From Sinomicrobium weinanense (lineage in GTDB: Bacteria > Bacteroidota > Bacteroidia > Flavobacteriales > Flavobacteriaceae): a stretch of 64,000 bases of DNA. A model generated the notes under the pieces. The model was not told the origin of the DNA. It ran no database searches and saw nothing but the letters and a program-made list of their open reading frames with translations. Location of the stretch: contig NZ_JAHKRR010000005.1 of NCBI RefSeq assembly GCF_018863395.1, positions 124,001-188,000 on the forward strand. Direction: 5' to 3'. Both the position numbers and the translations under genes were made by a program. This document shows positions 1 to 64,000 of the stretch, in pieces; positions within the stretch are counted from its first letter, which is position 1, and each line of letters starts with the position of its first letter.

Positions 1-1617
1 CTGTAAATGGCGGTCGAGATTGTGCCTGGCAGAAGCAGGACGATTGGTCACGGTTTCGTTATAGGCTTCAAAATAATTTTCTATCCCTTCGGTACTGAAA
101 TAGTAAGCCGTAGGTGCAAATTGCAGTCCCGGGCTGATCTGCCAGACCCCTCCGAGCTGGAAAGTGGTCCTGTATACATTGATATCATTATATTTGGTTT
201 TATAGTAGATCTCGTGCAGCCGGTTCCGGAATGAGGAGATCCCTTCCCCGGGTGCGGGCAATCCGTTTTCGTAGTATTTTCTATATGTAGGGGGCATAAG
301 AACACTTCTGGCCAGTACCCACTGATAGTTATTGGGGGCATTGGCATCCCTTATCTGGAGACTGGCCTTTGCGTTTAAGCTCCAGGCATCGCCTAACCGG
401 AAGGTACCTTTGTAAAGGGCATTGTAATTCTTATAGCTTGTTCCCCTCACAATACCTTCCTGGTTCAGGTATCCCAGGCCAAAATAATAGGTGATGTCTT
501 CACTTCCCCCGCTGATGTCAAAGTCTACTTCCTGCCTGTAACCGGTCTGGAATGTAGCATCCTGGTAATTGTTGTCCTGAAAGATCAGTTTTTTTCCGGT
601 CACGGGATCTTCCATGGTCTCCCATCCCTGATTGTTAATAAGGTCGGCTACATATTCCTGGCCGTACTCTCCCAGGTATACGTCCAAAAACTCCAGGGTA
701 TTCTTGGAGTCCCTGGGGTTTCCGGTAGACATCCCATATCTTCCTCCGGTGAGAAAGAAATCGGGATTGGTAGTGTTGAACTGATCGGTATTCTTTCGGG
801 TGAGGTATACGTAATCCCTGGCATTTAACAGCGGGAGGCTTTTTTGTTGCGTGTCCACACCGCTGGTGAAGCGCAGGTTGATCCTGGTTTTCCCGGCCGT
901 ACCGGACTTGGTCTCGACGATAATGATACCGTTTGCTGCCCTGGCCCCATAGATCGCGGTAGATGCGGCGTCTTTCAGCACCTGTACGGATTTGATATCG
1001 TCCGGGTTGAGATCGCTGATATTGCGCATGGCCCCGACAATACCGTCAACAATGAACAGTGGCGAGTCGTCTTCCGGTGATGTGGAAGAACCTCCCCGTA
1101 TAAATATCTCCGGATTGGCCCCCGGCTGACCGTTTTGTACCTGGAGGGAGAGACCGGCAACTTTTCCCTGTAATTGCAAAAGCGGGTTGGCACCGGGTGC
1201 TTTTTGCATTTCCTGGTCGTCTATGAGCGACAGGGAATTGGTTACGGTAGACCGGGACTGCTCTCCATAACCGATAAGAACTACTTCGTCCAGAGCACTA
1301 ACATCGGGTTTCAGCTTTACATCAAAGTTGCGCTGGTCTCCGACAACCAGTTCGTGGGAAGCATATCCCAGGAACTGCATAACCAGTACCGACTGCTCTG
1401 AAGGAACATCCAGCGAAAAATTGCCGTCAAAATCGGTGGAAATACCAACAGTTGTCCCCTTTACAAAAACGGAAACCCCGGGAAGAGGGGAACCCGTTTC
1501 CGCATCTAAAACTTTACCACCAACGGTGATAGGCTGGTTTTGGGCGACAATCGATGACAGGGAAAAAACGGCAAGTGTCAAAGTCGTCAAAATTTTTGGG
1601 TGGAGTAATCGTTTCAT
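1..1617 (-). CDS. SusC-family TonB-dependent outer-membrane receptor, C-terminus outside window
   Basis: The minus strand reads open from an ATG at 1617 to the window edge, giving 539 codons with no stop. The product has a signal peptide ending in VAQ, then a CarboxypepD_reg-like domain (about residues 30-105, GGKVLDAETGSPLPGVSVFVK), the SusC signature DEVVLIGYGEQ, and a TonB plug with LQGKVAGLSLQ and VLKDAASTAIYGARAANG. The start of the beta-barrel follows. SusC proteins form the ligand-gated channel beneath a SusD lid and import oligosaccharides across the outer membrane. Its partner SusD should lie beyond position 1. The GntR regulator at 2422-3132 lies just upstream on the same strand. 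The family call is firm; the substrate is unknown. Confidence 0.95.
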   Translation of the reverse strand, partial: MKRLLHPKILTTLTLAVFSLSSIVAQNQPITVGGKVLDAETGSPLPGVSVFVKGTTVGISTDFDGNFSLDVPSEQSVLVMQFLGYASHELVVGDQRNFDVKLKPDVSALDEVVLIGYGEQSRSTVTNSLSLIDDQEMQKAPGANPLLQLQGKVAGLSLQVQNGQPGANPEIFIRGGSSTSPEDDSPLFIVDGIVGAMRNISDLNPDDIKSVQVLKDAASTAIYGARAANGIIIVETKSGTAGKTRINLRFTSGVDTQQKSLPLLNARDYVYLTRKNTDQFNTTNPDFFLTGGRYGMSTGNPRDSKNTLEFLDVYLGEYGQEYVADLINNQGWETMEDPVTGKKLIFQDNNYQDATFQTGYRQEVDFDISGGSEDITYYFGLGYLNQEGIVRGTSYKNYNALYKGTFRLGDAWSLNAKASLQIRDANAPNNYQWVLARSVLMPPTYRKYYENGLPAPGEGISSFRNRLHEIYYKTKYNDINVYRTTFQLGGVWQISPGLQFAPTAYYFSTEGIENYFEAYNETVTNRPASARHNLDRHLQ

Positions 1618-1990
1618 CTGTTCTTTTTTATGTGTTTTTTAATGGTCAGATGTAATTCGCCAATGAACATATCGGTTGATATCAACAAATCTGCTACGGC
1701 TCATTTCATAATTTAAATTAAGTAGTTATGTAATTATGTAGGACAAATAAAAATAAAAAAAATCAATAAACCAAAATATTATCATATTCAGACAAAAATA
1801 TAGTCAGAATAAACGCTAAAATATTGTCAAAATGATATTTATGAGGAATATATCACAATTTGAAGTACGGAAAATATGTAATATGATGGCTGAAATTATG
1901 AGCTTGTTTATAATAGGGAGTATCTGAAAACACAGGTTTTAAATCGGGACTGTCTCAGAAGTCATGAAACCGTCATTCCGGACTGTCACC

Positions 1991-2072
1991 CTGAGCCCTT
2001 CGGCACTTCGACTTTAGTTTATCCTGAGCTTACCGAAGGGCTCAGTGCAGGTAGGCTCAGGATAAACTAAAG
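1991..2072. repeat. Interleaved intergenic palindromes
   Basis: Two perfect inverted repeats interlock. CTGAGCCCTTCGG (1991-2003) pairs with CCGAAGGGCTCAG (2033-2045). CTTTAGTTTATCCTGAGC (2012-2029) pairs with GCTCAGGATAAACTAAAG (2055-2072). The two hairpins are mutually exclusive. The sequence belongs to the CCTGAGC...CGAAGGG repeat type, also seen at 43060-43075 and 54891-54937. No coding content is visible. Confidence 0.8.
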
Positions 2073-2227
2073 CCAAAGGGTTGTTTCGACATGACGGATA
2101 AGACCTTTCAGAAGAGGCCCCTTCCCCGAGTTTGGGGATCTGCACTGTTTCCTGGTATCCATAAAAGAAATGTCGACTATTTCCCGGAGGGATAAGGGCA
2201 ATGTCATTTGGTTTAGCAAATTATGCC

Positions 2228-2364
2228 ACCCCTTCGGGGTTTATGTATTGTCTTACCGTTCCTGATCTATAATTATGTCATCCCTTCGGGATTTATAAAA
2301 GCCTGAATGGCTGACATTTTTATAGAACCAAGGGCATTAAAGAGATTCTAAACCCTGAAAGGGT
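2228..2364. repeat. Three short REP-like hairpins
   Basis: Three small stem-loops have five-base stems and TTC/GAA loops: ACCCC-TTC-GGGGT (2228-2240), ATCCC-TTC-GGGAT (2280-2292) and ACCCT-GAA-AGGGT (2352-2364). The third is in the opposite orientation, and the flanks share TTATGtCA/TTTAT-like sequence. They resemble REP-type repeats. The rest of the gap 1618-2421 is AT-rich with no supported gene. Confidence 0.6.
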
Positions 2365-2421
2365 GATACATTTATTATCTATGACCTTAACCAAATGATA
2401 TTGGGAAAAAGAAGAAAAAGT

Positions 2422-3132
2422 TTATGCAATGGTATCGAAATGCGGCTTCAGATGTTCGTACATGGCCGACTGAAATTCTTCCGGCGTGCCTGTCTTTAAT
2501 ATCTCGTACAGTCCCTGATGGGTGACCTTTCCCTGGGAAACTTTGTCTTTGAGTTTCAGTTCGTAAGACAGCTCGTAGTCAAATACCGGAAGTAATAATT
2601 TTTGAAAACGCCCCAGAATATCATTCCCTGCTATTTTGTATAATGTAGCGTGAAAATCTATATCGCATTGCACTCTTTCCTTCACCGATTTGGCATTGAT
2701 TTCTCTTTGAACGATCTCTTCCAGTTCCGATAGCTGCTCTTCCTTTATTCTGGCGAACACCAGGTGAGCCAGGCCCATTTCCAGCACCAGCCGTAATTCG
2801 AAAATTTCCTTCCGGGCATGACTGTCCAGGATATACGGGTCGAGTACCCGCTCCAGTGAATTTAAGATATCCGGTTGGGCCATGACCATACCCCGTCTTT
2901 TCCTCGTTTCGATCATGCCCAGCATTTTAAACCTGCTCAGTGCTTCCCGGACCACATTCCTGCTTACTCCCAGAGCCTCCGCAATTTCCATTTCTTTGGG
3001 AATAGGGTCTCCGGGAACCAGCCCCTGACTCTTAAAATACTCGCCCAGACGGTTCTCTACCCTGTCTGTCATGGAGATCTTCTCCAATGGTTGCAGGTTT
3101 GTATCCCCGGATCCCTTCTTTTTTTCTATCAT
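2422..3132 (-). CDS. GntR-family transcriptional regulator, FadR/FCD subfamily
   Basis: This 236-residue protein has an N-terminal winged helix (about residues 20-90; core EMEIAEALGVSRNVVREALS and the wing RKRRGM) and a helical FCD ligand domain (about 100-228). The FCD metal/ligand residues appear in CDIDFHATLY, THQGLYEIL and MYEHLKPH. FCD regulators usually sense organic acids, sugar acids or uronates and repress catabolic genes. It sits between the partial SusC receptor and the hybrid two-component gene, all on the minus strand, so it may control the left-hand uptake locus. The effector cannot be read from sequence. Confidence 0.9.
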   Translation of the reverse strand: MIEKKKGSGDTNLQPLEKISMTDRVENRLGEYFKSQGLVPGDPIPKEMEIAEALGVSRNVVREALSRFKMLGMIETRKRRGMVMAQPDILNSLERVLDPYILDSHARKEIFELRLVLEMGLAHLVFARIKEEQLSELEEIVQREINAKSVKERVQCDIDFHATLYKIAGNDILGRFQKLLLPVFDYELSYELKLKDKVSQGKVTHQGLYEILKTGTPEEFQSAMYEHLKPHFDTIA

Positions 3133-3360
3133 CTGTTAAAACTTAGATCGTTAAAAAGTCCTTATGTAGTACAAATATAAGTAACTTTTCATTATAGAGG
3201 CTCATGCCCTGTCCTACAAACCTTGTATACACGTGCTCTGGCGAACAGTTTCAGTGCTGTTTTTTAGAGGTACCGGAGCATTCCAACTATACACTTCGAA
3301 TATCTTAAACATTAATTATCAACGAAATATAATAAAGTTACTGTTATCCCTTATGCTTAA

Positions 3361-6300
3361 CTATACCTTTTTATTTTCCTTCGAACCATCCTGGGCATAA
3401 TCTGTGGGTGTCATCCCGAAGTGCTTCTGGAAATTCCTTCCAAAGCTCGTCTGGGACTTATAGCCTACTTTTTCGGAGATCTCATAGATCTTGAGGTTGG
3501 TGGTCTTTAGTAATTCGGCAGCCTTTTTAAGCCTGCTCATGTTTATTAATTCATAAGGCGATAGGTCTGAAATATCCTTGATCTTGCGGTAAAGTGTGGA
3601 GCGGCTCATATACATGTGTTTGGCCAGCATATCGATATTGAGGTCCGGATCGTTAAGGTTTTTGTCAATGACCTTATCGAGTTTGGACAAAAAGGTCTTG
3701 TCGGTATTCGATGTGGCCAGCGATCTCAAATGTGCAAGCGGGGAACTCGAATAATGCCCCAGTATGGTTTTTCTGTTTTTCAGCAAGTTAGAGATCTGCA
3801 CCTCTAAATGGTTCATGGAAAACGGTTTTGAAATATAGGCATCGGCCCCCGACTCCAGGCCTTCGATCTTGGCATTCAGGGCACTTTTGGCCGTGAGCAG
3901 GATCACCGGAATGTGACTGGTCTCTACATCTCCTTTTATGCGTTTACACAACTGGATCCCGTCTGATATGGGCATCATCACATCACTAATGACCAGCTCC
4001 ACTTCACGGTCGGAGATCACAGCCCATGCTTCCTTGCCATTTCCGGCCTGTATCACATTATAATTTTCAGACAATTCGCCATACATAAAATTAGCAAGTT
4101 CTTTATTGTCCTCGGCTATCAGGATCAAAGGGGCCTGCTTTTCAAAACCCGGCCGCTGTGTTTTCGGATCGGGAGCGCTCATCCGTTCATGGTCACTGCC
4201 TATGGTTTTGAATTCTTCATCCTGATGAAGCGGTATTTTAAGGATAAACGTATTCACAGCCCTTCTTTCTTCATCGATATAAAGTTTACCATGATGCAAT
4301 TCGGTAAGCGAATGGGCCAGGGAAAGCCCGATCCCTGTTCCCGGATTTTCCGCCTCCCCGGGAAGCCTGAAGAACGGCTCAAATATACGTTTCTTCAGGT
4401 GGGTAGGGATCAGCTGGCCGTCGTTTTCTATGCTGATCTGAAATTCCGTTTCGTCCGTACTGAGAAATACCTGCACACGGCTTTCGGAATACTTTATGGC
4501 ATTGATGAACAGGTTACTGAATATTTTCTTTATGGCCCCCTCATCGACAAAAGCATAGACGTCGTTCTTGTCTTTGATGAGATCGAAATGCAGGCTCCTG
4601 TCCTGGATAAGCTGGCTGAACCGAATATAAGTTTCTTCCAGGATATCGCTGATATTCACCTCCACAAAACTCAGTTTCATATGTTTCATCTCGGTTTTCC
4701 TGAAATCCAGCAGTTCATTGACCAGGTTGATGAGCCTGGCGGTGTTTTTTTCCATGATCCCCAGGTTTTTCGGGATCTCAGGGGACTTATATTGCCGCTT
4801 AAGCAACTTTTCCAAAGGATTTTTGATCAGTGTTAAGGGTGTCCTGATCTCGTGGGCAATATTGGTAAAAAACTCTATTTTGGCTTCGTAAATCTCTTTT
4901 TCCTTTTCGTTTTCGAGCTCGTGGATCTTCCTGTTGCTTTTGTTTTTTGTGTACCGATGATAATAACGCAACAGCAAATAAACCAACAGCAGGAGCAATA
5001 TGGCATAGAGGGCATAAGCGGTATTACTGCCCAGGAACGGGGGCAAAACCTCTATTGCCAGGCTGCTTTCATCGCTCCAGGCCCCCTGGCTGTTCAGCGC
5101 CTTTACCTTAAAGGTATAATTTCCGGGAGGCAATTCGGTAAACCTCACCTCGTGGTTTTTACCCAGGGCAACCCACTGATCGTTCAGGCCTTCCAGTTTA
5201 TACCAGTATTGGGCCATTTCGGGAGTGGTATAGCTCAGGGAGGCAAATTCCAGGCTAAAGGTCGATTGCTTATTGTCAAGGACGATCCGTTCCGAAAATG
5301 AAATGGACCTTTCCAAAGGGGAATCCTCCCCGCCCACCGGCACTTCCTTGTTATTTACCTGAATATTGGTGATGTAAACCGGGGACCGGAAATCATTACG
5401 GACAAACTTATCGGGATTAAAACTGATCAACCCGCTGACCCCGCCGAAATACATCTCCCCATCCTCGTCCTTGAATGCAGAACTGTAATTGAACTGATCG
5501 CTCAGCAATCCGTTAGACCTTGTATAGACATTGAACACCTCTGCTTCCGGGTCAAATTCGAGGAGCCCGTTTGACGAGCTGATCCAAAGGTTTTTATTAT
5601 CGTCTTCGAGTATGGAATAAGTGACATTGGTGGGCAGGCCGTCTTTTTTGGTAAACCTCCTGAAGTTATTGGTATCTTCCTGAAAAAGATTAAGGCCGTT
5701 TTCGGTAGTGATCCAAAGCCTGTTCCCGGAATCTTCAAAAAGGCCGTTGATCACGTTTGAACTAAGGCTGTTGGGGTTGTTCTGGTCATACCTGTAAAAC
5801 CCCTTGTCATTGGTCGCCGGGTTGTAATAATACAATCCGTCCCAATAGGTCCCGGCCCAGAATACTCCGTTATGGTCTTCGATAAAGCAGGTATAATGAA
5901 AAACTTCCGGGAAACCTTCTGCCACCTTGAACGTATCTTTTTCCGGCAGGTATTGATAAATTCCGGATGAAGTAAGCACATAAATATCCCCGGCCCTGGT
6001 CTTGTAAATAAAGAAAATAAAATCGCTCCGGAGGTTGCCTTCGTCCTCTCCCGTACCAAAATGCTTAACAACTTTTCCGGAATTGATGTCCATGATATCG
6101 AGGCCGTGTTCAAAGGTCCCTATCCACAGTTTGTCCCCGACCGGCAGCAAACCGTGGATGTTGTAGTTGGCCAGATTTCCCTTTTCACCTACGGTAGTGT
6201 AATTGATAAATTTTCCGGTTTCGGGGTCAAACCGGTTCAGGCCGGCGTCTTCGGTCCCGATCCAGAGGTGGCCAAAACGGTCTTTTTCGATCTCGCGAAC

Positions 6301-7344
6301 AGCATTCCCGCTGATCGAATTTTCTCCGACCTTAGGAAAATACCTGCGAATGGGTGTATACTGTTTAGAATAATAATTGACTCCCCCGAAATAGGTGCCG
6401 ATCCAGACGCCCTGTTCCTTGTCCAGCACCAATGCATATATCGCATTGTCCGACAGGGCATACGGATTGTTGTAGTCCTTCCTGAGATTCCGGTAGCTAT
6501 GGTCCCGGAGGTCGTAAATATAAATCCCGGACTCGCTGGCGATCCAGAGTTCGTTTTGGTTCTTTTTCAGGAAATCCCGGACAAACAACGGATTTTCACT
6601 TTCTTCCAGCAGGCTGATCAGTTTTTTTTCCGACCTTTTATAAAGCAGGGGCCCGCGGTTTTTCGTTCCGATCAGCAGGGAATCCTTTCCCTGGGAAGAA
6701 ATGGCCGTAATAATAAATCCTTCGTCGGGGCTATTCTGGTTAACCAGGTCTATTTTCTTCAGTGAATTGTTGTCCGGGACAAACTGGTAAAACCCTTCCC
6801 TGGCAGAGACAAACACTTCTCCCGATATATTGCTCGTAAGGAGGGAAGCATGGATCTGATTAAATTTTTCTTCTTTTCCGTCCGGGTCGTTTATATTCAA
6901 CCTGTGCAGATCACCTCCCGCAATAAACCACAGGTTCCCTTTTACATCGCCCTCGATATCGAGGATAGGCCGGTCCTTTGTACTTTCAATCAGGATAAAG
7001 GATTCGGTTTGTTCGTCGTACCGGAATAATCCCATATCCGTACCTACCCAGATATAATTGCCATACTCGTGGAGGCATCGTATAAAATTGCTCCCTATAC
7101 TTTTTTCATCTCCCGGCTCGTGCTGAAATAATTTAAAATTATACCCGTCATAGCGGTTCAGTCCGTCTTTGGTGCCGAACCACAAAAAACCACGGTTGTC
7201 CTGCAACATACAGATCACGGAATTATGGGAAAGCCCTTCCTCGACCCTCAGCTTCTTAAAAGCATAGGTCTGGGCCTGTGACCTTCCGATGCAGAAACAA
7301 CATATTAAAACCAGCCAGAATCCTCTCATAATGCTACAAATCAA
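3361..7344 (-). CDS. Hybrid two-component sensor kinase/AraC-type regulator (HTCS)
   Basis: This 1327-residue single-chain sensor has, in order: a signal peptide (about 1-24); repeated two-component-regulator propeller blades from about 30 (motifs of the form LWIGT.dGLnryd); a Y_Y_Y domain (about 700-780); a transmembrane helix (about 785-805); and a HisKA domain with the phosphorylated His831 in NIAHEIRTP. A HATPase with GTGIGLSLAH follows, then a receiver with Asp1121 in LVISDVMMP and a C-terminal AraC helix-turn-helix. HTCS proteins bind oligosaccharides in the periplasm and activate the adjoining utilization locus. Here the gene is divergent from susC/susD at 7684-12262, the usual arrangement. 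All key phosphorylation residues are present. Confidence 0.97.
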   Translation of the reverse strand: MICSIMRGFWLVLICCFCIGRSQAQTYAFKKLRVEEGLSHNSVICMLQDNRGFLWFGTKDGLNRYDGYNFKLFQHEPGDEKSIGSNFIRCLHEYGNYIWVGTDMGLFRYDEQTESFILIESTKDRPILDIEGDVKGNLWFIAGGDLHRLNINDPDGKEEKFNQIHASLLTSNISGEVFVSAREGFYQFVPDNNSLKKIDLVNQNSPDEGFIITAISSQGKDSLLIGTKNRGPLLYKRSEKKLISLLEESENPLFVRDFLKKNQNELWIASESGIYIYDLRDHSYRNLRKDYNNPYALSDNAIYALVLDKEQGVWIGTYFGGVNYYSKQYTPIRRYFPKVGENSISGNAVREIEKDRFGHLWIGTEDAGLNRFDPETGKFINYTTVGEKGNLANYNIHGLLPVGDKLWIGTFEHGLDIMDINSGKVVKHFGTGEDEGNLRSDFIFFIYKTRAGDIYVLTSSGIYQYLPEKDTFKVAEGFPEVFHYTCFIEDHNGVFWAGTYWDGLYYYNPATNDKGFYRYDQNNPNSLSSNVINGLFEDSGNRLWITTENGLNLFQEDTNNFRRFTKKDGLPTNVTYSILEDDNKNLWISSSNGLLEFDPEAEVFNVYTRSNGLLSDQFNYSSAFKDEDGEMYFGGVSGLISFNPDKFVRNDFRSPVYITNIQVNNKEVPVGGEDSPLERSISFSERIVLDNKQSTFSLEFASLSYTTPEMAQYWYKLEGLNDQWVALGKNHEVRFTELPPGNYTFKVKALNSQGAWSDESSLAIEVLPPFLGSNTAYALYAILLLLLVYLLLRYYHRYTKNKSNRKIHELENEKEKEIYEAKIEFFTNIAHEIRTPLTLIKNPLEKLLKRQYKSPEIPKNLGIMEKNTARLINLVNELLDFRKTEMKHMKLSFVEVNISDILEETYIRFSQLIQDRSLHFDLIKDKNDVYAFVDEGAIKKIFSNLFINAIKYSESRVQVFLSTDETEFQISIENDGQLIPTHLKKRIFEPFFRLPGEAENPGTGIGLSLAHSLTELHHGKLYIDEERRAVNTFILKIPLHQDEEFKTIGSDHERMSAPDPKTQRPGFEKQAPLILIAEDNKELANFMYGELSENYNVIQAGNGKEAWAVISDREVELVISDVMMPISDGIQLCKRIKGDVETSHIPVILLTAKSALNAKIEGLESGADAYISKPFSMNHLEVQISNLLKNRKTILGHYSSSPLAHLRSLATSNTDKTFLSKLDKVIDKNLNDPDLNIDMLAKHMYMSRSTLYRKIKDISDLSPYELINMSRLKKAAELLKTTNLKIYEISEKVGYKSQTSFGRNFQKHFGMTPTDYAQDGSKENKKV

Positions 7345-7683
7345 CTCATTTTGATAAAAACCTCCTCATACAGATCGTACCATTCTTCTACAAATCATTT
7401 CAAAATATACCCTTTTGCGGAACTACCGGATAAGTTGAGCTTTTTTGAAGAAAAACTGAAACAGTTTCTCTGCTCCTTTCTGAAATAAAATAATCTATTT
7501 TGAAAAAGACAATACACCAATATTTTACTTACAATTTTAAACAATAAACAAAATAACAAGTAAAAACTTAACTGATCGTTAATTTCGGGAATTTTGTTTG
7601 ATGCCAATGACATTGACGGGGCAGAAACATTATTTCTACAAATTGTTTCATCACAACCAAAATCCAAAAAATTTCAAAATGAA
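7345..7683. promoter_or_regulatory. Divergent control region between HTCS and susC
   Basis: This 339-base AT-rich gap separates the two divergent transcripts and must hold both promoters and the HTCS binding site. A weak flavobacterial-like element for the susC side is TTG at about 7500 followed after 18 bases by TATTTTAC. I could not identify a clear operator, and no gene is supported here. Confidence 0.4.
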
Positions 7684-10600
7684 ATGCTAATGAGAACTAT
7701 GCTAACATTCGTTTTCAGGTTTAAATTCGCGCTACTTCTGGCCGTGTTCCCTATGCAAAATGCACAGGCACAGGACACCCTGGAAGTTTCCGGGAGTATC
7801 ACCACTCCGGACGGCGCCCCCATCCCCTTTGCCAATGTCCTGGTCAAGGATACAGATACCGGGACGTCGGCAGACATGGACGGGAATTATTCCATTACCG
7901 CTTCTTCAGACGCCATACTGGTATTCAGTTATGTCGGGTTTGGCACCGAGGAAATCCCGGTAAATAATCAAACCGTAATACATGTACAATTAAAGGAAGA
8001 TGTCGCGGCTCTTGACGAAGTTGTTGTGGTAGGTTATGGTACCCAACAGAAAAAGGACCTGACCAGTGCGATCTCCATCGTAAAATCCGATCAGATCCAG
8101 AAACGGCAGACCACCACGATAGCCGAAAGCCTTCAGGGGCTGGCCCCCGGGGTAAATGTCCGTGGTGGCGGACGCCCCGGGCAGGAAGCCAGGATTGAGA
8201 TCCGGGGACTTAAAAACCTGCAGAGTGCCAATCCGCTTTATGTTATTGACGGCCTGATCACCACGGCAAACCGTGACTTTAACCCCAACGACATCGAGTC
8301 GGTCCAGATCCTTAAAGATGCAGCAGCAGCAGCCATATACGGGTCAAGAGCGGCCAACGGCGTGGTGATCATCACCACTAAAAAGGGAAGAAGCGGTCCG
8401 CTCAAGGTCAGTGCCAGTTCCAAAATGAGCCTCACCGAAGTGCCCCGTTACGACCTTGCCGGCCAGGAAGAATTTGTACGGCTCAACAATATGGCCTACG
8501 ACAATGCCGGGCTCTCCAGGCAGGAGCTCGACCTCAATGTAAATACAGACTGGCAAAAGGAAGTTTTCAGGACCGGGCTTATCCAGGACCATAACGTCAG
8601 CTTTTCCGGTGGTGGTGACAATTCTTCCTACTTTATTTCCACCAACTATTTCGGGAACAAAGGAACGGTGATCTCTACGGATTTCGACCGGGTCTCCCTC
8701 CGTGTAAACACAAGTGGCCGCAAAGGCATCTTCAGCGTCGGAGAAAATCTGGCCCTATCGAACTCCAAAACGGAAGAAACCGGGGCCCCCGAAGCATTTA
8801 GGGGCAACCCTTTTATCGACGTGATACGCCTGTTCCCTACCATTCCCGTGTACGACGATGAAAACCCGGGAGGCTACGGATACGGAAAACAGGGAGTAGC
8901 CAACACCTTTGCGGCAAACCCGGTGGCCATTGCAAACCTCATCGACCGGAAAACCGAGAACTTCAGGATCAGGGGAAACCTCTGGGCAGAGATCGATCCG
9001 TTTCCATTCCTTAAATACCGGTTTAATTTCGGTTATGAAACCAGTTTTGACGATTATTTGTATTTGAGGCGCGAAGGGAACTGGACCCTGAACCAGCCCT
9101 ACGAACCTTCTTTCACCAATCAGAACAAGGCACAATCCGAAACCAAACTCCTGGAAAACACCCTTACTTTCGACCAGGAGTTTGGTAAACACCATATTAC
9201 CCTGGTCGCCGGTACCACTTACCAGAAAAACAACTATGAACAAATAAACGGTACCAAGAGAAACCTTTTGGTCAATCCCAACACAGGCGAATATTTCGAT
9301 GTCCTGGACCTGGGAGACCAGGGAATAGTAGGCGGATTCCGCAATGAATCGACCCTCATATCCTATCTCGGAAGGCTGGAGTACAATTACGACGACCGTT
9401 ATCTGCTCAACGCCGTTCTGAGGCGTGATGGCTCCTCTAAGTTCAGCGATGAGAACAAATGGTCCAACTTTCCTTCGGTCTCCCTGGGATGGCGGTTAAA
9501 CAACGAAAGTTTTTTCAGGTCCGAAACCATCAGTGACCTGAAACTACGTGCGAGTTATGGCGAATTGGGCAGTGGTGATATTCCCGACTACCAATACATA
9601 GGGCTGATCAACACCTTCGGGGCTATTGCCCTTGGAGACGGCCAAACGCTTTATCCCTCTGCCACCCAGGTAAGACTGGCCAACTCCCAATTGCGTTGGG
9701 AGACCTTAAAACAGACCAATATCGGGATAGACCTCGGATTGTTCGACAACAGACTCCAGTTAACGGCCGATTACTTTATCGCCCGAACGGAGAATGTGCT
9801 TTTTGAATTTCCCATACTCCTAACCACCGGTAATGATGGCGGAAGCCCGCTCATTAATGCCGCAACCGTGGAAAACAGGGGTTTTGAGTTTAATGCAGCC
9901 TATAACCAGGTAGTCAATGACGATCTCAGCTTTAATGCCTCCCTGAACCTCAGCACCCTTCGCAACGAACTGATCTCACTGGGCAGCGGCTTAAACGAAA
10001 GTATTCAGGGCAATACCATAACACGTTCCGGGGAACCGGTGGGCATGTGGTATGTATTGCAGACCGATGGCCTGTTCCAGAGTCAGGAGGAAATCGATAA
10101 TTATACCAATTCCCAAGGCCAGGTGATCATGCCCGATGCGCAGCCGGGGGATATTCGCTTTAAGGATGTAAATGACGACGGGCAGATCACCAATAAAGAT
10201 AAAACCGTGGTAGAAAGCCCCTGGCCGGATTTTGAAATGGGATTCAATGCCGGTGTACAATACAAGGATTTTGATTTTTCCATGAACTGGATCGGTTCTT
10301 TTGGGGCTACCGTTTACAATGGCTTCAGAAGTATCGTAGACCGGTTTGACGACGACAGTAACTACCGTTCGGGAATCCAGCCCTGGACCCCGGAAAATCC
10401 GGACACCAATTTTCCGAGAGTGGTAAAGGGGACTACCCTCAATGCTCGTGGGGATAGTGACCGCTGGCTCGAAAACGGGAGTTTTGCAAGGTTGAAATAC
10501 ATAGGTATCGGATATAATGTTCCAACCGAACTGTTAGGCAAGATCGGTTTCGACAGGGCGAGGATCAGCCTGTCCGCCCAGAACATCATCACCATCACCA

Positions 10601-10716
10601 GATACAATGGACTCGATCCTGAATTCAGCAATAACGATATTTTCCAGAGAGGTGTTGATTTCGGGTCTTTCCCTAATGTGAAAACATATTCATTAGGAAT
10701 AGAATTTGGCTTTTAA
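7684..10716 (+). CDS. susC: SusC-like TonB-dependent receptor
   Basis: This is a full-length receptor of about 1010 residues. The reading frame is open from 7594, but the ATG at 7684 (or 7690) places a normal signal peptide at the N-terminus, ending near AQAQ, so I take 7684. A carboxypeptidase-regulatory-like domain (SGSITTPDGAPIPFANVLVK) is followed by the SusC box DEVVVVGYGTQ, a plug with LQGLAPGVNVRGGG and ILKDAAAAAIYGSRAANGV, and a 22-stranded-type barrel ending in LGIEFGF (terminal Phe). It imports glycan fragments together with the SusD at 10733-12262, 16 bases downstream in the same operon. Confidence 0.97.
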   Translation: MLMRTMLTFVFRFKFALLLAVFPMQNAQAQDTLEVSGSITTPDGAPIPFANVLVKDTDTGTSADMDGNYSITASSDAILVFSYVGFGTEEIPVNNQTVIHVQLKEDVAALDEVVVVGYGTQQKKDLTSAISIVKSDQIQKRQTTTIAESLQGLAPGVNVRGGGRPGQEARIEIRGLKNLQSANPLYVIDGLITTANRDFNPNDIESVQILKDAAAAAIYGSRAANGVVIITTKKGRSGPLKVSASSKMSLTEVPRYDLAGQEEFVRLNNMAYDNAGLSRQELDLNVNTDWQKEVFRTGLIQDHNVSFSGGGDNSSYFISTNYFGNKGTVISTDFDRVSLRVNTSGRKGIFSVGENLALSNSKTEETGAPEAFRGNPFIDVIRLFPTIPVYDDENPGGYGYGKQGVANTFAANPVAIANLIDRKTENFRIRGNLWAEIDPFPFLKYRFNFGYETSFDDYLYLRREGNWTLNQPYEPSFTNQNKAQSETKLLENTLTFDQEFGKHHITLVAGTTYQKNNYEQINGTKRNLLVNPNTGEYFDVLDLGDQGIVGGFRNESTLISYLGRLEYNYDDRYLLNAVLRRDGSSKFSDENKWSNFPSVSLGWRLNNESFFRSETISDLKLRASYGELGSGDIPDYQYIGLINTFGAIALGDGQTLYPSATQVRLANSQLRWETLKQTNIGIDLGLFDNRLQLTADYFIARTENVLFEFPILLTTGNDGGSPLINAATVENRGFEFNAAYNQVVNDDLSFNASLNLSTLRNELISLGSGLNESIQGNTITRSGEPVGMWYVLQTDGLFQSQEEIDNYTNSQGQVIMPDAQPGDIRFKDVNDDGQITNKDKTVVESPWPDFEMGFNAGVQYKDFDFSMNWIGSFGATVYNGFRSIVDRFDDDSNYRSGIQPWTPENPDTNFPRVVKGTTLNARGDSDRWLENGSFARLKYIGIGYNVPTELLGKIGFDRARISLSAQNIITITRYNGLDPEFSNNDIFQRGVDFGSFPNVKTYSLGIEFGF

Positions 10717-10732
10717 ACATAAACCAATCGCG

Positions 10733-12262
10733 ATGAAAAAATTATTAATCATAAGTACAGTGATATGCACTCTTTTTGCAGTTACCTCCTGCCAAAAAGA
10801 CGAACTGGACCTCAAGAACCCGAATGCCCTTACTACCGACCAGTTCTGGGTAACCCCGGACGATGCCGAAAAAGGGGTCAATGCCATTTACGCCATGTTC
10901 TATAAAGACGGTTTATGGGCGAGATGGGTCTATTTTCGGCTCGACCTCACTTCCGACGAAGGTTTTAGCCAGAGCCCCTGGGTGGAACTGGCAGACTGGA
11001 CCCGGTTTGGTTACATCAATTATAATTTCTGGGAAGGAAATTCGGTAACCTGGCGGGATACTTACAAGGCTATTTTCAGGGCCAACCAGGTACTGGCCAA
11101 TGTCCCGGACATTGAATTTTCGGATGAGAACAGGAAGCAACAGCTCCTGGGCGAAGCCAAATTCCTGAGGGCACTGCATTATTACTACGCCGGAGTGCTC
11201 TGGGAAAATGTCCCCCTTGTACTGGAACCTTCAAAGCCGGACGATCTCCATCCGCAAAATACCAAAGAAGAAGTTTTTGCCCAGGTAGAACAGGATCTGA
11301 CCGAAGCCTTTGCAGCATTACCCGAAGCCTGGGACGCTGCACAAACCGGAAGGCCTACAAAAGGGGCGGCAAAAGCCATGCTTGCCAAGCTCTATATGCA
11401 GCAACACCGCTGGGAAGATGCCAAATCTACCCTGGAATACCTTATCAAGGGAGAGGGGGCCATGTACAGCCTGGTAGATCATTACGAGGATAACTTTACG
11501 CACCTCAATGAGAATAATTCCGAATCCGTGTATGAGATCCAGTTTGGCGACCAGCGACGTGGCGGGACCGGTGAAGGCCAGGATGCCTCCGTGTCTACAA
11601 CAAGAGCGCAATTCTTCGCTCCCCGGGGGATCGGATGGTCCGACGGCCAGGCCCGTTTCTGGCTCGTGAATGCCTTCAAACAGGAGCAGACCTCAGATGG
11701 AAAAATTGATGAACGGCTGCGTTATTCCCTGTTCTATCCGGACCTTTTTAAAGATTTCGGAGATAAAATCTACGGAAGGGACTGGGAATGGGGCGATCAG
11801 GAAGCCTGGTTCCGGAAATACCAAAGGGACTATTACCGCGAAAATGAGGACTACTACTCTGAAGTGAATTTCCGGTTGATCCGCTATGCCGATGTGCTGC
11901 TTCGCTATGCCGAGGTACTGAATGAACTCGGCATGACCTCCGATGCCTACCAGTACGTGGACATGGTCAGGGCAAGGGCAAACATGGCACCTCTGGCAAC
12001 GGCCTATCCCGGGATCGGGAATAACCGGGAAGCGTTCCTGAACCGTTTAAAAACCGAACGTGTACTGGAACTCTCCGGCGAAAGTGTGCGATGGGAAGAC
12101 CTGAAAAGATGGGGTGACCTTGAGGATCAGGCATCCGTAGATGAAATTGCGGAAAGAGACCCCGATTTCGAGAATTTCGAAGTCGGCAAACACCTCCGTT
12201 TACCTATACCCCAGGTGGAAGTTGAAAATAATCCTAACCTGGAGCAAAATCCGGGATATTAA
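10733..12262 (+). CDS. susD: SusD/RagB-like surface glycan-binding lipoprotein
   Basis: I take the ATG at 10733 because it opens a lipoprotein signal peptide (MKKLLIISTV...VTSC) with the lipidated Cys in VTSCQKD; the frame also extends slightly upstream. The body of about 510 residues shows the SusD architecture: an N-terminal TPR-like helical region (LLGEAKFLRALHYYY) and a C-terminal RagB domain with RYADVLLRYAEVLNELG, LKTERVLELSGE and RWEDLKRWG, ending in LEQNPGY. It caps the preceding SusC barrel and captures oligosaccharides at the cell surface. Confidence 0.97.
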   Translation: MKKLLIISTVICTLFAVTSCQKDELDLKNPNALTTDQFWVTPDDAEKGVNAIYAMFYKDGLWARWVYFRLDLTSDEGFSQSPWVELADWTRFGYINYNFWEGNSVTWRDTYKAIFRANQVLANVPDIEFSDENRKQQLLGEAKFLRALHYYYAGVLWENVPLVLEPSKPDDLHPQNTKEEVFAQVEQDLTEAFAALPEAWDAAQTGRPTKGAAKAMLAKLYMQQHRWEDAKSTLEYLIKGEGAMYSLVDHYEDNFTHLNENNSESVYEIQFGDQRRGGTGEGQDASVSTTRAQFFAPRGIGWSDGQARFWLVNAFKQEQTSDGKIDERLRYSLFYPDLFKDFGDKIYGRDWEWGDQEAWFRKYQRDYYRENEDYYSEVNFRLIRYADVLLRYAEVLNELGMTSDAYQYVDMVRARANMAPLATAYPGIGNNREAFLNRLKTERVLELSGESVRWEDLKRWGDLEDQASVDEIAERDPDFENFEVGKHLRLPIPQVEVENNPNLEQNPGY

Positions 12263-12385
12263 AGGGAGCATATAAAGTGTTTACAACTGGTTAAACTTAA
12301 ATAGCGACCCGCAGAGAACGATAAGATCTGTGCCTTTCTGCGGCATCTGCGGGACAAAAAGGCAAAGAAAACTCTAAATTAACTT

Positions 12386-12571
12386 AGAGACTGTCTAAAT
12401 TTTGTTTTTGGAATATTTTATAGTGTATTTTTTCGTCAGACGAAGGTATTTTGAGGCACATAGCATTAGCTACGTGGCGAAAAATAGCTGAAGTACGGTT
12501 GCTGAGCGCAGCCGAAGCATGGCGGAAAAAGACGCATAAAAGAACCAAAGGATAAAACTTAGACAGTCTCT
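12386..12571. mobile_element. MITE-like intergenic element with 13-bp terminal inverted repeats
   Basis: AGAGACTGTCTAA (12386-12398) is the exact reverse complement of TTAGACAGTCTCT (12559-12571), bounding 186 bp without a supported gene. It lies in the 12263-12616 gap between susD and the GH5-like gene. The ends resemble those of the elements at 43011-43165 and 54858-54969. No transposase is encoded inside. Target-site duplication is not evident beyond the AT-rich flanks. Confidence 0.6.
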
Positions 12572-12616
12572 TAACCTATTCCGAAAAAAATATTCGGGCC
12601 ATTTATACACATCATA

Positions 12617-13786
12617 ATGAAGACAATTTTAAACTGGAAATTTTATGCAATGCTCATCCTTATTCTGGTGGGCTGTAAAGAAAAAACGAACAAAAACACA
12701 AAAACCGAAACAAAGACAGAAACAACCACCCGTTCCGTCTGGTCTGAAGAGAAAGCCAATCAATGGTATGAGAACCAGCCCTGGCTGGTGGGTGCAAACT
12801 TTAGTCCCAGTACGGCTATTAACCAGCTCGAAATGTGGCAGGAAGAAACCTTCGATCCCGAAACCATAGACAGGGAACTGGGGTGGGCGGCAGCGATCGG
12901 CATGAACACTATGCGGGTTTATTTGCACGACCTGCTTCATAAACAGGACAAAGAAGGTCTTTATGACCGGATGGATCAATACCTTGCCATTGCTGACAAG
13001 CACCATATCCGAACATTGTTTGTCCTGTTCGATTCCTGCTGGGACCCGTTTCCTGCCCTCGGTGAGCAAAGGGCGCCGAAACCCCACGTGCACAATTCCG
13101 GCTGGATGCAAAGCCCCGGGCAGAAAGTACTTCAGGATGCTTCGCAATACGGAAGACTGGAAAGCTATGTAAAAGAAACCATTGCTGAGTTCAAAGACGA
13201 TGACCGCATACTTGGATGGGACTTATGGAATGAACCGGATAATATGACCGGGCCTTCCTATGAAGATGTCGAGATCCCCAACAAGGCAGATCTGGTCCTG
13301 TCTTTGCTCAAAAACACCTTCGCCTGGGCAAGAGAGGCCAATCCGAGCCAGCCCCTGACCTCCGGGGTCTGGACAGGAGACTGGAGTTCGCATGAAGACA
13401 TGAAACCCATGCACAAATTACAACTGGAACAATCGGATATCATATCATTTCACAATTACAACGATCCGGAAGATTTTGAAGAAAAGATCGGACAACTCCA
13501 AAGATATGGCAAGCCCATGCTATGTACGGAATATATGGCAAGGCCCAATGGCAGTACATTTGAAGGGTTTTTACCTGTCGCCAAAAAACACCGTATCGGC
13601 ATGTACAACTGGGGGCTGGTTGACGGAAAAACACAGACCAAATACCCCTGGGACAGCTGGACAAAACAATACACTTCCGAGCCGGACCTCTGGTTTCACG
13701 AAGTCTTCCGAAAAGACGGCAAACCCTATAAAAAAGAGGAAACCCAATTGATCTCGGAACTGACATCGGAAGTAAACGCAAAATAA
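12617..13786 (+). CDS. GH5-like (clan A) glycoside hydrolase lipoprotein
   Basis: This 389-residue protein has a lipobox ending in LVGC (Cys20), so it is predicted to be a lipoprotein. The TIM-barrel pattern of clan GH-A is visible: the probable acid/base Glu206 in GWDLWNEPDN and the nucleophile Glu305 in PMLCTEYMARP, with NTMRVYLHDLL and HIRTLFVLFDSCWDP on earlier strands. Relatives are often annotated as cellulase-family or 1,4-beta-xylanase proteins, but sequence alone does not fix the substrate. It follows susD and precedes a tight run of GH43 genes, so it probably helps cut the same polysaccharide. Confidence 0.88.
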   Translation: MKTILNWKFYAMLILILVGCKEKTNKNTKTETKTETTTRSVWSEEKANQWYENQPWLVGANFSPSTAINQLEMWQEETFDPETIDRELGWAAAIGMNTMRVYLHDLLHKQDKEGLYDRMDQYLAIADKHHIRTLFVLFDSCWDPFPALGEQRAPKPHVHNSGWMQSPGQKVLQDASQYGRLESYVKETIAEFKDDDRILGWDLWNEPDNMTGPSYEDVEIPNKADLVLSLLKNTFAWAREANPSQPLTSGVWTGDWSSHEDMKPMHKLQLEQSDIISFHNYNDPEDFEEKIGQLQRYGKPMLCTEYMARPNGSTFEGFLPVAKKHRIGMYNWGLVDGKTQTKYPWDSWTKQYTSEPDLWFHEVFRKDGKPYKKEETQLISELTSEVNAK

Positions 13787-13790
13787 AGAC

Positions 13791-14840
13791 ATGGATTTAA
13801 CAGCCCCGATCTTCAGGACGTGGACCATAGTACCGGCCCTGTTCCTCTTTACGATCTGTAATGCCCAGCAACCCGATCCTCCCGGGCAGGTAGCGGAAGG
13901 CGAAAAACCCGAAAATGAGGCCTATCTCTTTGCACATATGACACACGAAGACTATGGCCGCCTGTATTATACCGTAAGCCTGGACGGGTTGCATTGGAAT
14001 ACATTGAATCGCGGGAAAAAGGTCTTTGAAGATTATCATGGCCACCCCGATATTGCCAAAGGGCCCGACAATCGCTATTATATTGCAGGAAATACGAGCG
14101 ATGCATCTCCCGATATCAATATCTGGGTCTCGGAAGACCTGATCTCCTGGAAAAAGCATTCCGTTTATACCCCCGACCTGAAAAGCACTCCGGATTACGA
14201 TGAGGCCCTGCAAAGGATCGGTGCCCCAAAATTGTTCTATGACGAGGCTTCCAACCAATTTATAATGACCTGGCATACCCCGCACAAGGAGGGCACCGAA
14301 GAAGACCCTGAAAGATACTGGGCGAGCCAGCGAACCTTATATGTCCTTTCAAAAGACCTGATCTCTTTTGAAGGACCTCCCAAAAAATTGTTCAATTGGG
14401 AATTCGGTACGATAGATGTCATTATCCGAAAGGTTGAAGACACCTATTATGCCATTTTAAAAGATGAGACCTACCCCACCCTCTACTGGCCTACCGGAAA
14501 AACGATCCGCATTGCACGTTCAGACGCTTTACTTGGTCCGTATTCCCTGCCACAGGATCCCATAAGCCCGAATTTCAGGGAAGCCCCCGCATTGATCCCG
14601 TCGCCGGATGGAAAAATATGGTATTTGTATTACGAACAATACCCGGGAGTTTCTTACGGCCTTTCCATAGCCGATAATCTCAACGGCCCCTGGTATCAGG
14701 CTTCCGGATATACCTTTTTCAGCGATTGGGATAAATACAGTTTGCCGGCCAAAGTGAGGCACGGCTGTATGCTACCTATTTCGAAAAAGGAATACGATAC
14801 ATTGGTCCAAAAATTCGGAATAGAAAACAATGAGAAATAA
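13791..14840 (+). CDS. GH43-like five-bladed propeller hydrolase (Bt3655-like)
   Basis: This 349-residue secreted protein has a signal peptide ending near CNAQQ. The opening YLFAHMTHEDYGRLYYTVS resembles the Bt3655-like branch of GH43, some of which act on galactofuranosides or arabinosides. Candidate catalytic residues are Asp87 (HPDIAKGPD), Asp209 (GTIDVII) and Glu264 (REAPALI), in the spacing expected of base, pKa modulator and acid. It starts four bases after the GH5-like gene, so the two are surely cotranscribed. The subfamily assignment is from remembered motifs and is less certain than the fold. Confidence 0.8.
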   Translation: MDLTAPIFRTWTIVPALFLFTICNAQQPDPPGQVAEGEKPENEAYLFAHMTHEDYGRLYYTVSLDGLHWNTLNRGKKVFEDYHGHPDIAKGPDNRYYIAGNTSDASPDINIWVSEDLISWKKHSVYTPDLKSTPDYDEALQRIGAPKLFYDEASNQFIMTWHTPHKEGTEEDPERYWASQRTLYVLSKDLISFEGPPKKLFNWEFGTIDVIIRKVEDTYYAILKDETYPTLYWPTGKTIRIARSDALLGPYSLPQDPISPNFREAPALIPSPDGKIWYLYYEQYPGVSYGLSIADNLNGPWYQASGYTFFSDWDKYSLPAKVRHGCMLPISKKEYDTLVQKFGIENNEK

Positions 14841-15006
14841 AAACAGGAAGGATCATGTGATCATATGCTAATACAGTAAGCGTAGTCCATGTATGACAAT
14901 TCGATAATTGAAGAATAGTGTTATTTTACCACAGAGTGCCACAAAGTTGTTACACAGAGATCCACAAAGGGCCAGGCAGAAACCAGATTTCCGGCGGAAA
15001 AAACCC

Positions 15007-15039
15007 GCAACCGGCAACTGGCAACCGGCAACCGGCAAC
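15007..15039. repeat. GGCAAC-type tandem repeat before a GH43 gene
   Basis: GCAACCGGCAACTGGCAACC-type units are repeated just upstream of the ATG at 15052. The same unit, inverted, occurs at 56756-56801. The wider gap 14841-15051 also holds CACAGAG...CACAAAG direct repeats and no supported gene. Confidence 0.7.
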
Positions 15040-15051
15040 AAAAACAAATAC

Positions 15052-16080
15052 ATGAAAAAACAACTCATACTTTTATTCCTGCTCGCCTGCGGAAGCCTTT
15101 TCGCACAGGAGCGAACCTTTACCAACCCGCTGTTGCCTTCGGGGGCGGACCCTTACAGCACATATCACAACGGGTATTATTACTACACGCACACCCTCGG
15201 TAACAAGCTGACGCTCTGGAAAACCAAAAACCTGGCCGACCTCAAAAATGCAGAAAGCAAACTCATCTGGACACCGCCGGAAGGAACTTTATATTCCAAA
15301 GATATCTGGGCACCTGAGTTCCATATCATCGACGGAAAGTGGTATGTATATTTTGCAGCCGATGACGGGGACAATAACAACCACCGCATGTATGTACTGG
15401 AAAACACTTCGGAAGACCCCTTCCGGGGAACCTGGGATTTCAAGGGCAGGGTCGCGGCCTGGCCGGACCGGTGGGCCATTGACGGGAATGTTTTTAAATA
15501 CAACGATGAACTTTACATGATCTGGTCCGGCTGGGAAGGTAACACCAACGGGCAGCAGAATATCTATATCGCCAAAATGAAAAACCCATGGACCATGGAC
15601 GGCAAACGCGTTTTAATCGCCGAACCGACCTATACCTGGGAAAAACAGGGCGACCTGGACGACGAGATCAATCCGCCACACGTCAATGTCAACGAAGGCC
15701 CTCAATACCTGGAGCACGACGGAAAGATATTTATTGTTTTTTCTGCAAACGGATGCTGGACGGATTATTATGCCCTGGGCCTGCTAAGCCTGGAAGGCCG
15801 GGATATCCTGAATCCCGCTTCCTGGAAAAAGCACCCTGAGCCCATCTTTACCAAATCGGAAAAGCATTCGGTCTATGCCCCGGGGCACAATTCTTTTTTT
15901 AAGTCCCCGGACGGTACGGAAGACTGGATACTGTATCACGCCAATTCCAATCCCGGTGACGGTTGCGTGGGAAAACGCTCCCCGAGAATGCAAAAGATCG
16001 AATGGAACAAAGACGGGACCCCGAACCTGGGCATCCCTGTTTCGGAAGGCACGGTGTTAAAAATACCCTCGGAAAATTAA
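15052..16080 (+). CDS. GH43 alpha-L-arabinofuranosidase-like enzyme
   Basis: I take the ATG at 15052, which begins a good signal peptide (MKKQLILLFLLACGSLFAQ). The frame is open from 14908, but that segment is repeat DNA. The mature propeller of about 325 residues carries a GH43 triad: Asp33 (PSGADPY), Asp144 (WAIDGNVF) and Glu215 (VNEGPQYL), plus the late motif YAPGHNSFF with its metal-binding His. The pattern is closest to the GH43_26-type exo-arabinofuranosidases in my memory. It probably removes arabinose from oligosaccharides imported or held by the SusCD pair. Confidence 0.88.
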   Translation: MKKQLILLFLLACGSLFAQERTFTNPLLPSGADPYSTYHNGYYYYTHTLGNKLTLWKTKNLADLKNAESKLIWTPPEGTLYSKDIWAPEFHIIDGKWYVYFAADDGDNNNHRMYVLENTSEDPFRGTWDFKGRVAAWPDRWAIDGNVFKYNDELYMIWSGWEGNTNGQQNIYIAKMKNPWTMDGKRVLIAEPTYTWEKQGDLDDEINPPHVNVNEGPQYLEHDGKIFIVFSANGCWTDYYALGLLSLEGRDILNPASWKKHPEPIFTKSEKHSVYAPGHNSFFKSPDGTEDWILYHANSNPGDGCVGKRSPRMQKIEWNKDGTPNLGIPVSEGTVLKIPSEN

Positions 16081-16150
16081 TACCGAATGACTGTTGATCC
16101 ACTAAAATTTAAGCTGTTGACGCAATTTTTAGCTTTTGACCAGGTGCTGG

Positions 16151-16253
16151 AACTCCCCTCTTCAAACGAGGAGGGGCGTCCCGCTTGGTGGAACGGAGAG
16201 TTTAACCCGGGCCATGACCTGGGCGGCTTTCTAACCCCCGGTCTCCGGGGTTG
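16151..16253. repeat. GC-rich hairpin-forming intergenic repeat
   Basis: The gap 16081-16308 contains nested hairpins, including CCCCTC...GAGGAGGGG near 16156-16177 and AACCCCCGG...CCGGGGTT at 16232-16252. No poly-T tract follows, so this looks like a REP-type repeat and not a terminator. It could still trim or stabilise the operon mRNA. Confidence 0.5.
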
Positions 16254-16308
16254 AACTTCAAAAATTAACATATTATCTGCAATATCGGGAACGGAAATAT
16301 CAGAACTC

Positions 16309-17349
16309 ATGAGATCATATTTTAATATACTGTTCTTTTTCTTAAGCGGATTTGCAGCCTGCCAGGAACCTGCTTCACCCAAACCCGGGGAGGGACATCA
16401 GCTATTTACCAATCCCGTAGTAGCCCGGAATTTTCCCGACCCCACAGTGATCAAAGCGCATGACGGGTTTTATTATGCTTACGCTACAAATACTACGGTA
16501 AACGGGGAGACCCTGAACATTCAGGTTTTAAAATCGAAAGACCTTTTACACTGGCAGGCCTGTGGGGATGCCCTGCCTGAAAAACCGCACTGGGCGTCTT
16601 CGGATTTCTGGGCGCCTCATGTGATATACAGGGAATCAAAAGGGAAATACTACCTTTACTATTCCGGCGAATCCGTAGCGGATGATACGGGGAAATGCCT
16701 GGGTGTTGCGGTTTCCGATACGCCGGAAGGCCCTTTCACAGACAAGGGAGAACCTTTATTATGCGGAAAGGGCTTTGTGAACATTGACCCCATGGTCTTC
16801 CAGGATCCCGGTTCCGGAAAAATATTTTTGTACTGGGGTTCAGGGTTCGAAAGTATTAAAGTCCGTGAACTTTCTGATGATATGTTAGATTTCAAAGCAA
16901 ATTCAGCAACAACGGCACTGGTCCATCCCGTAAAAAACAACGATCAGCACAATTATGAAAAACTGGTCGAAGGGGTATGGGTAACGAAACACAAAAATTT
17001 CTACTACCTTTTCTATTCCGGCGACAATTGTTGTGGAGAAAATGCCCATTATGCCGTAATGGTTGCCCGGTCAAAACATCCTGCCGGGCCCTTCGAGAAG
17101 TATAAAAACGCACAGGGAACCCCCGTTATTCTCCATCAAAACCACAAATGGCTTGCCCCGGGACACAATTCGGTCATTGCAGATGATTCCGGCAGGCATT
17201 GGATCATGTATCACGCTATAAACAGGCAGAGCCCGGAAAAGGGAAGGCTTTTTCTTATGGATAGGCTCATATATTCAAACGGATGGCCCGAAATTAAAGG
17301 CGGCTCCCCCTCCATAGATCAAATAAAAACACCCCTAATAAAACAGTAA
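16309..17349 (+). CDS. GH43 glycoside hydrolase lipoprotein
   Basis: This 346-residue protein has a lipobox in GFAAC (Cys18). The propeller contains Asp44 in NFPDPTV, Asp160 in NIDPMVF and Glu221 in KLVEGVWV, matching the GH43 base, modulator and acid. The late LAPGHNSVI motif supplies the usual His. Members with this layout are arabinanases, arabinofuranosidases or beta-xylosidases. The stop codon overlaps the start of the next GH43 gene by one base (17349), showing translational coupling. Confidence 0.9.
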   Translation: MRSYFNILFFFLSGFAACQEPASPKPGEGHQLFTNPVVARNFPDPTVIKAHDGFYYAYATNTTVNGETLNIQVLKSKDLLHWQACGDALPEKPHWASSDFWAPHVIYRESKGKYYLYYSGESVADDTGKCLGVAVSDTPEGPFTDKGEPLLCGKGFVNIDPMVFQDPGSGKIFLYWGSGFESIKVRELSDDMLDFKANSATTALVHPVKNNDQHNYEKLVEGVWVTKHKNFYYLFYSGDNCCGENAHYAVMVARSKHPAGPFEKYKNAQGTPVILHQNHKWLAPGHNSVIADDSGRHWIMYHAINRQSPEKGRLFLMDRLIYSNGWPEIKGGSPSIDQIKTPLIKQ

Positions 17350-18296
17350 TGAAAAACCGGAAATACATTGCCCTACTGTTTTTACTTTCTTTGAAAGCAT
17401 GGGGCCAGGACATTGAGAAAGAACAGATATACCTGGCAGACCCCACGATCTTTAAAGACAATGGCATTTATTACCTCTACGGCACAAAAAACGACCCCAG
17501 GATCGAGGGCGAAGGGTTCCTGGTCTATACTTCCACAGACCTTAAACACTGGCAGGGGCCTGTTGGGGCAAAAAACGGTTTTGCCCTGAAAAAAGGAGAT
17601 GCTTTTGGCACTGAGGGATTCTGGGCCCCTCAAATATTCAAATACCATTCAAAATATTACATGGCTTATACGGCCAACGAGCACATTGCCATAGCTACCG
17701 GTGATAGTCCTCTGGGGCCGTTTACCAATAACATGAAAGCCCTTAAAGCCCCGGTAAAACAGATCGACCCTTTTGTTTTCTTTGATGATGGAAAGATTTA
17801 TTTGTATCACGTCAGGTTACAGGACGGAAACAGGATCTTCGTTGCAGAGATGACAAAAGACCTCCAGGGCATTAAACCGGAAACCCTGAGGGAATGTATA
17901 AATGCCCGGGAAGGCTGGGAAAATACAAAGGATGCGGAATGGCCTGTCTCCGAAGGGCCTACCGTACTTAAAAAAGACGGGCTTTACTATCTGTTCTATT
18001 CGGCCAATGATTTCAGAAACCCGGATTATGCCGTGGGGTATGCCGTTAGTAAAAACCCGCTCGGCCCCTGGAAAAAGAGCAAATACAACCCCGTCATTTC
18101 AACAAAAAACACGGGCAAAGCAGGCACCGGGCATGGAGATCTCATAAAAGATGACAAAGGCTCCCTCTATTATGTGTTGCACACCCACTATTCCAACCGG
18201 GAGGTACACCCGAGAAAAACGGCGTTGATCAAATTCGATTTTCAGGACCACAGATTTAAAGCCTCAAAAGACAGTTTTCAATGGATCGGGTTATAG
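17349..18296 (+). CDS. GH43 glycoside hydrolase, secreted
   Basis: This 315-residue protein has a signal peptide ending near AWGQ. GH43 triad candidates are Asp31 (YLADPTIF), Asp140 (QIDPFVF) and Glu202 (VSEGPTVL), with GTGHGDLI as the late His motif. It is the last plus-strand gene of the utilization operon and differs from the other three GH43 proteins over most of its length, so this is not a recent tandem duplication. It ends 24 bases from the convergent gene at 18321. Likely substrates are arabino- or xylo-oligosaccharides. Confidence 0.88.
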   Translation: MKNRKYIALLFLLSLKAWGQDIEKEQIYLADPTIFKDNGIYYLYGTKNDPRIEGEGFLVYTSTDLKHWQGPVGAKNGFALKKGDAFGTEGFWAPQIFKYHSKYYMAYTANEHIAIATGDSPLGPFTNNMKALKAPVKQIDPFVFFDDGKIYLYHVRLQDGNRIFVAEMTKDLQGIKPETLRECINAREGWENTKDAEWPVSEGPTVLKKDGLYYLFYSANDFRNPDYAVGYAVSKNPLGPWKKSKYNPVISTKNTGKAGTGHGDLIKDDKGSLYYVLHTHYSNREVHPRKTALIKFDFQDHRFKASKDSFQWIGL

Positions 18297-18320
18297 TTGA
18301 TGAGCTGAACACACAGCGGG

Positions 18321-19250
18321 TCATTTATTATATGTTACAACAACCATCACCGGATAATGATCGGACGGAAGCCTGATCTTATTTCCGTATAATTTTATTT
18401 CTTTCGGATAATTCCCGGAATTGACCAGTTGTTCCAGGCTTTCTCCCCTGATCTTGTACGAATCGGTCAGTACCCCGTGTTTTTTCACCTTAAAGCCGGG
18501 CGATACAAATACGTGATCTATCCTGCTTGTAGTTGTTGAATTGGGGTCGAACCCATTGTAAGTTCCTTCAGCACCGTATTTCAGCAAGGCTAGGTCGTAA
18601 GTATCGGTCAACTGTTCAGAAGCATTCAATATCTTATAGCTGGGGCTGTTCTGGTCCACATTAAAATCTCCTGTTAGTACAACCGGTATTTCTCCTGCCA
18701 GTTCTTTTATTTTTTTGAGGATAAGACGGGCACTTTCCTTTCGGGCCACTGTACCTACGTGATCGAAATGGACATTAAAAAAATAAAACTCAAAACCGGT
18801 ATCCTTTACCCGGAACCTGCCCCAGGAACAAATGCGGGGCAATACGGCATCCCAGCCCTTATTCGGATATGCCGGGTCTGGCGACAGCCAGAAATCTCCC
18901 TGCTCCAGCACACTTAGCGAGGCTGTTTTATAGAATATGGCAGAATGCTCTCCTTTTTGTTTTCCATCGTCCCTTCCTACGCCTATAAAATCATATCCCG
19001 GTAATTCCGTCTTTAGCTGATTGAGCTGGTGCTGAAGCCCCTCCTGACTGCCAAAGATGTCGAAATCGTGGAAGCGGATCAGTTTGGCAACGGTCTCTTT
19101 TCTGAATTTCCAGTTATCGAGGGAATCTGACGGGTTGTCGTACCTTAAGTTATAACTCGCCACGTTCAGGGATTGTGCATAAACCGTACAAAAGCTGCAT
19201 AGCACCCATAGTATGGCCAAATAATAATTACGTTGAACTTTTTGTTTCAT
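18321..19250 (-). CDS. Secreted endonuclease/exonuclease/phosphatase-family protein
   Basis: This 309-residue protein has a signal peptide ending at VYAQ, followed by the EEP fold: NVASYNLRYDN, DIFGSQEGLQHQLNQL (metal Glu), NVHFDHVG, VLTGDFNVD and the C-terminal catalytic SDHYPVMV. All core acidic and His residues of the superfamily are present. Such secreted proteins are frequent at the ends of flavobacterial glycan loci and may act as phosphodiesterases or phosphatases; their real substrate is rarely known. It is convergent with the GH43 operon. Confidence 0.9.
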   Translation of the reverse strand: MKQKVQRNYYLAILWVLCSFCTVYAQSLNVASYNLRYDNPSDSLDNWKFRKETVAKLIRFHDFDIFGSQEGLQHQLNQLKTELPGYDFIGVGRDDGKQKGEHSAIFYKTASLSVLEQGDFWLSPDPAYPNKGWDAVLPRICSWGRFRVKDTGFEFYFFNVHFDHVGTVARKESARLILKKIKELAGEIPVVLTGDFNVDQNSPSYKILNASEQLTDTYDLALLKYGAEGTYNGFDPNSTTTSRIDHVFVSPGFKVKKHGVLTDSYKIRGESLEQLVNSGNYPKEIKLYGNKIRLPSDHYPVMVVVTYNK

Positions 19251-19686
19251 TTTGTTCGAAAATTTCTGCTCCGGATCTTCTTTGCCCGGATATCTGTTTT
19301 TCCGTAAAATTATAAAGTTTGTCCATAACCATTCCTATTTTTCCCGGGTTTTTCCGGGTGCGTTTGGCAAACGGATTCTTTATGATTTTCCGGAAAGAAG
19401 CAATAATACCTCCTCTTGTATATTTTGTAGACGCTTTGTAGACGTCTCTTCTAAAAGTTGTAGTTGCTATGTATGCGGTTAAATCTTGTTGTGTGCCTGA
19501 GGATGCTATACATTTGTTTCCGGATTTTAAACAATTTCCTGATCTGAATCAAATTGTTATAACCGCAAAAACAGCCTCAACCGTATTGTATACTACCATC
19601 ATCGGGAGGATTATTGCCTGTTTTTAACACAAAGGAAGCGAACAAAAGAGTAAACCTATATATTATCACCTTAAAATCAACAACTC
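19251..19686. other. Intergenic region without supported gene
   Basis: This gap of 436 bases holds the likely promoter of the minus-strand gene ending its 5' side at 19250 and of the plus-strand gene at 19687. A direct repeat of GTAGACG occurs near 19427 and 19439. A 76-codon frame at 19252-19482 lacks any recognisable domain and I do not support it. Confidence 0.4.
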
Positions 19687-20382
19687 ATGTGGATCAGAGT
19701 ATCAAAAACAAGTGTAAAACAAGTAGATGCCGCGCATCTTAAAAACCCCAAAAACCCGGGCACTCCTATGACACTCAATCTGTATCAGGCAGAAAGCAGA
19801 ACAGTGTTTTTTGTGATAAAGAGTAAAAAAGCCATTGGAGAATATCTGGAAACACCGACAGGAAGGCGTATCCCGAAACGGAAATGGTCTCCCCAAATGG
19901 AGGAATTGTCAAGGAGCCAATCGGCCATGGTATCACCATTGAAAGGGGGCTTCAAAGTAACACTCCTCGGCTGGCCTGTTTTATTGCTCGTTATTTACTT
20001 AATTGGCAATGCTGTATATGAAACAGCTACACTACCGGCCCGGAAGAAAGCCTATGAGCAGGAAATGGCAGAACTGGCAACCGTACACGAAGGGGAGATT
20101 TACTTTGGCAGGTACCGGGTGTATAAAGAAAAAGGGAATTTTATGGATAGCAAAGAAAGTGGCTTTGGCTGGTTTAAGGTGATAAAGGTTGAAGATGACA
20201 CCTACCACATTGCTAAAAGCGTAGAAATAAGTGACATTGCCAAACCGAAAGAAGAATTGAACAGCAGTGATTTTGAAGAAGAAAGTTTTGTCGTCAAGGC
20301 AAAAGAACTGGAAGCCTATCATAAAGCATTTGCCTCGGAAGACAGACTGGTAGAGATTGTGCTTTCCGAAAAGAAAGAATGA
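19687..20382 (+). CDS. Uncharacterised single-pass membrane protein
   Basis: I do not recognise this 231-residue protein. It has a soluble N-terminal part (about 1-95), one strong transmembrane helix (about 98-118, VTLLGWPVLLLVIYLIGNAV) and a charged C-terminal part rich in Glu and Lys. There is no signal peptide. The segment GEIYFGRYRVYKEKGNFMD suggests a small beta domain after the membrane. It precedes a frameshifted gene remnant and another uncharacterised gene on the same strand, in a patch that looks accessory. Confidence 0.6.
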   Translation: MWIRVSKTSVKQVDAAHLKNPKNPGTPMTLNLYQAESRTVFFVIKSKKAIGEYLETPTGRRIPKRKWSPQMEELSRSQSAMVSPLKGGFKVTLLGWPVLLLVIYLIGNAVYETATLPARKKAYEQEMAELATVHEGEIYFGRYRVYKEKGNFMDSKESGFGWFKVIKVEDDTYHIAKSVEISDIAKPKEELNSSDFEEESFVVKAKELEAYHKAFASEDRLVEIVLSEKKE

Positions 20383-20410
20383 GTGTACCGCACTGATCAT
20401 GCTGATTTAA

Positions 20411-20728
20411 CAGATATTCGGGGATAAAACAATGCAAATACGGAAATACCATTTTTTATCTTGAAACCCTGGACGGTTTTTACAACAATGATGTGTTAAA
20501 GGACACAAAGGATGAATTTGGAGAAAATGCTTCCCTCATTAAAATAAATTCAAAAACTTATGTAAAGGAGGCAGTAAAAATAAAAACAATCAGGAGGTTA
20601 GCTTAGTTACCGGGTTTGAAAACGGATTCTTATGGATTAGGATTGAGATAGAAGGAGAAGAAAACTCAAAATTGAACGAACTCCATAAAAATAAAATAAC
20701 GTATACCAGTAATAACTCTTGTTTTTAG
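20411..20728 (+). pseudogene. Frameshifted remnant of an uncharacterised gene
   Basis: One frame from 20411 reads protein-like sequence (YGNTIFYLETLDGFYNNDVL, then IKINSKTYVKEAVKIK) and stops at about 20606. The next frame continues plausibly as NNQEVSLVTGFENGFLWIRI and then EGEENSKLNELHKNKITY, stopping at 20728. The switch falls in an A-rich run near 20575-20590, as expected for a one-base slip. No convincing start codon is left, so the 5' end is also lost. The parent family is not recognised. Confidence 0.55.
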
Positions 20729-20736
20729 CTGTAAAA

Positions 20737-21630
20737 ATGATAAACCTGTTCAACAAAAAAGCCGAACCGGCAGACATCGACTATAAAGAGGGTGCTTTTT
20801 ATATCAACGGAGTAGCGGTTTCCTTCCCGACTTCCGCTACGGTGCTGTATAAGGCGCTGGGAAAGCCCTCCCGCAGCGGAAAGACCAGAACTACCAAAAC
20901 CACCATCGACTGCTGGGACAAGCTCGGTATTTATGCCGACTATGCCAATGCTTCCCACATATTGTATATTTTGTTGATTACAAACAAGCACAACGGCATA
21001 CAAATGCAGCCCAAACGCTTTTACAACGGTGAAATTACAGTCGAGGGCAAACCGTTTGCACAACAGGGTAAACGCTCCTTATCACTGGGCCCGCACGAAA
21101 TAGGCCAACTGGTAAAAGACGGAAAGACCTTAGGGTATTACATCGGATGGAACGTTTATTATAAAGAAGAAGTCCCCGCCGATAAATACACCATTCATCC
21201 CCTGGAAGAAGAAGTGATTGATTTTAACGATTTTGGGTTTAAAGTCTCCATTATTCAGGAATTGATGTATAACAAAAAATTACTTCAGCCGGCATTTGAC
21301 CTCTATGAATTTGCGGAATGGTACGACAAGCGGAAAATTGATATTGAAGAAGAAGGCTATGAGCCTATTTCCGAAGTAACGCAATATTTTAAAGACTTGC
21401 CCATTCCAAAACGGCTTGCCAGAGAAGTGACCGAAATCTATCAGGATGGTGGAAATGAAATCTATCTGCACTTATTGCGCTTTGGCGAAGGCCGGGAAGA
21501 CTATTGGGACATTGAAAGCACCGAAGATGCAAAACATTTTCCCAACTTAAAGAAAGCCGTTTTGTGCTATGCCAAAGAACACGTTATTGAAGAGCTTAAT
21601 GAAAAGGGGATAAAAGCCAGGTGGCTGTAA
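20737..21630 (+). CDS. Uncharacterised protein, possibly DUF6892-type
   Basis: I take the ATG at 20737 (MINLFNKK); an upstream TTG at 20719 is less likely. The product is about 297 residues, soluble, with no signal peptide or membrane helix. The N-terminal half carries FYINGVAVSFPTSATVLYKA, and the C-terminal half is helical with YEFAEWYDKRKIDI. I have a weak recollection of such two-domain proteins being listed under DUF6892/DUF7738, near polymorphic-toxin or accessory loci, but this is not verified. The function is unknown. Confidence 0.65.
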   Translation: MINLFNKKAEPADIDYKEGAFYINGVAVSFPTSATVLYKALGKPSRSGKTRTTKTTIDCWDKLGIYADYANASHILYILLITNKHNGIQMQPKRFYNGEITVEGKPFAQQGKRSLSLGPHEIGQLVKDGKTLGYYIGWNVYYKEEVPADKYTIHPLEEEVIDFNDFGFKVSIIQELMYNKKLLQPAFDLYEFAEWYDKRKIDIEEEGYEPISEVTQYFKDLPIPKRLAREVTEIYQDGGNEIYLHLLRFGEGREDYWDIESTEDAKHFPNLKKAVLCYAKEHVIEELNEKGIKARWL

Positions 21631-21782
21631 GTTTAAATGAGTTTACTATTCACGTCAAGTGACCGCGGAAGGATTACTTCGTGATCCTTAACAACTCCCC
21701 TTCACAAATACCAAGCCCGCAAAGCTCTCGCTTTGCTCTTTTTGTTTTTTTCCAAAGTTTTGAAACTGCGTTTCAACTTCTC

Positions 21783-21816
21783 CAAAAAACAAAAATCCGC
21801 TAACAAAAGTTAGCGG
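21783..21816 (-). terminator. Rho-independent terminator downstream of tRNA-Arg
   Basis: Read on the minus strand, the perfect stem CCGCTAAC/GTTAGCGG (21797-21816) has a TTTT loop and is followed by ATTTTTGTTTTTT. It lies 16 bases past the tRNA 3' end. Confidence 0.85.
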
Positions 21817-21831
21817 ACTTGGTACTTGTAG

Positions 21832-21905
21832 TGACCGCGGAAGGATTCGAACCCTCAACCCTCAGAGCCGAAATCTGATATTCTATCCAGTTGAACTACG
21901 CGGCC
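21832..21905 (-). tRNA. tRNA-Arg, anticodon TCG
   Basis: The minus strand folds into a complete cloverleaf of 74 bases. The acceptor GGCCGCG pairs with CGCGGTC (one G-T pair). The anticodon stem TCAGA/TCTGA encloses the loop TTTCGGC, giving anticodon TCG, and the T-arm contains GGTTCGAATCC. CCA is not encoded. A strong terminator follows at 21783-21816. It should read the Arg codon CGA. Confidence 0.95.
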
Positions 21906-21946
21906 ATACTCCGATCTGCCGGTAAGCGGCAAATCTGAGGTTTATT

Positions 21947-22393
21947 TTATGTCAATTTTTGTTTTACGATAGTAGAAATGATCTTTCCGTCCGCTTTTCC
22001 GGCCAGTTGTTTTGTGGCCATTCCCATCACTTTTCCCATATCCTGCATGCCCTGGGCACCGGTTTCGGCGATGATCTTTTCTACTGCCTCCGCAATCTTT
22101 TCTTCGCTGAGCTGTTCCGGTAAAAACTTTTCGATGATCCCGGCTTGTGCTATTTCGGGTTCTGCAAGGTCTTCTCTTCCCTGTTCCTTATAGATGGCGG
22201 CACTGTCTTTTCGCTGCTTTACCAGCTTCTGCAACAGTTTCAGTTCCTCTCCTTCGGTCAGTTCTTTGGCGCCGCTTTCGGTCTGGGCCAGTAATAATGC
22301 AGATTTTACCGCCCTTAAAGCCTCCAACGTTATCTTGTCTTTGGCTTTCATGGCAGTTTTCATCTCTTCCATGACCTTTGTTTGCAGACTCAT
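21947..22393 (-). CDS. YqeY-like GatB/YqeY domain protein
   Basis: This 148-residue protein consists of the helical GatB/YqeY tail domain: MKAKDKITLEALRAVKSALL at the start, ILEKFLPEQLS-like sequence (IIEKFLPEQLSEEKI) in the middle, and MGKVMGMATKQLAGKADGKI near the end. These small proteins resemble the tRNA-binding tail of the GatB amidotransferase subunit and may assist tRNA-dependent amidation, but their role is not settled. It lies 207 bases downstream of ftsZ on the same strand, a frequent arrangement in flavobacteria. Confidence 0.92.
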   Translation of the reverse strand: MSLQTKVMEEMKTAMKAKDKITLEALRAVKSALLLAQTESGAKELTEGEELKLLQKLVKQRKDSAAIYKEQGREDLAEPEIAQAGIIEKFLPEQLSEEKIAEAVEKIIAETGAQGMQDMGKVMGMATKQLAGKADGKIISTIVKQKLT

Positions 22394-22600
22394 ATTTTCA
22401 GCTTTTATTACCGGACTGCGAATATAAGAAAGAATTACAAATTGTACGGCGAAAAATTACAAGATTTTTCCCTTTCGCCCAAAAACAGTTAAACGTCATG
22501 GTTTTAGAAAAAACACACAACGTTTAACGTCTTCGAAAGTATAACTTAACCCTATATTCGCTATTCCCCGACCCATGATCGCCAGGAACAGTGACCTTTT

Positions 22601-24565
22601 CTAGTCCACATTATCGTGCAGGAAAGAATTATTGGAACGCAACTGTATATCGTCGTTACTGTCCTTCCCTACGGAGATCCTGGAGGTGCCGTCTTCAGAT
22701 GTTCTTTCGTGCAGCTCAACTCCCATTCTCTTGTATGCGGGCTGTTTTTCTATTTCGTCTATTTTGGAGGAGTTGTTGTTAAATTTATAATTAAACTCCT
22801 TCAGCTTTTTCCTGCGCTCTTCAGCTCTTAATTTAAGGCTTTCTTCTATGGAGGTATTAAAAGGGTCTACCTCCTTGTTTTCACCCCCTTCAACGGGATC
22901 GTTTACCACTTTTTTTTCAATGGCCAGCTCCTTGTCAACGATCTCGTTCTTTTTCGGGGCAGACTTTGGCTGGGCGTTGGAGAGCTTGTTTTCCATTTCC
23001 ATATAGTCGTCCAGGCTATACCTTCTTACGCCTTCTTCAGAAACCTCGGTTACGGGGACAACCTCTACGTGGTCTTTCACATCATAGTCCTTTGCATCCC
23101 GATCCATATCAAAGGTAAAGACATTGGTCTTCTCTTCGTTATTTTCCTTTTTTGCAGAAGGGGCAGGCTCACTTTTTCTTGTACTCAGGGGCATATCGAA
23201 AGAAAGTGTGGTCTGCTGCTGCTCTTTTTGTTCTGCAGTTTGTACTTCTTCGGCCTGTACATCTATGTTCCTTATATTCTCGGTGGTATCTATGATCACG
23301 AAGTCCTCTTCCCTGGCATAGACTTCGTCGTATACCACATTTATGTCTTTAATAAGGTCTGTTGTGGGAACGAGATCCATCCTCTTTCCTTTATCCTCTT
23401 CGGTGAGTGTGTGTTTTATCGTCGTCTCTTTTTTTTCCTCCCGCTGAGGTTGGGCCATCACCCCGGGAAAATTCATTGTTGACGCGGTTTTGTCCGGAGT
23501 AAGGTTCTGAGTAGCCTTTTGTTCGTCTTCCAGGGTATGGATGATCTTTTTGGCTTCGGTATTTACTATTTCGTGTTGTTGTTCTATATTAAAACCTGTA
23601 GCGATAACGGTAACGGAAATAGCGTCTCCCAGGGAATCGTCTTCTCCCACACCCATGATGATATTGGCACTGTTACCTGCTTCATTCTGAATATGGTCGT
23701 TGATCTCCCCTATCTCGTCTATGGTGATCTCCTCTCCGCCCGAAACGATAAGTAGCAATACGTTTTTGGCTCCGGTGATCTTGTTGTCGTTCAGCAGGGG
23801 TGAGTCGAGTGCCTTGACAATGGCATCCTGTGCCCTGTTGCCTCCGGATGCGGAAGCAGACCCCATAATAGCGGTACCGCTATTGGACAGTACGGTCTTG
23901 GCATCCCTGAGGTCGATATTCTGGGTATAATGATGCGTAATTACTTCGGCTATCCCCCTGGAAGCGGTAGCAAGCACTTCATCGGCCTTGGAAAATCCGG
24001 CCTTGAATCCCAGGTTACCGTAGACTTCCCGAAGTTTATTATTATTAATTACAATAAGCGAATCTACATGACTACGTAGATTTTCTACTCCCCGGCGGGC
24101 CTGTTCGTTACGCATTTTTCCTTCGAACTGGAAGGGTATGGTAACAATACCCACGGTGAGTATGTCCATTTCCTTGGCCATCTTGGCCAGGATAGGTGCA
24201 GCACCGGTTCCTGTACCACCGCCCATTCCGGCGGTTATAAAAAGCATTTTGGTATTGCTGTCGAGCATACCTTTGATGTCTTCAAAACTTTCTATGGCCG
24301 CTTTTTCACCTACTTCCGGATTGGCTCCCGCCCCCAACCCTTCGGTCAGGGCTACTCCGAGCTGTATTTTGTTTGGCACCGGACTGTTATCCAGGGCTTG
24401 CGAATCGGTGTTACACACTACAAAATCGACTCCTTTGATCCCCATCTGAAACATGTGGTTTATGGCATTGCTGCCTCCACCCCCAACACCAATGACCTTT
24501 ATGACATTACTCTGGTTCTTGGGCATGTCGAATGAGATGTTTCCAAAATCTGTGTTGCTACTCAT
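22601..24565 (-). CDS. ftsZ: Cell division protein FtsZ
   Basis: This tubulin-like GTPase forms the division ring. The 654-residue chain has the GTPase core at about 15-330, with GVGGGGSNAINHM, the tubulin signature GGGTGTGAAPILAKMAKE and the T7 synergy region after it. A long acidic, low-complexity C-terminal extension of about 300 residues ends in a conserved stretch (KQPAYKRMGVEL) and a serine/asparagine-rich tail. Such long tails are usual in Flavobacteriia and exceed the roughly 380 residues of E. coli FtsZ. It is the last core gene of the dcw cluster, 51 bases after ftsA. Confidence 0.98.
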   Translation of the reverse strand: MSSNTDFGNISFDMPKNQSNVIKVIGVGGGGSNAINHMFQMGIKGVDFVVCNTDSQALDNSPVPNKIQLGVALTEGLGAGANPEVGEKAAIESFEDIKGMLDSNTKMLFITAGMGGGTGTGAAPILAKMAKEMDILTVGIVTIPFQFEGKMRNEQARRGVENLRSHVDSLIVINNNKLREVYGNLGFKAGFSKADEVLATASRGIAEVITHHYTQNIDLRDAKTVLSNSGTAIMGSASASGGNRAQDAIVKALDSPLLNDNKITGAKNVLLLIVSGGEEITIDEIGEINDHIQNEAGNSANIIMGVGEDDSLGDAISVTVIATGFNIEQQHEIVNTEAKKIIHTLEDEQKATQNLTPDKTASTMNFPGVMAQPQREEKKETTIKHTLTEEDKGKRMDLVPTTDLIKDINVVYDEVYAREEDFVIIDTTENIRNIDVQAEEVQTAEQKEQQQTTLSFDMPLSTRKSEPAPSAKKENNEEKTNVFTFDMDRDAKDYDVKDHVEVVPVTEVSEEGVRRYSLDDYMEMENKLSNAQPKSAPKKNEIVDKELAIEKKVVNDPVEGGENKEVDPFNTSIEESLKLRAEERRKKLKEFNYKFNNNSSKIDEIEKQPAYKRMGVELHERTSEDGTSRISVGKDSNDDIQLRSNNSFLHDNVD

Positions 24566-24616
24566 AATTCTTGTTTACAGGTTTTAATTTCTTTTTCTTT
24601 AGTCAATACAATCTGT

Positions 24617-25945
24617 TTATTCTGCATTGTCTAAAAAGTCTTTTACTCTATCTGACCATTTTTCCAAAAAGGACTTTCGTTCCTTTTTTGGCCTCGATAC
24701 AGTTTCGGGCTCATTGGTTGGTTCCTGGGGTTGCTGTATATTTTCTCGTTCGGCTTCTTCCTCTTCTTCTATGATGGCCTTTTCCCGCCTGTCCAGCGCG
24801 TTCATCACCAGGCCAACGGCTGTGGCGTAAACGGGACTGGCCACTTCAGGGTCCGAATCCCCGGCGAGGTGCTCATTAGGATAGCCTATTCTGGTATCCA
24901 TCCCGGTAATATATTCTACCAGCTGCTTCAGGTGTTTCAGCTGGCTTCCTCCTCCGGTGAGCACTATTCCGGCGATGAGCTTCTTTTTTTGCTCTTCGTG
25001 GCCGTAATTCTTGACTTCCATATACACCTGCTCTATGATCTCCACGGCTCTGGCGTGAATGATCTTGGAGAGGTTTTTCAGGGTTATCTCCTTGGGTTCC
25101 CTGCCCCGCAATCCGGGGATGGACACGATCTCGTTGTCTTTGTTCTCACCCGGCCATGCGGAACCGAACTTGATCTTGAGCAATTCGGCCTGCTTTTCTA
25201 TAATAGAGCAGCCTTCCTTGATATCTTCCGTAATGACATTTCCACCGAAAGGTATCACGGCCGTATGACGGATGATCCCGTCTTTAAAAATAGCGAGGTC
25301 GGTGGTTCCGCCCCCTATATCGATAAGCGCTACTCCCGCTTCTTTTTCTTCCTGGCTAAGCACTGCATTGGCCGAAGCCAGCGGCTCCAGGGTGATCCCG
25401 CCCAGTTCCAGGCCGGAACTCTTTACACACCTTCCGATATTGCGTATGGAAGACACCTGCCCCACCACAACGTGGAAGTTGGCTTCCAAGCGTCCGCCAT
25501 ACATGCCTATGGGCTCCTTGATCTCGGATTGCCCGTCCAGTTTGTATTCCTGCGGCAGTACATGTATGATCTCTTCACCGGGAAGCATTACCAGTTTGTA
25601 GACCTGGTTGCACAATCTGTCTACATCGGCCTCGTCGATCACCTCGTCCGAGTTAGGCCTGGTTATATAGTCGCTGTGCTGCAAACTTCTTATATGCTGT
25701 CCGGCGATACCGACAACCACCTCAGTGATCTTTTTTCCGGAGTCGTTCTCGGCTTCCTGTACCGCCTGCTGAATGGACTGGATGGTCTGGGTGATATTGT
25801 TCACCACCCCCCGGTGCACGCCCAGGCTCTTGGCTTTTCCTATACCCAATATCTCTATTTTGCCGTATTCATTCCGCCGGCCTATCATAACCACGATCTT
25901 CGTGGTTCCTATATCCAATCCTATTGCATATTTCTCCTGTTCCAT
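24617..25945 (-). CDS. ftsA: Cell division protein FtsA
   Basis: This 442-residue actin-like protein anchors FtsZ to the membrane. The phosphate-1 loop GLDIGTTKI (residues 9-17), the SHS2/1C region with HVLPQEYKLDGQ, the phosphate-2 motif VALIDIGGGTTDLAIF and the adenosine motif IVLTGGGSQLKHL are all visible. The C-terminal FLEKWSDRVKDFLDN is suited to the amphipathic membrane-targeting helix. It lies between ftsQ (3 bases upstream) and ftsZ. Confidence 0.98.
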   Translation of the reverse strand: MEQEKYAIGLDIGTTKIVVMIGRRNEYGKIEILGIGKAKSLGVHRGVVNNITQTIQSIQQAVQEAENDSGKKITEVVVGIAGQHIRSLQHSDYITRPNSDEVIDEADVDRLCNQVYKLVMLPGEEIIHVLPQEYKLDGQSEIKEPIGMYGGRLEANFHVVVGQVSSIRNIGRCVKSSGLELGGITLEPLASANAVLSQEEKEAGVALIDIGGGTTDLAIFKDGIIRHTAVIPFGGNVITEDIKEGCSIIEKQAELLKIKFGSAWPGENKDNEIVSIPGLRGREPKEITLKNLSKIIHARAVEIIEQVYMEVKNYGHEEQKKKLIAGIVLTGGGSQLKHLKQLVEYITGMDTRIGYPNEHLAGDSDPEVASPVYATAVGLVMNALDRREKAIIEEEEEAERENIQQPQEPTNEPETVSRPKKERKSFLEKWSDRVKDFLDNAE

Positions 25946-25948
25946 AAC

Positions 25949-26665
25949 TTATTTTTTGGTACACACCACCTGGTCATCAAACCGAAGATCGACTCTTTTG
26001 TAATTTTTCAACGAACCGTCTTTTAAAGCCTTTTGATAAAATGCTTTAAAATTAACGACCTTCTGTTCCAGGTTGTCCGTATTCCCCAGAGCTACAGTAA
26101 AGTCGTCCATTCGCAGCTTCAACTCGTATCCCGATCCCGTTGTGTGTATCCCTACAATATTCCTGTTTAAAAATCTGTCTTCATTTATATACTTTACCAG
26201 CGCATAGATTTCATTCAGGGCGTTTTCATCTACCTTCCCCGTAATCAATGGTACACGGGCGGTATGTACATGGGACAGGGGCATCTGCTTCCCCTCTCTG
26301 TCTATGTAAAACGAATCCTGCCCTTCTACACGGGCCAGGGGTTCTCTCTGTTTTACTTTTGCACCAAGTTGCCCGTTTACAGTCAGATAGACCTGGGCTT
26401 CCTGTATCATTTCGTTAGAGTTTAAAATATTCTCCAACTTATTCAAAACTAATTTTTCTTTAGGTATGCTCGTGACGGAATCCGCATTTTGTATTAACAA
26501 TTTATTAACCATGGGATACGTTACAAACAGGTTGTCACCGTCCAGAAATTCGATATTAACGCTGCGTATTGTTTTTTTGTTATGTCTTTGATTGGCAAAA
26601 GAATACAGAAATACCAGCACTATAAGTACGAAAAACAACTTTATGATATATATGACTTTTCGCAT
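25949..26665 (-). CDS. ftsQ: Cell division protein FtsQ
   Basis: This 238-residue bitopic protein has an N-terminal transmembrane helix (about 5-24, IYIIKLFFVLIVLVFLYSF), a POTRA-like segment (SVNIEFLDGDNLFVTYPMV) and an FtsQ-type beta domain with REPLARVEGQDSFYIDREG. It bridges the early cytoplasmic and late periplasmic divisome proteins. Position between murC and ftsA supports the assignment. Confidence 0.93.
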   Translation of the reverse strand: MRKVIYIIKLFFVLIVLVFLYSFANQRHNKKTIRSVNIEFLDGDNLFVTYPMVNKLLIQNADSVTSIPKEKLVLNKLENILNSNEMIQEAQVYLTVNGQLGAKVKQREPLARVEGQDSFYIDREGKQMPLSHVHTARVPLITGKVDENALNEIYALVKYINEDRFLNRNIVGIHTTGSGYELKLRMDDFTVALGNTDNLEQKVVNFKAFYQKALKDGSLKNYKRVDLRFDDQVVCTKK

Positions 26666-26742
26666 TTTACGGATGTTAGTATATTATTTTTTTGTTCTTG
26701 TCTGTGTTCCTTGTCCTGTTTCGCGGTATTGCTGCCATCATT

Positions 26743-28095
26743 TTATGATCTTTGGGACAGCACTTCCCGGATCTTGTTCACTTCCATCCCAATGTCCCCG
26801 GCACCAAGGGTAAGCACAACCCCGGCATCGGTAGTTTCCATCAGCGGCAGCAATTCTTTTTTGCTTAACAGTTGTTTGTTTTTATTATCTATTTTGTCCA
26901 GCAGGCGACCGGAAGTCACGTCCTCGATCGGCTCTTCCCTCGCGGGATAAATATCCAGCAAAACCACCTCGTCGAATTGAGAGAGACTTTCTGCAAACTC
27001 ATCCATAAAATCCCTGGTACGGCTAAAGAGGTGAGGCTGAAAAACAGCCAGTACTTTTTTCCCGGGATACATTTCCCTTACGGCCTGATAAACCGCGTTG
27101 ATCTCCGTAGGGTGATGGGCATAATCGTCCACATAGACCAGGGCGTCGGTTTTCAACTGGTAAGAAAATCTTCTTTTCACTCCTTTGAACCCGGCCAGGG
27201 CATCAGCCGCTTCCCGGGGCGATGCACCTCCTTCAACCGCCATGGCGAATGCTGCCAGGGCATTCAGCAAATTGTGTTTTCCGGGCTTGTCAAAACGAAC
27301 TCCGGCCACGAGTTCTTCACGCATGCGGATATCAAAAAGATAGCTTCCGCTCTCTATTTTTACACTTTCTATCGCATAATCTGCCTCTTCTTCCATGCCA
27401 TAGGTAATTCCCTTCAGGGGCAATCCATATCGCACCACAAGTTTTCCTCCCGGTTTTACCTTTTTTGCAAAAGCATGAAAGGTCCTTTCCATTTCAGCCT
27501 TGTCACCATATATATCCAGGTGATCGGCATCTATGGACGTAATACAGGCTATATCGGGCGACAGGTGCAGGAACGAGCGGTCGAACTCATCGGCCTCGGT
27601 CACTGTTATCTTGTCTCCTTCTAACAGGAAATTACTGTTCAGATTTTCGGATATACCACCCAGAAATGCCGTTAGCGGTGTTCCGGTCTCCCTGAGCACA
27701 TGGGTCAGGATTGCCGATGTTGTGGTCTTTCCGTGCGTTCCGGCCACGGCATAACAAAAGGAGCTTTCAGTGATCTGCCCCAGCACTTCGGCTCGCTTAC
27801 TGATCCTGAATTCCTTTTCCACGAAATAGTTGTACAACACATTATCACCCGGGATGGCAGGTGTATATACCACAAGGGTATTGACCGGGTCCAGAAATTC
27901 CGGAGAGACTTTTTTTACATCGTCTTTAAAGGTCACTTCTATACCTGCTTCCTCCAATCCCTGGGTTATTTCGGTGGAAACACGGTCATACCCGCCGACG
28001 TTCTTACCCACAAACTTAAAATAGCGGGCAAGGGCGGACATTCCTATGCCTCCTATACCGATAAAATAGACGTTATGTATGGTCTTTATATTCAT
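26743..28095 (-). CDS. murC: UDP-N-acetylmuramate--L-alanine ligase MurC
   Basis: This 450-residue Mur ligase adds L-Ala to UDP-MurNAc in the cytoplasm. The N-terminal UDP-binding glycine motif is [16 protein letters not shown]. The ATP loop is [13 protein letters not shown], the central domain contains [11 protein letters not shown], and the C-terminal domain has [12 protein letters not shown], the MurC-typical His-His-Pro motif. It overlaps the end of murG by four bases and precedes ftsQ by 77 bases. Confidence 0.98.
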
Positions 28096-29270
28096 TTAGG
28101 TTGTTTCGTTTGAGACGCACGGCCTTTCATTCCCGTTTGAGACGCATCGTCCTTTTTTTCCGTTTGAGACGCACGGCCGTGCGTCTTTACGTGTTTTTCT
28201 ATTTCATCTACTATATCCTTCGTAGCGTTGGGTAGCGCCAGTTTTTTTATGTTGGCTCCCAGTTCGTTTTGCCTGGCCTCCGAAGAGATCAGGGTTGAAA
28301 ATTCGCCTTCGAACTTTTCTTCCAGATCCTTTTCCCGGATCAGGATGGCGGCATCCTTATCGGCCACGGCCCTGGCATTTTTGGTCTGATGATCTTCCGC
28401 CACATGGGGAGACGGGATAAAGATCACCGGTTTCCCTACAATACTGAGCTCGGACACGGAGCCTGCCCCCGCCCTGGATATCACTACATCGGCCGCTGCA
28501 TAAGCCAGATCCATTTCGTTTATAAACGCATGAACCTGAACGGTATTATCTGTATGTTTTTTAAATTCTTCATAATACAATTTGCCGCATTGCCACAATA
28601 CCTGCACTTCATGTTCCCGGAACAGGGACAATTGTTTTTCCACCAGTTGGTTTATGGCTCTTGCTCCCAGGCTGCCGCCAAGGACCAGCAATACTTTTTT
28701 GTCCGGTTTCAGTCCGAAAAACTTCTGTGCTTCTTCTTTTTTCTCGCCCACTTTCAAAAGATCCTGCCGTACAGGGTTTCCAGTCTTAAGGATCTTTTCT
28801 GCGGGAAAAAACCGCTCCAGTCCGTCATAGGCCACACATATTTTCCTGGCCTTTTGGGCCAGCAATTTGTTGGTTATGCCCGGATAGGAATTTTGCTCCT
28901 GCAACACGCAGGGAATCCCTTTCCGGGAAGCCATCTGCAACAGGGGGCCACTGGCAAATCCGCCTGTACCTATGGCGATATCGGGACTGAACCTGTTCAC
29001 TATGGCCCGTGCTTTCCACAAGCTGCTTATCAGCTTAAACGGGAACGACAGGTTCTTCAGGGTGAGTTTTCGCTGTATTCCCGATATCCATAAACCTTCT
29101 ATCTTATATCCTGCACGGGGCACCTTCTCCATCTCCATCCGATCCCTGGCCCCTACAAAGAGGAATTCGGCCTCCGGGTAACGGGCCTTTAGCTCGTCCG
29201 CAATGGCTATGGCAGGGTAAATATGCCCTCCGGTACCTCCTCCTGATATGATAAACCTATAATTGCTCAC
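28092..29270 (-). CDS. murG: MurG lipid II synthase with repeat-derived C-terminal tail
   Basis: MurG transfers GlcNAc to lipid I at the inner membrane face. The GT28 signatures are [16 protein letters not shown] (residues 10-25), [25 protein letters not shown] and the C-terminal [19 protein letters not shown]. The normal protein appears to end near residue 362. The last 30 residues are built from three repeats of (G/D)(R/A)ASQT, encoded by three copies of a TGCGTCTCAAACG unit, and may be foreign repeat DNA captured into the frame. It overlaps ftsW by 14 bases and murC by four. Confidence 0.97.
28103..28185. repeat. Triplicated CGTTTGAGACGC repeat in the 3' end of murG
   Basis: CGTTTGAGACGCA occurs at about 28107-28119, 28134-28146 and 28161-28173. 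The third copy runs into the perfect 18-base palindrome GACGCACGGCCGTGCGTC (28168-28185). The copies lie in frame with murG and encode its ASQT repeats. Confidence 0.85.
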
Positions 29271-30477
29271 TTAATATCTCTAGCGGGTTTTGTTCTTCTT
29301 CCGGTACAACTTTCGTTTGTGCCATCGCTTCCTGCCGTTTTGCACTTACGCTAAGTATAATACCTACGGCCAGGCAGGACATCCATATCGATGTTCCTCC
29401 GGTACTGATAAGGGGCAGGGTTTGCCCGGTAACGGGAAACAATTCCACAGCTACCGCCATATTGATCAGCGCCTGGAACACAATGGGCAGGCCCACACCA
29501 ACCACAACGAGCTTGCCAAAGACCGAATCGGCCTTGTAGGCTACGATAACGATCCGGAAAAGCAATAACATATAGAGGAACATCAACAACAGTCCTCCTG
29601 CCAGTCCGTATTCTTCCACGATAATGGCATAAATAAAATCGGAAGAGCTCTGGGGCAAAAAATTCTTCATTACGCTTTTTCCTGCCCCTACTCCTACAAC
29701 GCCTCCGGTTGCAATGGCTATTTTAGCCCTTTCTATCTGGTAATCCGCATCGCTGTCTTCTCCGTTGGAAAAATTTTCTATACGACTCATCCAGGTATCT
29801 ATCCTGTTGGGCAGGGCGCCCGGGAATGCCTTGTTGACCAGAATAAACATGGAAAAACAAAGAATACCCACCCCTATGATGGCCCAGATGTACTTCATTG
29901 GATATCCTCCCAAAAAACACAACACCAACACCATAAAGAACAATATGGCCGTAGTGGAAAAGTTGGCCGGGAGGATCAGCGCCATGATCAGAAATACGGG
30001 CACCCACAACGGCAGCAGGGTTTCATTAAAACTCACCTGCCGGTCTTTGATCTTGGACAGGTACCTGGCCACATAGATCAGCAACACCACCGTGGCCAGT
30101 GTTGAAGTTTGAAAACTCACCCCCACAAAAGGGATTTGCACCCAGCGGCTGGCATTTGCCCCGTTGATTGTGGTCCCCTGGGCCAGGGTAAACACCAGCA
30201 ATAAAAGCACCACAGGGATGGCTATGATGGACAACCCCTTAAAATACCGGTACGGAATGCGATGCACCCCGAAAATAATACCAAAGCCCAGCAACAATAA
30301 CAACCCGTGCTTCAGCAGATGTCCTACCGTAGTTCCGTTGCCCACCACATAAACCAGGTTAGAACTGGCACTGTACACCGGCAAAAAGGAAAGTATGGCC
30401 AGTAAGGCTATCACCGCCCATATGGTCCTGTCCCCTTTTATGTTCTTGAATATGCTTTGCATTGCTTTATGGTTCAA
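29257..30477 (-). CDS. ftsW: FtsW, SEDS-family peptidoglycan glycosyltransferase
   Basis: This 406-residue polytopic membrane protein has about ten transmembrane helices. SEDS landmarks are the conserved GANASRW (residues about 105-111), [19 protein letters not shown] in the later periplasmic loop, and [17 protein letters not shown]. FtsW polymerises glycan strands at the septum with FtsI, which lies upstream in the same cluster. It overlaps murG, and its start lies 33 bases from the inserted four-helix-bundle element. Confidence 0.97.
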
Positions 30478-30485
30478 TGTTTAAG

Positions 30486-30936
30486 GTTCAAAGTTTAAGG
30501 TTTTAATTTTTAGTTTCTTTTGTATTTACTGCCTTTGTATTCACTTCGATTTAAATAACTCATAAAAGCGGCTATTTTTTTGCTTAGGGTAACTGTTTGT
30601 CCTTTTAGTTTTTCAAATTCAACCTCATTATTATATTTCCTGTCCAATACCCTATAAAGTTGCGATCGTGTTTCGCCGCAAGATGATTTTGATATAGACA
30701 AAAATTGAATAAATTCTTTATTTCCATTTCTCTCAAATCCTTCGGCTATATTATCCATAACAGAACCGGAAGACCCATCTATTTGCGAATAAAGTTTATA
30801 ATCCGATCTGAGGTTACTATTTATGGCTACATTATGGATGTCATTACAAAGAACCCTTGCTAATCGTCATATTTCCAGATCTTCAAATCGCTCAACTCCT
30901 GCCATAAATCCAAACCTTAAACCTTAAACTTTGAAC
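30486..30936. mobile_element. Four-helix-bundle cassette with 18-bp terminal inverted repeats
   Basis: GTTCAAAGTTTAAGGTTT (30486-30503) is the perfect reverse complement of AAACCTTAAACTTTGAAC (30919-30936). Between them lies only the interrupted four-helix-bundle gene. The 451-bp unit splits murD from ftsW, where dcw clusters are usually tight, so it looks inserted. Related GTTCAAGG/TTCAAAG strings occur at 53746-53777 and 62437-62452. Confidence 0.6.
30510..30905 (-). pseudogene. Four-helix bundle (S23/IVP-type) protein gene with in-frame TGA
   Basis: Read from the ATG at 30905, the frame gives MAGVERFEDLEI, a TGA at codon 13 (30869-30867), then RLARVLCNDIHNVA and on to the terminal Lys-rich tail, 131 codons in all. 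The four-helix-bundle family normally has Trp after FEDLEI (FEDLEIW), so TGG has become TGA. The later part (SSGSVMDNIAEGFERNG, then FLSISKSSCGETRSQLYR) is a typical family match. An internal ATG at 30758 could still yield an 82-residue fragment. It is probably inactive, unless the stop is a sequencing error or is read through. Confidence 0.7.
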
Positions 30937-30942
30937 ATATAA

Positions 30943-32301
30943 CTATAATCGTTTCACGGCTGCCTTGAACTGATCTCCCCTGTCTTCATAGCTCTCAAAC
31001 AGGTCAAAGCTGGCACAGGCGGGAGAAAGCAGCACGTTATCTCCTTTTTCTGCTATTTTATAAGCGATCTTTACGGCTTCTTCCATAGACTGGGTTTCCA
31101 CCATCAGGTCTGCGACTTTGCCAAAGGCCTCGATGATCTTGGAATTGTCCAGCCCCAGGCAGATGATCGCCTTCACTTTTTCCCTTACCAGGGGCATCAA
31201 CGCGGTATAATCATTTCCTTTATCTTCTCCTCCAACGATCCACACTGTGGGAGCCGTCATACTATCAAGTGCATAAAGAACTGCATTTACATTAGTGGCC
31301 TTGGAGTCGTTGATATACTGTACATTCTGTATTTTGAGCACTTTTTCCAGGCGGTGCTCCACGCCCTGAAAATTCTCCAGGCTTTCCCTTATGGTCTTTT
31401 TTCTCACTTTTACCAGCTGGGCTACCAGGGAAGCTGCCATGGTATTCTTTACGTTGTGCTTCCCTTCCAATGTTAATGTGTCTGTGGACATAGTTATCTG
31501 ATCATTATCTATAGTTAGTATTATTTTATCGCCTTTTAAATACGCACCGTTTTCGATCTTTTTCTCTAAGGAAAAAGGCAACAACCTCGACGGTACGGGG
31601 TGTTTGGCCAGCCAGTCCGTTATCACCTCATCATCTGCATCGTAAATAAGGTAATCTTCAGCGGTCTGGTTCATCGCTATCCGGAATTTGGAAGCGATAT
31701 AGTTTTCGAACTTATAGTCGTACCGGTCAAGGTGGTCGGGGGTGATATTGGTGATCACCGCGATACCGGGCCGGAACGACACGATTCCGTCGAGCTGAAA
31801 GCTGCTTATTTCCAGTACGAAATATTTCTTATCGTCCTCCGCCACCATTTGCGCAAAACTGTCGCCTATGTTTCCGGCCATTCCTGCGTCGAGGCCACCG
31901 TTCTTTAACAGGTGGTACGTGAGCATGGTCGTGGTGGTCTTGCCATTGCTTCCGGTAATCCCGATCAGTTGAGCATCGGTGTATTGAGCAGCAAACTCAA
32001 TTTCAGAAATAACAGGTATTCCTCTTTTTACCAACTCCGTAACTAGCGGCACCCTATCGGGTATTCCGGGACTCTTCATCACCAAATCGGCACTGTATAT
32101 TTTCTCCGCACTGTGCTGCCCTTCTTCCCATATAATCTCGTATTGTTCAAGAACGTTCTTATACTTTTCCTTTATCCTTCCCTTATCGGAAACAAAGACC
32201 TCAAAGCCTTCTTTTCTACCCAGTATGGCAGCACCTATTCCACTTTCTCCTCCACCCAGGACCACTAACCTGGCCCTCTTTTCTTTTTGACCTGCCGTCA
32301 T
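30943..32301 (-). CDS. murD: UDP-N-acetylmuramoyl-L-alanine--D-glutamate ligase MurD
   Basis: This 452-residue Mur ligase adds D-Glu. Its N-terminal Rossmann motif is VVLGGGESGIGAAI, the ATP loop is GITGSNGKTTTTML, the central domain has NITPDHLDRYD, and the C-terminal domain has NDSKATNVNAVLYAL, characteristic of MurD. It begins five bases after mraY. The inserted cassette at 30486-30936 follows its stop codon. Confidence 0.98.
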   Translation of the reverse strand: MTAGQKEKRARLVVLGGGESGIGAAILGRKEGFEVFVSDKGRIKEKYKNVLEQYEIIWEEGQHSAEKIYSADLVMKSPGIPDRVPLVTELVKRGIPVISEIEFAAQYTDAQLIGITGSNGKTTTTMLTYHLLKNGGLDAGMAGNIGDSFAQMVAEDDKKYFVLEISSFQLDGIVSFRPGIAVITNITPDHLDRYDYKFENYIASKFRIAMNQTAEDYLIYDADDEVITDWLAKHPVPSRLLPFSLEKKIENGAYLKGDKIILTIDNDQITMSTDTLTLEGKHNVKNTMAASLVAQLVKVRKKTIRESLENFQGVEHRLEKVLKIQNVQYINDSKATNVNAVLYALDSMTAPTVWIVGGEDKGNDYTALMPLVREKVKAIICLGLDNSKIIEAFGKVADLMVETQSMEEAVKIAYKIAEKGDNVLLSPACASFDLFESYEDRGDQFKAAVKRL

Positions 32302-32306
32302 TTCAA

Positions 32307-33530
32307 TTACCTTACTTTCAATGTTACAATGGATATAATCGCCAGCATTATTCCGATAATCCAGAAACGGGTTACGATCTTGCTTTCGTGATATCCTTTT
32401 TTCTGATAATGGTGATGCAGGGGCGACATCAAAAAGATACGCCTGCCTTCTCCGTATTTTTTCTTGGTATATTTAAAATAGCTGACCTGCAACACTACCG
32501 ACAGGTTTTCGGCCAGGAATATGCCACACAATACCGGGATGAGCAATTCTTTCCGCACAGCCACGGCTATGACGGCAATGATCCCTCCAATGGTAAGGCT
32601 GCCCGTATCTCCCATAAAAACCTGGGCGGGATAGGTATTATACCAAAGGAAACCTACAAGAGCCCCTGTAAATGCAGCAATATATACGGATATCTCCCCA
32701 ACCCGGGGGATATACATAATGTTCAGGTAATTGGAAAAGATGATATTACCGGACACCCAGGCAAAGACTCCCAGGGCGATTACGATAATAGCCGAGGAAC
32801 CGGCTGCCAGTCCATCTATTCCATCGGTGAGGTTAGCTCCGTTAGAAACCGCAGTGACTATAAAGATCACGATGGGAATGAATATCAGCCAGGCATAATC
32901 CCTGTAATTTTCCCCGGTCCAGGCGATGATCTTTGAATAGTCCAGTTCGTTGTTCTTTACGAACGGGATGGTAGTTTTGGTGGATTTTCCTTCATCTTTC
33001 CCCATCTCTCCGACCGGCGCCACGATCTCCGTATCCGCGGTTTTCACCTCTTCCTTTACCGTAACTTCGGGATGAAAATACAGTGTAGCTCCCACAATGA
33101 TACCCAGCCCGATCTGGCCAAGTATCTTAAACCTTCCTTTTAATCCTTCTTTGTCCTTTTTAAATATCTTGATGTAATCGTCTACAAAACCAATGGCCCC
33201 CATCCATACTGTTGTGATCAGGAGCAGTATGATGTATATGTTGTTGAGTTTGGCAAACAACAGCACGGGTACCAGTGTAGAAAGTATAATAATGATACCT
33301 CCCATGGTCGGGGTCCCTGCTTTTTCTGTCTGTCCTTTCAGCCCCAGATCGCGCACTGTTTCTCCTACCTGCTGCCTGCGCAGAAAATCAATAATATGCT
33401 TACCGTAAATAGTAGATATAAGCAATGAGCAGATCACAGCCATCGCTGCCCGGAAGGAGAGGAACTGGAAAAGTCCCGCTCCGGGGATCTGGTAGTGTTT
33501 GCTCAGATATTCGAATAAGTGGTAAAGCAT
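32307..33530 (-). CDS. mraY: Phospho-N-acetylmuramoyl-pentapeptide transferase MraY
   Basis: This 407-residue polytopic enzyme makes lipid I from UDP-MurNAc-pentapeptide and undecaprenyl phosphate. Landmarks are the GTPTMGG motif (residues about 71-77), the catalytic [27 protein letters not shown], and the HHHYQ motif near the C-terminus ([12 protein letters not shown]). A hydrophilic insert of about 45 residues (about 160-205, Glu/Lys/Thr-rich) makes it longer than the 360-residue E. coli enzyme, as in other Bacteroidota. Confidence 0.98.
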
Positions 33531-33618
33531 TTATACTGTTTGTTGTTTGTAATTTATCGTTTCAGGTTATAGATCTTAGTTGGTATTTTTATCTTCTTTA
33601 ACTCTTTTTGTGCGGCTT

Positions 33619-35082
33619 TTATTTATGCAGCTCTTTCATCATTTCCCCGGCAATCCTGAAATCGTCAAAATCTTTTCTTACGCCTTTGATCTCCTGATAG
33701 GTTTCATGTCCTTTTCCGGCGATAAGGATGATGTCGTTCTCTTCTGCCATCTGGCATGCTGCTTTTATAGCCTGCCTCCGGTCGGTGATAGCCAGTGTCT
33801 TTTTAAAATTTAGCGGTTCCACACCTTTTTCCATGTCCCGGATAATGGCTTCCGGGTCTTCACTCCTGGGGTTATCGGAGGTAAATATGGCCCTGGTACT
33901 GAGTTCTGATGCGATGGCAGCCATTACAGGCCTTTTGGTCTTGTCCCGGTCTCCTCCGCATCCTACTACGGTGATCAGCTCTTCATTTCCCGTACGGATA
34001 CTATTTATGGTCTCCAGTACATTCTTCAGGGAATCCGGTGTATGGGAATAGTCTACAATCACAGTTACTTTCCTTTCGGAAATAAAATACTGGAACCTCC
34101 CCTTAACGCTTTCCAGCTCACTTAGCAGGCGGAGTATTTCCAGCTCTTCCAGTCCCAGCAATTCTGCCGTGGCGTATATGGCCAGCATATTATAGGCATT
34201 GAAACGGCCTATGAGTTTTACCCATACTTCATTCTCACCTATTTTTAACAAAAGTCCGTTGAACTGGTTTTCCAGTATCTTCGCCCTGTAATTGGCATAG
34301 GATTTCAGGGCATAGGTGATTTTTTTGGCTACGGTATTCTGTATCATCACAATACCGTTCTTATCATCTATATTGGTCAGCGCAAAGGCTGTTTTGGGCA
34401 GGTGGTCAAAAAAGGATTTTTTCACATCCCTGTACTCGGCAAAGGTGTGGTGATAGTCCAGGTGATCGTGAGAAAGGTTCGTAAACACCCCTCCCGCAAA
34501 TTGCAGCCCTTCCGTTCGCTTCTGGGCGATGCCATGAGAGCTGACTTCCATAAAACAGTACTCCACTCCGGCACGGGTCATCAAATCCAGGTAATAATTT
34601 ATGGTCAACGGATCGGGCGTGGTGTGGGTTGCTTTGTACTCTTCTTTATCCACCAGTATTTTCACGGTGGAGATCAACCCGACCTTGTATCCGGCTTTCC
34701 GGAACAACTGGTACAAGAGTGTAGCGATGGTCGTCTTACCATTGGTGCCGGTTATCCCCACCATCCGCAGGTCTGCCGAAGGGTTTCCGTAGTAATTGGC
34801 CGCCATTACCGCCAAGGCCGCATGGGTATCAGTTACCTGCACATAGGTGACCCCATTGACAATATCGGACGGCATTTCTTCACAGATTATGGCTACCGCT
34901 CCTTTTTCTATGGCGCCTTTTATATATGCATGCCCGTCTGCTTCAGTACCCTTTATGGCTACAAAAACATCGTTAAGGGATACGTTCCGGGAGTCAAAGC
35001 ATATAACATTTACTGCTACCGAAGTATTCCCGGTAACAGCATCTATGGGCACTTTGTACAATATGTCCTTTAACGTACTCAC
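33619..35082 (-). CDS. murE: MurE, UDP-MurNAc-tripeptide synthetase (probably meso-DAP adding)
   Basis: This 487-residue Mur ligase has an ATP loop GITGTNGKTTIATLL, a TTPDPLTINYYL substrate segment, the NLSHDHLDYHHTF motif and the C-terminal TSDNPRSEDPEAII. The DNPR tetrad is the hallmark of enzymes adding meso-diaminopimelate instead of lysine, so this organism should have DAP-type peptidoglycan. It starts three bases after ftsI and precedes mraY by 88 bases. Confidence 0.97.
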   Translation of the reverse strand: MSTLKDILYKVPIDAVTGNTSVAVNVICFDSRNVSLNDVFVAIKGTEADGHAYIKGAIEKGAVAIICEEMPSDIVNGVTYVQVTDTHAALAVMAANYYGNPSADLRMVGITGTNGKTTIATLLYQLFRKAGYKVGLISTVKILVDKEEYKATHTTPDPLTINYYLDLMTRAGVEYCFMEVSSHGIAQKRTEGLQFAGGVFTNLSHDHLDYHHTFAEYRDVKKSFFDHLPKTAFALTNIDDKNGIVMIQNTVAKKITYALKSYANYRAKILENQFNGLLLKIGENEVWVKLIGRFNAYNMLAIYATAELLGLEELEILRLLSELESVKGRFQYFISERKVTVIVDYSHTPDSLKNVLETINSIRTGNEELITVVGCGGDRDKTKRPVMAAIASELSTRAIFTSDNPRSEDPEAIIRDMEKGVEPLNFKKTLAITDRRQAIKAACQMAEENDIILIAGKGHETYQEIKGVRKDFDDFRIAGEMMKELHK

Positions 35083-35085
35083 AGG

Positions 35086-37086
35086 TTATGACAGTTCTAA
35101 TACTATGGTTTGATCGGGCACTATTTTCTTTCCTTCGGATATGGATTGTTTTTTCACTCTTCCGTTTCCTACTACCTTGACCTTCAATCCCAGGTTTTCA
35201 AGGAGTGGAATGGCATCCATACCACTCATTCCCTGGACATCGGGCATTACCTGAAAACGTTTTTGCGCTTTGGCATAATAGGATTGGTAATCCTTCTCCG
35301 TTCCGGTTTTTTCTTTTTCAAGGTCTTCCACCTCGTCATGCAGAGGGGAATTGGTGTATATTTTATGGGCTATACTCTTAAATACAGGCCCGGAGACATC
35401 CGCCCCGTAATAGCCAACACTCCTGTCGGGCTCATGAACGACCACGATACAGGAATATTTGGGGTCATCCGCGGGAAAATAACCGGCAAATGAAGATATA
35501 TATGCAAACTTTTCTTTCTTTTTAGGGCCGTAGTTTTTCTGGGCTGTCCCGGTCTTTCCTGCCATGGAGAAATTAGGGGTATAAAGCCTTTTTCCGGTAC
35601 CCTTCAACACCACATTCTTCATCATTTCCTGGAGTTTGCCAATGGTCTCCGGCGAACACACCTGAGGGTTCAGGACTTCTTTTTCAAATTTCATGATGGT
35701 CTTGTCCCACTCCCTCACTTCCTTAATAAGCCTTGGCTTCACCATTTCACCGTTATTGGCCACGGCATTATAAAAAGTAAGTGTCTGAAGCGGCGTGAGT
35801 GAAACACCATAACCGAATGCCATCCACTCCAGAGCTATACCGCTCCATTGTTTTTTGTTTTTCGGATCGGGGATATAAGGTTTTCCCTCTCCCTTAATAG
35901 ACAGCCCCAGCCGTTTATCGAGCCCCATATCACGGAGTTTTCCCACAAACCGTTCTGGATGATCGCTGTAATGGTCATGAATGGTCCTCACCACCCCCAC
36001 ATTGGACGACACCTCAAAGGCCCTGGAAATGGTTATCTTTCCGTGGCCTCCTATCTTGGTATCCCTGACTCTCTTCCTATGATAATATATAGTCCCCTTT
36101 TCGGTATCTACAATATCATTGGTATCGACCACCTTATCATCCAGAGCTACTGCAAGGGCCATCAACTTAAAGGTAGAACCCGGTTCGTGCGATTCCCCTA
36201 TGGCATAGTTCAGTTTTTCGTAATATTTCCCTTCACTGGTCCTGCCCAGGTTGGAAATGGCCTTTACTTCGCCCGTTTTGGTTTCCATCACCACAACCGA
36301 GCCGTGTTCCGCCTTGTATTTTTCCAGTTGAGACAGCAGTGCATGATGTGCTATATCCTGTATATTGATATCAATAGTAGAGATCACATCATAGCCATCT
36401 TTGGGCTCGATTTCGTTATTGTCGCTGATCGGCTTCCACTGGCCTTTGGCTATACGTTGTTTTAACCGTTTTCCCTCTCTTCCGCTTAGATATTCGCTAT
36501 AAGCCCCTTCCAGTCCTACATTGAGCAGGTGCCCGTTCTCGTCACGGCGTTCATAACCTATACTTCGCTCGGCGATCTTTCCGAGCGGATGTTCCCTTTC
36601 CACATGCTGCTCCACGATAAGCCCCCCTTTGTACGGGCCGAGTTCGAAAAGCGGAAAATTCTTCACCTTTATATAATCGGAATACCCGAGGTCTCGGGTT
36701 ACCAGCAGATACCTGTTCTTATTAGCCCTCGCCTTCCGGAATATATTCTGATAATAGGAAGAGGGCTTCCCCAGCATTTTTGACAACTCATCGGACAGTG
36801 GTTTCAGGTACTTCTCAAAGTTTTTGGCAGAAACCGTAAGGGCATCAAAACGGATATCATATTTGGTTACCGAGGTAGCCAGGAGACTACCGTCGTCTGA
36901 ATAGAGATTACCCCTGTTTGCCGGGATGGTAAAGTTTCTGATGGTCCGTTCTTCTGCGAGTTGCCGGTATTCTTCACCCTCGATCTGGATAAAGACCAGC
37001 TTTACGGCCACAGCCACAGAGAACAGAAACATGGTCCCGGCCACAAAATAGAGTCTGTGCAATATTTTCTTTTCTGTTATCGGCAT
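35086..37086 (-). CDS. ftsI: FtsI/PBP3-type septal transpeptidase with PASTA domain
   Basis: This 666-residue class B penicillin-binding protein has one N-terminal transmembrane helix (about 13-32), a dimerisation domain with TIRNFTIPANRGNLYSDDG, and a transpeptidase domain with the catalytic Ser in EPGSTFK, the SSN triad in EVSSNVGV and KTGTAQ. A single PASTA domain (about 612-666, MPDVQGMSGMDAIPLLENLG) closes the protein. It crosslinks septal peptidoglycan with FtsW. It is separated from ftsL by 128 bases that form a palindrome. Confidence 0.97.
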   Translation of the reverse strand: MPITEKKILHRLYFVAGTMFLFSVAVAVKLVFIQIEGEEYRQLAEERTIRNFTIPANRGNLYSDDGSLLATSVTKYDIRFDALTVSAKNFEKYLKPLSDELSKMLGKPSSYYQNIFRKARANKNRYLLVTRDLGYSDYIKVKNFPLFELGPYKGGLIVEQHVEREHPLGKIAERSIGYERRDENGHLLNVGLEGAYSEYLSGREGKRLKQRIAKGQWKPISDNNEIEPKDGYDVISTIDINIQDIAHHALLSQLEKYKAEHGSVVVMETKTGEVKAISNLGRTSEGKYYEKLNYAIGESHEPGSTFKLMALAVALDDKVVDTNDIVDTEKGTIYYHRKRVRDTKIGGHGKITISRAFEVSSNVGVVRTIHDHYSDHPERFVGKLRDMGLDKRLGLSIKGEGKPYIPDPKNKKQWSGIALEWMAFGYGVSLTPLQTLTFYNAVANNGEMVKPRLIKEVREWDKTIMKFEKEVLNPQVCSPETIGKLQEMMKNVVLKGTGKRLYTPNFSMAGKTGTAQKNYGPKKKEKFAYISSFAGYFPADDPKYSCIVVVHEPDRSVGYYGADVSGPVFKSIAHKIYTNSPLHDEVEDLEKEKTGTEKDYQSYYAKAQKRFQVMPDVQGMSGMDAIPLLENLGLKVKVVGNGRVKKQSISEGKKIVPDQTIVLELS

Positions 37087-37125
37087 TGTTCTCTTTAAAA
37101 TCTGTGTTTCGGTATTCGGTAATCA

Positions 37126-37197
37126 GTATTCAGTAATCGGTATTCGGTGGTTGTAATTTGTATTCAGCTTATCTACTGATTACCGATTACTGAATAC
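37126..37197. repeat. Palindrome between ftsL and ftsI
   Basis: GTATTCAGTAATCGGTA (37126-37142) is the perfect complement of TACCGATTACTGAATAC (37181-37197). The arms extend imperfectly on both sides through CGGTATTCGGTAATC-type units. It would fold as a long hairpin in the dcw mRNA. Confidence 0.8.
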
Positions 37198-37214
37198 CGA
37201 CCTCCGACCACCAG

Positions 37215-37538
37215 TCACCGGTCATCATTTTCTACAATCACTATTTTTTTCGGCGCTCTGTCCGATTGTTTTAAACCCTCATCTTTTAAGCGGGCCATGA
37301 TCGTGGACTCGAGTTTCATTTGTTGCATCCTGGCCCTGGTATCTACAAATTCGCTGCGCAATTCCTTTACTTCGTCATTGAGCTTTGCGATCTCGTGCAC
37401 TTTTTTATCCGCACTGTGGGAACTGGCTATCATCAACACCGCAAGGGCCGAAGCAAACAGGATAAACCTCCAGTTCTTCACCGCATCCTCGCTCACCAGG
37501 AACTTCCCTTTTAATATATCTATCAGCTTGTCCTTCAT
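37215..37538 (-). CDS. ftsL: FtsL-like divisome protein
   Basis: This 107-residue bitopic protein has a cytoplasmic N-terminus, a transmembrane helix (about 24-43, FILFASALAVLMIASSHSA) and a short periplasmic coiled coil (HEIAKLNDEVKELRSEFVDT). Sequence is poorly conserved in FtsL, but size, topology and position between rsmH and ftsI match the family. It would form a complex with FtsQ and a DivIC/FtsB protein encoded elsewhere. It is 13 bases downstream of rsmH. Confidence 0.88.
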   Translation of the reverse strand: MKDKLIDILKGKFLVSEDAVKNWRFILFASALAVLMIASSHSADKKVHEIAKLNDEVKELRSEFVDTRARMQQMKLESTIMARLKDEGLKQSDRAPKKIVIVENDDR

Positions 37539-37551
37539 TTCCCGCCTTTCT

Positions 37552-38460
37552 TTAAATCCGTTCGGCGATCCTCAGCTTGGCGCTTCTCGCCCTGTTATTC
37601 TGCGCTATCTCATCGGCCGTCGGCACTATCAGTTTGCCCACTTTCTTAAAAGGGACATCTACATTTCCGTAGAAATCCTTTTCCGGTTCACCTTCGAACA
37701 TTCCACTGCGGATAAACCTTTTAACCAGCCTGTCTTCCAGCGAATGATAACTTATAAGGCTCAACCTTCCTTCTTTCTTCAACATATCGGGCATTTGCTT
37801 CAAAAACTCCCTCAGCACTTCTATCTCCCTGTTCACTTCTATACGGATGGCCTGATACACCTGGGCCAGCACTTTATTTTCCTTTCGTCTTGGTAAAAAC
37901 CGCTCCAATACATGTTTCAGATCCTCAGTAGTCTTTAATGGCAATTCTTTTCGCGCCGCCACAATGGCCCCGGCAACAGCCCGTGCATTTTTCAGTTCAC
38001 CATACAAACTCAGGATGCTGCGCAACTGTTCTTCGTCATAATCATTCACTACATTATAAGCCGACAGCTCACTTCTTTTGCTCATTCTCATGTCCAACCC
38101 GGCCTCGAACCTGATGGAAAAACCGCGCTCGGGAATATCGAACTGATGAGAAGAAACCCCAAAATCTCCGAGCACACCATCTACCTGTTTTACGCCGTGC
38201 AGTCTCAGAAAACGCTTCACATGCCGGAAATTTTCATGGATCAGCACAAACCGTTCGTCGTCCAGCGCATTTTCCAACGCATCCTCATCCTGGTCGAAGG
38301 CAAACAACCTTCCCTTACTCCCCAGTCTTTTCAATATTTCACGAGAGTGCCCTCCACCCCCGAAAGTCACGTCTACATAGACTCCGTCTTCTTTCACCTG
38401 CAGTCCGTCAACAGACTCCTGCAGCAATACGGGGTTATGATAGCTCATCGTCATCATCAT
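37552..38460 (-). CDS. rsmH: 16S rRNA m4C1402 methyltransferase RsmH (MraW)
   Basis: This enzyme of about 300 residues methylates N4 of C1402 in 16S rRNA with SAM. Landmarks are YHNPVLLQESVDGL, the SAM loop VDVTFGGGGHSREIL, GVLGDFGVSSHQFD and the C-terminal ISYHSLEDRLVKRF followed by ARSAKLRIAER. Several ATG codons cluster at the start (MMMTM), so the true start may be 38460 or a few codons later. It overlaps mraZ by 26 bases. Confidence 0.97.
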   Translation of the reverse strand: MMMTMSYHNPVLLQESVDGLQVKEDGVYVDVTFGGGGHSREILKRLGSKGRLFAFDQDEDALENALDDERFVLIHENFRHVKRFLRLHGVKQVDGVLGDFGVSSHQFDIPERGFSIRFEAGLDMRMSKRSELSAYNVVNDYDEEQLRSILSLYGELKNARAVAGAIVAARKELPLKTTEDLKHVLERFLPRRKENKVLAQVYQAIRIEVNREIEVLREFLKQMPDMLKKEGRLSLISYHSLEDRLVKRFIRSGMFEGEPEKDFYGNVDVPFKKVGKLIVPTADEIAQNNRARSAKLRIAERI

Positions 38461-38902
38461 CTCCCATTACTTCTTCGGCCAGGTCAGCAAAATCCACAGC
38501 GGCATCGTCAATGGCCTGTTCATACTTATCTTTGTCCCAAATTTCAATAATGTTAATAGCCGAAGACAACACGATCTCCTTACTGATCTCCGCAAAACCT
38601 ATCAGATCCTTAGGAATAAGCAGCCGCCCCGTTGCATCTACCTCCACCATTTTCACTCCTGCTGTAAAACGACGAATAAAATCGTTGTTCTTTTTCTTGA
38701 ACCTGTTGAGTTTGTTCATTTTTTGCATCAACACATTCCATTCCTCCATGGGGTACAATTCCAGGCAGGACTGAAACACAGCCCGCTTGAGCACAAAGCC
38801 CTGCTGCAACATCGGCGAAAGCTGATTTTTCAGGGCCACAGGGAGCATTACCCTGCCCTTGGCATCCGCTTTGCACTCGTATGTCCCGATGAAGTTATTC
38901 AT
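38435..38902 (-). CDS. mraZ: Transcriptional regulator MraZ
   Basis: I take the ATG at 38902 (MNNFIGTYECKADAKGRVML), which matches the family start; the frame extends eight codons upstream. The 155-residue protein has two SpoVT/AbrB-like modules, the second with VEVDATGRLLIPKDLIGFA. MraZ forms a ring-shaped oligomer, binds short repeats in front of its own gene and represses the dcw operon. Three matching repeats lie 50 bases upstream (38952-38981). The C-terminal tail is strongly acidic (EEVMGDDDDDE). Confidence 0.95.
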   Translation of the reverse strand: MNNFIGTYECKADAKGRVMLPVALKNQLSPMLQQGFVLKRAVFQSCLELYPMEEWNVLMQKMNKLNRFKKKNNDFIRRFTAGVKMVEVDATGRLLIPKDLIGFAEISKEIVLSSAINIIEIWDKDKYEQAIDDAAVDFADLAEEVMGDDDDDELS

Positions 38903-38951
38903 TATCAAACAGTAAGGTTCCGGCAATTACTTTTTCAAATATATGGAATTA

Positions 38952-38981
38952 TTTACCACTTTTTACCACTTTTTACCACTT
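38952..38981 (-). promoter_or_regulatory. Likely MraZ operator: three GTGGTAAA repeats
   Basis: On the minus strand AAGTGGTAAA occurs three times in perfect 10-base register (38981-38972, 38971-38962 and 38961-38952), about 50 bases before the mraZ start. MraZ operators in other bacteria are tandem GTGG-containing repeats spaced by one helical turn, so autoregulation is the natural reading. Confidence 0.75.
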
Positions 38982-39211
38982 TGTTGATAAGTTTTGCGAT
39001 TTTCCCGTTGAAATACACGATTTCGCCCTTGTTCCGGGCGTTAATAACCGTGAGTTCACCTGCTTAAACCTTCTTTTCTGATGTATTTCACCTACAAAAC
39101 AGCTTACATATTTCCTAATTTTTAGTTATAATTTCTTTCGGTCATTTACTGTTGTATTTCCCTCCAGAACATTAATTTTTCATAAAAAAGGGAGGGAGGT
39201 AAAATGTAAAA

Positions 39212-39241
39212 TTTGCCATGAAACAATTTTATGTAAATTTG
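39212..39241 (+). promoter_or_regulatory. Flavobacterial promoter for the alpha/beta hydrolase gene
   Basis: TTTG at 39212-39215 is followed after 18 bases by TAAATTTG at 39234-39241, an exact match to the Bacteroidota TTTG / TAnnTTTG consensus. The start codon is at 39270, leaving a leader of about 20 bases. Confidence 0.8.
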
Positions 39242-39269
39242 CTATCTTAGAATATCAACTAACCTATTG

Positions 39270-40034
39270 ATGGTACACGACATAAAGAAAGAAGGAAAAT
39301 ATTCTTATCTGGAGATCGGAGAAGGTACCCCGATGATCATTCTCCACGGACTGATGGGAGGTTTGAGCAACTTTAACGGCGTCACCGAACATTTTCCGAA
39401 AAAAGGGTATAAGGTCATTGTACCTGAATTGCCGATATACACCAAGCCGCTATTGCGAACCAACGTAAAGAGTTTTGCTAAATACCTGCAACAATTCATA
39501 GAATACAAAGGCCTGGACAAGGTGATATTACTGGGAAATTCCCTGGGAGGGCACATCGGGCTGTTGCATGCCAGGATGTATCCGGAGAAAGTGAAGGGAT
39601 TGGTGATCACAGGAAGTTCGGGGCTCTATGAAAGCGCTATGGGCGACGGTTATCCGAAGCGGGGGAATTACGAGTTTATCAAGAAAAAAAGTGAGGATGT
39701 GTTTTACGACCCCGAGGTAGCTACCAAGGAAATTGTCGATGAAGTATATGCCACGGTAAATAACCGGTCTAAACTCATCAAAACGCTCGCTATTGCCAAG
39801 AGTGCCATCCGCCACAATATGGGCAAGGACCTGCCGCACATGCGGACCCCGACCTGTATTATCTGGGGGAAGAACGACACGGTGACCCCGCCCAATGTAG
39901 CTGAGGAATTTCACAGTCTTTTGCCGGATTCCGACCTCTTTTGGATAGACAAATGCGGGCATGCTCCCATGATGGAACACCCTGAGGAGTTCAATGTGCT
40001 GCTGGAAAAATGGTTGACGGACAGAAATCTCTAG
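39270..40034 (+). CDS. Alpha/beta-fold hydrolase
   Basis: I take the ATG at 39270, the codon after a possible TTG at 39267. The protein of 254 residues has the oxyanion segment ILHGLMGGLSNF, the nucleophile elbow LLGNSLGGHIGL (Ser), the acid in CIIWGKNDTVTP and the catalytic His in KCGHAPMMEHPEEF. These are the full catalytic features of an esterase or lipase-like hydrolase. There is no signal peptide, so it is cytoplasmic. The substrate is unknown. It is followed by engB after seven bases, and this pairing probably forms one transcript. Confidence 0.92.
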   Translation: MVHDIKKEGKYSYLEIGEGTPMIILHGLMGGLSNFNGVTEHFPKKGYKVIVPELPIYTKPLLRTNVKSFAKYLQQFIEYKGLDKVILLGNSLGGHIGLLHARMYPEKVKGLVITGSSGLYESAMGDGYPKRGNYEFIKKKSEDVFYDPEVATKEIVDEVYATVNNRSKLIKTLAIAKSAIRHNMGKDLPHMRTPTCIIWGKNDTVTPPNVAEEFHSLLPDSDLFWIDKCGHAPMMEHPEEFNVLLEKWLTDRNL

Positions 40035-40041
40035 TAAAAGG

Positions 40042-40650
40042 ATGCGTATAAAATTGGCAGAATTTGTGATCAGCAATTCGGATGTGGGCAAATGCCCGAC
40101 CGAGCCTATCCCTGAATATGCTTTTATAGGAAGGTCTAACGTAGGAAAGTCCTCCCTGATAAACATGCTTACGGAAAGGAAAAGCCTGGCCAAGACTTCG
40201 GGAAAACCGGGAAAAACACAGCTTATCAACCATTTTCGGATCAATAAGCGGTGGTTCCTGGTGGACCTCCCCGGGTATGGCTATGCCAAGGTTTCCAAAA
40301 AACAGAAGAGCACTTTTCAGAAATTTATCACCGATTATTTCGAAAAACGGGAACAACTGGTCTGCGCTTTTGTTTTGATAGACATCCGGCACGAACCGCA
40401 AAAGATCGACCTGGAATTCATGCAATGGCTGGGTGTTAACAACATTCCCTTCTGCATTGTATTCACCAAGGCCGACAAGCTAAAGCCCAAAGCTGCAGAA
40501 CGGCACGTCCGGCAATACCTGGACCAAATGCTGGAAAGCGCCTGGGAAGAAACCCCGCCACACTTTGTCACATCAGCCACAAACAGCGCCGGAAAAGAAG
40601 ATCTTCTGGCCTATATCGATAATATCAATCAACAGGTCAATATTCCATAA
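40042..40650 (+). CDS. engB: Ribosome biogenesis GTP-binding protein EngB (YsxC/YihA)
   Basis: This 202-residue GTPase needed for large-subunit assembly has G1 FIGRSNVGKSSLINML, G2 within KTSGKPGKTQ, G3 LVDLPGYGYAK, G4 VFTKADKL and G5 TSATNSAGKE. The length and motif order are typical. It is cotranscribed with the upstream hydrolase and convergent with gldC. Confidence 0.97.
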   Translation: MRIKLAEFVISNSDVGKCPTEPIPEYAFIGRSNVGKSSLINMLTERKSLAKTSGKPGKTQLINHFRINKRWFLVDLPGYGYAKVSKKQKSTFQKFITDYFEKREQLVCAFVLIDIRHEPQKIDLEFMQWLGVNNIPFCIVFTKADKLKPKAAERHVRQYLDQMLESAWEETPPHFVTSATNSAGKEDLLAYIDNINQQVNIP

Positions 40651-40682
40651 ACTCCCCAGAATCAAGGCCGGACAGTTATTTT

Positions 40683-41021
40683 CTACTTTTTCTTCAGTTC
40701 GAGCTTTTCTGCAAAATAATCGCAGAAATCCTTCATGGTCGCCGTCATTTTTTCATCCTGTGTAGCCTTGTGAAAAGTGTCGCTCATAGCCACTAGGGTC
40801 TGATGAAAGAACACTTTCATTTCATCTACTGGCATATCCTTGGTCCATAAGTCAATACGCAAGGTTTCCTGTTTATTACTATCCCATATGGAAAGCAGCA
40901 TGGCCTTGGCTTCTTCATTATCTACTCCGCCGTCCTGCGCAGACCATCTCAATTTTTCAGGAACCCGGTTCTCATCGAGCTCCACGGAAAGTTTTATATC
41001 TGAGTGATGTGTTTTTGCCAT
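40683..41021 (-). CDS. gldC: Gliding motility protein GldC
   Basis: This 112-residue soluble protein matches GldC in size and sequence (SDIKLSVELDENRVPEKLRW, then ETLRIDLWTKDMPVDEMKVF). GldC is encoded next to GldB in gliding flavobacteria and supports normal gliding without being essential. The gldB gene lies 79 bases upstream on the same strand. A 10-base inverted repeat (41056-41065 with 41087-41096) sits between them. Confidence 0.93.
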   Translation of the reverse strand: MAKTHHSDIKLSVELDENRVPEKLRWSAQDGGVDNEEAKAMLLSIWDSNKQETLRIDLWTKDMPVDEMKVFFHQTLVAMSDTFHKATQDEKMTATMKDFCDYFAEKLELKKK

Positions 41022-41100
41022 CGTTTTTTGTTTAATTTTAAGTTCAAGGTTGCAAGTTACAGGTTGCAGGTTTACAGTGGAATGTTAACCTGTAACCTCA

Positions 41101-42060
41101 CTATTTCTTCGGTTTATATCCTGATTTGTTAAAAATATCTTCTGCAGATGTTTTCAGCATATCCTGCAAAGATACATTATTGTTATGCATATACGCCCTG
41201 ACGATCCTCCATCCGATAAACCGCCCTACTCCTCCCGGGGATTCGTTATCGATCTCCAAGTAGAATTTAGAAAAGGGTGCCGGTTCTATAAAACGGCTCT
41301 TAAGCCTGGAGTCGGTAGAAAACAGTAAACTCCGTTCTACAAAATATCTCCACATTTCGCTTTCGTTAGCCCTTGTCCAGTCCATTTCTTCCACAGTATA
41401 TCCGATCCTGGAAGCGTCGTTCTTAAACGGAATGAGGAGGTCTTTCAGATACAGTTCCTTCCCTGCCCGGATCATGGCTCCCAGAAAACTGCGATCCTGG
41501 TCCGGGGGTATTCGTTTCACGACATAGTCCGAAGCTACATCGGACACGATCTGCCCTGCGGTAAAATTTTTTTTCTGGTATTGCGGCAGCCTTTCATAAA
41601 ACCGGTGATCCGTTCCGAGATAAACATCCAGGGACAGCAGGAGCAGGCTGTCTGCCCAGATCACTCGGTTTTTGTATTCCACCTCAGAAGTCAGGGTTAT
41701 TACTCTCGGCTCTTTGAATTCAGGAAAATAATATTTGATATGCTGAAAAAGGGAGCGGAGTTCTTCCGTTGGTTCCGAAAAATCCGGGAATACCCTGGCT
41801 ACTTCTTCGAAAATTTCCCTTTGGACCGTATCTTTCATTTTTACGATCCACACGCTATCCTTATATTGCGAAGGAAAAAGGAAAGGATAGGCAGATTTCA
41901 ACTGTGGCAGGTCTTCCGGGGTGGCTTTGGAGAACTCCACATCAAACCTGTCTACCTGTACCTCCATTTCAATTTGCGCTATCTCTTCCTCCAGCAGGTC
42001 TTTACGGTCACAGGAAAAGATAACAGACAAAATCATCATAAAAATCACAATTTTTCGCAT
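41101..42060 (-). CDS. gldB: Gliding motility lipoprotein GldB
   Basis: I take the ATG at 42060 because it opens a lipoprotein signal peptide (MRKIVIFMMILSVIFSC), with the lipidated Cys in IFSCDRK; the frame also extends ten codons upstream. The product of about 319 residues contains VQVDRFDVEFSKATPEDL, AYPFLFPSQYKDS and GRFIGWRIVRAYM, as in GldB. GldB is required for gliding and belongs to the set linked to the type IX secretion and motility machinery. Its presence implies that the host glides or has a gliding ancestor. Confidence 0.94.
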   Translation of the reverse strand: MRKIVIFMMILSVIFSCDRKDLLEEEIAQIEMEVQVDRFDVEFSKATPEDLPQLKSAYPFLFPSQYKDSVWIVKMKDTVQREIFEEVARVFPDFSEPTEELRSLFQHIKYYFPEFKEPRVITLTSEVEYKNRVIWADSLLLLSLDVYLGTDHRFYERLPQYQKKNFTAGQIVSDVASDYVVKRIPPDQDRSFLGAMIRAGKELYLKDLLIPFKNDASRIGYTVEEMDWTRANESEMWRYFVERSLLFSTDSRLKSRFIEPAPFSKFYLEIDNESPGGVGRFIGWRIVRAYMHNNNVSLQDMLKTSAEDIFNKSGYKPKK

Positions 42061-42212
42061 AGGTGTGAAAATACTATATATCAACGACAAATCTTTTTAA
42101 TAATTTTATCCGGCTTAACAACGGGCAAAGGTAATTTAAAAAGTCGGAGGCCAGAAGCCGAAAACAGGGTTAATCCATAATACAAAACTCCGAACCTAAA
42201 TAAACGAAAATA

Positions 42213-43001
42213 ATGAAAACCGAAAAAGTAACCGATCATATTGTTCAATGGCTGAAGGATTATGCCTTAAATGCCAATATCAACGGATTCGTCATCGGGA
42301 TCTCCGGGGGGATCGATTCCGCGGTGACCTCAACACTCTGTGCCCGGACAGGACTCCCCCTGCTGTGCCTTGAGATGCCCATACATCAGGCCGAAAACCA
42401 GGTAACCAGGGCTCTTAAACATATAGAATGGTTAAAAGAACACTACGATGGCGTAAGTATGGAATCTGTAAACCTCACCCCCGTTTTTGACAGTCTTGTC
42501 AATGCATTTCCCGGAGTTGAAAAGGAAGAGGACCGCTTTATGACACTGGCCAATACACGGGCAAGGCTGCGGATGACCACGCTGTATTATTTTGCAGCAC
42601 TCAGGGGCTATCTCGTTGCCGGGACCGGGAACAAGGTTGAGGATTTCGGTGTAGGCTTTTACACCAAATACGGTGACGGCGGCGTGGACCTCAGCCCTAT
42701 CGCCGACCTCCTCAAGACCGAAGTCTATGAAATAGCGGAACACCTGGGTATTATAGAAGAAATACGCACCGCTGCCCCAACCGACGGCCTCTGGGGCGAT
42801 AACCGCACCGACGAAGATCAGATAGGAGCCACATACCCCGAACTGGAATGGGCCATGAAAATGGACGAGGAAGGAAAAAAACCCGAGGATCTGGAAGGCA
42901 GGCCCAGGGAAGTACTTGAGATCTACAGGCGCCTTAACCGGGCCAACAAACACAAAATGGTGCCGATCCCTGTTTGTGAGATCCCGGCAGAACTCAAATA
43001 A
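42213..43001 (+). CDS. nadE: NAD synthetase NadE (ammonia-type length)
   Basis: This 262-residue enzyme amidates deamido-NAD to NAD. The PP-loop is ISGGIDSAVTSTLC (residues about 29-42). TRARLRMTTLYYFA and VAGTGNKVEDFGVGFYTKYGDGGVDLSPI are diagnostic NadE segments, and TDGLWGDNRTDEDQIG follows. There is no N-terminal nitrilase/glutaminase domain, so ammonia must be the direct donor or be supplied by another protein. It is divergent from gldB. Confidence 0.97.
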   Translation: MKTEKVTDHIVQWLKDYALNANINGFVIGISGGIDSAVTSTLCARTGLPLLCLEMPIHQAENQVTRALKHIEWLKEHYDGVSMESVNLTPVFDSLVNAFPGVEKEEDRFMTLANTRARLRMTTLYYFAALRGYLVAGTGNKVEDFGVGFYTKYGDGGVDLSPIADLLKTEVYEIAEHLGIIEEIRTAAPTDGLWGDNRTDEDQIGATYPELEWAMKMDEEGKKPEDLEGRPREVLEIYRRLNRANKHKMVPIPVCEIPAELK

Positions 43002-43010
43002 AATCATCAA

Positions 43011-43165
43011 GAGAGTGTCTAAAAAGTAGCATTTACGTCAACCTGGACTTTTACCCTGAGCACAGTCGAAGGGTCGTTTCGGGTTCTCATCCCGGTCGTC
43101 CAATCAGCAGGATGGGATGCTGAAACAAGCAGCATGACGGATTATAAAATTTTTCCGACACTCTC
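43011..43165. mobile_element. MITE-like element with GAGAGTGTC terminal inverted repeats
   Basis: GAGAGTGTC (43011-43019) and GACACTCTC (43157-43165) bound a gene-free segment with a CCCTGAGCacAGTCGAAGGG repeat inside. It begins ten bases after the nadE stop codon. The ends resemble those at 12386 and 54858. The rest of the 43002-43482 gap is AT-rich leader for the next gene. Confidence 0.5.
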
Positions 43166-43348
43166 TTCTCTTTTATACCCCGTAGCCTCTTCACATTTCC
43201 CAGGAACACAAGTATTTCATTTCCATACTAATGCATGTATTTTATATGTATTAATTTTCATATTATATAGTAATTCCCTGTAATACGCACAGAACTTAAC
43301 TGACATCCGTCAGACTTTAATTGTAAAAAAAAAGGAAATATTTTTCTT

Positions 43349-43356
43349 TAATTTTG
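43349..43356 (+). promoter_or_regulatory. Candidate -7 box for the LuxR-type regulator
   Basis: TAATTTTG matches TAnnTTTG exactly. The best upstream TTG (43321-43323) is 25 bases away, slightly too far, so this is a partial match. It would leave a leader of about 120 bases before the ATG at 43483. Confidence 0.45.
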
Positions 43357-43482
43357 CATAGGATATTTTTTTTAATTATATTTATACCCACTTACCCCAA
43401 GTCGCGCTTTTTGCGCTTTCCTCTGCTTATTCGCGATGGTTTGTAAACAGAACCTAACTAATCCTAATAAAAACAGATCATC

Positions 43483-44112
43483 ATGATTAAAGTATTGATT
43501 GCCGACAACCATCCGGTAGTACAAGATGGTATTATTGCTGCATTAAGCAATAATAAGGATATCGAAGTAGTAGGAAAAGTGCGTACGACATCTGAACTTT
43601 TCGAGGTTTTACCCAAAAGGAATCCGGATATTATTCTCTTGGAAATGAATATCCCGGAGGTCAACGGGATCACGGCTTTGAGACAATTAAAAAAAGAATA
43701 TTCCCAGGCCAAGGTACTGATCTTCAGTTCAGAATCTGAAGACGTTTATGCGCTGAGCACTTTAAGAGCGGGAGCTTCCGGTTATCTTTCCAAAGATGCG
43801 GATACTTCCCTGCTTGCTGAAGCCATCACAAAGATTGCCAACGGCGGCCTGTTCATTACCAATGAACTGGCACAGCGCCTAGCTTTCGACGAAAGTACCA
43901 ATAAACCAAGAAAATTCTTCCGAAAACTTTCTACAAGAGAAGTAGAAGTACTGAAACTTCTTGCGGAAGGAAAACGAAACAAGTACGTAGCTGAAGAACT
44001 CGGGCTTAACGAGAAAACCGTAAGTACCTATAAAGCCCGCCTCATGCGAAAACTGAACGTAGACAACATGGTAGACATGCTGCAACAGGCCAAAGCATTG
44101 GAGTTGTATTAA
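43483..44112 (+). CDS. LuxR-family response regulator with Glu at the phosphoacceptor site
   Basis: This 209-residue protein has a receiver (about 1-120) and a LuxR/GerE helix-turn-helix (about 145-205, LSTREVEVLKLLAEGKRNKY then VAEELGLNEKTVSTYKARLM). In the receiver the acidic pocket is Asp8-Asn9. The usual LLD(I/M)xMP phosphorylation site reads LLEMNIP, so residue 54 is Glu (codon GAA at 43642). The later Ser (IFSSES) and Lys (YLSKDA) are kept. Glu may mimic phosphorylation and make the protein constitutively active. No sensor kinase lies beside it. Confidence 0.92.
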   Translation: MIKVLIADNHPVVQDGIIAALSNNKDIEVVGKVRTTSELFEVLPKRNPDIILLEMNIPEVNGITALRQLKKEYSQAKVLIFSSESEDVYALSTLRAGASGYLSKDADTSLLAEAITKIANGGLFITNELAQRLAFDESTNKPRKFFRKLSTREVEVLKLLAEGKRNKYVAEELGLNEKTVSTYKARLMRKLNVDNMVDMLQQAKALELY

Positions 44113-44164
44113 ATTGCTCCCTTCGGCTTTTGTTATGAATGTTGCTGAAACAGCCAGGGGAATA

Positions 44165-46144
44165 TTACAGTACCCGGTTCAGTTTTTTTGCAAGTAATCG
44201 TTTTAACTGATGGTAATTCATGATCTCTTCCAGGATCTCCGAATTGCCATCTTTGTTTTCCAGGGTCTGGTGTTGCAGGCCCAAAACCCGTTTATCGATA
44301 AGGAAACAACGCAGGCTCAATACGGTTTCACTCACCAGCTGGGCTATTCCCTGTGACTTGTCCTTGACAAGAATATCTTTTTCGATCCATCGGTGCAGGA
44401 CATATTTTTCCTCATCCATCAGGATAGAAGTGACCTCATTCGCAACATCCCCCTCCATGGTGTTTACAAACTTTTCCACAGAAAAATTCTCTTCCTCGTT
44501 GAGCTGGCGGATGAGTTCCGGATAAACCTTGCGAAAAACAGGGTTACCGAGTTCCACTTCATCTTCCTGAAGGTCCAGGAATATTTTTTCGAACACCCTG
44601 GACGTATTGACCACCCTTTCCAGTTGCAACTCTCCATCATCGTCCTGTTTCAGGATAAAGTCTTCAAAATCTTCCGTTTCCCCGCCATAAAGCAGCAAGG
44701 CTTCGATGATCTTTCGCTCCAGGATATACTGCTGGTCTACCTTTTCTGCCGGTTTGCCGGTATCTTTGACCACTTCGAAAGCCTTTGCCTTCCGTTCCTG
44801 TTTGTATTTTTTGTTGGCATCGGCAAGATCTTTTCTTCCTATCTGGGCCAGGGTATTGAACAATACCTCCTCCGAAATATCCATGATGCGCGAACATTCC
44901 TGTACATATACCTCCTGCTGTATCCTATCCGGGATCCTGGAAATACTGTGCACAATATCCCGTATGGTCTCCGCCTTCCTCACAGGGTCGTTCCGGGTCT
45001 CCTCCATAAGCAGGGAGGCCTTGAACCCGATAAAGTCCTTGGCATTTTCTTCCAGATAAAGGCTAATCTCTTCCAGGGAATTACTCCGGGCAAAGCTGTC
45101 CGGGTCCTCCCCTTCGGGAAAAGCACATACTTTGACGTTCATCCCCTGTTCCAGGATCAGGTCTACTCCGCGCAGCGATGCCCTTAGCCCGGCGGCATCC
45201 CCGTCAAAGAGCACGGTAATATTATTGGTCAACCTCCGGATAAGCCGTATTTGTTCGGGAGTAAGTGCCGTTCCGCTGGATGCTACTACATTTTCTATCC
45301 CACGCTGATGAAACTGTATCACATCGGTATACCCTTCCACCAGGAAACAGTTATCCTCTTTGGCGATGGCCTGTTTGGCGTAATAGATCCCATAAAGCAC
45401 TTTGCTTTTATGGTAGATATCACTTTCCGGGGAATTGAGGTATTTGGCGGCCTTTTTATCGTTGGTCAGTATCCTTCCGCCAAAGCCCAGCACCCTCCCG
45501 CTCATGGACTGGATGGGAAACATTACCCTGCCTTTAAACCTGTCGAACTGTTTTTTTCCACCTCCGGGACTTTCCTTGACAATGGTCAGCCCGGTTTTCT
45601 CCATGAATTCCAGCTTATAGCCTTCGGAAAGGGCCTTTTTGGTAAAGGCTTCCCACTCGTCTGGAGAATAGCCGAGGCCGAACTTTTTTATGGTGTCATC
45701 CGTAAAACCGCGCTCCTTGAAATACGTATGACCTATGGCTTTCCCCGGTTCTGTGTTCCAGAGGACCTCTTCGAAATAACTTTTGGCGTACTCACTGACG
45801 AGGTACATACTTTCTCTTTCGTCTGCCAGTTGTTTTTCTTCATCGGTACGCTCGGTCTCTTCGACCTCTATATTGTATTTTTTGGCCAGGTATTTTATAG
45901 CTTCCGGATAGGTAAAATGTTCGTGTTCCATTAAAAAGGCCACGACATTCCCGCCTTTACCCGAAGAGAAATCCTTCCATATCTGCTTTACGGGGGATAC
46001 CATAAAACTGGGGGTGCGCTCGTCAGTAAAGGGGCTCAACCCCTTAAAATTGGAGCCGGACTTTTTTAGCTGTACAAAATCGCCTATGACCTCTTCCACA
46101 CGGGCAGCCTCAAATACTTTGTCTATGGTTTCCTTCGAAATCAA
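44165..46144 (-). CDS. dnaG: DNA primase DnaG lacking the zinc-ribbon ligands
   Basis: This 659-residue primase has the expected order: N-terminal zinc-ribbon-like domain (about 1-95), catalytic core with the RNAP-like basic motif and Toprim domain (about 255-345; LVEGYTDVIQFHQRG, TVLFDGDAAGLRASLRG) and a helicase-interaction C-terminal region. In the first domain the canonical CPFH...CFGC ligands are replaced: residues 37, 40, 58 and 61 are Ser, Thr, Asp and Ser (GLSPFTDERTPSF and KDFSSGKGGN). The fold residues around them are conserved. From memory this substitution is shared by other flavobacteria, so it is likely a lineage trait and not damage. Confidence 0.96.
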   Translation of the reverse strand: MISKETIDKVFEAARVEEVIGDFVQLKKSGSNFKGLSPFTDERTPSFMVSPVKQIWKDFSSGKGGNVVAFLMEHEHFTYPEAIKYLAKKYNIEVEETERTDEEKQLADERESMYLVSEYAKSYFEEVLWNTEPGKAIGHTYFKERGFTDDTIKKFGLGYSPDEWEAFTKKALSEGYKLEFMEKTGLTIVKESPGGGKKQFDRFKGRVMFPIQSMSGRVLGFGGRILTNDKKAAKYLNSPESDIYHKSKVLYGIYYAKQAIAKEDNCFLVEGYTDVIQFHQRGIENVVASSGTALTPEQIRLIRRLTNNITVLFDGDAAGLRASLRGVDLILEQGMNVKVCAFPEGEDPDSFARSNSLEEISLYLEENAKDFIGFKASLLMEETRNDPVRKAETIRDIVHSISRIPDRIQQEVYVQECSRIMDISEEVLFNTLAQIGRKDLADANKKYKQERKAKAFEVVKDTGKPAEKVDQQYILERKIIEALLLYGGETEDFEDFILKQDDDGELQLERVVNTSRVFEKIFLDLQEDEVELGNPVFRKVYPELIRQLNEEENFSVEKFVNTMEGDVANEVTSILMDEEKYVLHRWIEKDILVKDKSQGIAQLVSETVLSLRCFLIDKRVLGLQHQTLENKDGNSEILEEIMNYHQLKRLLAKKLNRVL

Positions 46145-46167
46145 TATTCAGTTTTTTCTCTTTCGTA

Positions 46168-46203
46168 TAAAATTAAAAAGATTCCCGTAAAAAAACGGGA
46201 ATC
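46168..46203 (-). terminator. Rho-independent terminator upstream of dnaG
   Basis: The perfect stem GATTCCCGT/ACGGGAATC (46180-46203) has a six-base loop. On the minus strand it is followed by TTTTTAATTTTAT. It would end the transcript of the lipoprotein gene at 46281-46619. Confidence 0.75.
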
Positions 46204-46280
46204 AAAAGTAAGGAATAATTAAAAAATTATCTCAGCAGATTATCGGCTATCTCCATTGTGCGATCAAGCCTCAGGCCCCA

Positions 46281-46619
46281 TTATTCTGTAATGGCCTCTA
46301 TCTTAGACCGGACGGACTCTACCTTATCATCAACTCCCTGACCTCCGCTATTCTGGTATACCAATCCAAATTTGTTTTTCTTTAAATTGATCTTCAGCGT
46401 ATAATATTGGTTTCCCCTGGAATATACCACTTTTTTTCGCCTTTCCGGAAAATCCGGGAATTCCGATTTCAGTAAGCGGTATATTTCCTCGTAATCTCCT
46501 TTGTTTAATGTGGTTTTGTAAACCATCCGGTTTGTTGACTCTTCAGACACCTCCTGTTTTATAGCACAGCTTGTCAATACCAGCAATGCAAGGAAAAATA
46601 ATACAGCTTTGATTTTCAT
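46281..46619 (-). CDS. Small lipoprotein of unknown function
   Basis: This 112-residue protein has a lipobox in LTSC (Cys18) after MKIKAVLFFLALLV. The mature part is basic and polar with YKTTLNKGDYEEIYRLLKSE and KVVYSRGNQYYTLKINLKKN. I recognise no domain. A terminator follows at 46168-46203, and it lies 76 bases downstream of the beta-barrel gene on the same strand. Confidence 0.75.
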   Translation of the reverse strand: MKIKAVLFFLALLVLTSCAIKQEVSEESTNRMVYKTTLNKGDYEEIYRLLKSEFPDFPERRKKVVYSRGNQYYTLKINLKKNKFGLVYQNSGGQGVDDKVESVRSKIEAITE

Positions 46620-46695
46620 GTCGCTCTCACAGTTTCAATAGATTAAACAAAAATAGATATTCTTTGCGGACAGTTTTCGGTTGAGATAAAGTTTA

Positions 46696-47787
46696 TCACA
46701 ATTCAAACCGCAATCCCAGGGAAATGTTATTTTGTTTTACGTTAGGATCTTTAAAAATCGGGTTGAGATCGTATTTCAGGTACAGGGACGTGGCTCCCCT
46801 GCCTATGTAGGCGGCAAGTCCGTAGATAAAATCATTCGTATTGTAATTTTCCTTGAGCTTCTCCTTACGCCGGTCTCCATCAACCGAGTATTTCAGTTTC
46901 TGCTTGGTCGCCAGGTTCACCCCGGCATACCCGCCTATGCCAAATGCAAATTTTTTGCGTGTGGAATACCGGAAATAATCCTCCCTCTCAATTTTCCGGG
47001 ACGGCCCGAATTCCAGGAATACAGGAAGAACAAGGTTATCGAACCTCAGTTTGGATTTTTTAAGGTCATAAGGGAACTCTTCCAGGCTGGTCACTTTCCC
47101 ATCCGTCATAAAATACCGGTTATCCTTTGGCTTCAAACTATTGGACTGAAAAGAAAGCCCATAGCTTACCCGCATGGCATTGCTGTTTTTAAAGATACGG
47201 GTCTTCCACTGCCATCCGAATTCGAAAAAACGGCTCCCTCCTGCTTTATACGGGCTGTCGTTAAGGGATTCGCCATCGACCAGGGCATTGTTAAACCCGA
47301 ACGCCACTACAATACCGGAAGTCGTTTTTTTATCGTATTTCTTTTCTTTATCCCTGTTCTCGAATTGGATCCCGAACAGTCTGCTGCCATTATTATCATA
47401 GGTATTTCCTATTCCGATACCCAGAGTTGTTCCTCCCAGATATTCCCAGCCATTTTCCTCTCCTCTTTTTACAAGGGCCAGTTTATTTTCGAGGATGGCC
47501 AGTTTGTTCTCTATGTTCAGGGCCGTTTTTTTTGCCTCTTCCTCCTTCATCTTCCCGGCCTCTTCTTCGGTGATCTCTCCGGCATCTTCCATCTTCCTTA
47601 TGCGTTCCACTTCTTTTTTGAGCTTTGCTTTTTCTTCCTTTACCACCCTTTCCTTTTCCGATTCCAAACCTTCCAGCACTCTTTCCTTACGGCGTATATC
47701 CAGACTGTCCCGGTCGGACTGCGACCATAAAAACTGGGCCGTAAGCAACACTGTCATATAAATGACATACATAATAATTCTTAACAT
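46696..47787 (-). CDS. Coiled-coil outer-membrane beta-barrel protein
   Basis: This 363-residue protein has a signal peptide (about 1-22, ending FLWSQ) and a highly charged coiled coil (about 28-108; ERVLEGLESEKERVVKEEKA and EEEAGKMKEEEAKKTALNIE). A C-terminal outer-membrane barrel of alternating strands ends in SLGLRFEL. The family is not recognised. It is the third gene of an apparent operon with an ECF sigma factor and a single-pass protein, which suggests that it is either a target or a sensor of that envelope-stress-like system. Confidence 0.8.
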   Translation of the reverse strand: MLRIIMYVIYMTVLLTAQFLWSQSDRDSLDIRRKERVLEGLESEKERVVKEEKAKLKKEVERIRKMEDAGEITEEEAGKMKEEEAKKTALNIENKLAILENKLALVKRGEENGWEYLGGTTLGIGIGNTYDNNGSRLFGIQFENRDKEKKYDKKTTSGIVVAFGFNNALVDGESLNDSPYKAGGSRFFEFGWQWKTRIFKNSNAMRVSYGLSFQSNSLKPKDNRYFMTDGKVTSLEEFPYDLKKSKLRFDNLVLPVFLEFGPSRKIEREDYFRYSTRKKFAFGIGGYAGVNLATKQKLKYSVDGDRRKEKLKENYNTNDFIYGLAAYIGRGATSLYLKYDLNPIFKDPNVKQNNISLGLRFEL

Positions 47788-47814
47788 AATAAAATGATTT
47801 GATTGATGAATGAA

Positions 47815-48546
47815 CTACTCTTTACGGTTGGCCACAGCGGTCCGGACCCTTTTAAGCCCTTCTTTCAGGGCCTCGAAGACCTTATCCCTGAAAGATTTAT
47901 CCAGCTCGGATTCCACTTCTTCCAAAAGGGCCATGGCATCTACCGTTCCGGTCTGGTTTATTAACAGGCGCTGCGAGTCTATTTCCTTTTGTGCTTCAGC
48001 CAGCAGGAGCTCAATTTCTTCGTCGGTGACTTCTCCTTTTTCTTCGATTTCCATGATCTTTGAAACCACTTCCTCTACTTTTTTGTCTTCAAAGGCAAGC
48101 GCTTCTTCTTTATGATGGGCCACTACGGATTCTTTTTCCCTGGTTTCCGGAAAAGAGACCGCTCTACCTGTTTCCGGGGATTTTACCAATGGAGTGGTGT
48201 TTTCTTGGGGTTTAACTACCGGAATGTTCACCTTAACCGGAGCCCCGGTATCCTCTTCAACCACTTTTACCACCTTTTTCCGTTCCTTTTGTCCGGTATC
48301 GGTTTGTATACCGGCAACTTTCGGGGAGTCCCCTGCTCTTCTTTCCCCCTTAAAAAACCATGCCCCAACGACAAGTAAAACAACAGCGGAAGCAGCGATC
48401 CAATAGGGCCGGATATTTTTCTTCCTATGCGCATGAGGTGCTTCATCTAAGCCCTTTTCTAACCTGTCCCAAGCTTTTGCAGAAGGAGTTATCCTGCGCT
48501 CTTCCAGTTTTTTCTTTATCCGGCGTTCTAAATTATCGTGTCCCAT
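47815..48546 (-). CDS. Single-pass membrane protein, probable anti-sigma factor
   Basis: This 243-residue protein has a basic cytoplasmic N-terminus (about 1-46), one transmembrane helix (about 48-64, WIAASAVVLLVVGAWFF) and a long Glu/Val-rich periplasmic part. Its start lies inside the sigma gene (14-base overlap), the usual coupling of ECF sigma and anti-sigma genes. No ZAS zinc motif is visible, so the anti-sigma role rests on context and topology. Confidence 0.75.
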   Translation of the reverse strand: MGHDNLERRIKKKLEERRITPSAKAWDRLEKGLDEAPHAHRKKNIRPYWIAASAVVLLVVGAWFFKGERRAGDSPKVAGIQTDTGQKERKKVVKVVEEDTGAPVKVNIPVVKPQENTTPLVKSPETGRAVSFPETREKESVVAHHKEEALAFEDKKVEEVVSKIMEIEEKGEVTDEEIELLLAEAQKEIDSQRLLINQTGTVDAMALLEEVESELDKSFRDKVFEALKEGLKRVRTAVANRKE

Positions 48547-49114
48547 TCTCCTGCCTTTTTTGTTCTTTTATTTTTTCCTGTAACATTCTTCTCGCCTTGA
48601 ACAACTGAGATTTGGAAGTGCTCTCCGAAATACGGAGTGTCCGGGCGATCTCCTTATGGGAATACCCTTCTATGGCAAACATCAGGAACACGGTCTTATA
48701 GCCCTCGGGCAAACCATCGATAAGAAATTGCAGGTCTTCCGTTTCCAGTGCTGCGTGCCCCTCGTCTGTGATATATCCGGTTACGGTACCGGGATCTTCC
48801 TCTATGAAGGAAAGGGATTTTTCACTCCTCAGGAAAGAGATACATTCCCGGACCATGATCCGGCGTATCCACCCTTCGAAACTCCCCGCTTTCCTGAATG
48901 TCCCTATCCGGGTAAAAACCTTGAAAAAACCGCCGATCATCACATCTTCCGCAAATTGCTCGTCTTTTATATAATAACGGCAAACACTCAACATCTTCGG
49001 GGCGTACTTCCGGTACAGCTCGTGCTGGGCCTCCCGGTCATTTGCCGAAGCTCTCCTTATGAGTTTATCTTCATCCTTATAAAGCGGTATGATCTTCAAA
49101 AGCCGTTTTTTCAT
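48533..49114 (-). CDS. ECF-type RNA polymerase sigma factor
   Basis: This 193-residue protein has region 2 (about 25-90; LYRKYAPKMLSVCRYYIKD, FTRIGTFRKAGSFEGWIRRI) and region 4 (about 128-180; FLIDGLPEGYKTVFLMFAIE, YSHKEIARTLRISESTSKSQ). Regions 1.1 and 3 are absent, as in ECF sigma factors. It is the first gene of a three-gene operon with the membrane protein at 47815 and the beta-barrel at 46696. Confidence 0.95.
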   Translation of the reverse strand: MKKRLLKIIPLYKDEDKLIRRASANDREAQHELYRKYAPKMLSVCRYYIKDEQFAEDVMIGGFFKVFTRIGTFRKAGSFEGWIRRIMVRECISFLRSEKSLSFIEEDPGTVTGYITDEGHAALETEDLQFLIDGLPEGYKTVFLMFAIEGYSHKEIARTLRISESTSKSQLFKARRMLQEKIKEQKRQENGTR

Positions 49115-49277
49115 CGGGTTTCTATCTACATAGACGAAACAATCCCTCCAAAGGTTGCCCGGGATATTGATTTTTATGATTTTTTCCTGAAATGCTATCG
49201 GAACGAAGTATTACGGACAGGAAATCGTTCTCCGTGATCTTTGAAAGGAGTAAGGCTTAATCCTCTTAAAGCGGGAG

Positions 49278-50258
49278 CTACTTCTTCCGGTCAATGACAT
49301 AGTTGACCATGAGTTCGAGCGCATCCCTGTAATCAGATTGCGGGTAGCTTCCCAGCAACTGCAATGCTTCCTGCTGAAACTCCTTCATCTTGCCTTCGGC
49401 ATATTCCAGTCCGCCGTTCTCCTTTACAAAAGCGATCACCTCTTTGACACGCCTGGCATTCTTGTTGTAGTTTTTTACGGAATTGATAAGCCACTTCTTG
49501 TCCTTGTCCGAACAGGTATTGAGCGTATAAATGAGGGGCAGTGTCATTTTCTGCTCCTTAATATCTATACCCGTGGGCTTACCGATACGCTCTTCTCCAT
49601 AGTCGAACAGGTCGTCCTTGATCTGGAATGCCATCCCGATAAGCTCGCCGAACTTCCGCATTTTTTCGGTTTCTTCGGAGTCGGGCTTTACCGAACATGC
49701 CCCGAGGGCACAACAAGCGGCAATAAGAGTAGCGGTCTTCTGGCGGATGATCTCGTAGTACACTTCTTCCGTAATATCCAGACGTCTCGCTTTTTCTATT
49801 TGAAGCAGTTCCCCTTCGCTCATTTCCCTTACGGCAACGGAAATGATCTTCAGAAGGTCAAAATCATCGTTGTCTATGGAGAGTAACAATCCTTTGGAGA
49901 GCAGGTAATCCCCTACCAGTACGGCAATTTTGTTCTTCCACAGGGCATTGAGGGAGAAAAAACCACGGCGGCGGTTACTGTCGTCCACCACATCGTCGTG
50001 CACCAGTGTGGCTGTATGGATAAGCTCTATCACGGAAGCCCCTCTGTAAGTCCGTTCGTTCACTTTTCCGCCGGAAACCATTTTGGCTACCAGGAAAACG
50101 AACATGGGTCGCATCTGCTTCCCCTTCCGGTTTACGATATAATAGGTGATCCTGTTGAGCAGTGAAACCTTCGAAGACATGGATTCGTAGAACTTCTTCT
50201 CAAAAAGTTCCATCTCGGTGTAGATAGGTTGCTTAATTCTTGCCACAGGTTTCATCAC
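49278..50258 (-). CDS. Polyprenyl (isoprenoid) diphosphate synthase
   Basis: This 326-residue trans-prenyltransferase has both Asp-rich motifs: HDDVVDDSNRRRG (first) and IKDDLFDYGEE (second), plus GKQMRPMFVFLVAK near the N-terminus. The length and motif form fit octaprenyl/solanesyl-type synthases that make menaquinone side chains. Chain length cannot be set by eye. It is monocistronic as far as seen. Confidence 0.95.
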   Translation of the reverse strand: MMKPVARIKQPIYTEMELFEKKFYESMSSKVSLLNRITYYIVNRKGKQMRPMFVFLVAKMVSGGKVNERTYRGASVIELIHTATLVHDDVVDDSNRRRGFFSLNALWKNKIAVLVGDYLLSKGLLLSIDNDDFDLLKIISVAVREMSEGELLQIEKARRLDITEEVYYEIIRQKTATLIAACCALGACSVKPDSEETEKMRKFGELIGMAFQIKDDLFDYGEERIGKPTGIDIKEQKMTLPLIYTLNTCSDKDKKWLINSVKNYNKNARRVKEVIAFVKENGGLEYAEGKMKEFQQEALQLLGSYPQSDYRDALELMVNYVIDRKK

Positions 50259-50600
50259 GGCTCCAAAGATATAAAAAAGCAGGAATTAAATCAGGGACAT
50301 TCCGGCCAGACCCGTCTTAAAATTAATTCACGTTTTCGTTTTATTGTAACTTGTAGTGATTTGTAATGCCCCGTAGAGATTTATAGTGATTTCTGATGAT
50401 TTCGCGACACACAGTAAACCAATAGGATTTGTAATCATTGTTCCCATTCTCATCAACAAGTCACCCGCTTCCTATCAATCCATCAATCTTTTATCAATCT
50501 CTATAAACTCCAGATTACCTTACAACACCATCCTTATCAAAGAATAGTTAATTATGAAACAAAGTTTGTATGTCTTAAATAGAATTATTTACTTTAATAG
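50259..50600. other. Intergenic region with candidate promoter
   Basis: This AT-rich 342-base gap lies between divergent genes, with a loose direct repeat of TAGTGATTT (about 50352-50395). For the plus strand, TTTG (50565-50568) and TACTTTAA (50590-50597) are spaced by 21 bases, a fair flavobacterial match. That would place transcription at about 50603, favouring a start of the next gene at 50619. No gene is supported here. Confidence 0.45.
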
Positions 50601-51134
50601 ATGAAAAAGCAACTTGCCATGCCCCTATCGTTCAAACGATGTACTAAAGAAGACATAGACGTCTTGCTGGACATTTCCAGGGAGACTTTTACGGATACCT
50701 ATGCCACTCAGAACAACCCGGAAGATTTTAAGGCGTATATGGAAGAGTTTTTTGCCCGGGACCGTCTTATACAGGAGCTCGGCAGCGAAGCTATTCTTTT
50801 CTATCTCGCCTATGCCAATGGCAAACCGGCAGGATACTTTAAACTGAACCGGGCAGGTGCACAGACCGATATCAACGAACCGGGGTCCCTGGAACTGGAA
50901 CGCATCTATCTGCTAAAGACATACCAGGGCCGGGAACTGGGGAGGGATTTGATACAAAAAGCCATTGAGATCTGCAGGGATCAGAAAGCTTCCTACCTGT
51001 GGCTCGGGGTCTGGGACCAGAATGCCAGGGCAATAAGGTTTTACGAAAAGAACGGATTTGTAAAATTCGGGGAACATCCGTTCTTCATAGGCAGGGACAA
51101 ACAGAACGACTGGCTGATGAAAATAGATTTTTAA
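50601..51134 (+). CDS. GNAT-family N-acetyltransferase
   Basis: This 177-residue protein has the GNAT core: LERIYLLKTYQGRELGRDLI (acetyl-CoA pyrophosphate-binding motif A; variant of Q/RxxGxG/A) and YLWLGVWDQNARAIRFYEKN, followed by GFVKFGEHPFFIG. The start at 50601 is uncertain; MPLSFKRCTKEDID at 50619 is a better family match and fits the promoter at 50565-50597. The substrate may be a small amine, polyamine or protein; it cannot be told by eye. The LOG-family gene follows after 45 bases. Confidence 0.92.
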   Translation: MKKQLAMPLSFKRCTKEDIDVLLDISRETFTDTYATQNNPEDFKAYMEEFFARDRLIQELGSEAILFYLAYANGKPAGYFKLNRAGAQTDINEPGSLELERIYLLKTYQGRELGRDLIQKAIEICRDQKASYLWLGVWDQNARAIRFYEKNGFVKFGEHPFFIGRDKQNDWLMKIDF

Positions 51135-51179
51135 AAACACATCATCAATACTATATACAGACCTTTTATATACGCTCTT

Positions 51180-51761
51180 ATGAAAAGAATTACGGTTTAC
51201 TGCGGTTCCAATGAAGGAAACGACCCGGTTTACAAAGCCCAGGCCCATCTGCTCGGAAAAATTCTGGCACAACGCAATATCGAACTCGTTTACGGCGGCG
51301 CCCGTGTAGGCCTCATGGGTGCCATTGCCGAGGGCACCCTGGAAGAAGGTGGAAGGGCTACGGGTGTACTTCCCCGTTTTCTCCGGGACAAGGAGATCGC
51401 CCACGAACGGCTCACCGAACTGGAACTGGTCGATACCATGGCCGAACGAAAAGCCAGAATAGAAGAAATGGCCGATGGCATCATAGCCCTTCCCGGCGGA
51501 TACGGAACAATGGACGAGCTCTTCGAGGCCCTGACCAACGCACAACTGCAACTGCATCAAAAACCAATAGGCCTGCTCAACACAGCAGGTTTCTACGACG
51601 GATTGGTACAACTGCTGGAAACCATGACAGCCAGGGGATTGCTCAAAGAAGTGAACAGAAATATGCTCCTGGTCAGCGATAATATAGACGAACTGCTGGA
51701 CCAAATGTTTAGCTATACCCCTGCTACGGTGAACAAATGGATCGAGGAAGAAACAAATTAA
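51180..51761 (+). CDS. LOG-family nucleoside 5'-monophosphate phosphoribohydrolase
   Basis: This 193-residue protein belongs to the Lonely Guy family. Evidence includes VYCGSNEGNDPVY, the nucleotide site VYGGARVGLMGAIA and the diagnostic PGGYGTMDELFE with its catalytic Glu, preceded by MAERKARIEEMADG. Members release bases from (cytokinin) nucleoside monophosphates. In bacteria the physiological substrate is often simply AMP-like nucleotides. It is followed by the VOC gene after 18 bases. Confidence 0.95.
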   Translation: MKRITVYCGSNEGNDPVYKAQAHLLGKILAQRNIELVYGGARVGLMGAIAEGTLEEGGRATGVLPRFLRDKEIAHERLTELELVDTMAERKARIEEMADGIIALPGGYGTMDELFEALTNAQLQLHQKPIGLLNTAGFYDGLVQLLETMTARGLLKEVNRNMLLVSDNIDELLDQMFSYTPATVNKWIEEETN

Positions 51762-51779
51762 CCAGCCAATCCCATACTC

Positions 51780-52169
51780 GTGCTTCGTCTAAACAAGATA
51801 CACCATATTGCCCTTATATGCTCGGATTATAAAAAATCCAAAGCGTTTTACACCGAGCTCCTGGGTTTTACCATCCTGAAAGAAACCTACCGGACGGAAA
51901 GGGATTCCTACAAACTGGACCTGGCCCTTAACGGCACATACACCCTTGAGCTCTTTTCCTTCCCCGACCCGCCCCCGCGCGTTTCCGGGCCGGAAGCAGC
52001 CGGGCTACGGCATCTCGCCTTTGAAACGGATGACCTGGAAATGGCAGTCGCCACGCTCCGGGAAAAGGGTGTCCGCACAGAAGATATCCGGACAGACGGG
52101 ATCACAGGAAAAAGATTTGTTTTCTTCCGGGACCCGGATGACCTCCCTCTAGAATTATACGAAAACTAA
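51780..52169 (+). CDS. VOC-family protein (YaeR/GloA2-like)
   Basis: This 129-residue protein starts at GTG (51780), giving MLRLNKIHHIALICSDYKKS, the normal family opening. Glyoxalase-fold metal positions are plausible: His in KIHHIAL, Glu in YTLELFSF, His in LRHLAFET and Glu in LPLELYEN. It probably binds a divalent metal. The reaction is unknown; annotation as a glyoxalase would be a guess. It ends 180 bases before the graspetide precursor. Confidence 0.9.
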   Translation: MLRLNKIHHIALICSDYKKSKAFYTELLGFTILKETYRTERDSYKLDLALNGTYTLELFSFPDPPPRVSGPEAAGLRHLAFETDDLEMAVATLREKGVRTEDIRTDGITGKRFVFFRDPDDLPLELYEN

Positions 52170-52349
52170 AAGGCCTTCAACACATAATTCCGAGTGTTAA
52201 ATTTATAACAACAAACCAAATATTAACAGGAAAATATTTGAACAAGATAAATATATAGTTATTTTTATCACAAATTTCGCAACCTATTGTAGGTATTTGC
52301 ATCTTTAATATGTAACTAAATGATTTATTAACCCCAAATTTTTTCTATC

Positions 52350-52595
52350 ATGAAAAAAGAAAGCCAAGGCTTGAAAAAGCCATTTTTCGCAAACTTCCTG
52401 GAACATCAGGTATCCGAGGAAAAAAAAGAAACCGTACAGGGTGGAACTACCCTTAAGTTTCCTTCTGACCAGGAAGATGATGGCGGAGGTGTTATCTCTG
52501 CTACGGTTACCTCACCTGTTCTCGACCAGGACAAAGGAGGTGATGTAACCCAGAAGTTCCCTTCCGATGATGATGAGGAAGGAGACATCATGTAG
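52350..52595 (+). CDS. Microviridin/chryseoviridin-like graspetide precursor with two cores
   Basis: This 81-residue peptide begins MKKESQGLKK and carries the leader helix PFFANFL (residues 11-17), equivalent to the PFFARFL recognition motif of microviridin leaders. Two core repeats follow: TLKFPSDQEDD (34-44) and TQKFPSDDDEE (67-77). Each matches TxK(Y/F)PSDx(E/D)(E/D). By analogy with microviridin, core 1 should form esters Thr34-Asp40 and Ser39-Glu42 and an amide Lys36-Asp43. Core 2 should form Thr67-Asp73, Ser72-Asp75 and Lys69-Glu76. A Gly-Gly pair lies just before each core (31-32, 63-64) and may mark leader and spacer cleavage. A terminator follows. Two ATP-grasp genes lie downstream. 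Confidence 0.9.
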   Translation: MKKESQGLKKPFFANFLEHQVSEEKKETVQGGTTLKFPSDQEDDGGGVISATVTSPVLDQDKGGDVTQKFPSDDDEEGDIM

Positions 52596-52621
52596 TAAAA
52601 AATTTCATCTGTGTGATGCAA

Positions 52622-52650
52622 CAATAGCCTTCCGGGGCTATTGTTTTTTT
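52622..52650 (+). terminator. Terminator/attenuator after the graspetide precursor
   Basis: A perfect eight-base stem CAATAGCC/GGCTATTG (52622-52629 with 52636-52643), loop TTCCGG and seven T residues. It should reduce read-through into the ligase genes and raise the precursor-to-enzyme ratio. Confidence 0.85.
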
Positions 52651-52654
52651 AGAC

Positions 52655-52725
52655 ATAAGACAACAGGGCTATGGCGCAGGACTTTAATTTTCGTTGATCT
52701 TAAGTCTTATGTCCTGTTGTCTTAT
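52655..52725. repeat. Inverted repeat between precursor and first ligase gene
   Basis: ATAAGACAACAGG (52655-52667) pairs perfectly with CCTGTTGTCTTAT (52713-52725) across a 45-base loop. TCTTATGTCCTGTTG overlaps the second arm as a partial direct repeat. Its function is unknown; it may be an interspersed repeat or a second mRNA structure. Confidence 0.7.
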
Positions 52726-52764
52726 ATCATTACAAAATTATCATAACACCCCAATCTAACCAGG

Positions 52765-53742
52765 ATGATATTATGCCTTACCCACAGCACTGACCACTAT
52801 ACCGTAGATATTGTCCGGGAAAGGTGCAAAACGTTGGGAAAAGAAATGTTCCGGATGAACACAGACCTCTTTTCCCATCAATCGCGTTTTGATTATACCT
52901 GTAACAATGAAGGAACGCACTTCTGCTGGTCCGACGGTAAAACAACTTTTTCTACAAAAGACGTCGAAGCCGTATGGTACAGAAAACTCTGGGCCATGCC
53001 CCCTCCTCCTGACCTCGACCCCGGCTATCTTAAAATATTTATACAGGAATACGGAACAATGCGAAACATTTTTTTCGAATCGCTCCGGCATCTTCCCTGG
53101 ATGAACCCCATGGCCACCGACCACGAAATAAACAAAAACAAGCTAGATCAGTTACAAATCACTTCTGCCCATGGATTGCATATCCCCAAAAGCCTGTTTA
53201 CCAATAATCCCGAAAAGGCAAAATCTTTCTTTCATAAAGAGTGCAGGGGAAACATGATCGCCAAACTACACGGTTCGCTTTCCCGAAGCATGAAGGGAGA
53301 CGCTCCCTTCTTCCCTACTACGGTCATCAGAAAGGACGACCTGGAACAACTGGACACCCTTCCCTTATGCCCTATGATCTTCCAGGAGCTGATCCCTAAG
53401 GCCTACGAACTGAGGATCATCTATGTGGACGGCACTTTTTTTACCGGGAAGATCGATGCCAGCACTTCAGTACGAGGTAAAACGGACTGGAGGATCGCCA
53501 CTGACGCTGACTTTGGCTGGGAACCCTATGAACTCCCGCCGGATATCCGCGAATCCCTGACCCGGGCCATGCGGCAGATGGGGCTCTTTTTCGGAGCACT
53601 GGACATGATACGCCACAAAGACGGGCGTTACATCTTCCTTGAGGTCAATCCGCAGGGAGAATGGGGTATGCTGCAACGCGACATCGGGTACCCCATAGGA
53701 GAGACCATCGCAGAAAAACTGATTGCACGGATACAGACATAA
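52765..53742 (+). CDS. ATP-grasp graspetide ligase (MvdC/MvdD family), first copy
   Basis: This 325-residue ligase activates core Asp/Glu side-chain carboxylates with ATP and joins them to Thr/Ser (ester) or Lys (amide). The N-terminal pre-ATP-grasp domain opens MILCLTHSTDHYTVDIV and contains the family-typical VEAVWYRK. The ATP-grasp core has NMIAKLHGS, the hinge MIFQELIPKAYELRII and the metal-binding FLEVNPQGEWGML. Leader recognition of PFFANFL is expected in the central helices. Sequence reading alone does not decide whether this is the ester- or the amide-forming enzyme. It lies 169 bases after the precursor. Confidence 0.93.
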   Translation: MILCLTHSTDHYTVDIVRERCKTLGKEMFRMNTDLFSHQSRFDYTCNNEGTHFCWSDGKTTFSTKDVEAVWYRKLWAMPPPPDLDPGYLKIFIQEYGTMRNIFFESLRHLPWMNPMATDHEINKNKLDQLQITSAHGLHIPKSLFTNNPEKAKSFFHKECRGNMIAKLHGSLSRSMKGDAPFFPTTVIRKDDLEQLDTLPLCPMIFQELIPKAYELRIIYVDGTFFTGKIDASTSVRGKTDWRIATDADFGWEPYELPPDIRESLTRAMRQMGLFFGALDMIRHKDGRYIFLEVNPQGEWGMLQRDIGYPIGETIAEKLIARIQT

Positions 53743-53745
53743 AAA

Positions 53746-53777
53746 ATTCAAGGTTCAAAGTTCAAGGTTCAAAGTTT
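53746..53777 (+). repeat. Direct repeat AAGGTTCAAAGTTC between ligase genes
   Basis: TTCAAGGTTCAAAG occurs twice in tandem (about 53748-53761 and 53762-53775). Similar strings form the ends of the four-helix-bundle cassette at 30486-30936. It lies in the 82-base gap between the two ATP-grasp genes. Confidence 0.65.
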
Positions 53778-53824
53778 TACCCGGTCCCTGAGCAAAGCCA
53801 AAGGGCAAACTATAACAACTACTT

Positions 53825-54847
53825 ATGCAAAAAATACTGATCATCACGCATTCTAAAGACAATGCATCTATAGACACGGTCTCCGGTTTCCTCAGAGAAT
53901 CAGGAGCGCAGGTCATCCGTTTTAATGTAGATGAATACCCCTTGCAATGCAGCCTGAGCAGCCGGTTCGAAAACGGAACATGGCAAATCTTCCTGGACCG
54001 TGACGGACAACGCCACAGTCTTCACGATATTACAGCAGTGTGGTATCGAAGAAGCCACAACCTCGCTTATGGCCTGAACCAGATCCTGGAAGGCACTTAT
54101 CTTTCCAGCGCCCAAAAGGAGATACGCCGAACACTTTTCGGGATGCTCGAAAGCATGCCCTGTTTCCAGATAGACACCTTCAGCAAATACCGCAGGCTCG
54201 ACAGCAAGGAAGAACAGATGAAGATAGCTTCTGCCCTCGGCCTGAACATTCCGGACACCTGTATAACCAACAACCCGGATGAGGCCCGTGATTTTGTGTT
54301 ATCACATCCCGGCGGAGCCATCGTAAAAATGCAGAGCTCCTTTGCCATATACCGGGACGGCAAGGAGCATGTGGTATTTACCAATATAGTCTCCGAAAAG
54401 GACCTGGAAGCTGTGGACGCCCTGCAATACTGCCCTATGCAATTCCAGGAAAAGCTGGAAAAATCCAAAGAACTCCGGGTGACTATCGTAGGAGATGCCG
54501 TATTTACCTATGCCATAGATTCCCAGAAAATGGAGAATGCAAAAATAGACTGGCGGCGGGAAGGAAACACCCTGCTCGACCAGTGGGAACCCTACCAATT
54601 ACCACACGAGATCGAAGAAAAGTTACTGCAAATCATGGACATTTACCAGATCAACTACGGGGCCATAGACATTATTGTCACCCCGGAAGAAGGCTATTAT
54701 TTCCTGGAGATCAATGCAGCCGGAGAATATTTGTGGCTGGACCATCTTGCGGATGGAGCTATTTCAAAACAGATCGCCAGGGTATTGACCGGAGAAGCCT
54801 ACCGGAGGTATACTCCTGTATTGCAAAAGGACAGACAACCGGGATAA
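53825..54847 (+). CDS. ATP-grasp graspetide ligase (MvdC/MvdD family), second copy
   Basis: This 340-residue ligase is parallel in layout to its neighbour but clearly diverged. Visible landmarks are ILIITHSKDNASIDTV, ITAVWYRRSHNL, ASALGLNIPDTCITNNP, GGAIVKMQSSF, MQFQEKLEKSKELRV and the metal motif YFLEINAAGEYLWLD. Microviridin-type clusters need two such enzymes, one for the two omega-esters and one for the omega-amide. The pair plus precursor here is therefore a minimal set. The next gene is convergent, so the cluster ends here. Confidence 0.93.
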   Translation: MQKILIITHSKDNASIDTVSGFLRESGAQVIRFNVDEYPLQCSLSSRFENGTWQIFLDRDGQRHSLHDITAVWYRRSHNLAYGLNQILEGTYLSSAQKEIRRTLFGMLESMPCFQIDTFSKYRRLDSKEEQMKIASALGLNIPDTCITNNPDEARDFVLSHPGGAIVKMQSSFAIYRDGKEHVVFTNIVSEKDLEAVDALQYCPMQFQEKLEKSKELRVTIVGDAVFTYAIDSQKMENAKIDWRREGNTLLDQWEPYQLPHEIEEKLLQIMDIYQINYGAIDIIVTPEEGYYFLEINAAGEYLWLDHLADGAISKQIARVLTGEAYRRYTPVLQKDRQPG

Positions 54848-54857
54848 TAAAATTAGA

Positions 54858-54969
54858 AAGAGGTCTGAAAAGCCTGCACACTTATCATTCTGAACTGTCA
54901 TCCTGAGCATAGTCGAAGGGCTCAGGATGACAGTTCAGGGTGACGTAAAGGCTACTTTTCAGACCTCTT
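54858..54969. mobile_element. Nested inverted-repeat element after the graspetide cluster
   Basis: The outer arms AAGAGGTCTGAAAAG (54858-54872) and CTTTTCAGACCTCTT (54955-54969) are perfect. The inner arms TGAACTGTCATCCTGAGC (54891-54908) and GCTCAGGATGACAGTTCA (54920-54937) are perfect as well. It lies between convergent genes, has no coding capacity, and may double as a bidirectional terminator. The ends resemble those at 12386 and 43011. Confidence 0.65.
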
Positions 54970-54994
54970 CCTATCTATAATTTATCAGAGATTT

Positions 54995-56860
54995 TCACTT
55001 CCATAGGTCAAACTTATAGGTTATCCCTCCCAGGATCTGGAAGCCCTGTACCGGGTAGTTCATCCAGCGGGCATACTGGTTGTTGGCTATGTTATTGGCT
55101 TTGACAAAAACCGACCATTGCTGGTCTATGTGATAACCCAGGTGTGCATTGGCATCGAAATAGCTGTCCAGTTTCACTACTTCCCCCTGTTGTTCCTCTC
55201 CTGCGAACTCCGGTACATACATATCTTTTCGCTGGCCTACATAAAAAATATTGGCCCCGGCAAACCAGTGTTCATCGATCTGATAATCTCCGAAAAAAGA
55301 ACCTTTTACGATAGGCAGGTTCCAGGCTTCTTCCTGATTATCCGTATTATAACCAAATACCTCGGCATTGATCCCGAGGGTGAGGTTCCGGTCTATATCG
55401 GCATGGATCTCACCAAAAGCGGAGAACGTGGTCACATCGTCATAAACCACACCGAAGGAATTGCCGTAAACATAACCGTGGTTTTCATTCCCCGAAATGT
55501 TGACCGGATTGGCCCGGAACAGGGGCTTGTTGTTTTCGGCCCTGTAAGACCCTTTAAGATTGTAACCAACATTAGAAGACAGCTTTCCCTTCATTCCCAC
55601 ATAAGCATCGTATTGTCGGTCAGTCGGTGTTACCCCCATTAAAGCAGGGGCTACATATACATTATCCTGCACAAAATCGTAATAGGAATTCTGGTCCAGG
55701 CCTCCTTCCACTCCACCGTAAATAGTGACGTATTCTTCTACCAGGCGGTAAGAAGCGTTTACCTTCGGGTAAATATAAAAATCATTATCATCGTTCTCGA
55801 TGTCCATACCGTAGAAAACGGATGCCCCGAGGTTGATCGTATAGTCTTCTCCGGCGATCACAAGGTTGGGGTTTACCCCAAGCAACAGGTTGCTGTATTT
55901 TGATTTTTCCCCTGTATAGTACTCATATTTGAATTCCCCGCCTACATAATCGGCAAAGACATGAGCGGTGATCAGTTCTTCTCCCACCGGAAACCGGAAA
56001 GACGGGTTCAATACGACCCGGTTTTCCCCGGAATCGTGTGCATCCCAGAAACGCTTTAATGACAGCTCGGCCCCGGTAAAAACCGATTCTTCCACCGCTT
56101 CTATATTTCCCCCCAGGGATGCCGTATAATAGGTCTGCTTTTCATCTATGCTATTGATAACGGCCTCGTCAAACCCGGCCTGTGCAGGCAGTCCGTACCA
56201 GTTATATATCTGGTGCTGCAACCCGCCGTTAACGCCCCAGCGGTAAAACCGTCCCGCATTTTTATATGCTGCTTCCAGTTTAGTATCGAAAAACTTGGTG
56301 TCGAGTTCTGTTTCATCCAGTTGCCCCTGTGCGGAGTGATGGTTAAGCCCGATGTCAAAAGATTGGTCTTTGCTTATTTCCGCACTGGTATAAAAATCGA
56401 GCAGGGCTGTACTGTAATTCCCGAGTCCCAGAGATAGATAGGTGTCGTACAGGTATTCTCTTTTTTTCTTTCCTATCCCGGCAACCTTACCCTTAGCAGG
56501 AACAAAAGTTGAAGCTACGGGTACGGAAAAAATACTGTAATTGATCTCTTTTTTCTGCAGCAACACGGAATCCTCAGCCGCAGGGACCTCCCTGATCTTA
56601 AAGGCATCCGAAACCGTAGCCTTATAAGGTTTTACCACATTGACCGTTTCCGTACCGATATTCTCTTTTTCTTCTTTACCCTCCTTTTCCTGGGCAAAAA
56701 CCCCGGAAACACATAGCAGGGCGAAGGCCAAAAACAAGAAATGTCTGTGGTTTTTGGTTGTGGGTTGCCAGTTGCGGGTTGCCAGTTGCGGGTTGTCAGT
56801 TACAGTTTTCCGGTGGCTGAGCGAAGCCGAAGCCCGAGTATTTTTATATATACTGAACAT
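54995..56860 (-). CDS. TonB-dependent-receptor-like outer-membrane barrel
   Basis: The product of up to 621 residues has a hydrophobic signal segment FLFLAFALLCVSGVFAQ at about 41-57, preceded by about 40 residues that include repeat-encoded NPQLATRNWQPTTKN. The only ATG before the signal is at 56860, so the start is uncertain. The mature part has a short linker (VKPYKATVSDAFKIREVPA) and then a long beta-barrel with many aromatic-ended strands, ending in GGITYKFDLWK. No TonB plug domain is evident, so a transport role is not assured. It lies 17 bases downstream of the TPR gene, on the same strand. Confidence 0.8.
   Translation of the reverse strand: MFSIYKNTRASASLSHRKTVTDNPQLATRNWQPTTKNHRHFLFLAFALLCVSGVFAQEKEGKEEKENIGTETVNVVKPYKATVSDAFKIREVPAAEDSVLLQKKEINYSIFSVPVASTFVPAKGKVAGIGKKKREYLYDTYLSLGLGNYSTALLDFYTSAEISKDQSFDIGLNHHSAQGQLDETELDTKFFDTKLEAAYKNAGRFYRWGVNGGLQHQIYNWYGLPAQAGFDEAVINSIDEKQTYYTASLGGNIEAVEESVFTGAELSLKRFWDAHDSGENRVVLNPSFRFPVGEELITAHVFADYVGGEFKYEYYTGEKSKYSNLLLGVNPNLVIAGEDYTINLGASVFYGMDIENDDNDFYIYPKVNASYRLVEEYVTIYGGVEGGLDQNSYYDFVQDNVYVAPALMGVTPTDRQYDAYVGMKGKLSSNVGYNLKGSYRAENNKPLFRANPVNISGNENHGYVYGNSFGVVYDDVTTFSAFGEIHADIDRNLTLGINAEVFGYNTDNQEEAWNLPIVKGSFFGDYQIDEHWFAGANIFYVGQRKDMYVPEFAGEEQQGEVVKLDSYFDANAHLGYHIDQQWSVFVKANNIANNQYARWMNYPVQGFQILGGITYKFDLWK
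56756..56801. repeat. GGTTGCCAGTTGC tandem repeat in a 5' coding end
   Basis: GGGTTGCCAGTTGC is repeated about three times. It is the inverted form of the repeat at 15007-15039. It overlaps the first codons of the barrel gene at 54995-56860. Confidence 0.75.
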
Positions 56861-56877
56861 TATACTGATGTGTGATT

Positions 56878-59800
56878 TTAGTTATTATTAGGGTTAACGG
56901 AAGAGTTACGCTTGGCCTCCTCAGCCTTGACACGGGTCAGTTCGTTCCGCGCTTCTTCCACTACTTCCGGATAGTCCTTAAAGTTCTTGATGACATTTTC
57001 AAGGATATAGGTAGCCTGGAAGGCATCGTCCAGGGCATAGAAGTTTTTGGCCATCAGCAACAGGCCTTTGGCACCGAATTCCTTATACCCGGAATACTCT
57101 CCGGCAAGTTTTTGTACGCTTTCGTTAGAGGCTTCGTAGTTACCCTCTTTGTTCTTAAAGTAGGCATCGTAATAAAGGGCCTCGGCGGCGAGAGCACCCG
57201 TAGCTATTTTTTTCACTTCGGCATAGGCCTCTTTTGCGGTGGCTTCATCACCGGCCTCTATGGCGGCTCGGGCTATCATAATATGAGCATCACTTTTTAT
57301 CCTGTCATCCGCATCTTTATTCTCCAGAACGGACCTGGCGTAGCGAATGGCCTCGGGATAATTTTTCAGCTCGTAGTTGGCCTTCATCAGGTTAGACTTC
57401 GCAAAGGTGGTGTTCTGTGAGGCTCCGGCTTCCTCTTCCAGCCGTTTCAGCACAGGTACGGCCTTTTTATAATCTTTTTTGTCCAGGAAGATCTGCCCCA
57501 GGCGGGCGAGGCTCTGTTCGGTAAACTCGTTCCTCCCGGATTCGGTTACTTTTTCATAGTGCGGCAATGCCCTGTCCTTTTTTCCCTTTACGAAATAGGA
57601 TTGCGCCGTATAAAAATGTGCTTCAAGAGCGTGCAATCCCCTGGGAAATTTGTCGAGGTAAGCCTCAAACCCTTTAATGGCGGCATCGGCATTGTTCTGT
57701 GCAAATTGTTTCTCGGCCGATTCGTAAGTGGCATTGTCCAGGTCGGCATCGGTAACCTCTACAAAATCGAGCCCTCTTACCCAATTGGCATATTCATCGA
57801 CCCGGCCCATATCTACATAGATCAGCTTTGCGGTAGATACGGCCTGAACGGCTTCCGGTGTGTTGGGATAATAATCCACTACATTCCTGAACTTGTCCAG
57901 TGCCTTATCGTTCTCTTCGGCATTGTAATACACCAGTCCTTCCCGGAGCAACGTTTTCGGCACAAACGGGCTCATGGGATATTCTTTGACCAACCGGTTA
58001 TAGATCTCCACGCCGGAGGACACTTTGTTTTGTGAAACGTAAGCATTACCGAGTGTATACATGGCATCGGGCCTCAAGCCGGAATCGGGATAATTGTTTA
58101 TAAAACTGTTAAGCTCATCTATCTTGGAATCTGTCCTGTCTACAAAACCGTAACTGATGGCTTTCTGGAAGTGAGCATAATCCACCTGCCCCTCTTTCAT
58201 GGCTATGACTTCGTTATAGGCTTCCATCGCAGGCCAGTATTTTCCACTCACAAAATAACTATCTCCCAGACGGAGCCAGGCATCGTTGAGCCTTTCCCTG
58301 TCACCCTGGCTTTTGTCGTTCTTCACGTACCTGTCGAAATAGGTGATGGCCTGTTCGTAATTTTTCTGTTTAAAATAGGTATATCCCAACTGATAGTCTA
58401 CCCGGTCGTATTCCGGAGTGGTAGTGGCTGCCGAAATACTCTTAAAATCCTTGAAATCCACAAGGGCTTCGTTATATTTATTCAACTCGTAGGCCGCTTC
58501 TCCTCTCCAGTAGGTAGCCCTGGCCAGGACGGCACGATCCTGCGGTTCTTTTACCGACTTCTCGAAATACGTCATGGCTTCTTCGTATTTTCCGTCCCTG
58601 AACAGCTCCATACCGTAATAAAAAGCGACTTTCTGGTAGGCTTCTTTGTTATTATAGGTCTTGTTCTCCTCCAATACCTTTAGTGCGGCATCGTAGTTTT
58701 TAGAGGTCACATATGAGTCGACAAGCAGGTTTTCTATTTCCTGTTTATAACCCGACCCGGGATATTTTTCCAGGAAAGAAAGCAGTACTTCCGGTACGCT
58801 TTGGTAGGGATTACCTATCTCGTAGCTCAAACGGGCATAATTGAGCAGGGCGTCTTCCTGTATCCGTTCGTCAAACTCCATTTGGGATGCATTCCGGAAG
58901 GCATTCAGTGCCTGTTGTTTTTTACCGGTGTTCAGGTAACATTCCGCCAGGTGGTAGTAGGCGTTCTGTGCCACGGAGTCATTTCCGCCTACGATCTTAT
59001 TGAACTGTCCTATGGCATTTTCATAATCACCCTGTTTGTAGTAGGCGTATCCCAACTGGTAGAAATCTGTGTTGTTCCATCGTCCCTGCTTCCCTTTGTA
59101 TCCCTTGAGATAAGGCACCGCTGCTTCGTATTCCTTGAGATTAAAATAGCTTTCTCCTATAATCTTGTTGAGCTCGGACACCTCTTCCGGTCCCGATTTG
59201 GGCAACTGTTGCTTGGCCAGGCGGATGGCTTCCTCGAATTTTCCGGCCTTGAAGTTCATATCGGCCTGGTAGTAAGACAGGTTCTTGTTGAGCTCTGCCT
59301 CTCCGGCTACCTGGTCGAAATACTGGTTGGCCTCGTTATAGTCATCGCCTTCGTAGGCCATATACCCCAGGTAATACTTGGCTTTGGCCCCGTATTCTTC
59401 AGAACCGGATACCTTGTTCAGGTAGTTTTTGGAATCGTTATAGCGTTTTACCGTAAAGAGCGCATATCCTTTTTTAAAGTTGAAGGCCTCCTGTTCTTTT
59501 GCACTCAATCCCTGATCTTCAGCTTTGTCATACCACTTGAGGGCCTGCGGATATTTACCCTTCTGAAAGTAATAATCTCCCGCATCCATATAAGCCGTGT
59601 TCCGCTTGGTGGATGTAGGATAACGGCTCACAAAATTCTCCATCAGCGTCTCCGCTCCCGATTGTTCCAGACGGATGGCACTTCCGGCAATATAATAGGC
59701 ACTGTTGCCCTCTATCTCTTCGTCCCGGGTCTGTCTTTTCACTTTTTCAAAGGCAAGCTGTGCTGCCCGGTACTGCTTATTGTTGTATAGTTCCAGCGCC

Positions 59801-59907
59801 TTTTCGTAATCCTTATTATTATAGGTATAGACTTCAGACATTTGCGCCGTTGCCGTGAGCATAAAACAGCAACTCGCAAAAAGCGGTATAACCTTTCTGT
59901 ATTGCAT
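56878..59907 (-). CDS. Large tetratricopeptide-repeat protein, exported
   Basis: I take the ATG at 59907 (MQYRKVIPLFASCCFMLTAT), which opens a signal peptide ending near ATAQ. The frame starts eight codons earlier. The protein of about 1009 residues consists almost wholly of TPR and TPR-like helical pairs (for example YEKALELYNNKQYRAAQLAF and GNYEASNESVQKLAGEYSGY), ending in an Asn-rich tail. It is probably periplasmic or outer-membrane associated and acts as a protein-protein scaffold. It is followed closely by the barrel gene at 54995, and the two are likely partners. Confidence 0.9.
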   Translation of the reverse strand: MQYRKVIPLFASCCFMLTATAQMSEVYTYNNKDYEKALELYNNKQYRAAQLAFEKVKRQTRDEEIEGNSAYYIAGSAIRLEQSGAETLMENFVSRYPTSTKRNTAYMDAGDYYFQKGKYPQALKWYDKAEDQGLSAKEQEAFNFKKGYALFTVKRYNDSKNYLNKVSGSEEYGAKAKYYLGYMAYEGDDYNEANQYFDQVAGEAELNKNLSYYQADMNFKAGKFEEAIRLAKQQLPKSGPEEVSELNKIIGESYFNLKEYEAAVPYLKGYKGKQGRWNNTDFYQLGYAYYKQGDYENAIGQFNKIVGGNDSVAQNAYYHLAECYLNTGKKQQALNAFRNASQMEFDERIQEDALLNYARLSYEIGNPYQSVPEVLLSFLEKYPGSGYKQEIENLLVDSYVTSKNYDAALKVLEENKTYNNKEAYQKVAFYYGMELFRDGKYEEAMTYFEKSVKEPQDRAVLARATYWRGEAAYELNKYNEALVDFKDFKSISAATTTPEYDRVDYQLGYTYFKQKNYEQAITYFDRYVKNDKSQGDRERLNDAWLRLGDSYFVSGKYWPAMEAYNEVIAMKEGQVDYAHFQKAISYGFVDRTDSKIDELNSFINNYPDSGLRPDAMYTLGNAYVSQNKVSSGVEIYNRLVKEYPMSPFVPKTLLREGLVYYNAEENDKALDKFRNVVDYYPNTPEAVQAVSTAKLIYVDMGRVDEYANWVRGLDFVEVTDADLDNATYESAEKQFAQNNADAAIKGFEAYLDKFPRGLHALEAHFYTAQSYFVKGKKDRALPHYEKVTESGRNEFTEQSLARLGQIFLDKKDYKKAVPVLKRLEEEAGASQNTTFAKSNLMKANYELKNYPEAIRYARSVLENKDADDRIKSDAHIMIARAAIEAGDEATAKEAYAEVKKIATGALAAEALYYDAYFKNKEGNYEASNESVQKLAGEYSGYKEFGAKGLLLMAKNFYALDDAFQATYILENVIKNFKDYPEVVEEARNELTRVKAEEAKRNSSVNPNNN

Positions 59908-60043
59908 AGATAATATATTTTCTTCGACCAAAGATAACCGAATATACTACCTATAACGCAGGTTTCGGTTTATAATTATCCACAATGAGATTAACTGTTG
60001 AAGTTTGGGAGTTTTGGAGCTGAGGAGTCCTGGAGTTGGGTTA

Positions 60044-60064
60044 GCATGAGCGTCCTGCTCATGC
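60044..60064. repeat. Intergenic hairpin
   Basis: The perfect stem GCATGAGC/GCTCATGC has the loop GTCCT and no T-tract. It lies in the 228-base gap between the TPR gene and the RibD-type reductase. Confidence 0.6.
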
Positions 60065-60159
60065 AACCACATACTCTTATCTAAGCATATAGCTCCGCTA
60101 AAACTAACCTAAAAGGATTATACTAAAGCCTGTGACATATCCTATTGTAACGACAAATT

Positions 60160-60771
60160 CTATTTCAAAACCTGGTATCTAATGTGTGTCACCACACCTG
60201 TTCCGCTCACCTCAACCGGTTCGAGCCTGAGGTCCGGCACCCCTTCGAAAAGTCGCGAACCTGCACCAACAGTAACGGGGACTACATGCAGCCATAATTC
60301 GTCAATGAGACCGGCAGCGAGATACTGATTGACCGTATTTGCTCCTCCCATGATCTTTACATTTCGATCTCCTGCCGCTTCCTTCGCCTTTTTAAGTGCC
60401 GATTCGATGCCGTCCGTAACAAAATGAAATATTGTCCCGCCCTCCATTTCTATCGGCGTACGTTCATTGTGGGAGAGCACAAAAACCGGGGCGTGATACG
60501 GGGGGTTATCGCCCCACCACCCTTTCCATTCCGATTTGTCTCTCCTGTCTTTGGGCCCAAACATATTATGTCCCATGATAAATGCGCCTGCATCGAGAAT
60601 GGCATCTATCTCTTTTTTATGCTTATGCTTTTCCGGCTCGGAAAACATCCAGCGATCCAGCAAGTCTGAATCGAAATTATCTCCAAACGGTTTCTCAAAA
60701 CTCTGATTATGCCCGGCAGCATATCCATCAAGAGATACCGCTAACCCGGATGTTACTTTTGTTTTTTCCAT
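60160..60771 (-). CDS. RibD C-terminal/dihydrofolate-reductase-fold protein
   Basis: This 203-residue protein opens SGLAVSLDGYAAGHNQSF and contains AFIMGHNMFGP, HAPVFVLSHNER and KIMGGANTVNQYLAAGLIDE, then LWLHVVPVTVGAGSRLFEGV. These are the motifs of the RibD_C family (YwjB/YyaP-like). It is expected to bind NADPH and reduce an unknown heterocycle. It is not the folate enzyme FolA. It appears to be monocistronic. Confidence 0.92.
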   Translation of the reverse strand: MEKTKVTSGLAVSLDGYAAGHNQSFEKPFGDNFDSDLLDRWMFSEPEKHKHKKEIDAILDAGAFIMGHNMFGPKDRRDKSEWKGWWGDNPPYHAPVFVLSHNERTPIEMEGGTIFHFVTDGIESALKKAKEAAGDRNVKIMGGANTVNQYLAAGLIDELWLHVVPVTVGAGSRLFEGVPDLRLEPVEVSGTGVVTHIRYQVLK

Positions 60772-60975
60772 GTTTATTGCTTTTTAAATTATGTCTGTTT
60801 CATTGTTGTCCGGCGCGCGCTCGCAGCTCTACCCTGACATTTGTAATGCCTTTTTAGTGCGCTACACTTGTACCGAGTTTATCGAAGTAAACGCTTTTAC
60901 AATGAGCTCTCGTTTCCGCTTTGTTCAAAACGAACACCAGTTGTGGCTATATCAAACTCATATTGATTCAGATTG

Positions 60976-61470
60976 TTATAAACAATATTTTTCTCTGATT
61001 ATATTTATATGATGTCTCTCATGACCAATAATCGACCTGAGAAATTCTTCGAGGGTAATTTTATATTGACGTGCCCATCCTTTTCGTTGTAACTGATCTT
61101 TCGACAAAGTATCAATAAAACTAACTGATGCTTTTCTTACATTTAAAAAATCCGCTAACAACAATTGCATACTCAGTTCATTAAACCGACTGTTGTTCAC
61201 CAAAAATTCCTGGTCATATCCCCAAAGTTGTATTTTTTCATTCCTGCTCAATTGAAAAGCTCTAAACATTTTTATCCTTTCATGGTCAGTAATGTGCCCG
61301 ACTATCTGTTTTATACTCCATTTGTTAGGTTTATATCGAAATTTTGCTTTTTCTTCATCAATTGATTGCAGGAATTCTAATGTGGGCAATACCGAAAAAA
61401 TTGATTGCAACGTATCTCCTTTTGCCAATTCAAAATAGTAGGAGAAACCATCTTTTGGAGTATATTTCAT
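60976..61470 (-). CDS. DinB-family protein
   Basis: I take the ATG at 61470 (MKYTPKDGFSYYFELAKGDT); the frame runs 30 codons further upstream but that part is not family-like. The product of about 164 residues is a DinB/YfiT-type four-helix bundle with WSIKQIVGHITDHERIKMFR and IIGHERHHINII, containing the probable three metal-binding His. Such proteins often act as thiol-dependent S-transferases or stress proteins; the substrate is unknown. Confidence 0.88.
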   Translation of the reverse strand: MKYTPKDGFSYYFELAKGDTLQSIFSVLPTLEFLQSIDEEKAKFRYKPNKWSIKQIVGHITDHERIKMFRAFQLSRNEKIQLWGYDQEFLVNNSRFNELSMQLLLADFLNVRKASVSFIDTLSKDQLQRKGWARQYKITLEEFLRSIIGHERHHINIIREKYCL

Positions 61471-61607
61471 AGTTTGAAATCTAAATGTTCTATTTATTTT
61501 CCTTTGGTGAGCGCCAATTTTTTGGAAATATGACAAGTGACGGTTTACAAGCTTCGGCACTATGCGCTGTTACTACCTTAAATGTAATGTTCTTTTTTTA
61601 ATCATAA

Positions 61608-61982
61608 TTATTCACATAACAAAGTATCAAACTTTATATGAAGTTGTGCCGTACCATAGCGATCTACAGCAACCCATTTGTAACTGACAAGTACATAAGC
61701 GTTGCCTCCGTCTATTTCCACCCATTCATCTATTCCTTTTGCACCGTTTTTTAAATCACCTTTAGCGGAAAGCCCCGTAGAAACAACATAACCCCTCCCC
61801 TGAACCAAATACTTACACCTGTTTATTTTTACAGCCTCTTTGGCCTGTGATTGAGAAATGAATTTTGATTTGGTTAGTGTAGGCTAGGTCTTATTTACCT
61901 GCATTGTCGACATGGAAGTTACACAGGAAGTAAGAAACAAAACCACTCCAATAATTAGATTTAGTTTAATAAACTTAACCAT
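61608..61982 (-). pseudogene. Lipoprotein gene interrupted by an in-frame TAG
   Basis: From the ATG at 61982 the frame gives a good lipoprotein signal (MVKFIKLNLIIGVVLFLTSC, Cys20). It then runs through VTSMSTMQVNKT to a TAG at codon 33 (61886-61884), and continues for 92 codons (PTLTKSKFISQSQAKEAVKI, then YLVQGRGYVVSTGLSAKGDL) to a stop at 61608. The downstream part is clearly protein-like. One nonsense change explains everything. The product family is not recognised. Confidence 0.7.
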
Positions 61983-62507
61983 CTTGATCGATTTAATAAT
62001 GACTCCGCTAAAATTACACAAAACTTTTAAATCCCATTACGGTTTGCTTATGATGAGTTTATGCGTCATTGCGAGAGGAACTTGCCCGCACTGAACGTGG
62101 TACACCTAGCCTACCAAAGTGCAATCGAAGTGTCCAGGGGCTCAGCACAGACTTTGTGACAAAGGGAAATCGTCCATTATATAAGGAAGAATATGTTTGA
62201 AAAGAATTATGCCACAATCAATTTTTTATTCTTTTCCAGATCTCGTTCAGACCAAAGAATATAACCGGCATTTTTTGCATGTAAAGCATCTAAAAATTCC
62301 GATTAGTTTTAGGCATGGATATTTTCATACCTTAGTTATTTATACAGTAATACAGACCAATGACGGCAGACAGGCATATGCTTCGGTCATCCGTCATCTG
62401 TCCTCCATCCAAAGCCCCCAAACTTATCAACTTAAAAACTTTGCACTTTGAACCTTACCTCATAACTCCCAACTTTTATTATTTTTACCATCAATAAAAC
62501 CCGAAGT
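61983..62507. other. Intergenic region before ftsE
   Basis: This 525-base gap contains a GTCATTGCGAGAGGAAC...GCAATCGAAG-type repeat (about 62066-62130) and a TTAAAAACTTTGCACTTTGAACC string near 62431-62453 resembling the cassette ends at 30486. An 84-codon frame at 62197-62451 overlaps this repeat and has no recognisable features, so I do not call it. Confidence 0.4.
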
Positions 62508-63191
62508 ATGTCCAATACCATAGTAGAGTTAAGAGATGTTGCTATTTATCAACGGGAAAACCTGGTACTTAGTGAAATAAACCTTGCCATAAACAAGGGC
62601 GAGTTTGTCTACCTCATCGGAAAGACCGGAAGTGGCAAGAGCAGCTTTATGAAAACCCTCTACGGCGACCTCCCGCTCACCCAGGGCTCCGGGGCGGTTA
62701 CGGACTTCGACCTCCGGTCGCTGAAAGAAAGGGACATCCCTTTCCTGCGCCGAAAACTCGGTATTGTTTTCCAGGACTTTAATCTGCTTCCTGACCGAAC
62801 GGTAAACGACAACCTGTTGTTTGTTCTTAAAGCCACAGGATGGAAAGACAAGGAAGAAATGGCGGCCAAAATAGAGGAAGTTCTCGGCCGCGTGGGCATG
62901 AAGACCAAGGGTTTCAAGTTCCCGCACCAACTGTCGGGCGGAGAACAGCAACGTGTGGCCATAGCCCGGGCCCTACTCAACGACCCCGAACTGATCCTTG
63001 CCGACGAACCCACCGGAAACCTGGACCCACAGACCAGTGTAGAGGTGATGAAGGTACTCAAGGAGATCAACAACACCGGAAGGACCATTCTCATGGCCAC
63101 TCACGACTATGCCCTACTGCTCAAATTCCCTTCAAAAACCCTGAAATGCGACGGTAGTAAAGTATTTGAGGTCGTACAGAAAAGTGTCTGA
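62508..63191 (+). CDS. ftsE: FtsE-type ABC ATPase
   Basis: This 227-residue ATPase has Walker [14 protein letters not shown]-loop [16 protein letters not shown], signature [16 protein letters not shown], Walker [13 protein letters not shown] and the switch [10 protein letters not shown]. The wording of the Q-loop and the D-loop GNLD fit FtsE, which with FtsX controls septal cell-wall hydrolysis. No ftsX lies next to it, as is common in Bacteroidota; the partner must be elsewhere. Confidence 0.93.
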
Positions 63192-63200
63192 GCATAGAGG

Positions 63201-63232
63201 GTGAGAGGGTGAGAAAGTGAGAGAGTGAGATA
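63201..63232 (+). repeat. Four-unit tandem repeat GTGAGAxx
   Basis: GTGAGAGG, GTGAGAAA, GTGAGAGA and GTGAGATA follow one another in exact 8-base register just after the ftsE stop codon. The function is unknown. Confidence 0.75.
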
Positions 63233-63297
63233 AAATTTCTCAATATTACATTATACACCTTACACTAAAAAACTCCAAGACTCCAGAACTCTAAAAA

Positions 63298-63327
63298 CAA
63301 AAAAAAGAGCACATATAAAATGTACTC
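63298..63327 (-). terminator. Terminator downstream of tssD
   Basis: On the minus strand the stem GAGTACAT/ATGTGCTC (63327-63307, one G-T pair) is followed by a run of T residues. It lies 35 bases past the tssD stop codon. Confidence 0.7.
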
Positions 63328-63361
63328 CTTTTCATAAATTTCTTTCGGGGGGTCGAACAGG

Positions 63362-63748
63362 TTAAACCCATTCGTTAACGTGAGCCCCACCACCGCAGGC
63401 CAGTTCCCGACACGAAATGGTGAAGGTCTCGGTGAGGGGATTGTTCCCTACGGAGTCGAAGTTCTCCCTGTATTTCACAAGATAGCCTTCGGTGAAGTTC
63501 ACCTCTTTGAGTTTGGCATCCGTGTTGCGCTTAATGTAGGTAATCACCCCGTTCTTGCGCTCAAAATTGTTGGTCATCCACTCAAAGAAGAAGGAATCTC
63601 CGGTAGATTCTACGGTGAGGCTGATACGGCCTCCGCGTGTCACCGATGAAGGACGACCTGTGGCATCCACTTCCTGGGCCAGGTCGTAATTGGCGCTAAG
63701 AATGTTCACTTTCTTGTCGCCAACACTTAAAGTTGCTTTAAATGACAT
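63362..63748 (-). CDS. tssD: Type VI secretion tube protein TssD (Hcp), Bacteroidota type
   Basis: This 128-residue protein matches the Bacteroidota Hcp-like TssD family: MSFKATLSVGDKKVNILSAN at the start, VTRGGRISLTVESTGDSFFF and EWMTNNFERKNGVITYIKRN in the middle, and the ending LTETFTISCRELACGGGAHV. TssD hexamers stack into the inner tube of the contractile T6SS and can carry effectors. No other T6SS gene is visible in the window, so this is a lone copy. A good promoter lies at 63819-63849 and a terminator at 63298-63327, so it is a single-gene unit. Confidence 0.85.
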   Translation of the reverse strand: MSFKATLSVGDKKVNILSANYDLAQEVDATGRPSSVTRGGRISLTVESTGDSFFFEWMTNNFERKNGVITYIKRNTDAKLKEVNFTEGYLVKYRENFDSVGNNPLTETFTISCRELACGGGAHVNEWV

Positions 63749-63818
63749 AATACTTAAGATTTAAATAGATAAGGCTGAATTTATAAAACACCGAATCAAA
63801 CATAAATTACATATCTGT

Positions 63819-63849
63819 GCAAGGTATTAAAGTCAGAAATATTTTGCAA
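63819..63849 (-). promoter_or_regulatory. Candidate promoter for tssD
   Basis: On the minus strand TTG (63849-63847) and TACCTTGC (63826-63819) are separated by 20 bases, close to the flavobacterial TTG/TAnnTTTG form. The tssD start is about 70 bases downstream. Confidence 0.55.
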
Positions 63850-63946
63850 TAGCCCGAAGGCAAAAAACTTCTTTTTCTTTACATACCCCCGGTTATTTTT
63901 GCTCCAAAAATTGTACTTTTAAGTTTTAGTATAAAACTCCTCTGCC

Positions 63947-64000
63947 ATGGACAAAAAAACACACTGGGAAAAAGTATATACCACCAAGGAACCCGATGAA
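63947..64000 (+). CDS. N-terminus of a class I SAM methyltransferase (partial)
   Basis: The last 18 codons read MDKKTHWEKVYTTKEPDE. HWEKVYxTKxPDE is the usual opening of small SAM-dependent methyltransferases in which it is followed by VSWYQ. The rest is outside the window, so the call rests on this opening only. Confidence 0.6.
   Translation, partial: MDKKTHWEKVYTTKEPDE

Follow-up and report, generated by a model that had tools for sequence, protein, structure and literature searches.

A probable two-core graspetide cassette of the microviridin/chryseoviridin type in Sinomicrobium

What peptide would the three genes at 52350 to 54847 of the window (here, the whole 64,000-nucleotide stretch of Sinomicrobium weinanense DNA that was analysed, from a genome of 5.36 Mb) produce, and how many crosslinks would it carry? 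As the first-pass annotation had described, the open reading frames comprise a precursor with a PFFANFL leader and two TxKFPSD cores, followed by two ATP-grasp genes, and family models recognised all three far above chance. From its sequence, the locus is very probably a microviridin/chryseoviridin-type graspetide cassette with two-ligase chemistry, a judgement that refers to the class of the cassette and is separate from those on the extra ring and the mode of release. Its features are the following:

52350..52595, + strand: graspetide precursor gene, an 81-aa ORF with a leader and two microviridin-type cores
52380..52403, + strand: leader motif PFFANFLE (residues 11-18), which matches the family motif PFFxxFLE
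52434..52445, + strand: VQGG (residues 29-32), putative double-glycine leader cleavage site
52449..52478, + strand: core 1, TLKFPSDQED, with predicted T34-D40 and S39-E42 esters and a predicted K36-D43 (or D44) amide
52509..52526, + strand: TSPVLD (residues 54-59), with a predicted extra single omega-ester ring T54-D59
52548..52577, + strand: core 2, TQKFPSDDDE, with predicted T67-D73 and S72-D75 esters and a predicted K69-E76 (or E77) amide
52620..52650, + strand: 11-pair hairpin and T-run between the precursor and ligase 1 genes, a probable attenuating terminator
52765..53742, + strand: ligase 1 gene, 325 aa, MdnB/MvdC-type ATP-grasp ligase, predicted omega-amide former
53825..54847, + strand: ligase 2 gene, 340 aa, MdnC/MvdD/CdnC-type ATP-grasp ligase, predicted omega-ester former

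The precursor exceeded the cut-offs of NCBIfam NF033738 (microvirid_RiPP; E = 2.1e-15, 57.2 bits, cut-off 26) and Pfam Inhibitor_I10 (37.9 bits, cut-off 21). Both TLKFPSDQED and TQKFPSDDDE fit the TxKxPSDx(E/D)(E/D) core pattern. The predicted rings of core 1 follow its motif and the linkage pattern of microviridin A given in the relevant passages of PMC7823629, and those of core 2 are predicted from its motif. At the position of the amide-accepting Glu of microviridin A in those passages, core 1 has Asp (D43), while the three sibling Sinomicrobium precursors have Glu.

Relatives of the precursor were collected by a contig scan with patterns from ligase 1, of which the best 80 of 131 loci were kept, a sample that leans to close Bacteroidota relatives; the window's locus and one from genome G397 brought it to 82 loci. 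Each of the 82 (best 80 of 131 plus two) contained at least one precursor that combines the leader motif with a [KR]xPSD core, for a total of 174 precursors and 201 cores, and the Arg of the PFFARFL motif was replaced in 173 of the 174, the window's included. Over the 201 cores of this same sample, position 7, after Lys, is occupied by Tyr (181), Phe (18) or Ala (2), with Phe spread over 12 of the 82 loci, and the residue after Asp is Trp in two cores and non-aromatic in the rest. The first-pass annotation had seen a probable new member of the family in the Phe after Lys and in the lack of an aromatic residue after Asp; given these counts, both traits are ordinary in Bacteroidota, and we rejected them as distinctive.

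The scores of both ligases lie under the equivalog cut-offs of their models: ligase 1 matched TIGR04185 (MvdC), its best model, at E = 7.5e-113 (376.8 against a cut-off of 425), and ligase 2 matched TIGR04184 (MvdD) at E = 1.1e-126 (422.4 against 475); both also exceeded the cut-off for the MvdD pre-ATP-grasp domain. We rejected the low scores as a sign of another family, since the shortfall is common to the relatives scanned: the aligned stretch of CdnC is also under the TIGR04184 cut-off (470.7 against 475), as are three other Bacteroidota MvdC-type ligases under theirs (404.2, 380.7 and 380.0 against 425). The closest solved relatives of ligase 1 are AMdnB (40.7% identity, E = 2.5e-75) and MdnB (37.5%), and those of ligase 2 are CdnC (53.3%, E = 4.1e-119) and then MdnC (41.1%), which, together with the precursor scores, bears out the microviridin/chryseoviridin-like assignment made at first pass. 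Structure chains 5ig8 and 5ig9 are MdnB and MdnC; AMdnB and MdnB are omega-amide enzymes, and CdnC and MdnC omega-ester enzymes.

We built a tree of 71 rows from both ligases of 32 of the 82 loci, among them the window's, together with four references and three outgroups. In it, ligase 2 formed one group with its orthologues, MdnC and CdnC (100/99), without ligase 1, MdnB and AMdnB, and CdnC fell inside a Chryseobacterium branch; ligase 2 thus lies inside the MvdC/MvdD group, as the first-pass reading implied. As rooted, the tree joins MdnB and AMdnB to the ester group (99/95) and not to the Bacteroidota ligase 1 group, which may be a false join because the outgroup branches are very long and leave the root unsure. 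Of the 66 columns that do not vary among the four solved ligases, 57 are conserved in ligase 1 and 64 in ligase 2; across the full set of 68 aligned rows, which includes the two ligases of the window, 31 columns are invariant. The two reference types can be told apart at 25 columns; among these, ligase 1 is amide-like at 10 and ester-like at 4, while ligase 2 is amide-like at 2 and ester-like at 16.

Based on these relationships, we propose that both ligases would recognise the PFFANFLE leader, that ligase 2, of the CdnC type, would form two omega-esters in each KFPSD core, and that ligase 1, of the MdnB type, would add one Lys-Asp/Glu amide per core. For this chemistry, the first-pass annotation had counted two tricyclic peptides and a loss of 108 Da, a count that left out a T-x4-D module between the two cores. 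Under a stricter pattern, 24 precursors carry at least two cores (4 from Sinomicrobium, 12 from Flavobacterium and 8 from Taibaiella), and a [TS]x4D sequence occurs in a linker of all 24, against a mean of 5.3 and a maximum of 12 in 2000 shuffles. In 20 of the 24, it lies exactly 3 residues before a core (shuffle mean 0.6, maximum 4); the compared loci and rows are related, and the shuffle counts are therefore not independent trials. Full cores thus alternate with predicted single-ring modules on precursors of Flavobacterium, Taibaiella and Sinomicrobium.

In the available passages of PMC8939145, the motif conserved in chryseoviridins is given as TxxxxDxxxTxKxPSDxD[DE], bearing three linkages. 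The exact spacing TxxxxDxxxTxKxPSD is not found in the window's precursor, although a T-x4-D does lie upstream of its last core: the spacer from the module to the next core is 7 residues long in all four Sinomicrobium precursors, of the form QD(K/G)GGDV or NDGGGDV (QDKGGDV in the window), and 3 residues long in the other 20 of the 24. The module itself reads TSPVLD, SKPVLD, TKPVLD and TKPVLD in the four Sinomicrobium copies, so that its hydroxyl residue (T/S), Pro, Val, Leu and Asp are invariant while the stretch before it varies.

Because ligase 2 is closest to CdnC and the module is conserved, we predict that ligase 2 probably adds one single Thr-Asp ester in TSPVLD, which would give seven rings and seven water losses (126.07 Da) instead of six; since the spacer to core 2 is unusual, we hold this prediction to be only somewhat favoured. 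Zhao et al. are said to have found in 2021 that CdnC installs single and bicyclic omega-esters, and also that it needs residues flanking the ring. If so, a spacer of 7 residues, where other precursors have 3, may leave the T-x4-D module uncyclised, and there is a substantial chance, though short of even, that the product has six linkages, with two tricyclic cores and an open TSPVLD, the widened QDKGGDV spacer breaking the template of a CdnC-type ligase. The presence of the wide spacing in all four Sinomicrobium copies, together with the reported need of CdnC for flanking residues, speaks for an open module; the retention of the donor and of the Pro, Val, Leu and Asp residues in four species, next to a variable stretch, speaks against it. 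The widened Sinomicrobium spacer offers a natural experiment on the ring surroundings that a CdnC-type ligase requires.

With the seven-ring reading, a protease encoded elsewhere would remove the leader after VQGG, and the resulting 49-aa peptide would have a monoisotopic mass of 5029.27 Da. According to the sections of PMC13039773 on graspetide export, a graspetide transporter performs C39 cleavage after GG, class II and III precursors carry double-glycine motifs, and GG-bearing precursors are often, not always, accompanied by a C39 transporter. When two C39 domains were used as tblastn queries, neither the 64-kb window nor any of the three sibling regions gave a C39 match. Among the named loci (best 80 of 131), C39 was present in five, all from Chryseobacterium and directly downstream of the ester ligase, and tblastn gave none in the other 75 of the 80, four of the 80 being shorter than 12 kb and less informative. 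Two C39 transporters are encoded on other contigs of the window's genome, and both have other peptide genes in their vicinity: one is beside a run of GG-leader peptides, and the other is near a gene resembling LanC by eye and a short, Cys-rich GG peptide. Given these neighbours, neither was assigned as the in-trans exporter of the cassette. Because the window lacks C39 and the genome's two C39 transporters lie elsewhere, leader cleavage and export probably occur in trans.

A further cut in the linker, at the GGG after core 1 and the GGD before core 2, would release two separate microviridin-like peptides. Consistent with such a cut, each of the four Sinomicrobium copies has GG pairs in the linker immediately ahead of core 2, as is the occurrence of double-glycine motifs in class II and III precursors in the cited sections of PMC13039773. 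Nevertheless, the linker glycines lack the leader-like context of VQGG, the linkers of 10 of the 12 multi-core precursors from Flavobacterium are free of GG, so that a cut between cores is not general there, and no protease was identified. We regard this outcome as rather unlikely.

If the 49-aa peptide is released whole, its two caged heads would probably inhibit serine proteases of different preference. In the passages of PMC7823629 on specificity, position 5 of microviridins shifts protease preference, and replacement of Phe5 of microviridin L by Leu or Arg improves elastase or trypsin inhibition, respectively. This position is Leu in core 1 and Gln in core 2, residues found there in 59 and 22 of the 201 cores (best 80 of 131 loci plus two), and two protease preferences are expected from them. 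The complete proposal, one 49-residue two-headed inhibitor with seven crosslinks in which two microviridin heads of different specificity are joined by a chryseoviridin-type single ring, is put forward tentatively, at a probability well below even. If true, its topology would combine two known sub-types in one molecule.

The cassette itself consists of three genes, because the flanking GNAT, LOG, VOC, outer-membrane and TPR genes had no full tblastn match in 78 non-Sinomicrobium loci. GNAT and LOG had no tblastn match at all in these 78 named loci (from the best 80 of 131), and VOC had two short partial matches only, near the far ends of loci L059 and L065. Profile scans assigned the GNAT, LOG and VOC genes to ordinary families. 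We considered the upstream GNAT gene (50601-51134) as a counterpart of MdnD and rejected it on account of its ordinary family and of the lack of matches in the 78 loci; it was matched in two of the three sibling Sinomicrobium regions and not in S. oceani.

A search of 397 family genomes, an even draw over 237 genera that included three members of the window's genus, found the precursor family in two, the window's own genome and one sibling. Among six genomes of the genus, ligase 1 orthologues (E below 1e-150) were present in four, and the other two gave no match. The four carriers have the cassette at the same position with flanking genes in common. The two non-carriers keep the flanks (prenyl synthase, outer-membrane protein and TPR protein) and have a 468-aa gene at the cassette's place, with no LOG gene, VOC gene, precursor or ligase in the 14-kb stretches fetched.

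Compared with the three sibling copies, the precursor has a dN of 0.10-0.23 and a dS of 0.85-1.48, and the ligases have a dN of 0.08-0.22 with a saturated dS (about 1.5 and above, one not computable). With dN below dS, these genes are under purifying selection, which speaks for a functional product. The hairpin that separates the precursor from ligase 1 has an MFE of -18.8 kcal/mol and a z of -2.7, a stability reached by 3 of 200 shuffles. Folding covered three of the four carrier species, and the stem of S. pectinilyticum is almost identical (z -4.7), while S. oceani has a different stem in the same place (z -5.8). The probable effect of the hairpin is that more precursor than ligase is produced; visual inspection of the sequence upstream of the precursor for a promoter led nowhere. 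That the cluster is degenerate or silent and has no product is very improbable, since its reading frames are intact, the precursor dN is well below dS against three siblings, the invariant ligase columns are kept and the position is the same in four species, even though none of the five flanking proteins scanned with NCBIfam and Pfam profiles is an exporter or protease and two of the six genomes searched in the genus lack the cassette.

The Sinomicrobium cassette is a new member of the family, but an ordinary, intact and conserved one of a kind already well known; it adds Sinomicrobium to the microviridin/chryseoviridin family, with ring predictions that are exact and testable, and leaves knowledge of the family itself unchanged. 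Within the genus, the relevant part of PMC10112250 reports a microviridin-like cluster call in Sinomicrobium oceani PAP.21, linked by BiG-SCAPE to microviridin J at a similarity index of 0.058, and gives it there as a call, with no described cores in that part. The locus of the S. oceani type strain is orthologous to the window's cassette. No description of a Sinomicrobium graspetide product was found among the matches listed in the open-licence literature, nor did the motif KFPSD occur in the open-licence papers matched in a search for it, both of which are weak evidence of absence.

Microviridins A, B and J (MdnA/MdnB/MdnC) share with this cassette the TxKxPSDx(E/D)(E/D) core and ligases of the MdnB and MdnC types. 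In the portions of PMC7823629 that give their sequences, microviridin B has TTLKYPSD where Sinomicrobium core 1 has TTLKFPSD, and the three are single-core, unlike Sinomicrobium, with Tyr and Trp in microviridins A and B. The microviridin pathway has as further enzymes the acetyltransferase MdnD and the transporter MdnE, unlike the three-gene cassette, according to sections of PMC5934393; in the same sections, the multi-core microviridins of Anabaena (AMdnA/AMdnC) have several cores per precursor and two ligases, as here, although AMdnA has three cores while Sinomicrobium has two, with the T-x4-D module between them.

The nearest comparison is with chryseoviridin (CdnA/CdnB/CdnC) of Chryseobacterium gregarium. 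The gene order, precursor, MvdC-type ligase, MvdD-type ligase, is the same in both, CdnC is 53% identical to ligase 2 of the window, and the Chryseobacterium precursors fetched have a PFFAxFLE leader and a GG site, as does the window's precursor. Based on the available passages of PMC8939145, a T-x4-D module precedes a KxPSD core in both systems. Nevertheless, chryseoviridin has several precursors, in which single-ring modules precede one full core, whereas Sinomicrobium has one precursor with two full cores, and the two also differ in the residue after Lys (Tyr in chryseoviridin, Phe in Sinomicrobium) and in the spacer before the last core (3 against 7 residues).

Immediately upstream of the graspetide cassette, a LOG-family gene and a VOC gene of the YaeR type occupy positions 51180-52169 of the window. 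Both genes accompany the cassette in all four Sinomicrobium genomes that carry it, and they are missing from the corresponding stretch in both genomes that lack it (2/2). LOG, VOC and cassette may thus have been gained or lost as one block.

Immediately 3′ of the hairpin between the precursor and ligase 1, a second inverted repeat spans 52652-52728, with 16-nt arms (94% complementarity) and a 45-nt spacer. Immediately 3′ of ligase 2, nested inverted repeats (54854-54973), looking like an intergenic repeat or a bidirectional terminator, consist of the following arms:

54854-54872 and 54955-54973, outer inverted repeat
54885-54908 and 54920-54943, inner inverted repeat

Elsewhere in the same genome, a grasp-with-spasm ATP-grasp gene (L003, G000:C10:7629-8555) scored 272.3 bits against TIGR04192 (cut-off 230). 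On contig C25, a C39 ABC transporter has seven small peptides with GG leaders upstream of it, and most of these end in glycine-rich hydrophobic tails, a cluster of bacteriocin-like kind (L112:5180-10390). A possible lanthipeptide cluster on contig C29 (L111:882-8448) has a C39 transporter close to both a Cys-rich GG peptide of 67 aa and a LanC-like gene, the resemblance to a LanC being judged by eye.

In the related Taibaiella loci L026 and L027, four multi-core precursors are arranged consecutively at 4.7-5.9 kb, and their cores include the unusual KAPSD and SKK(Y/F)PSDWED.
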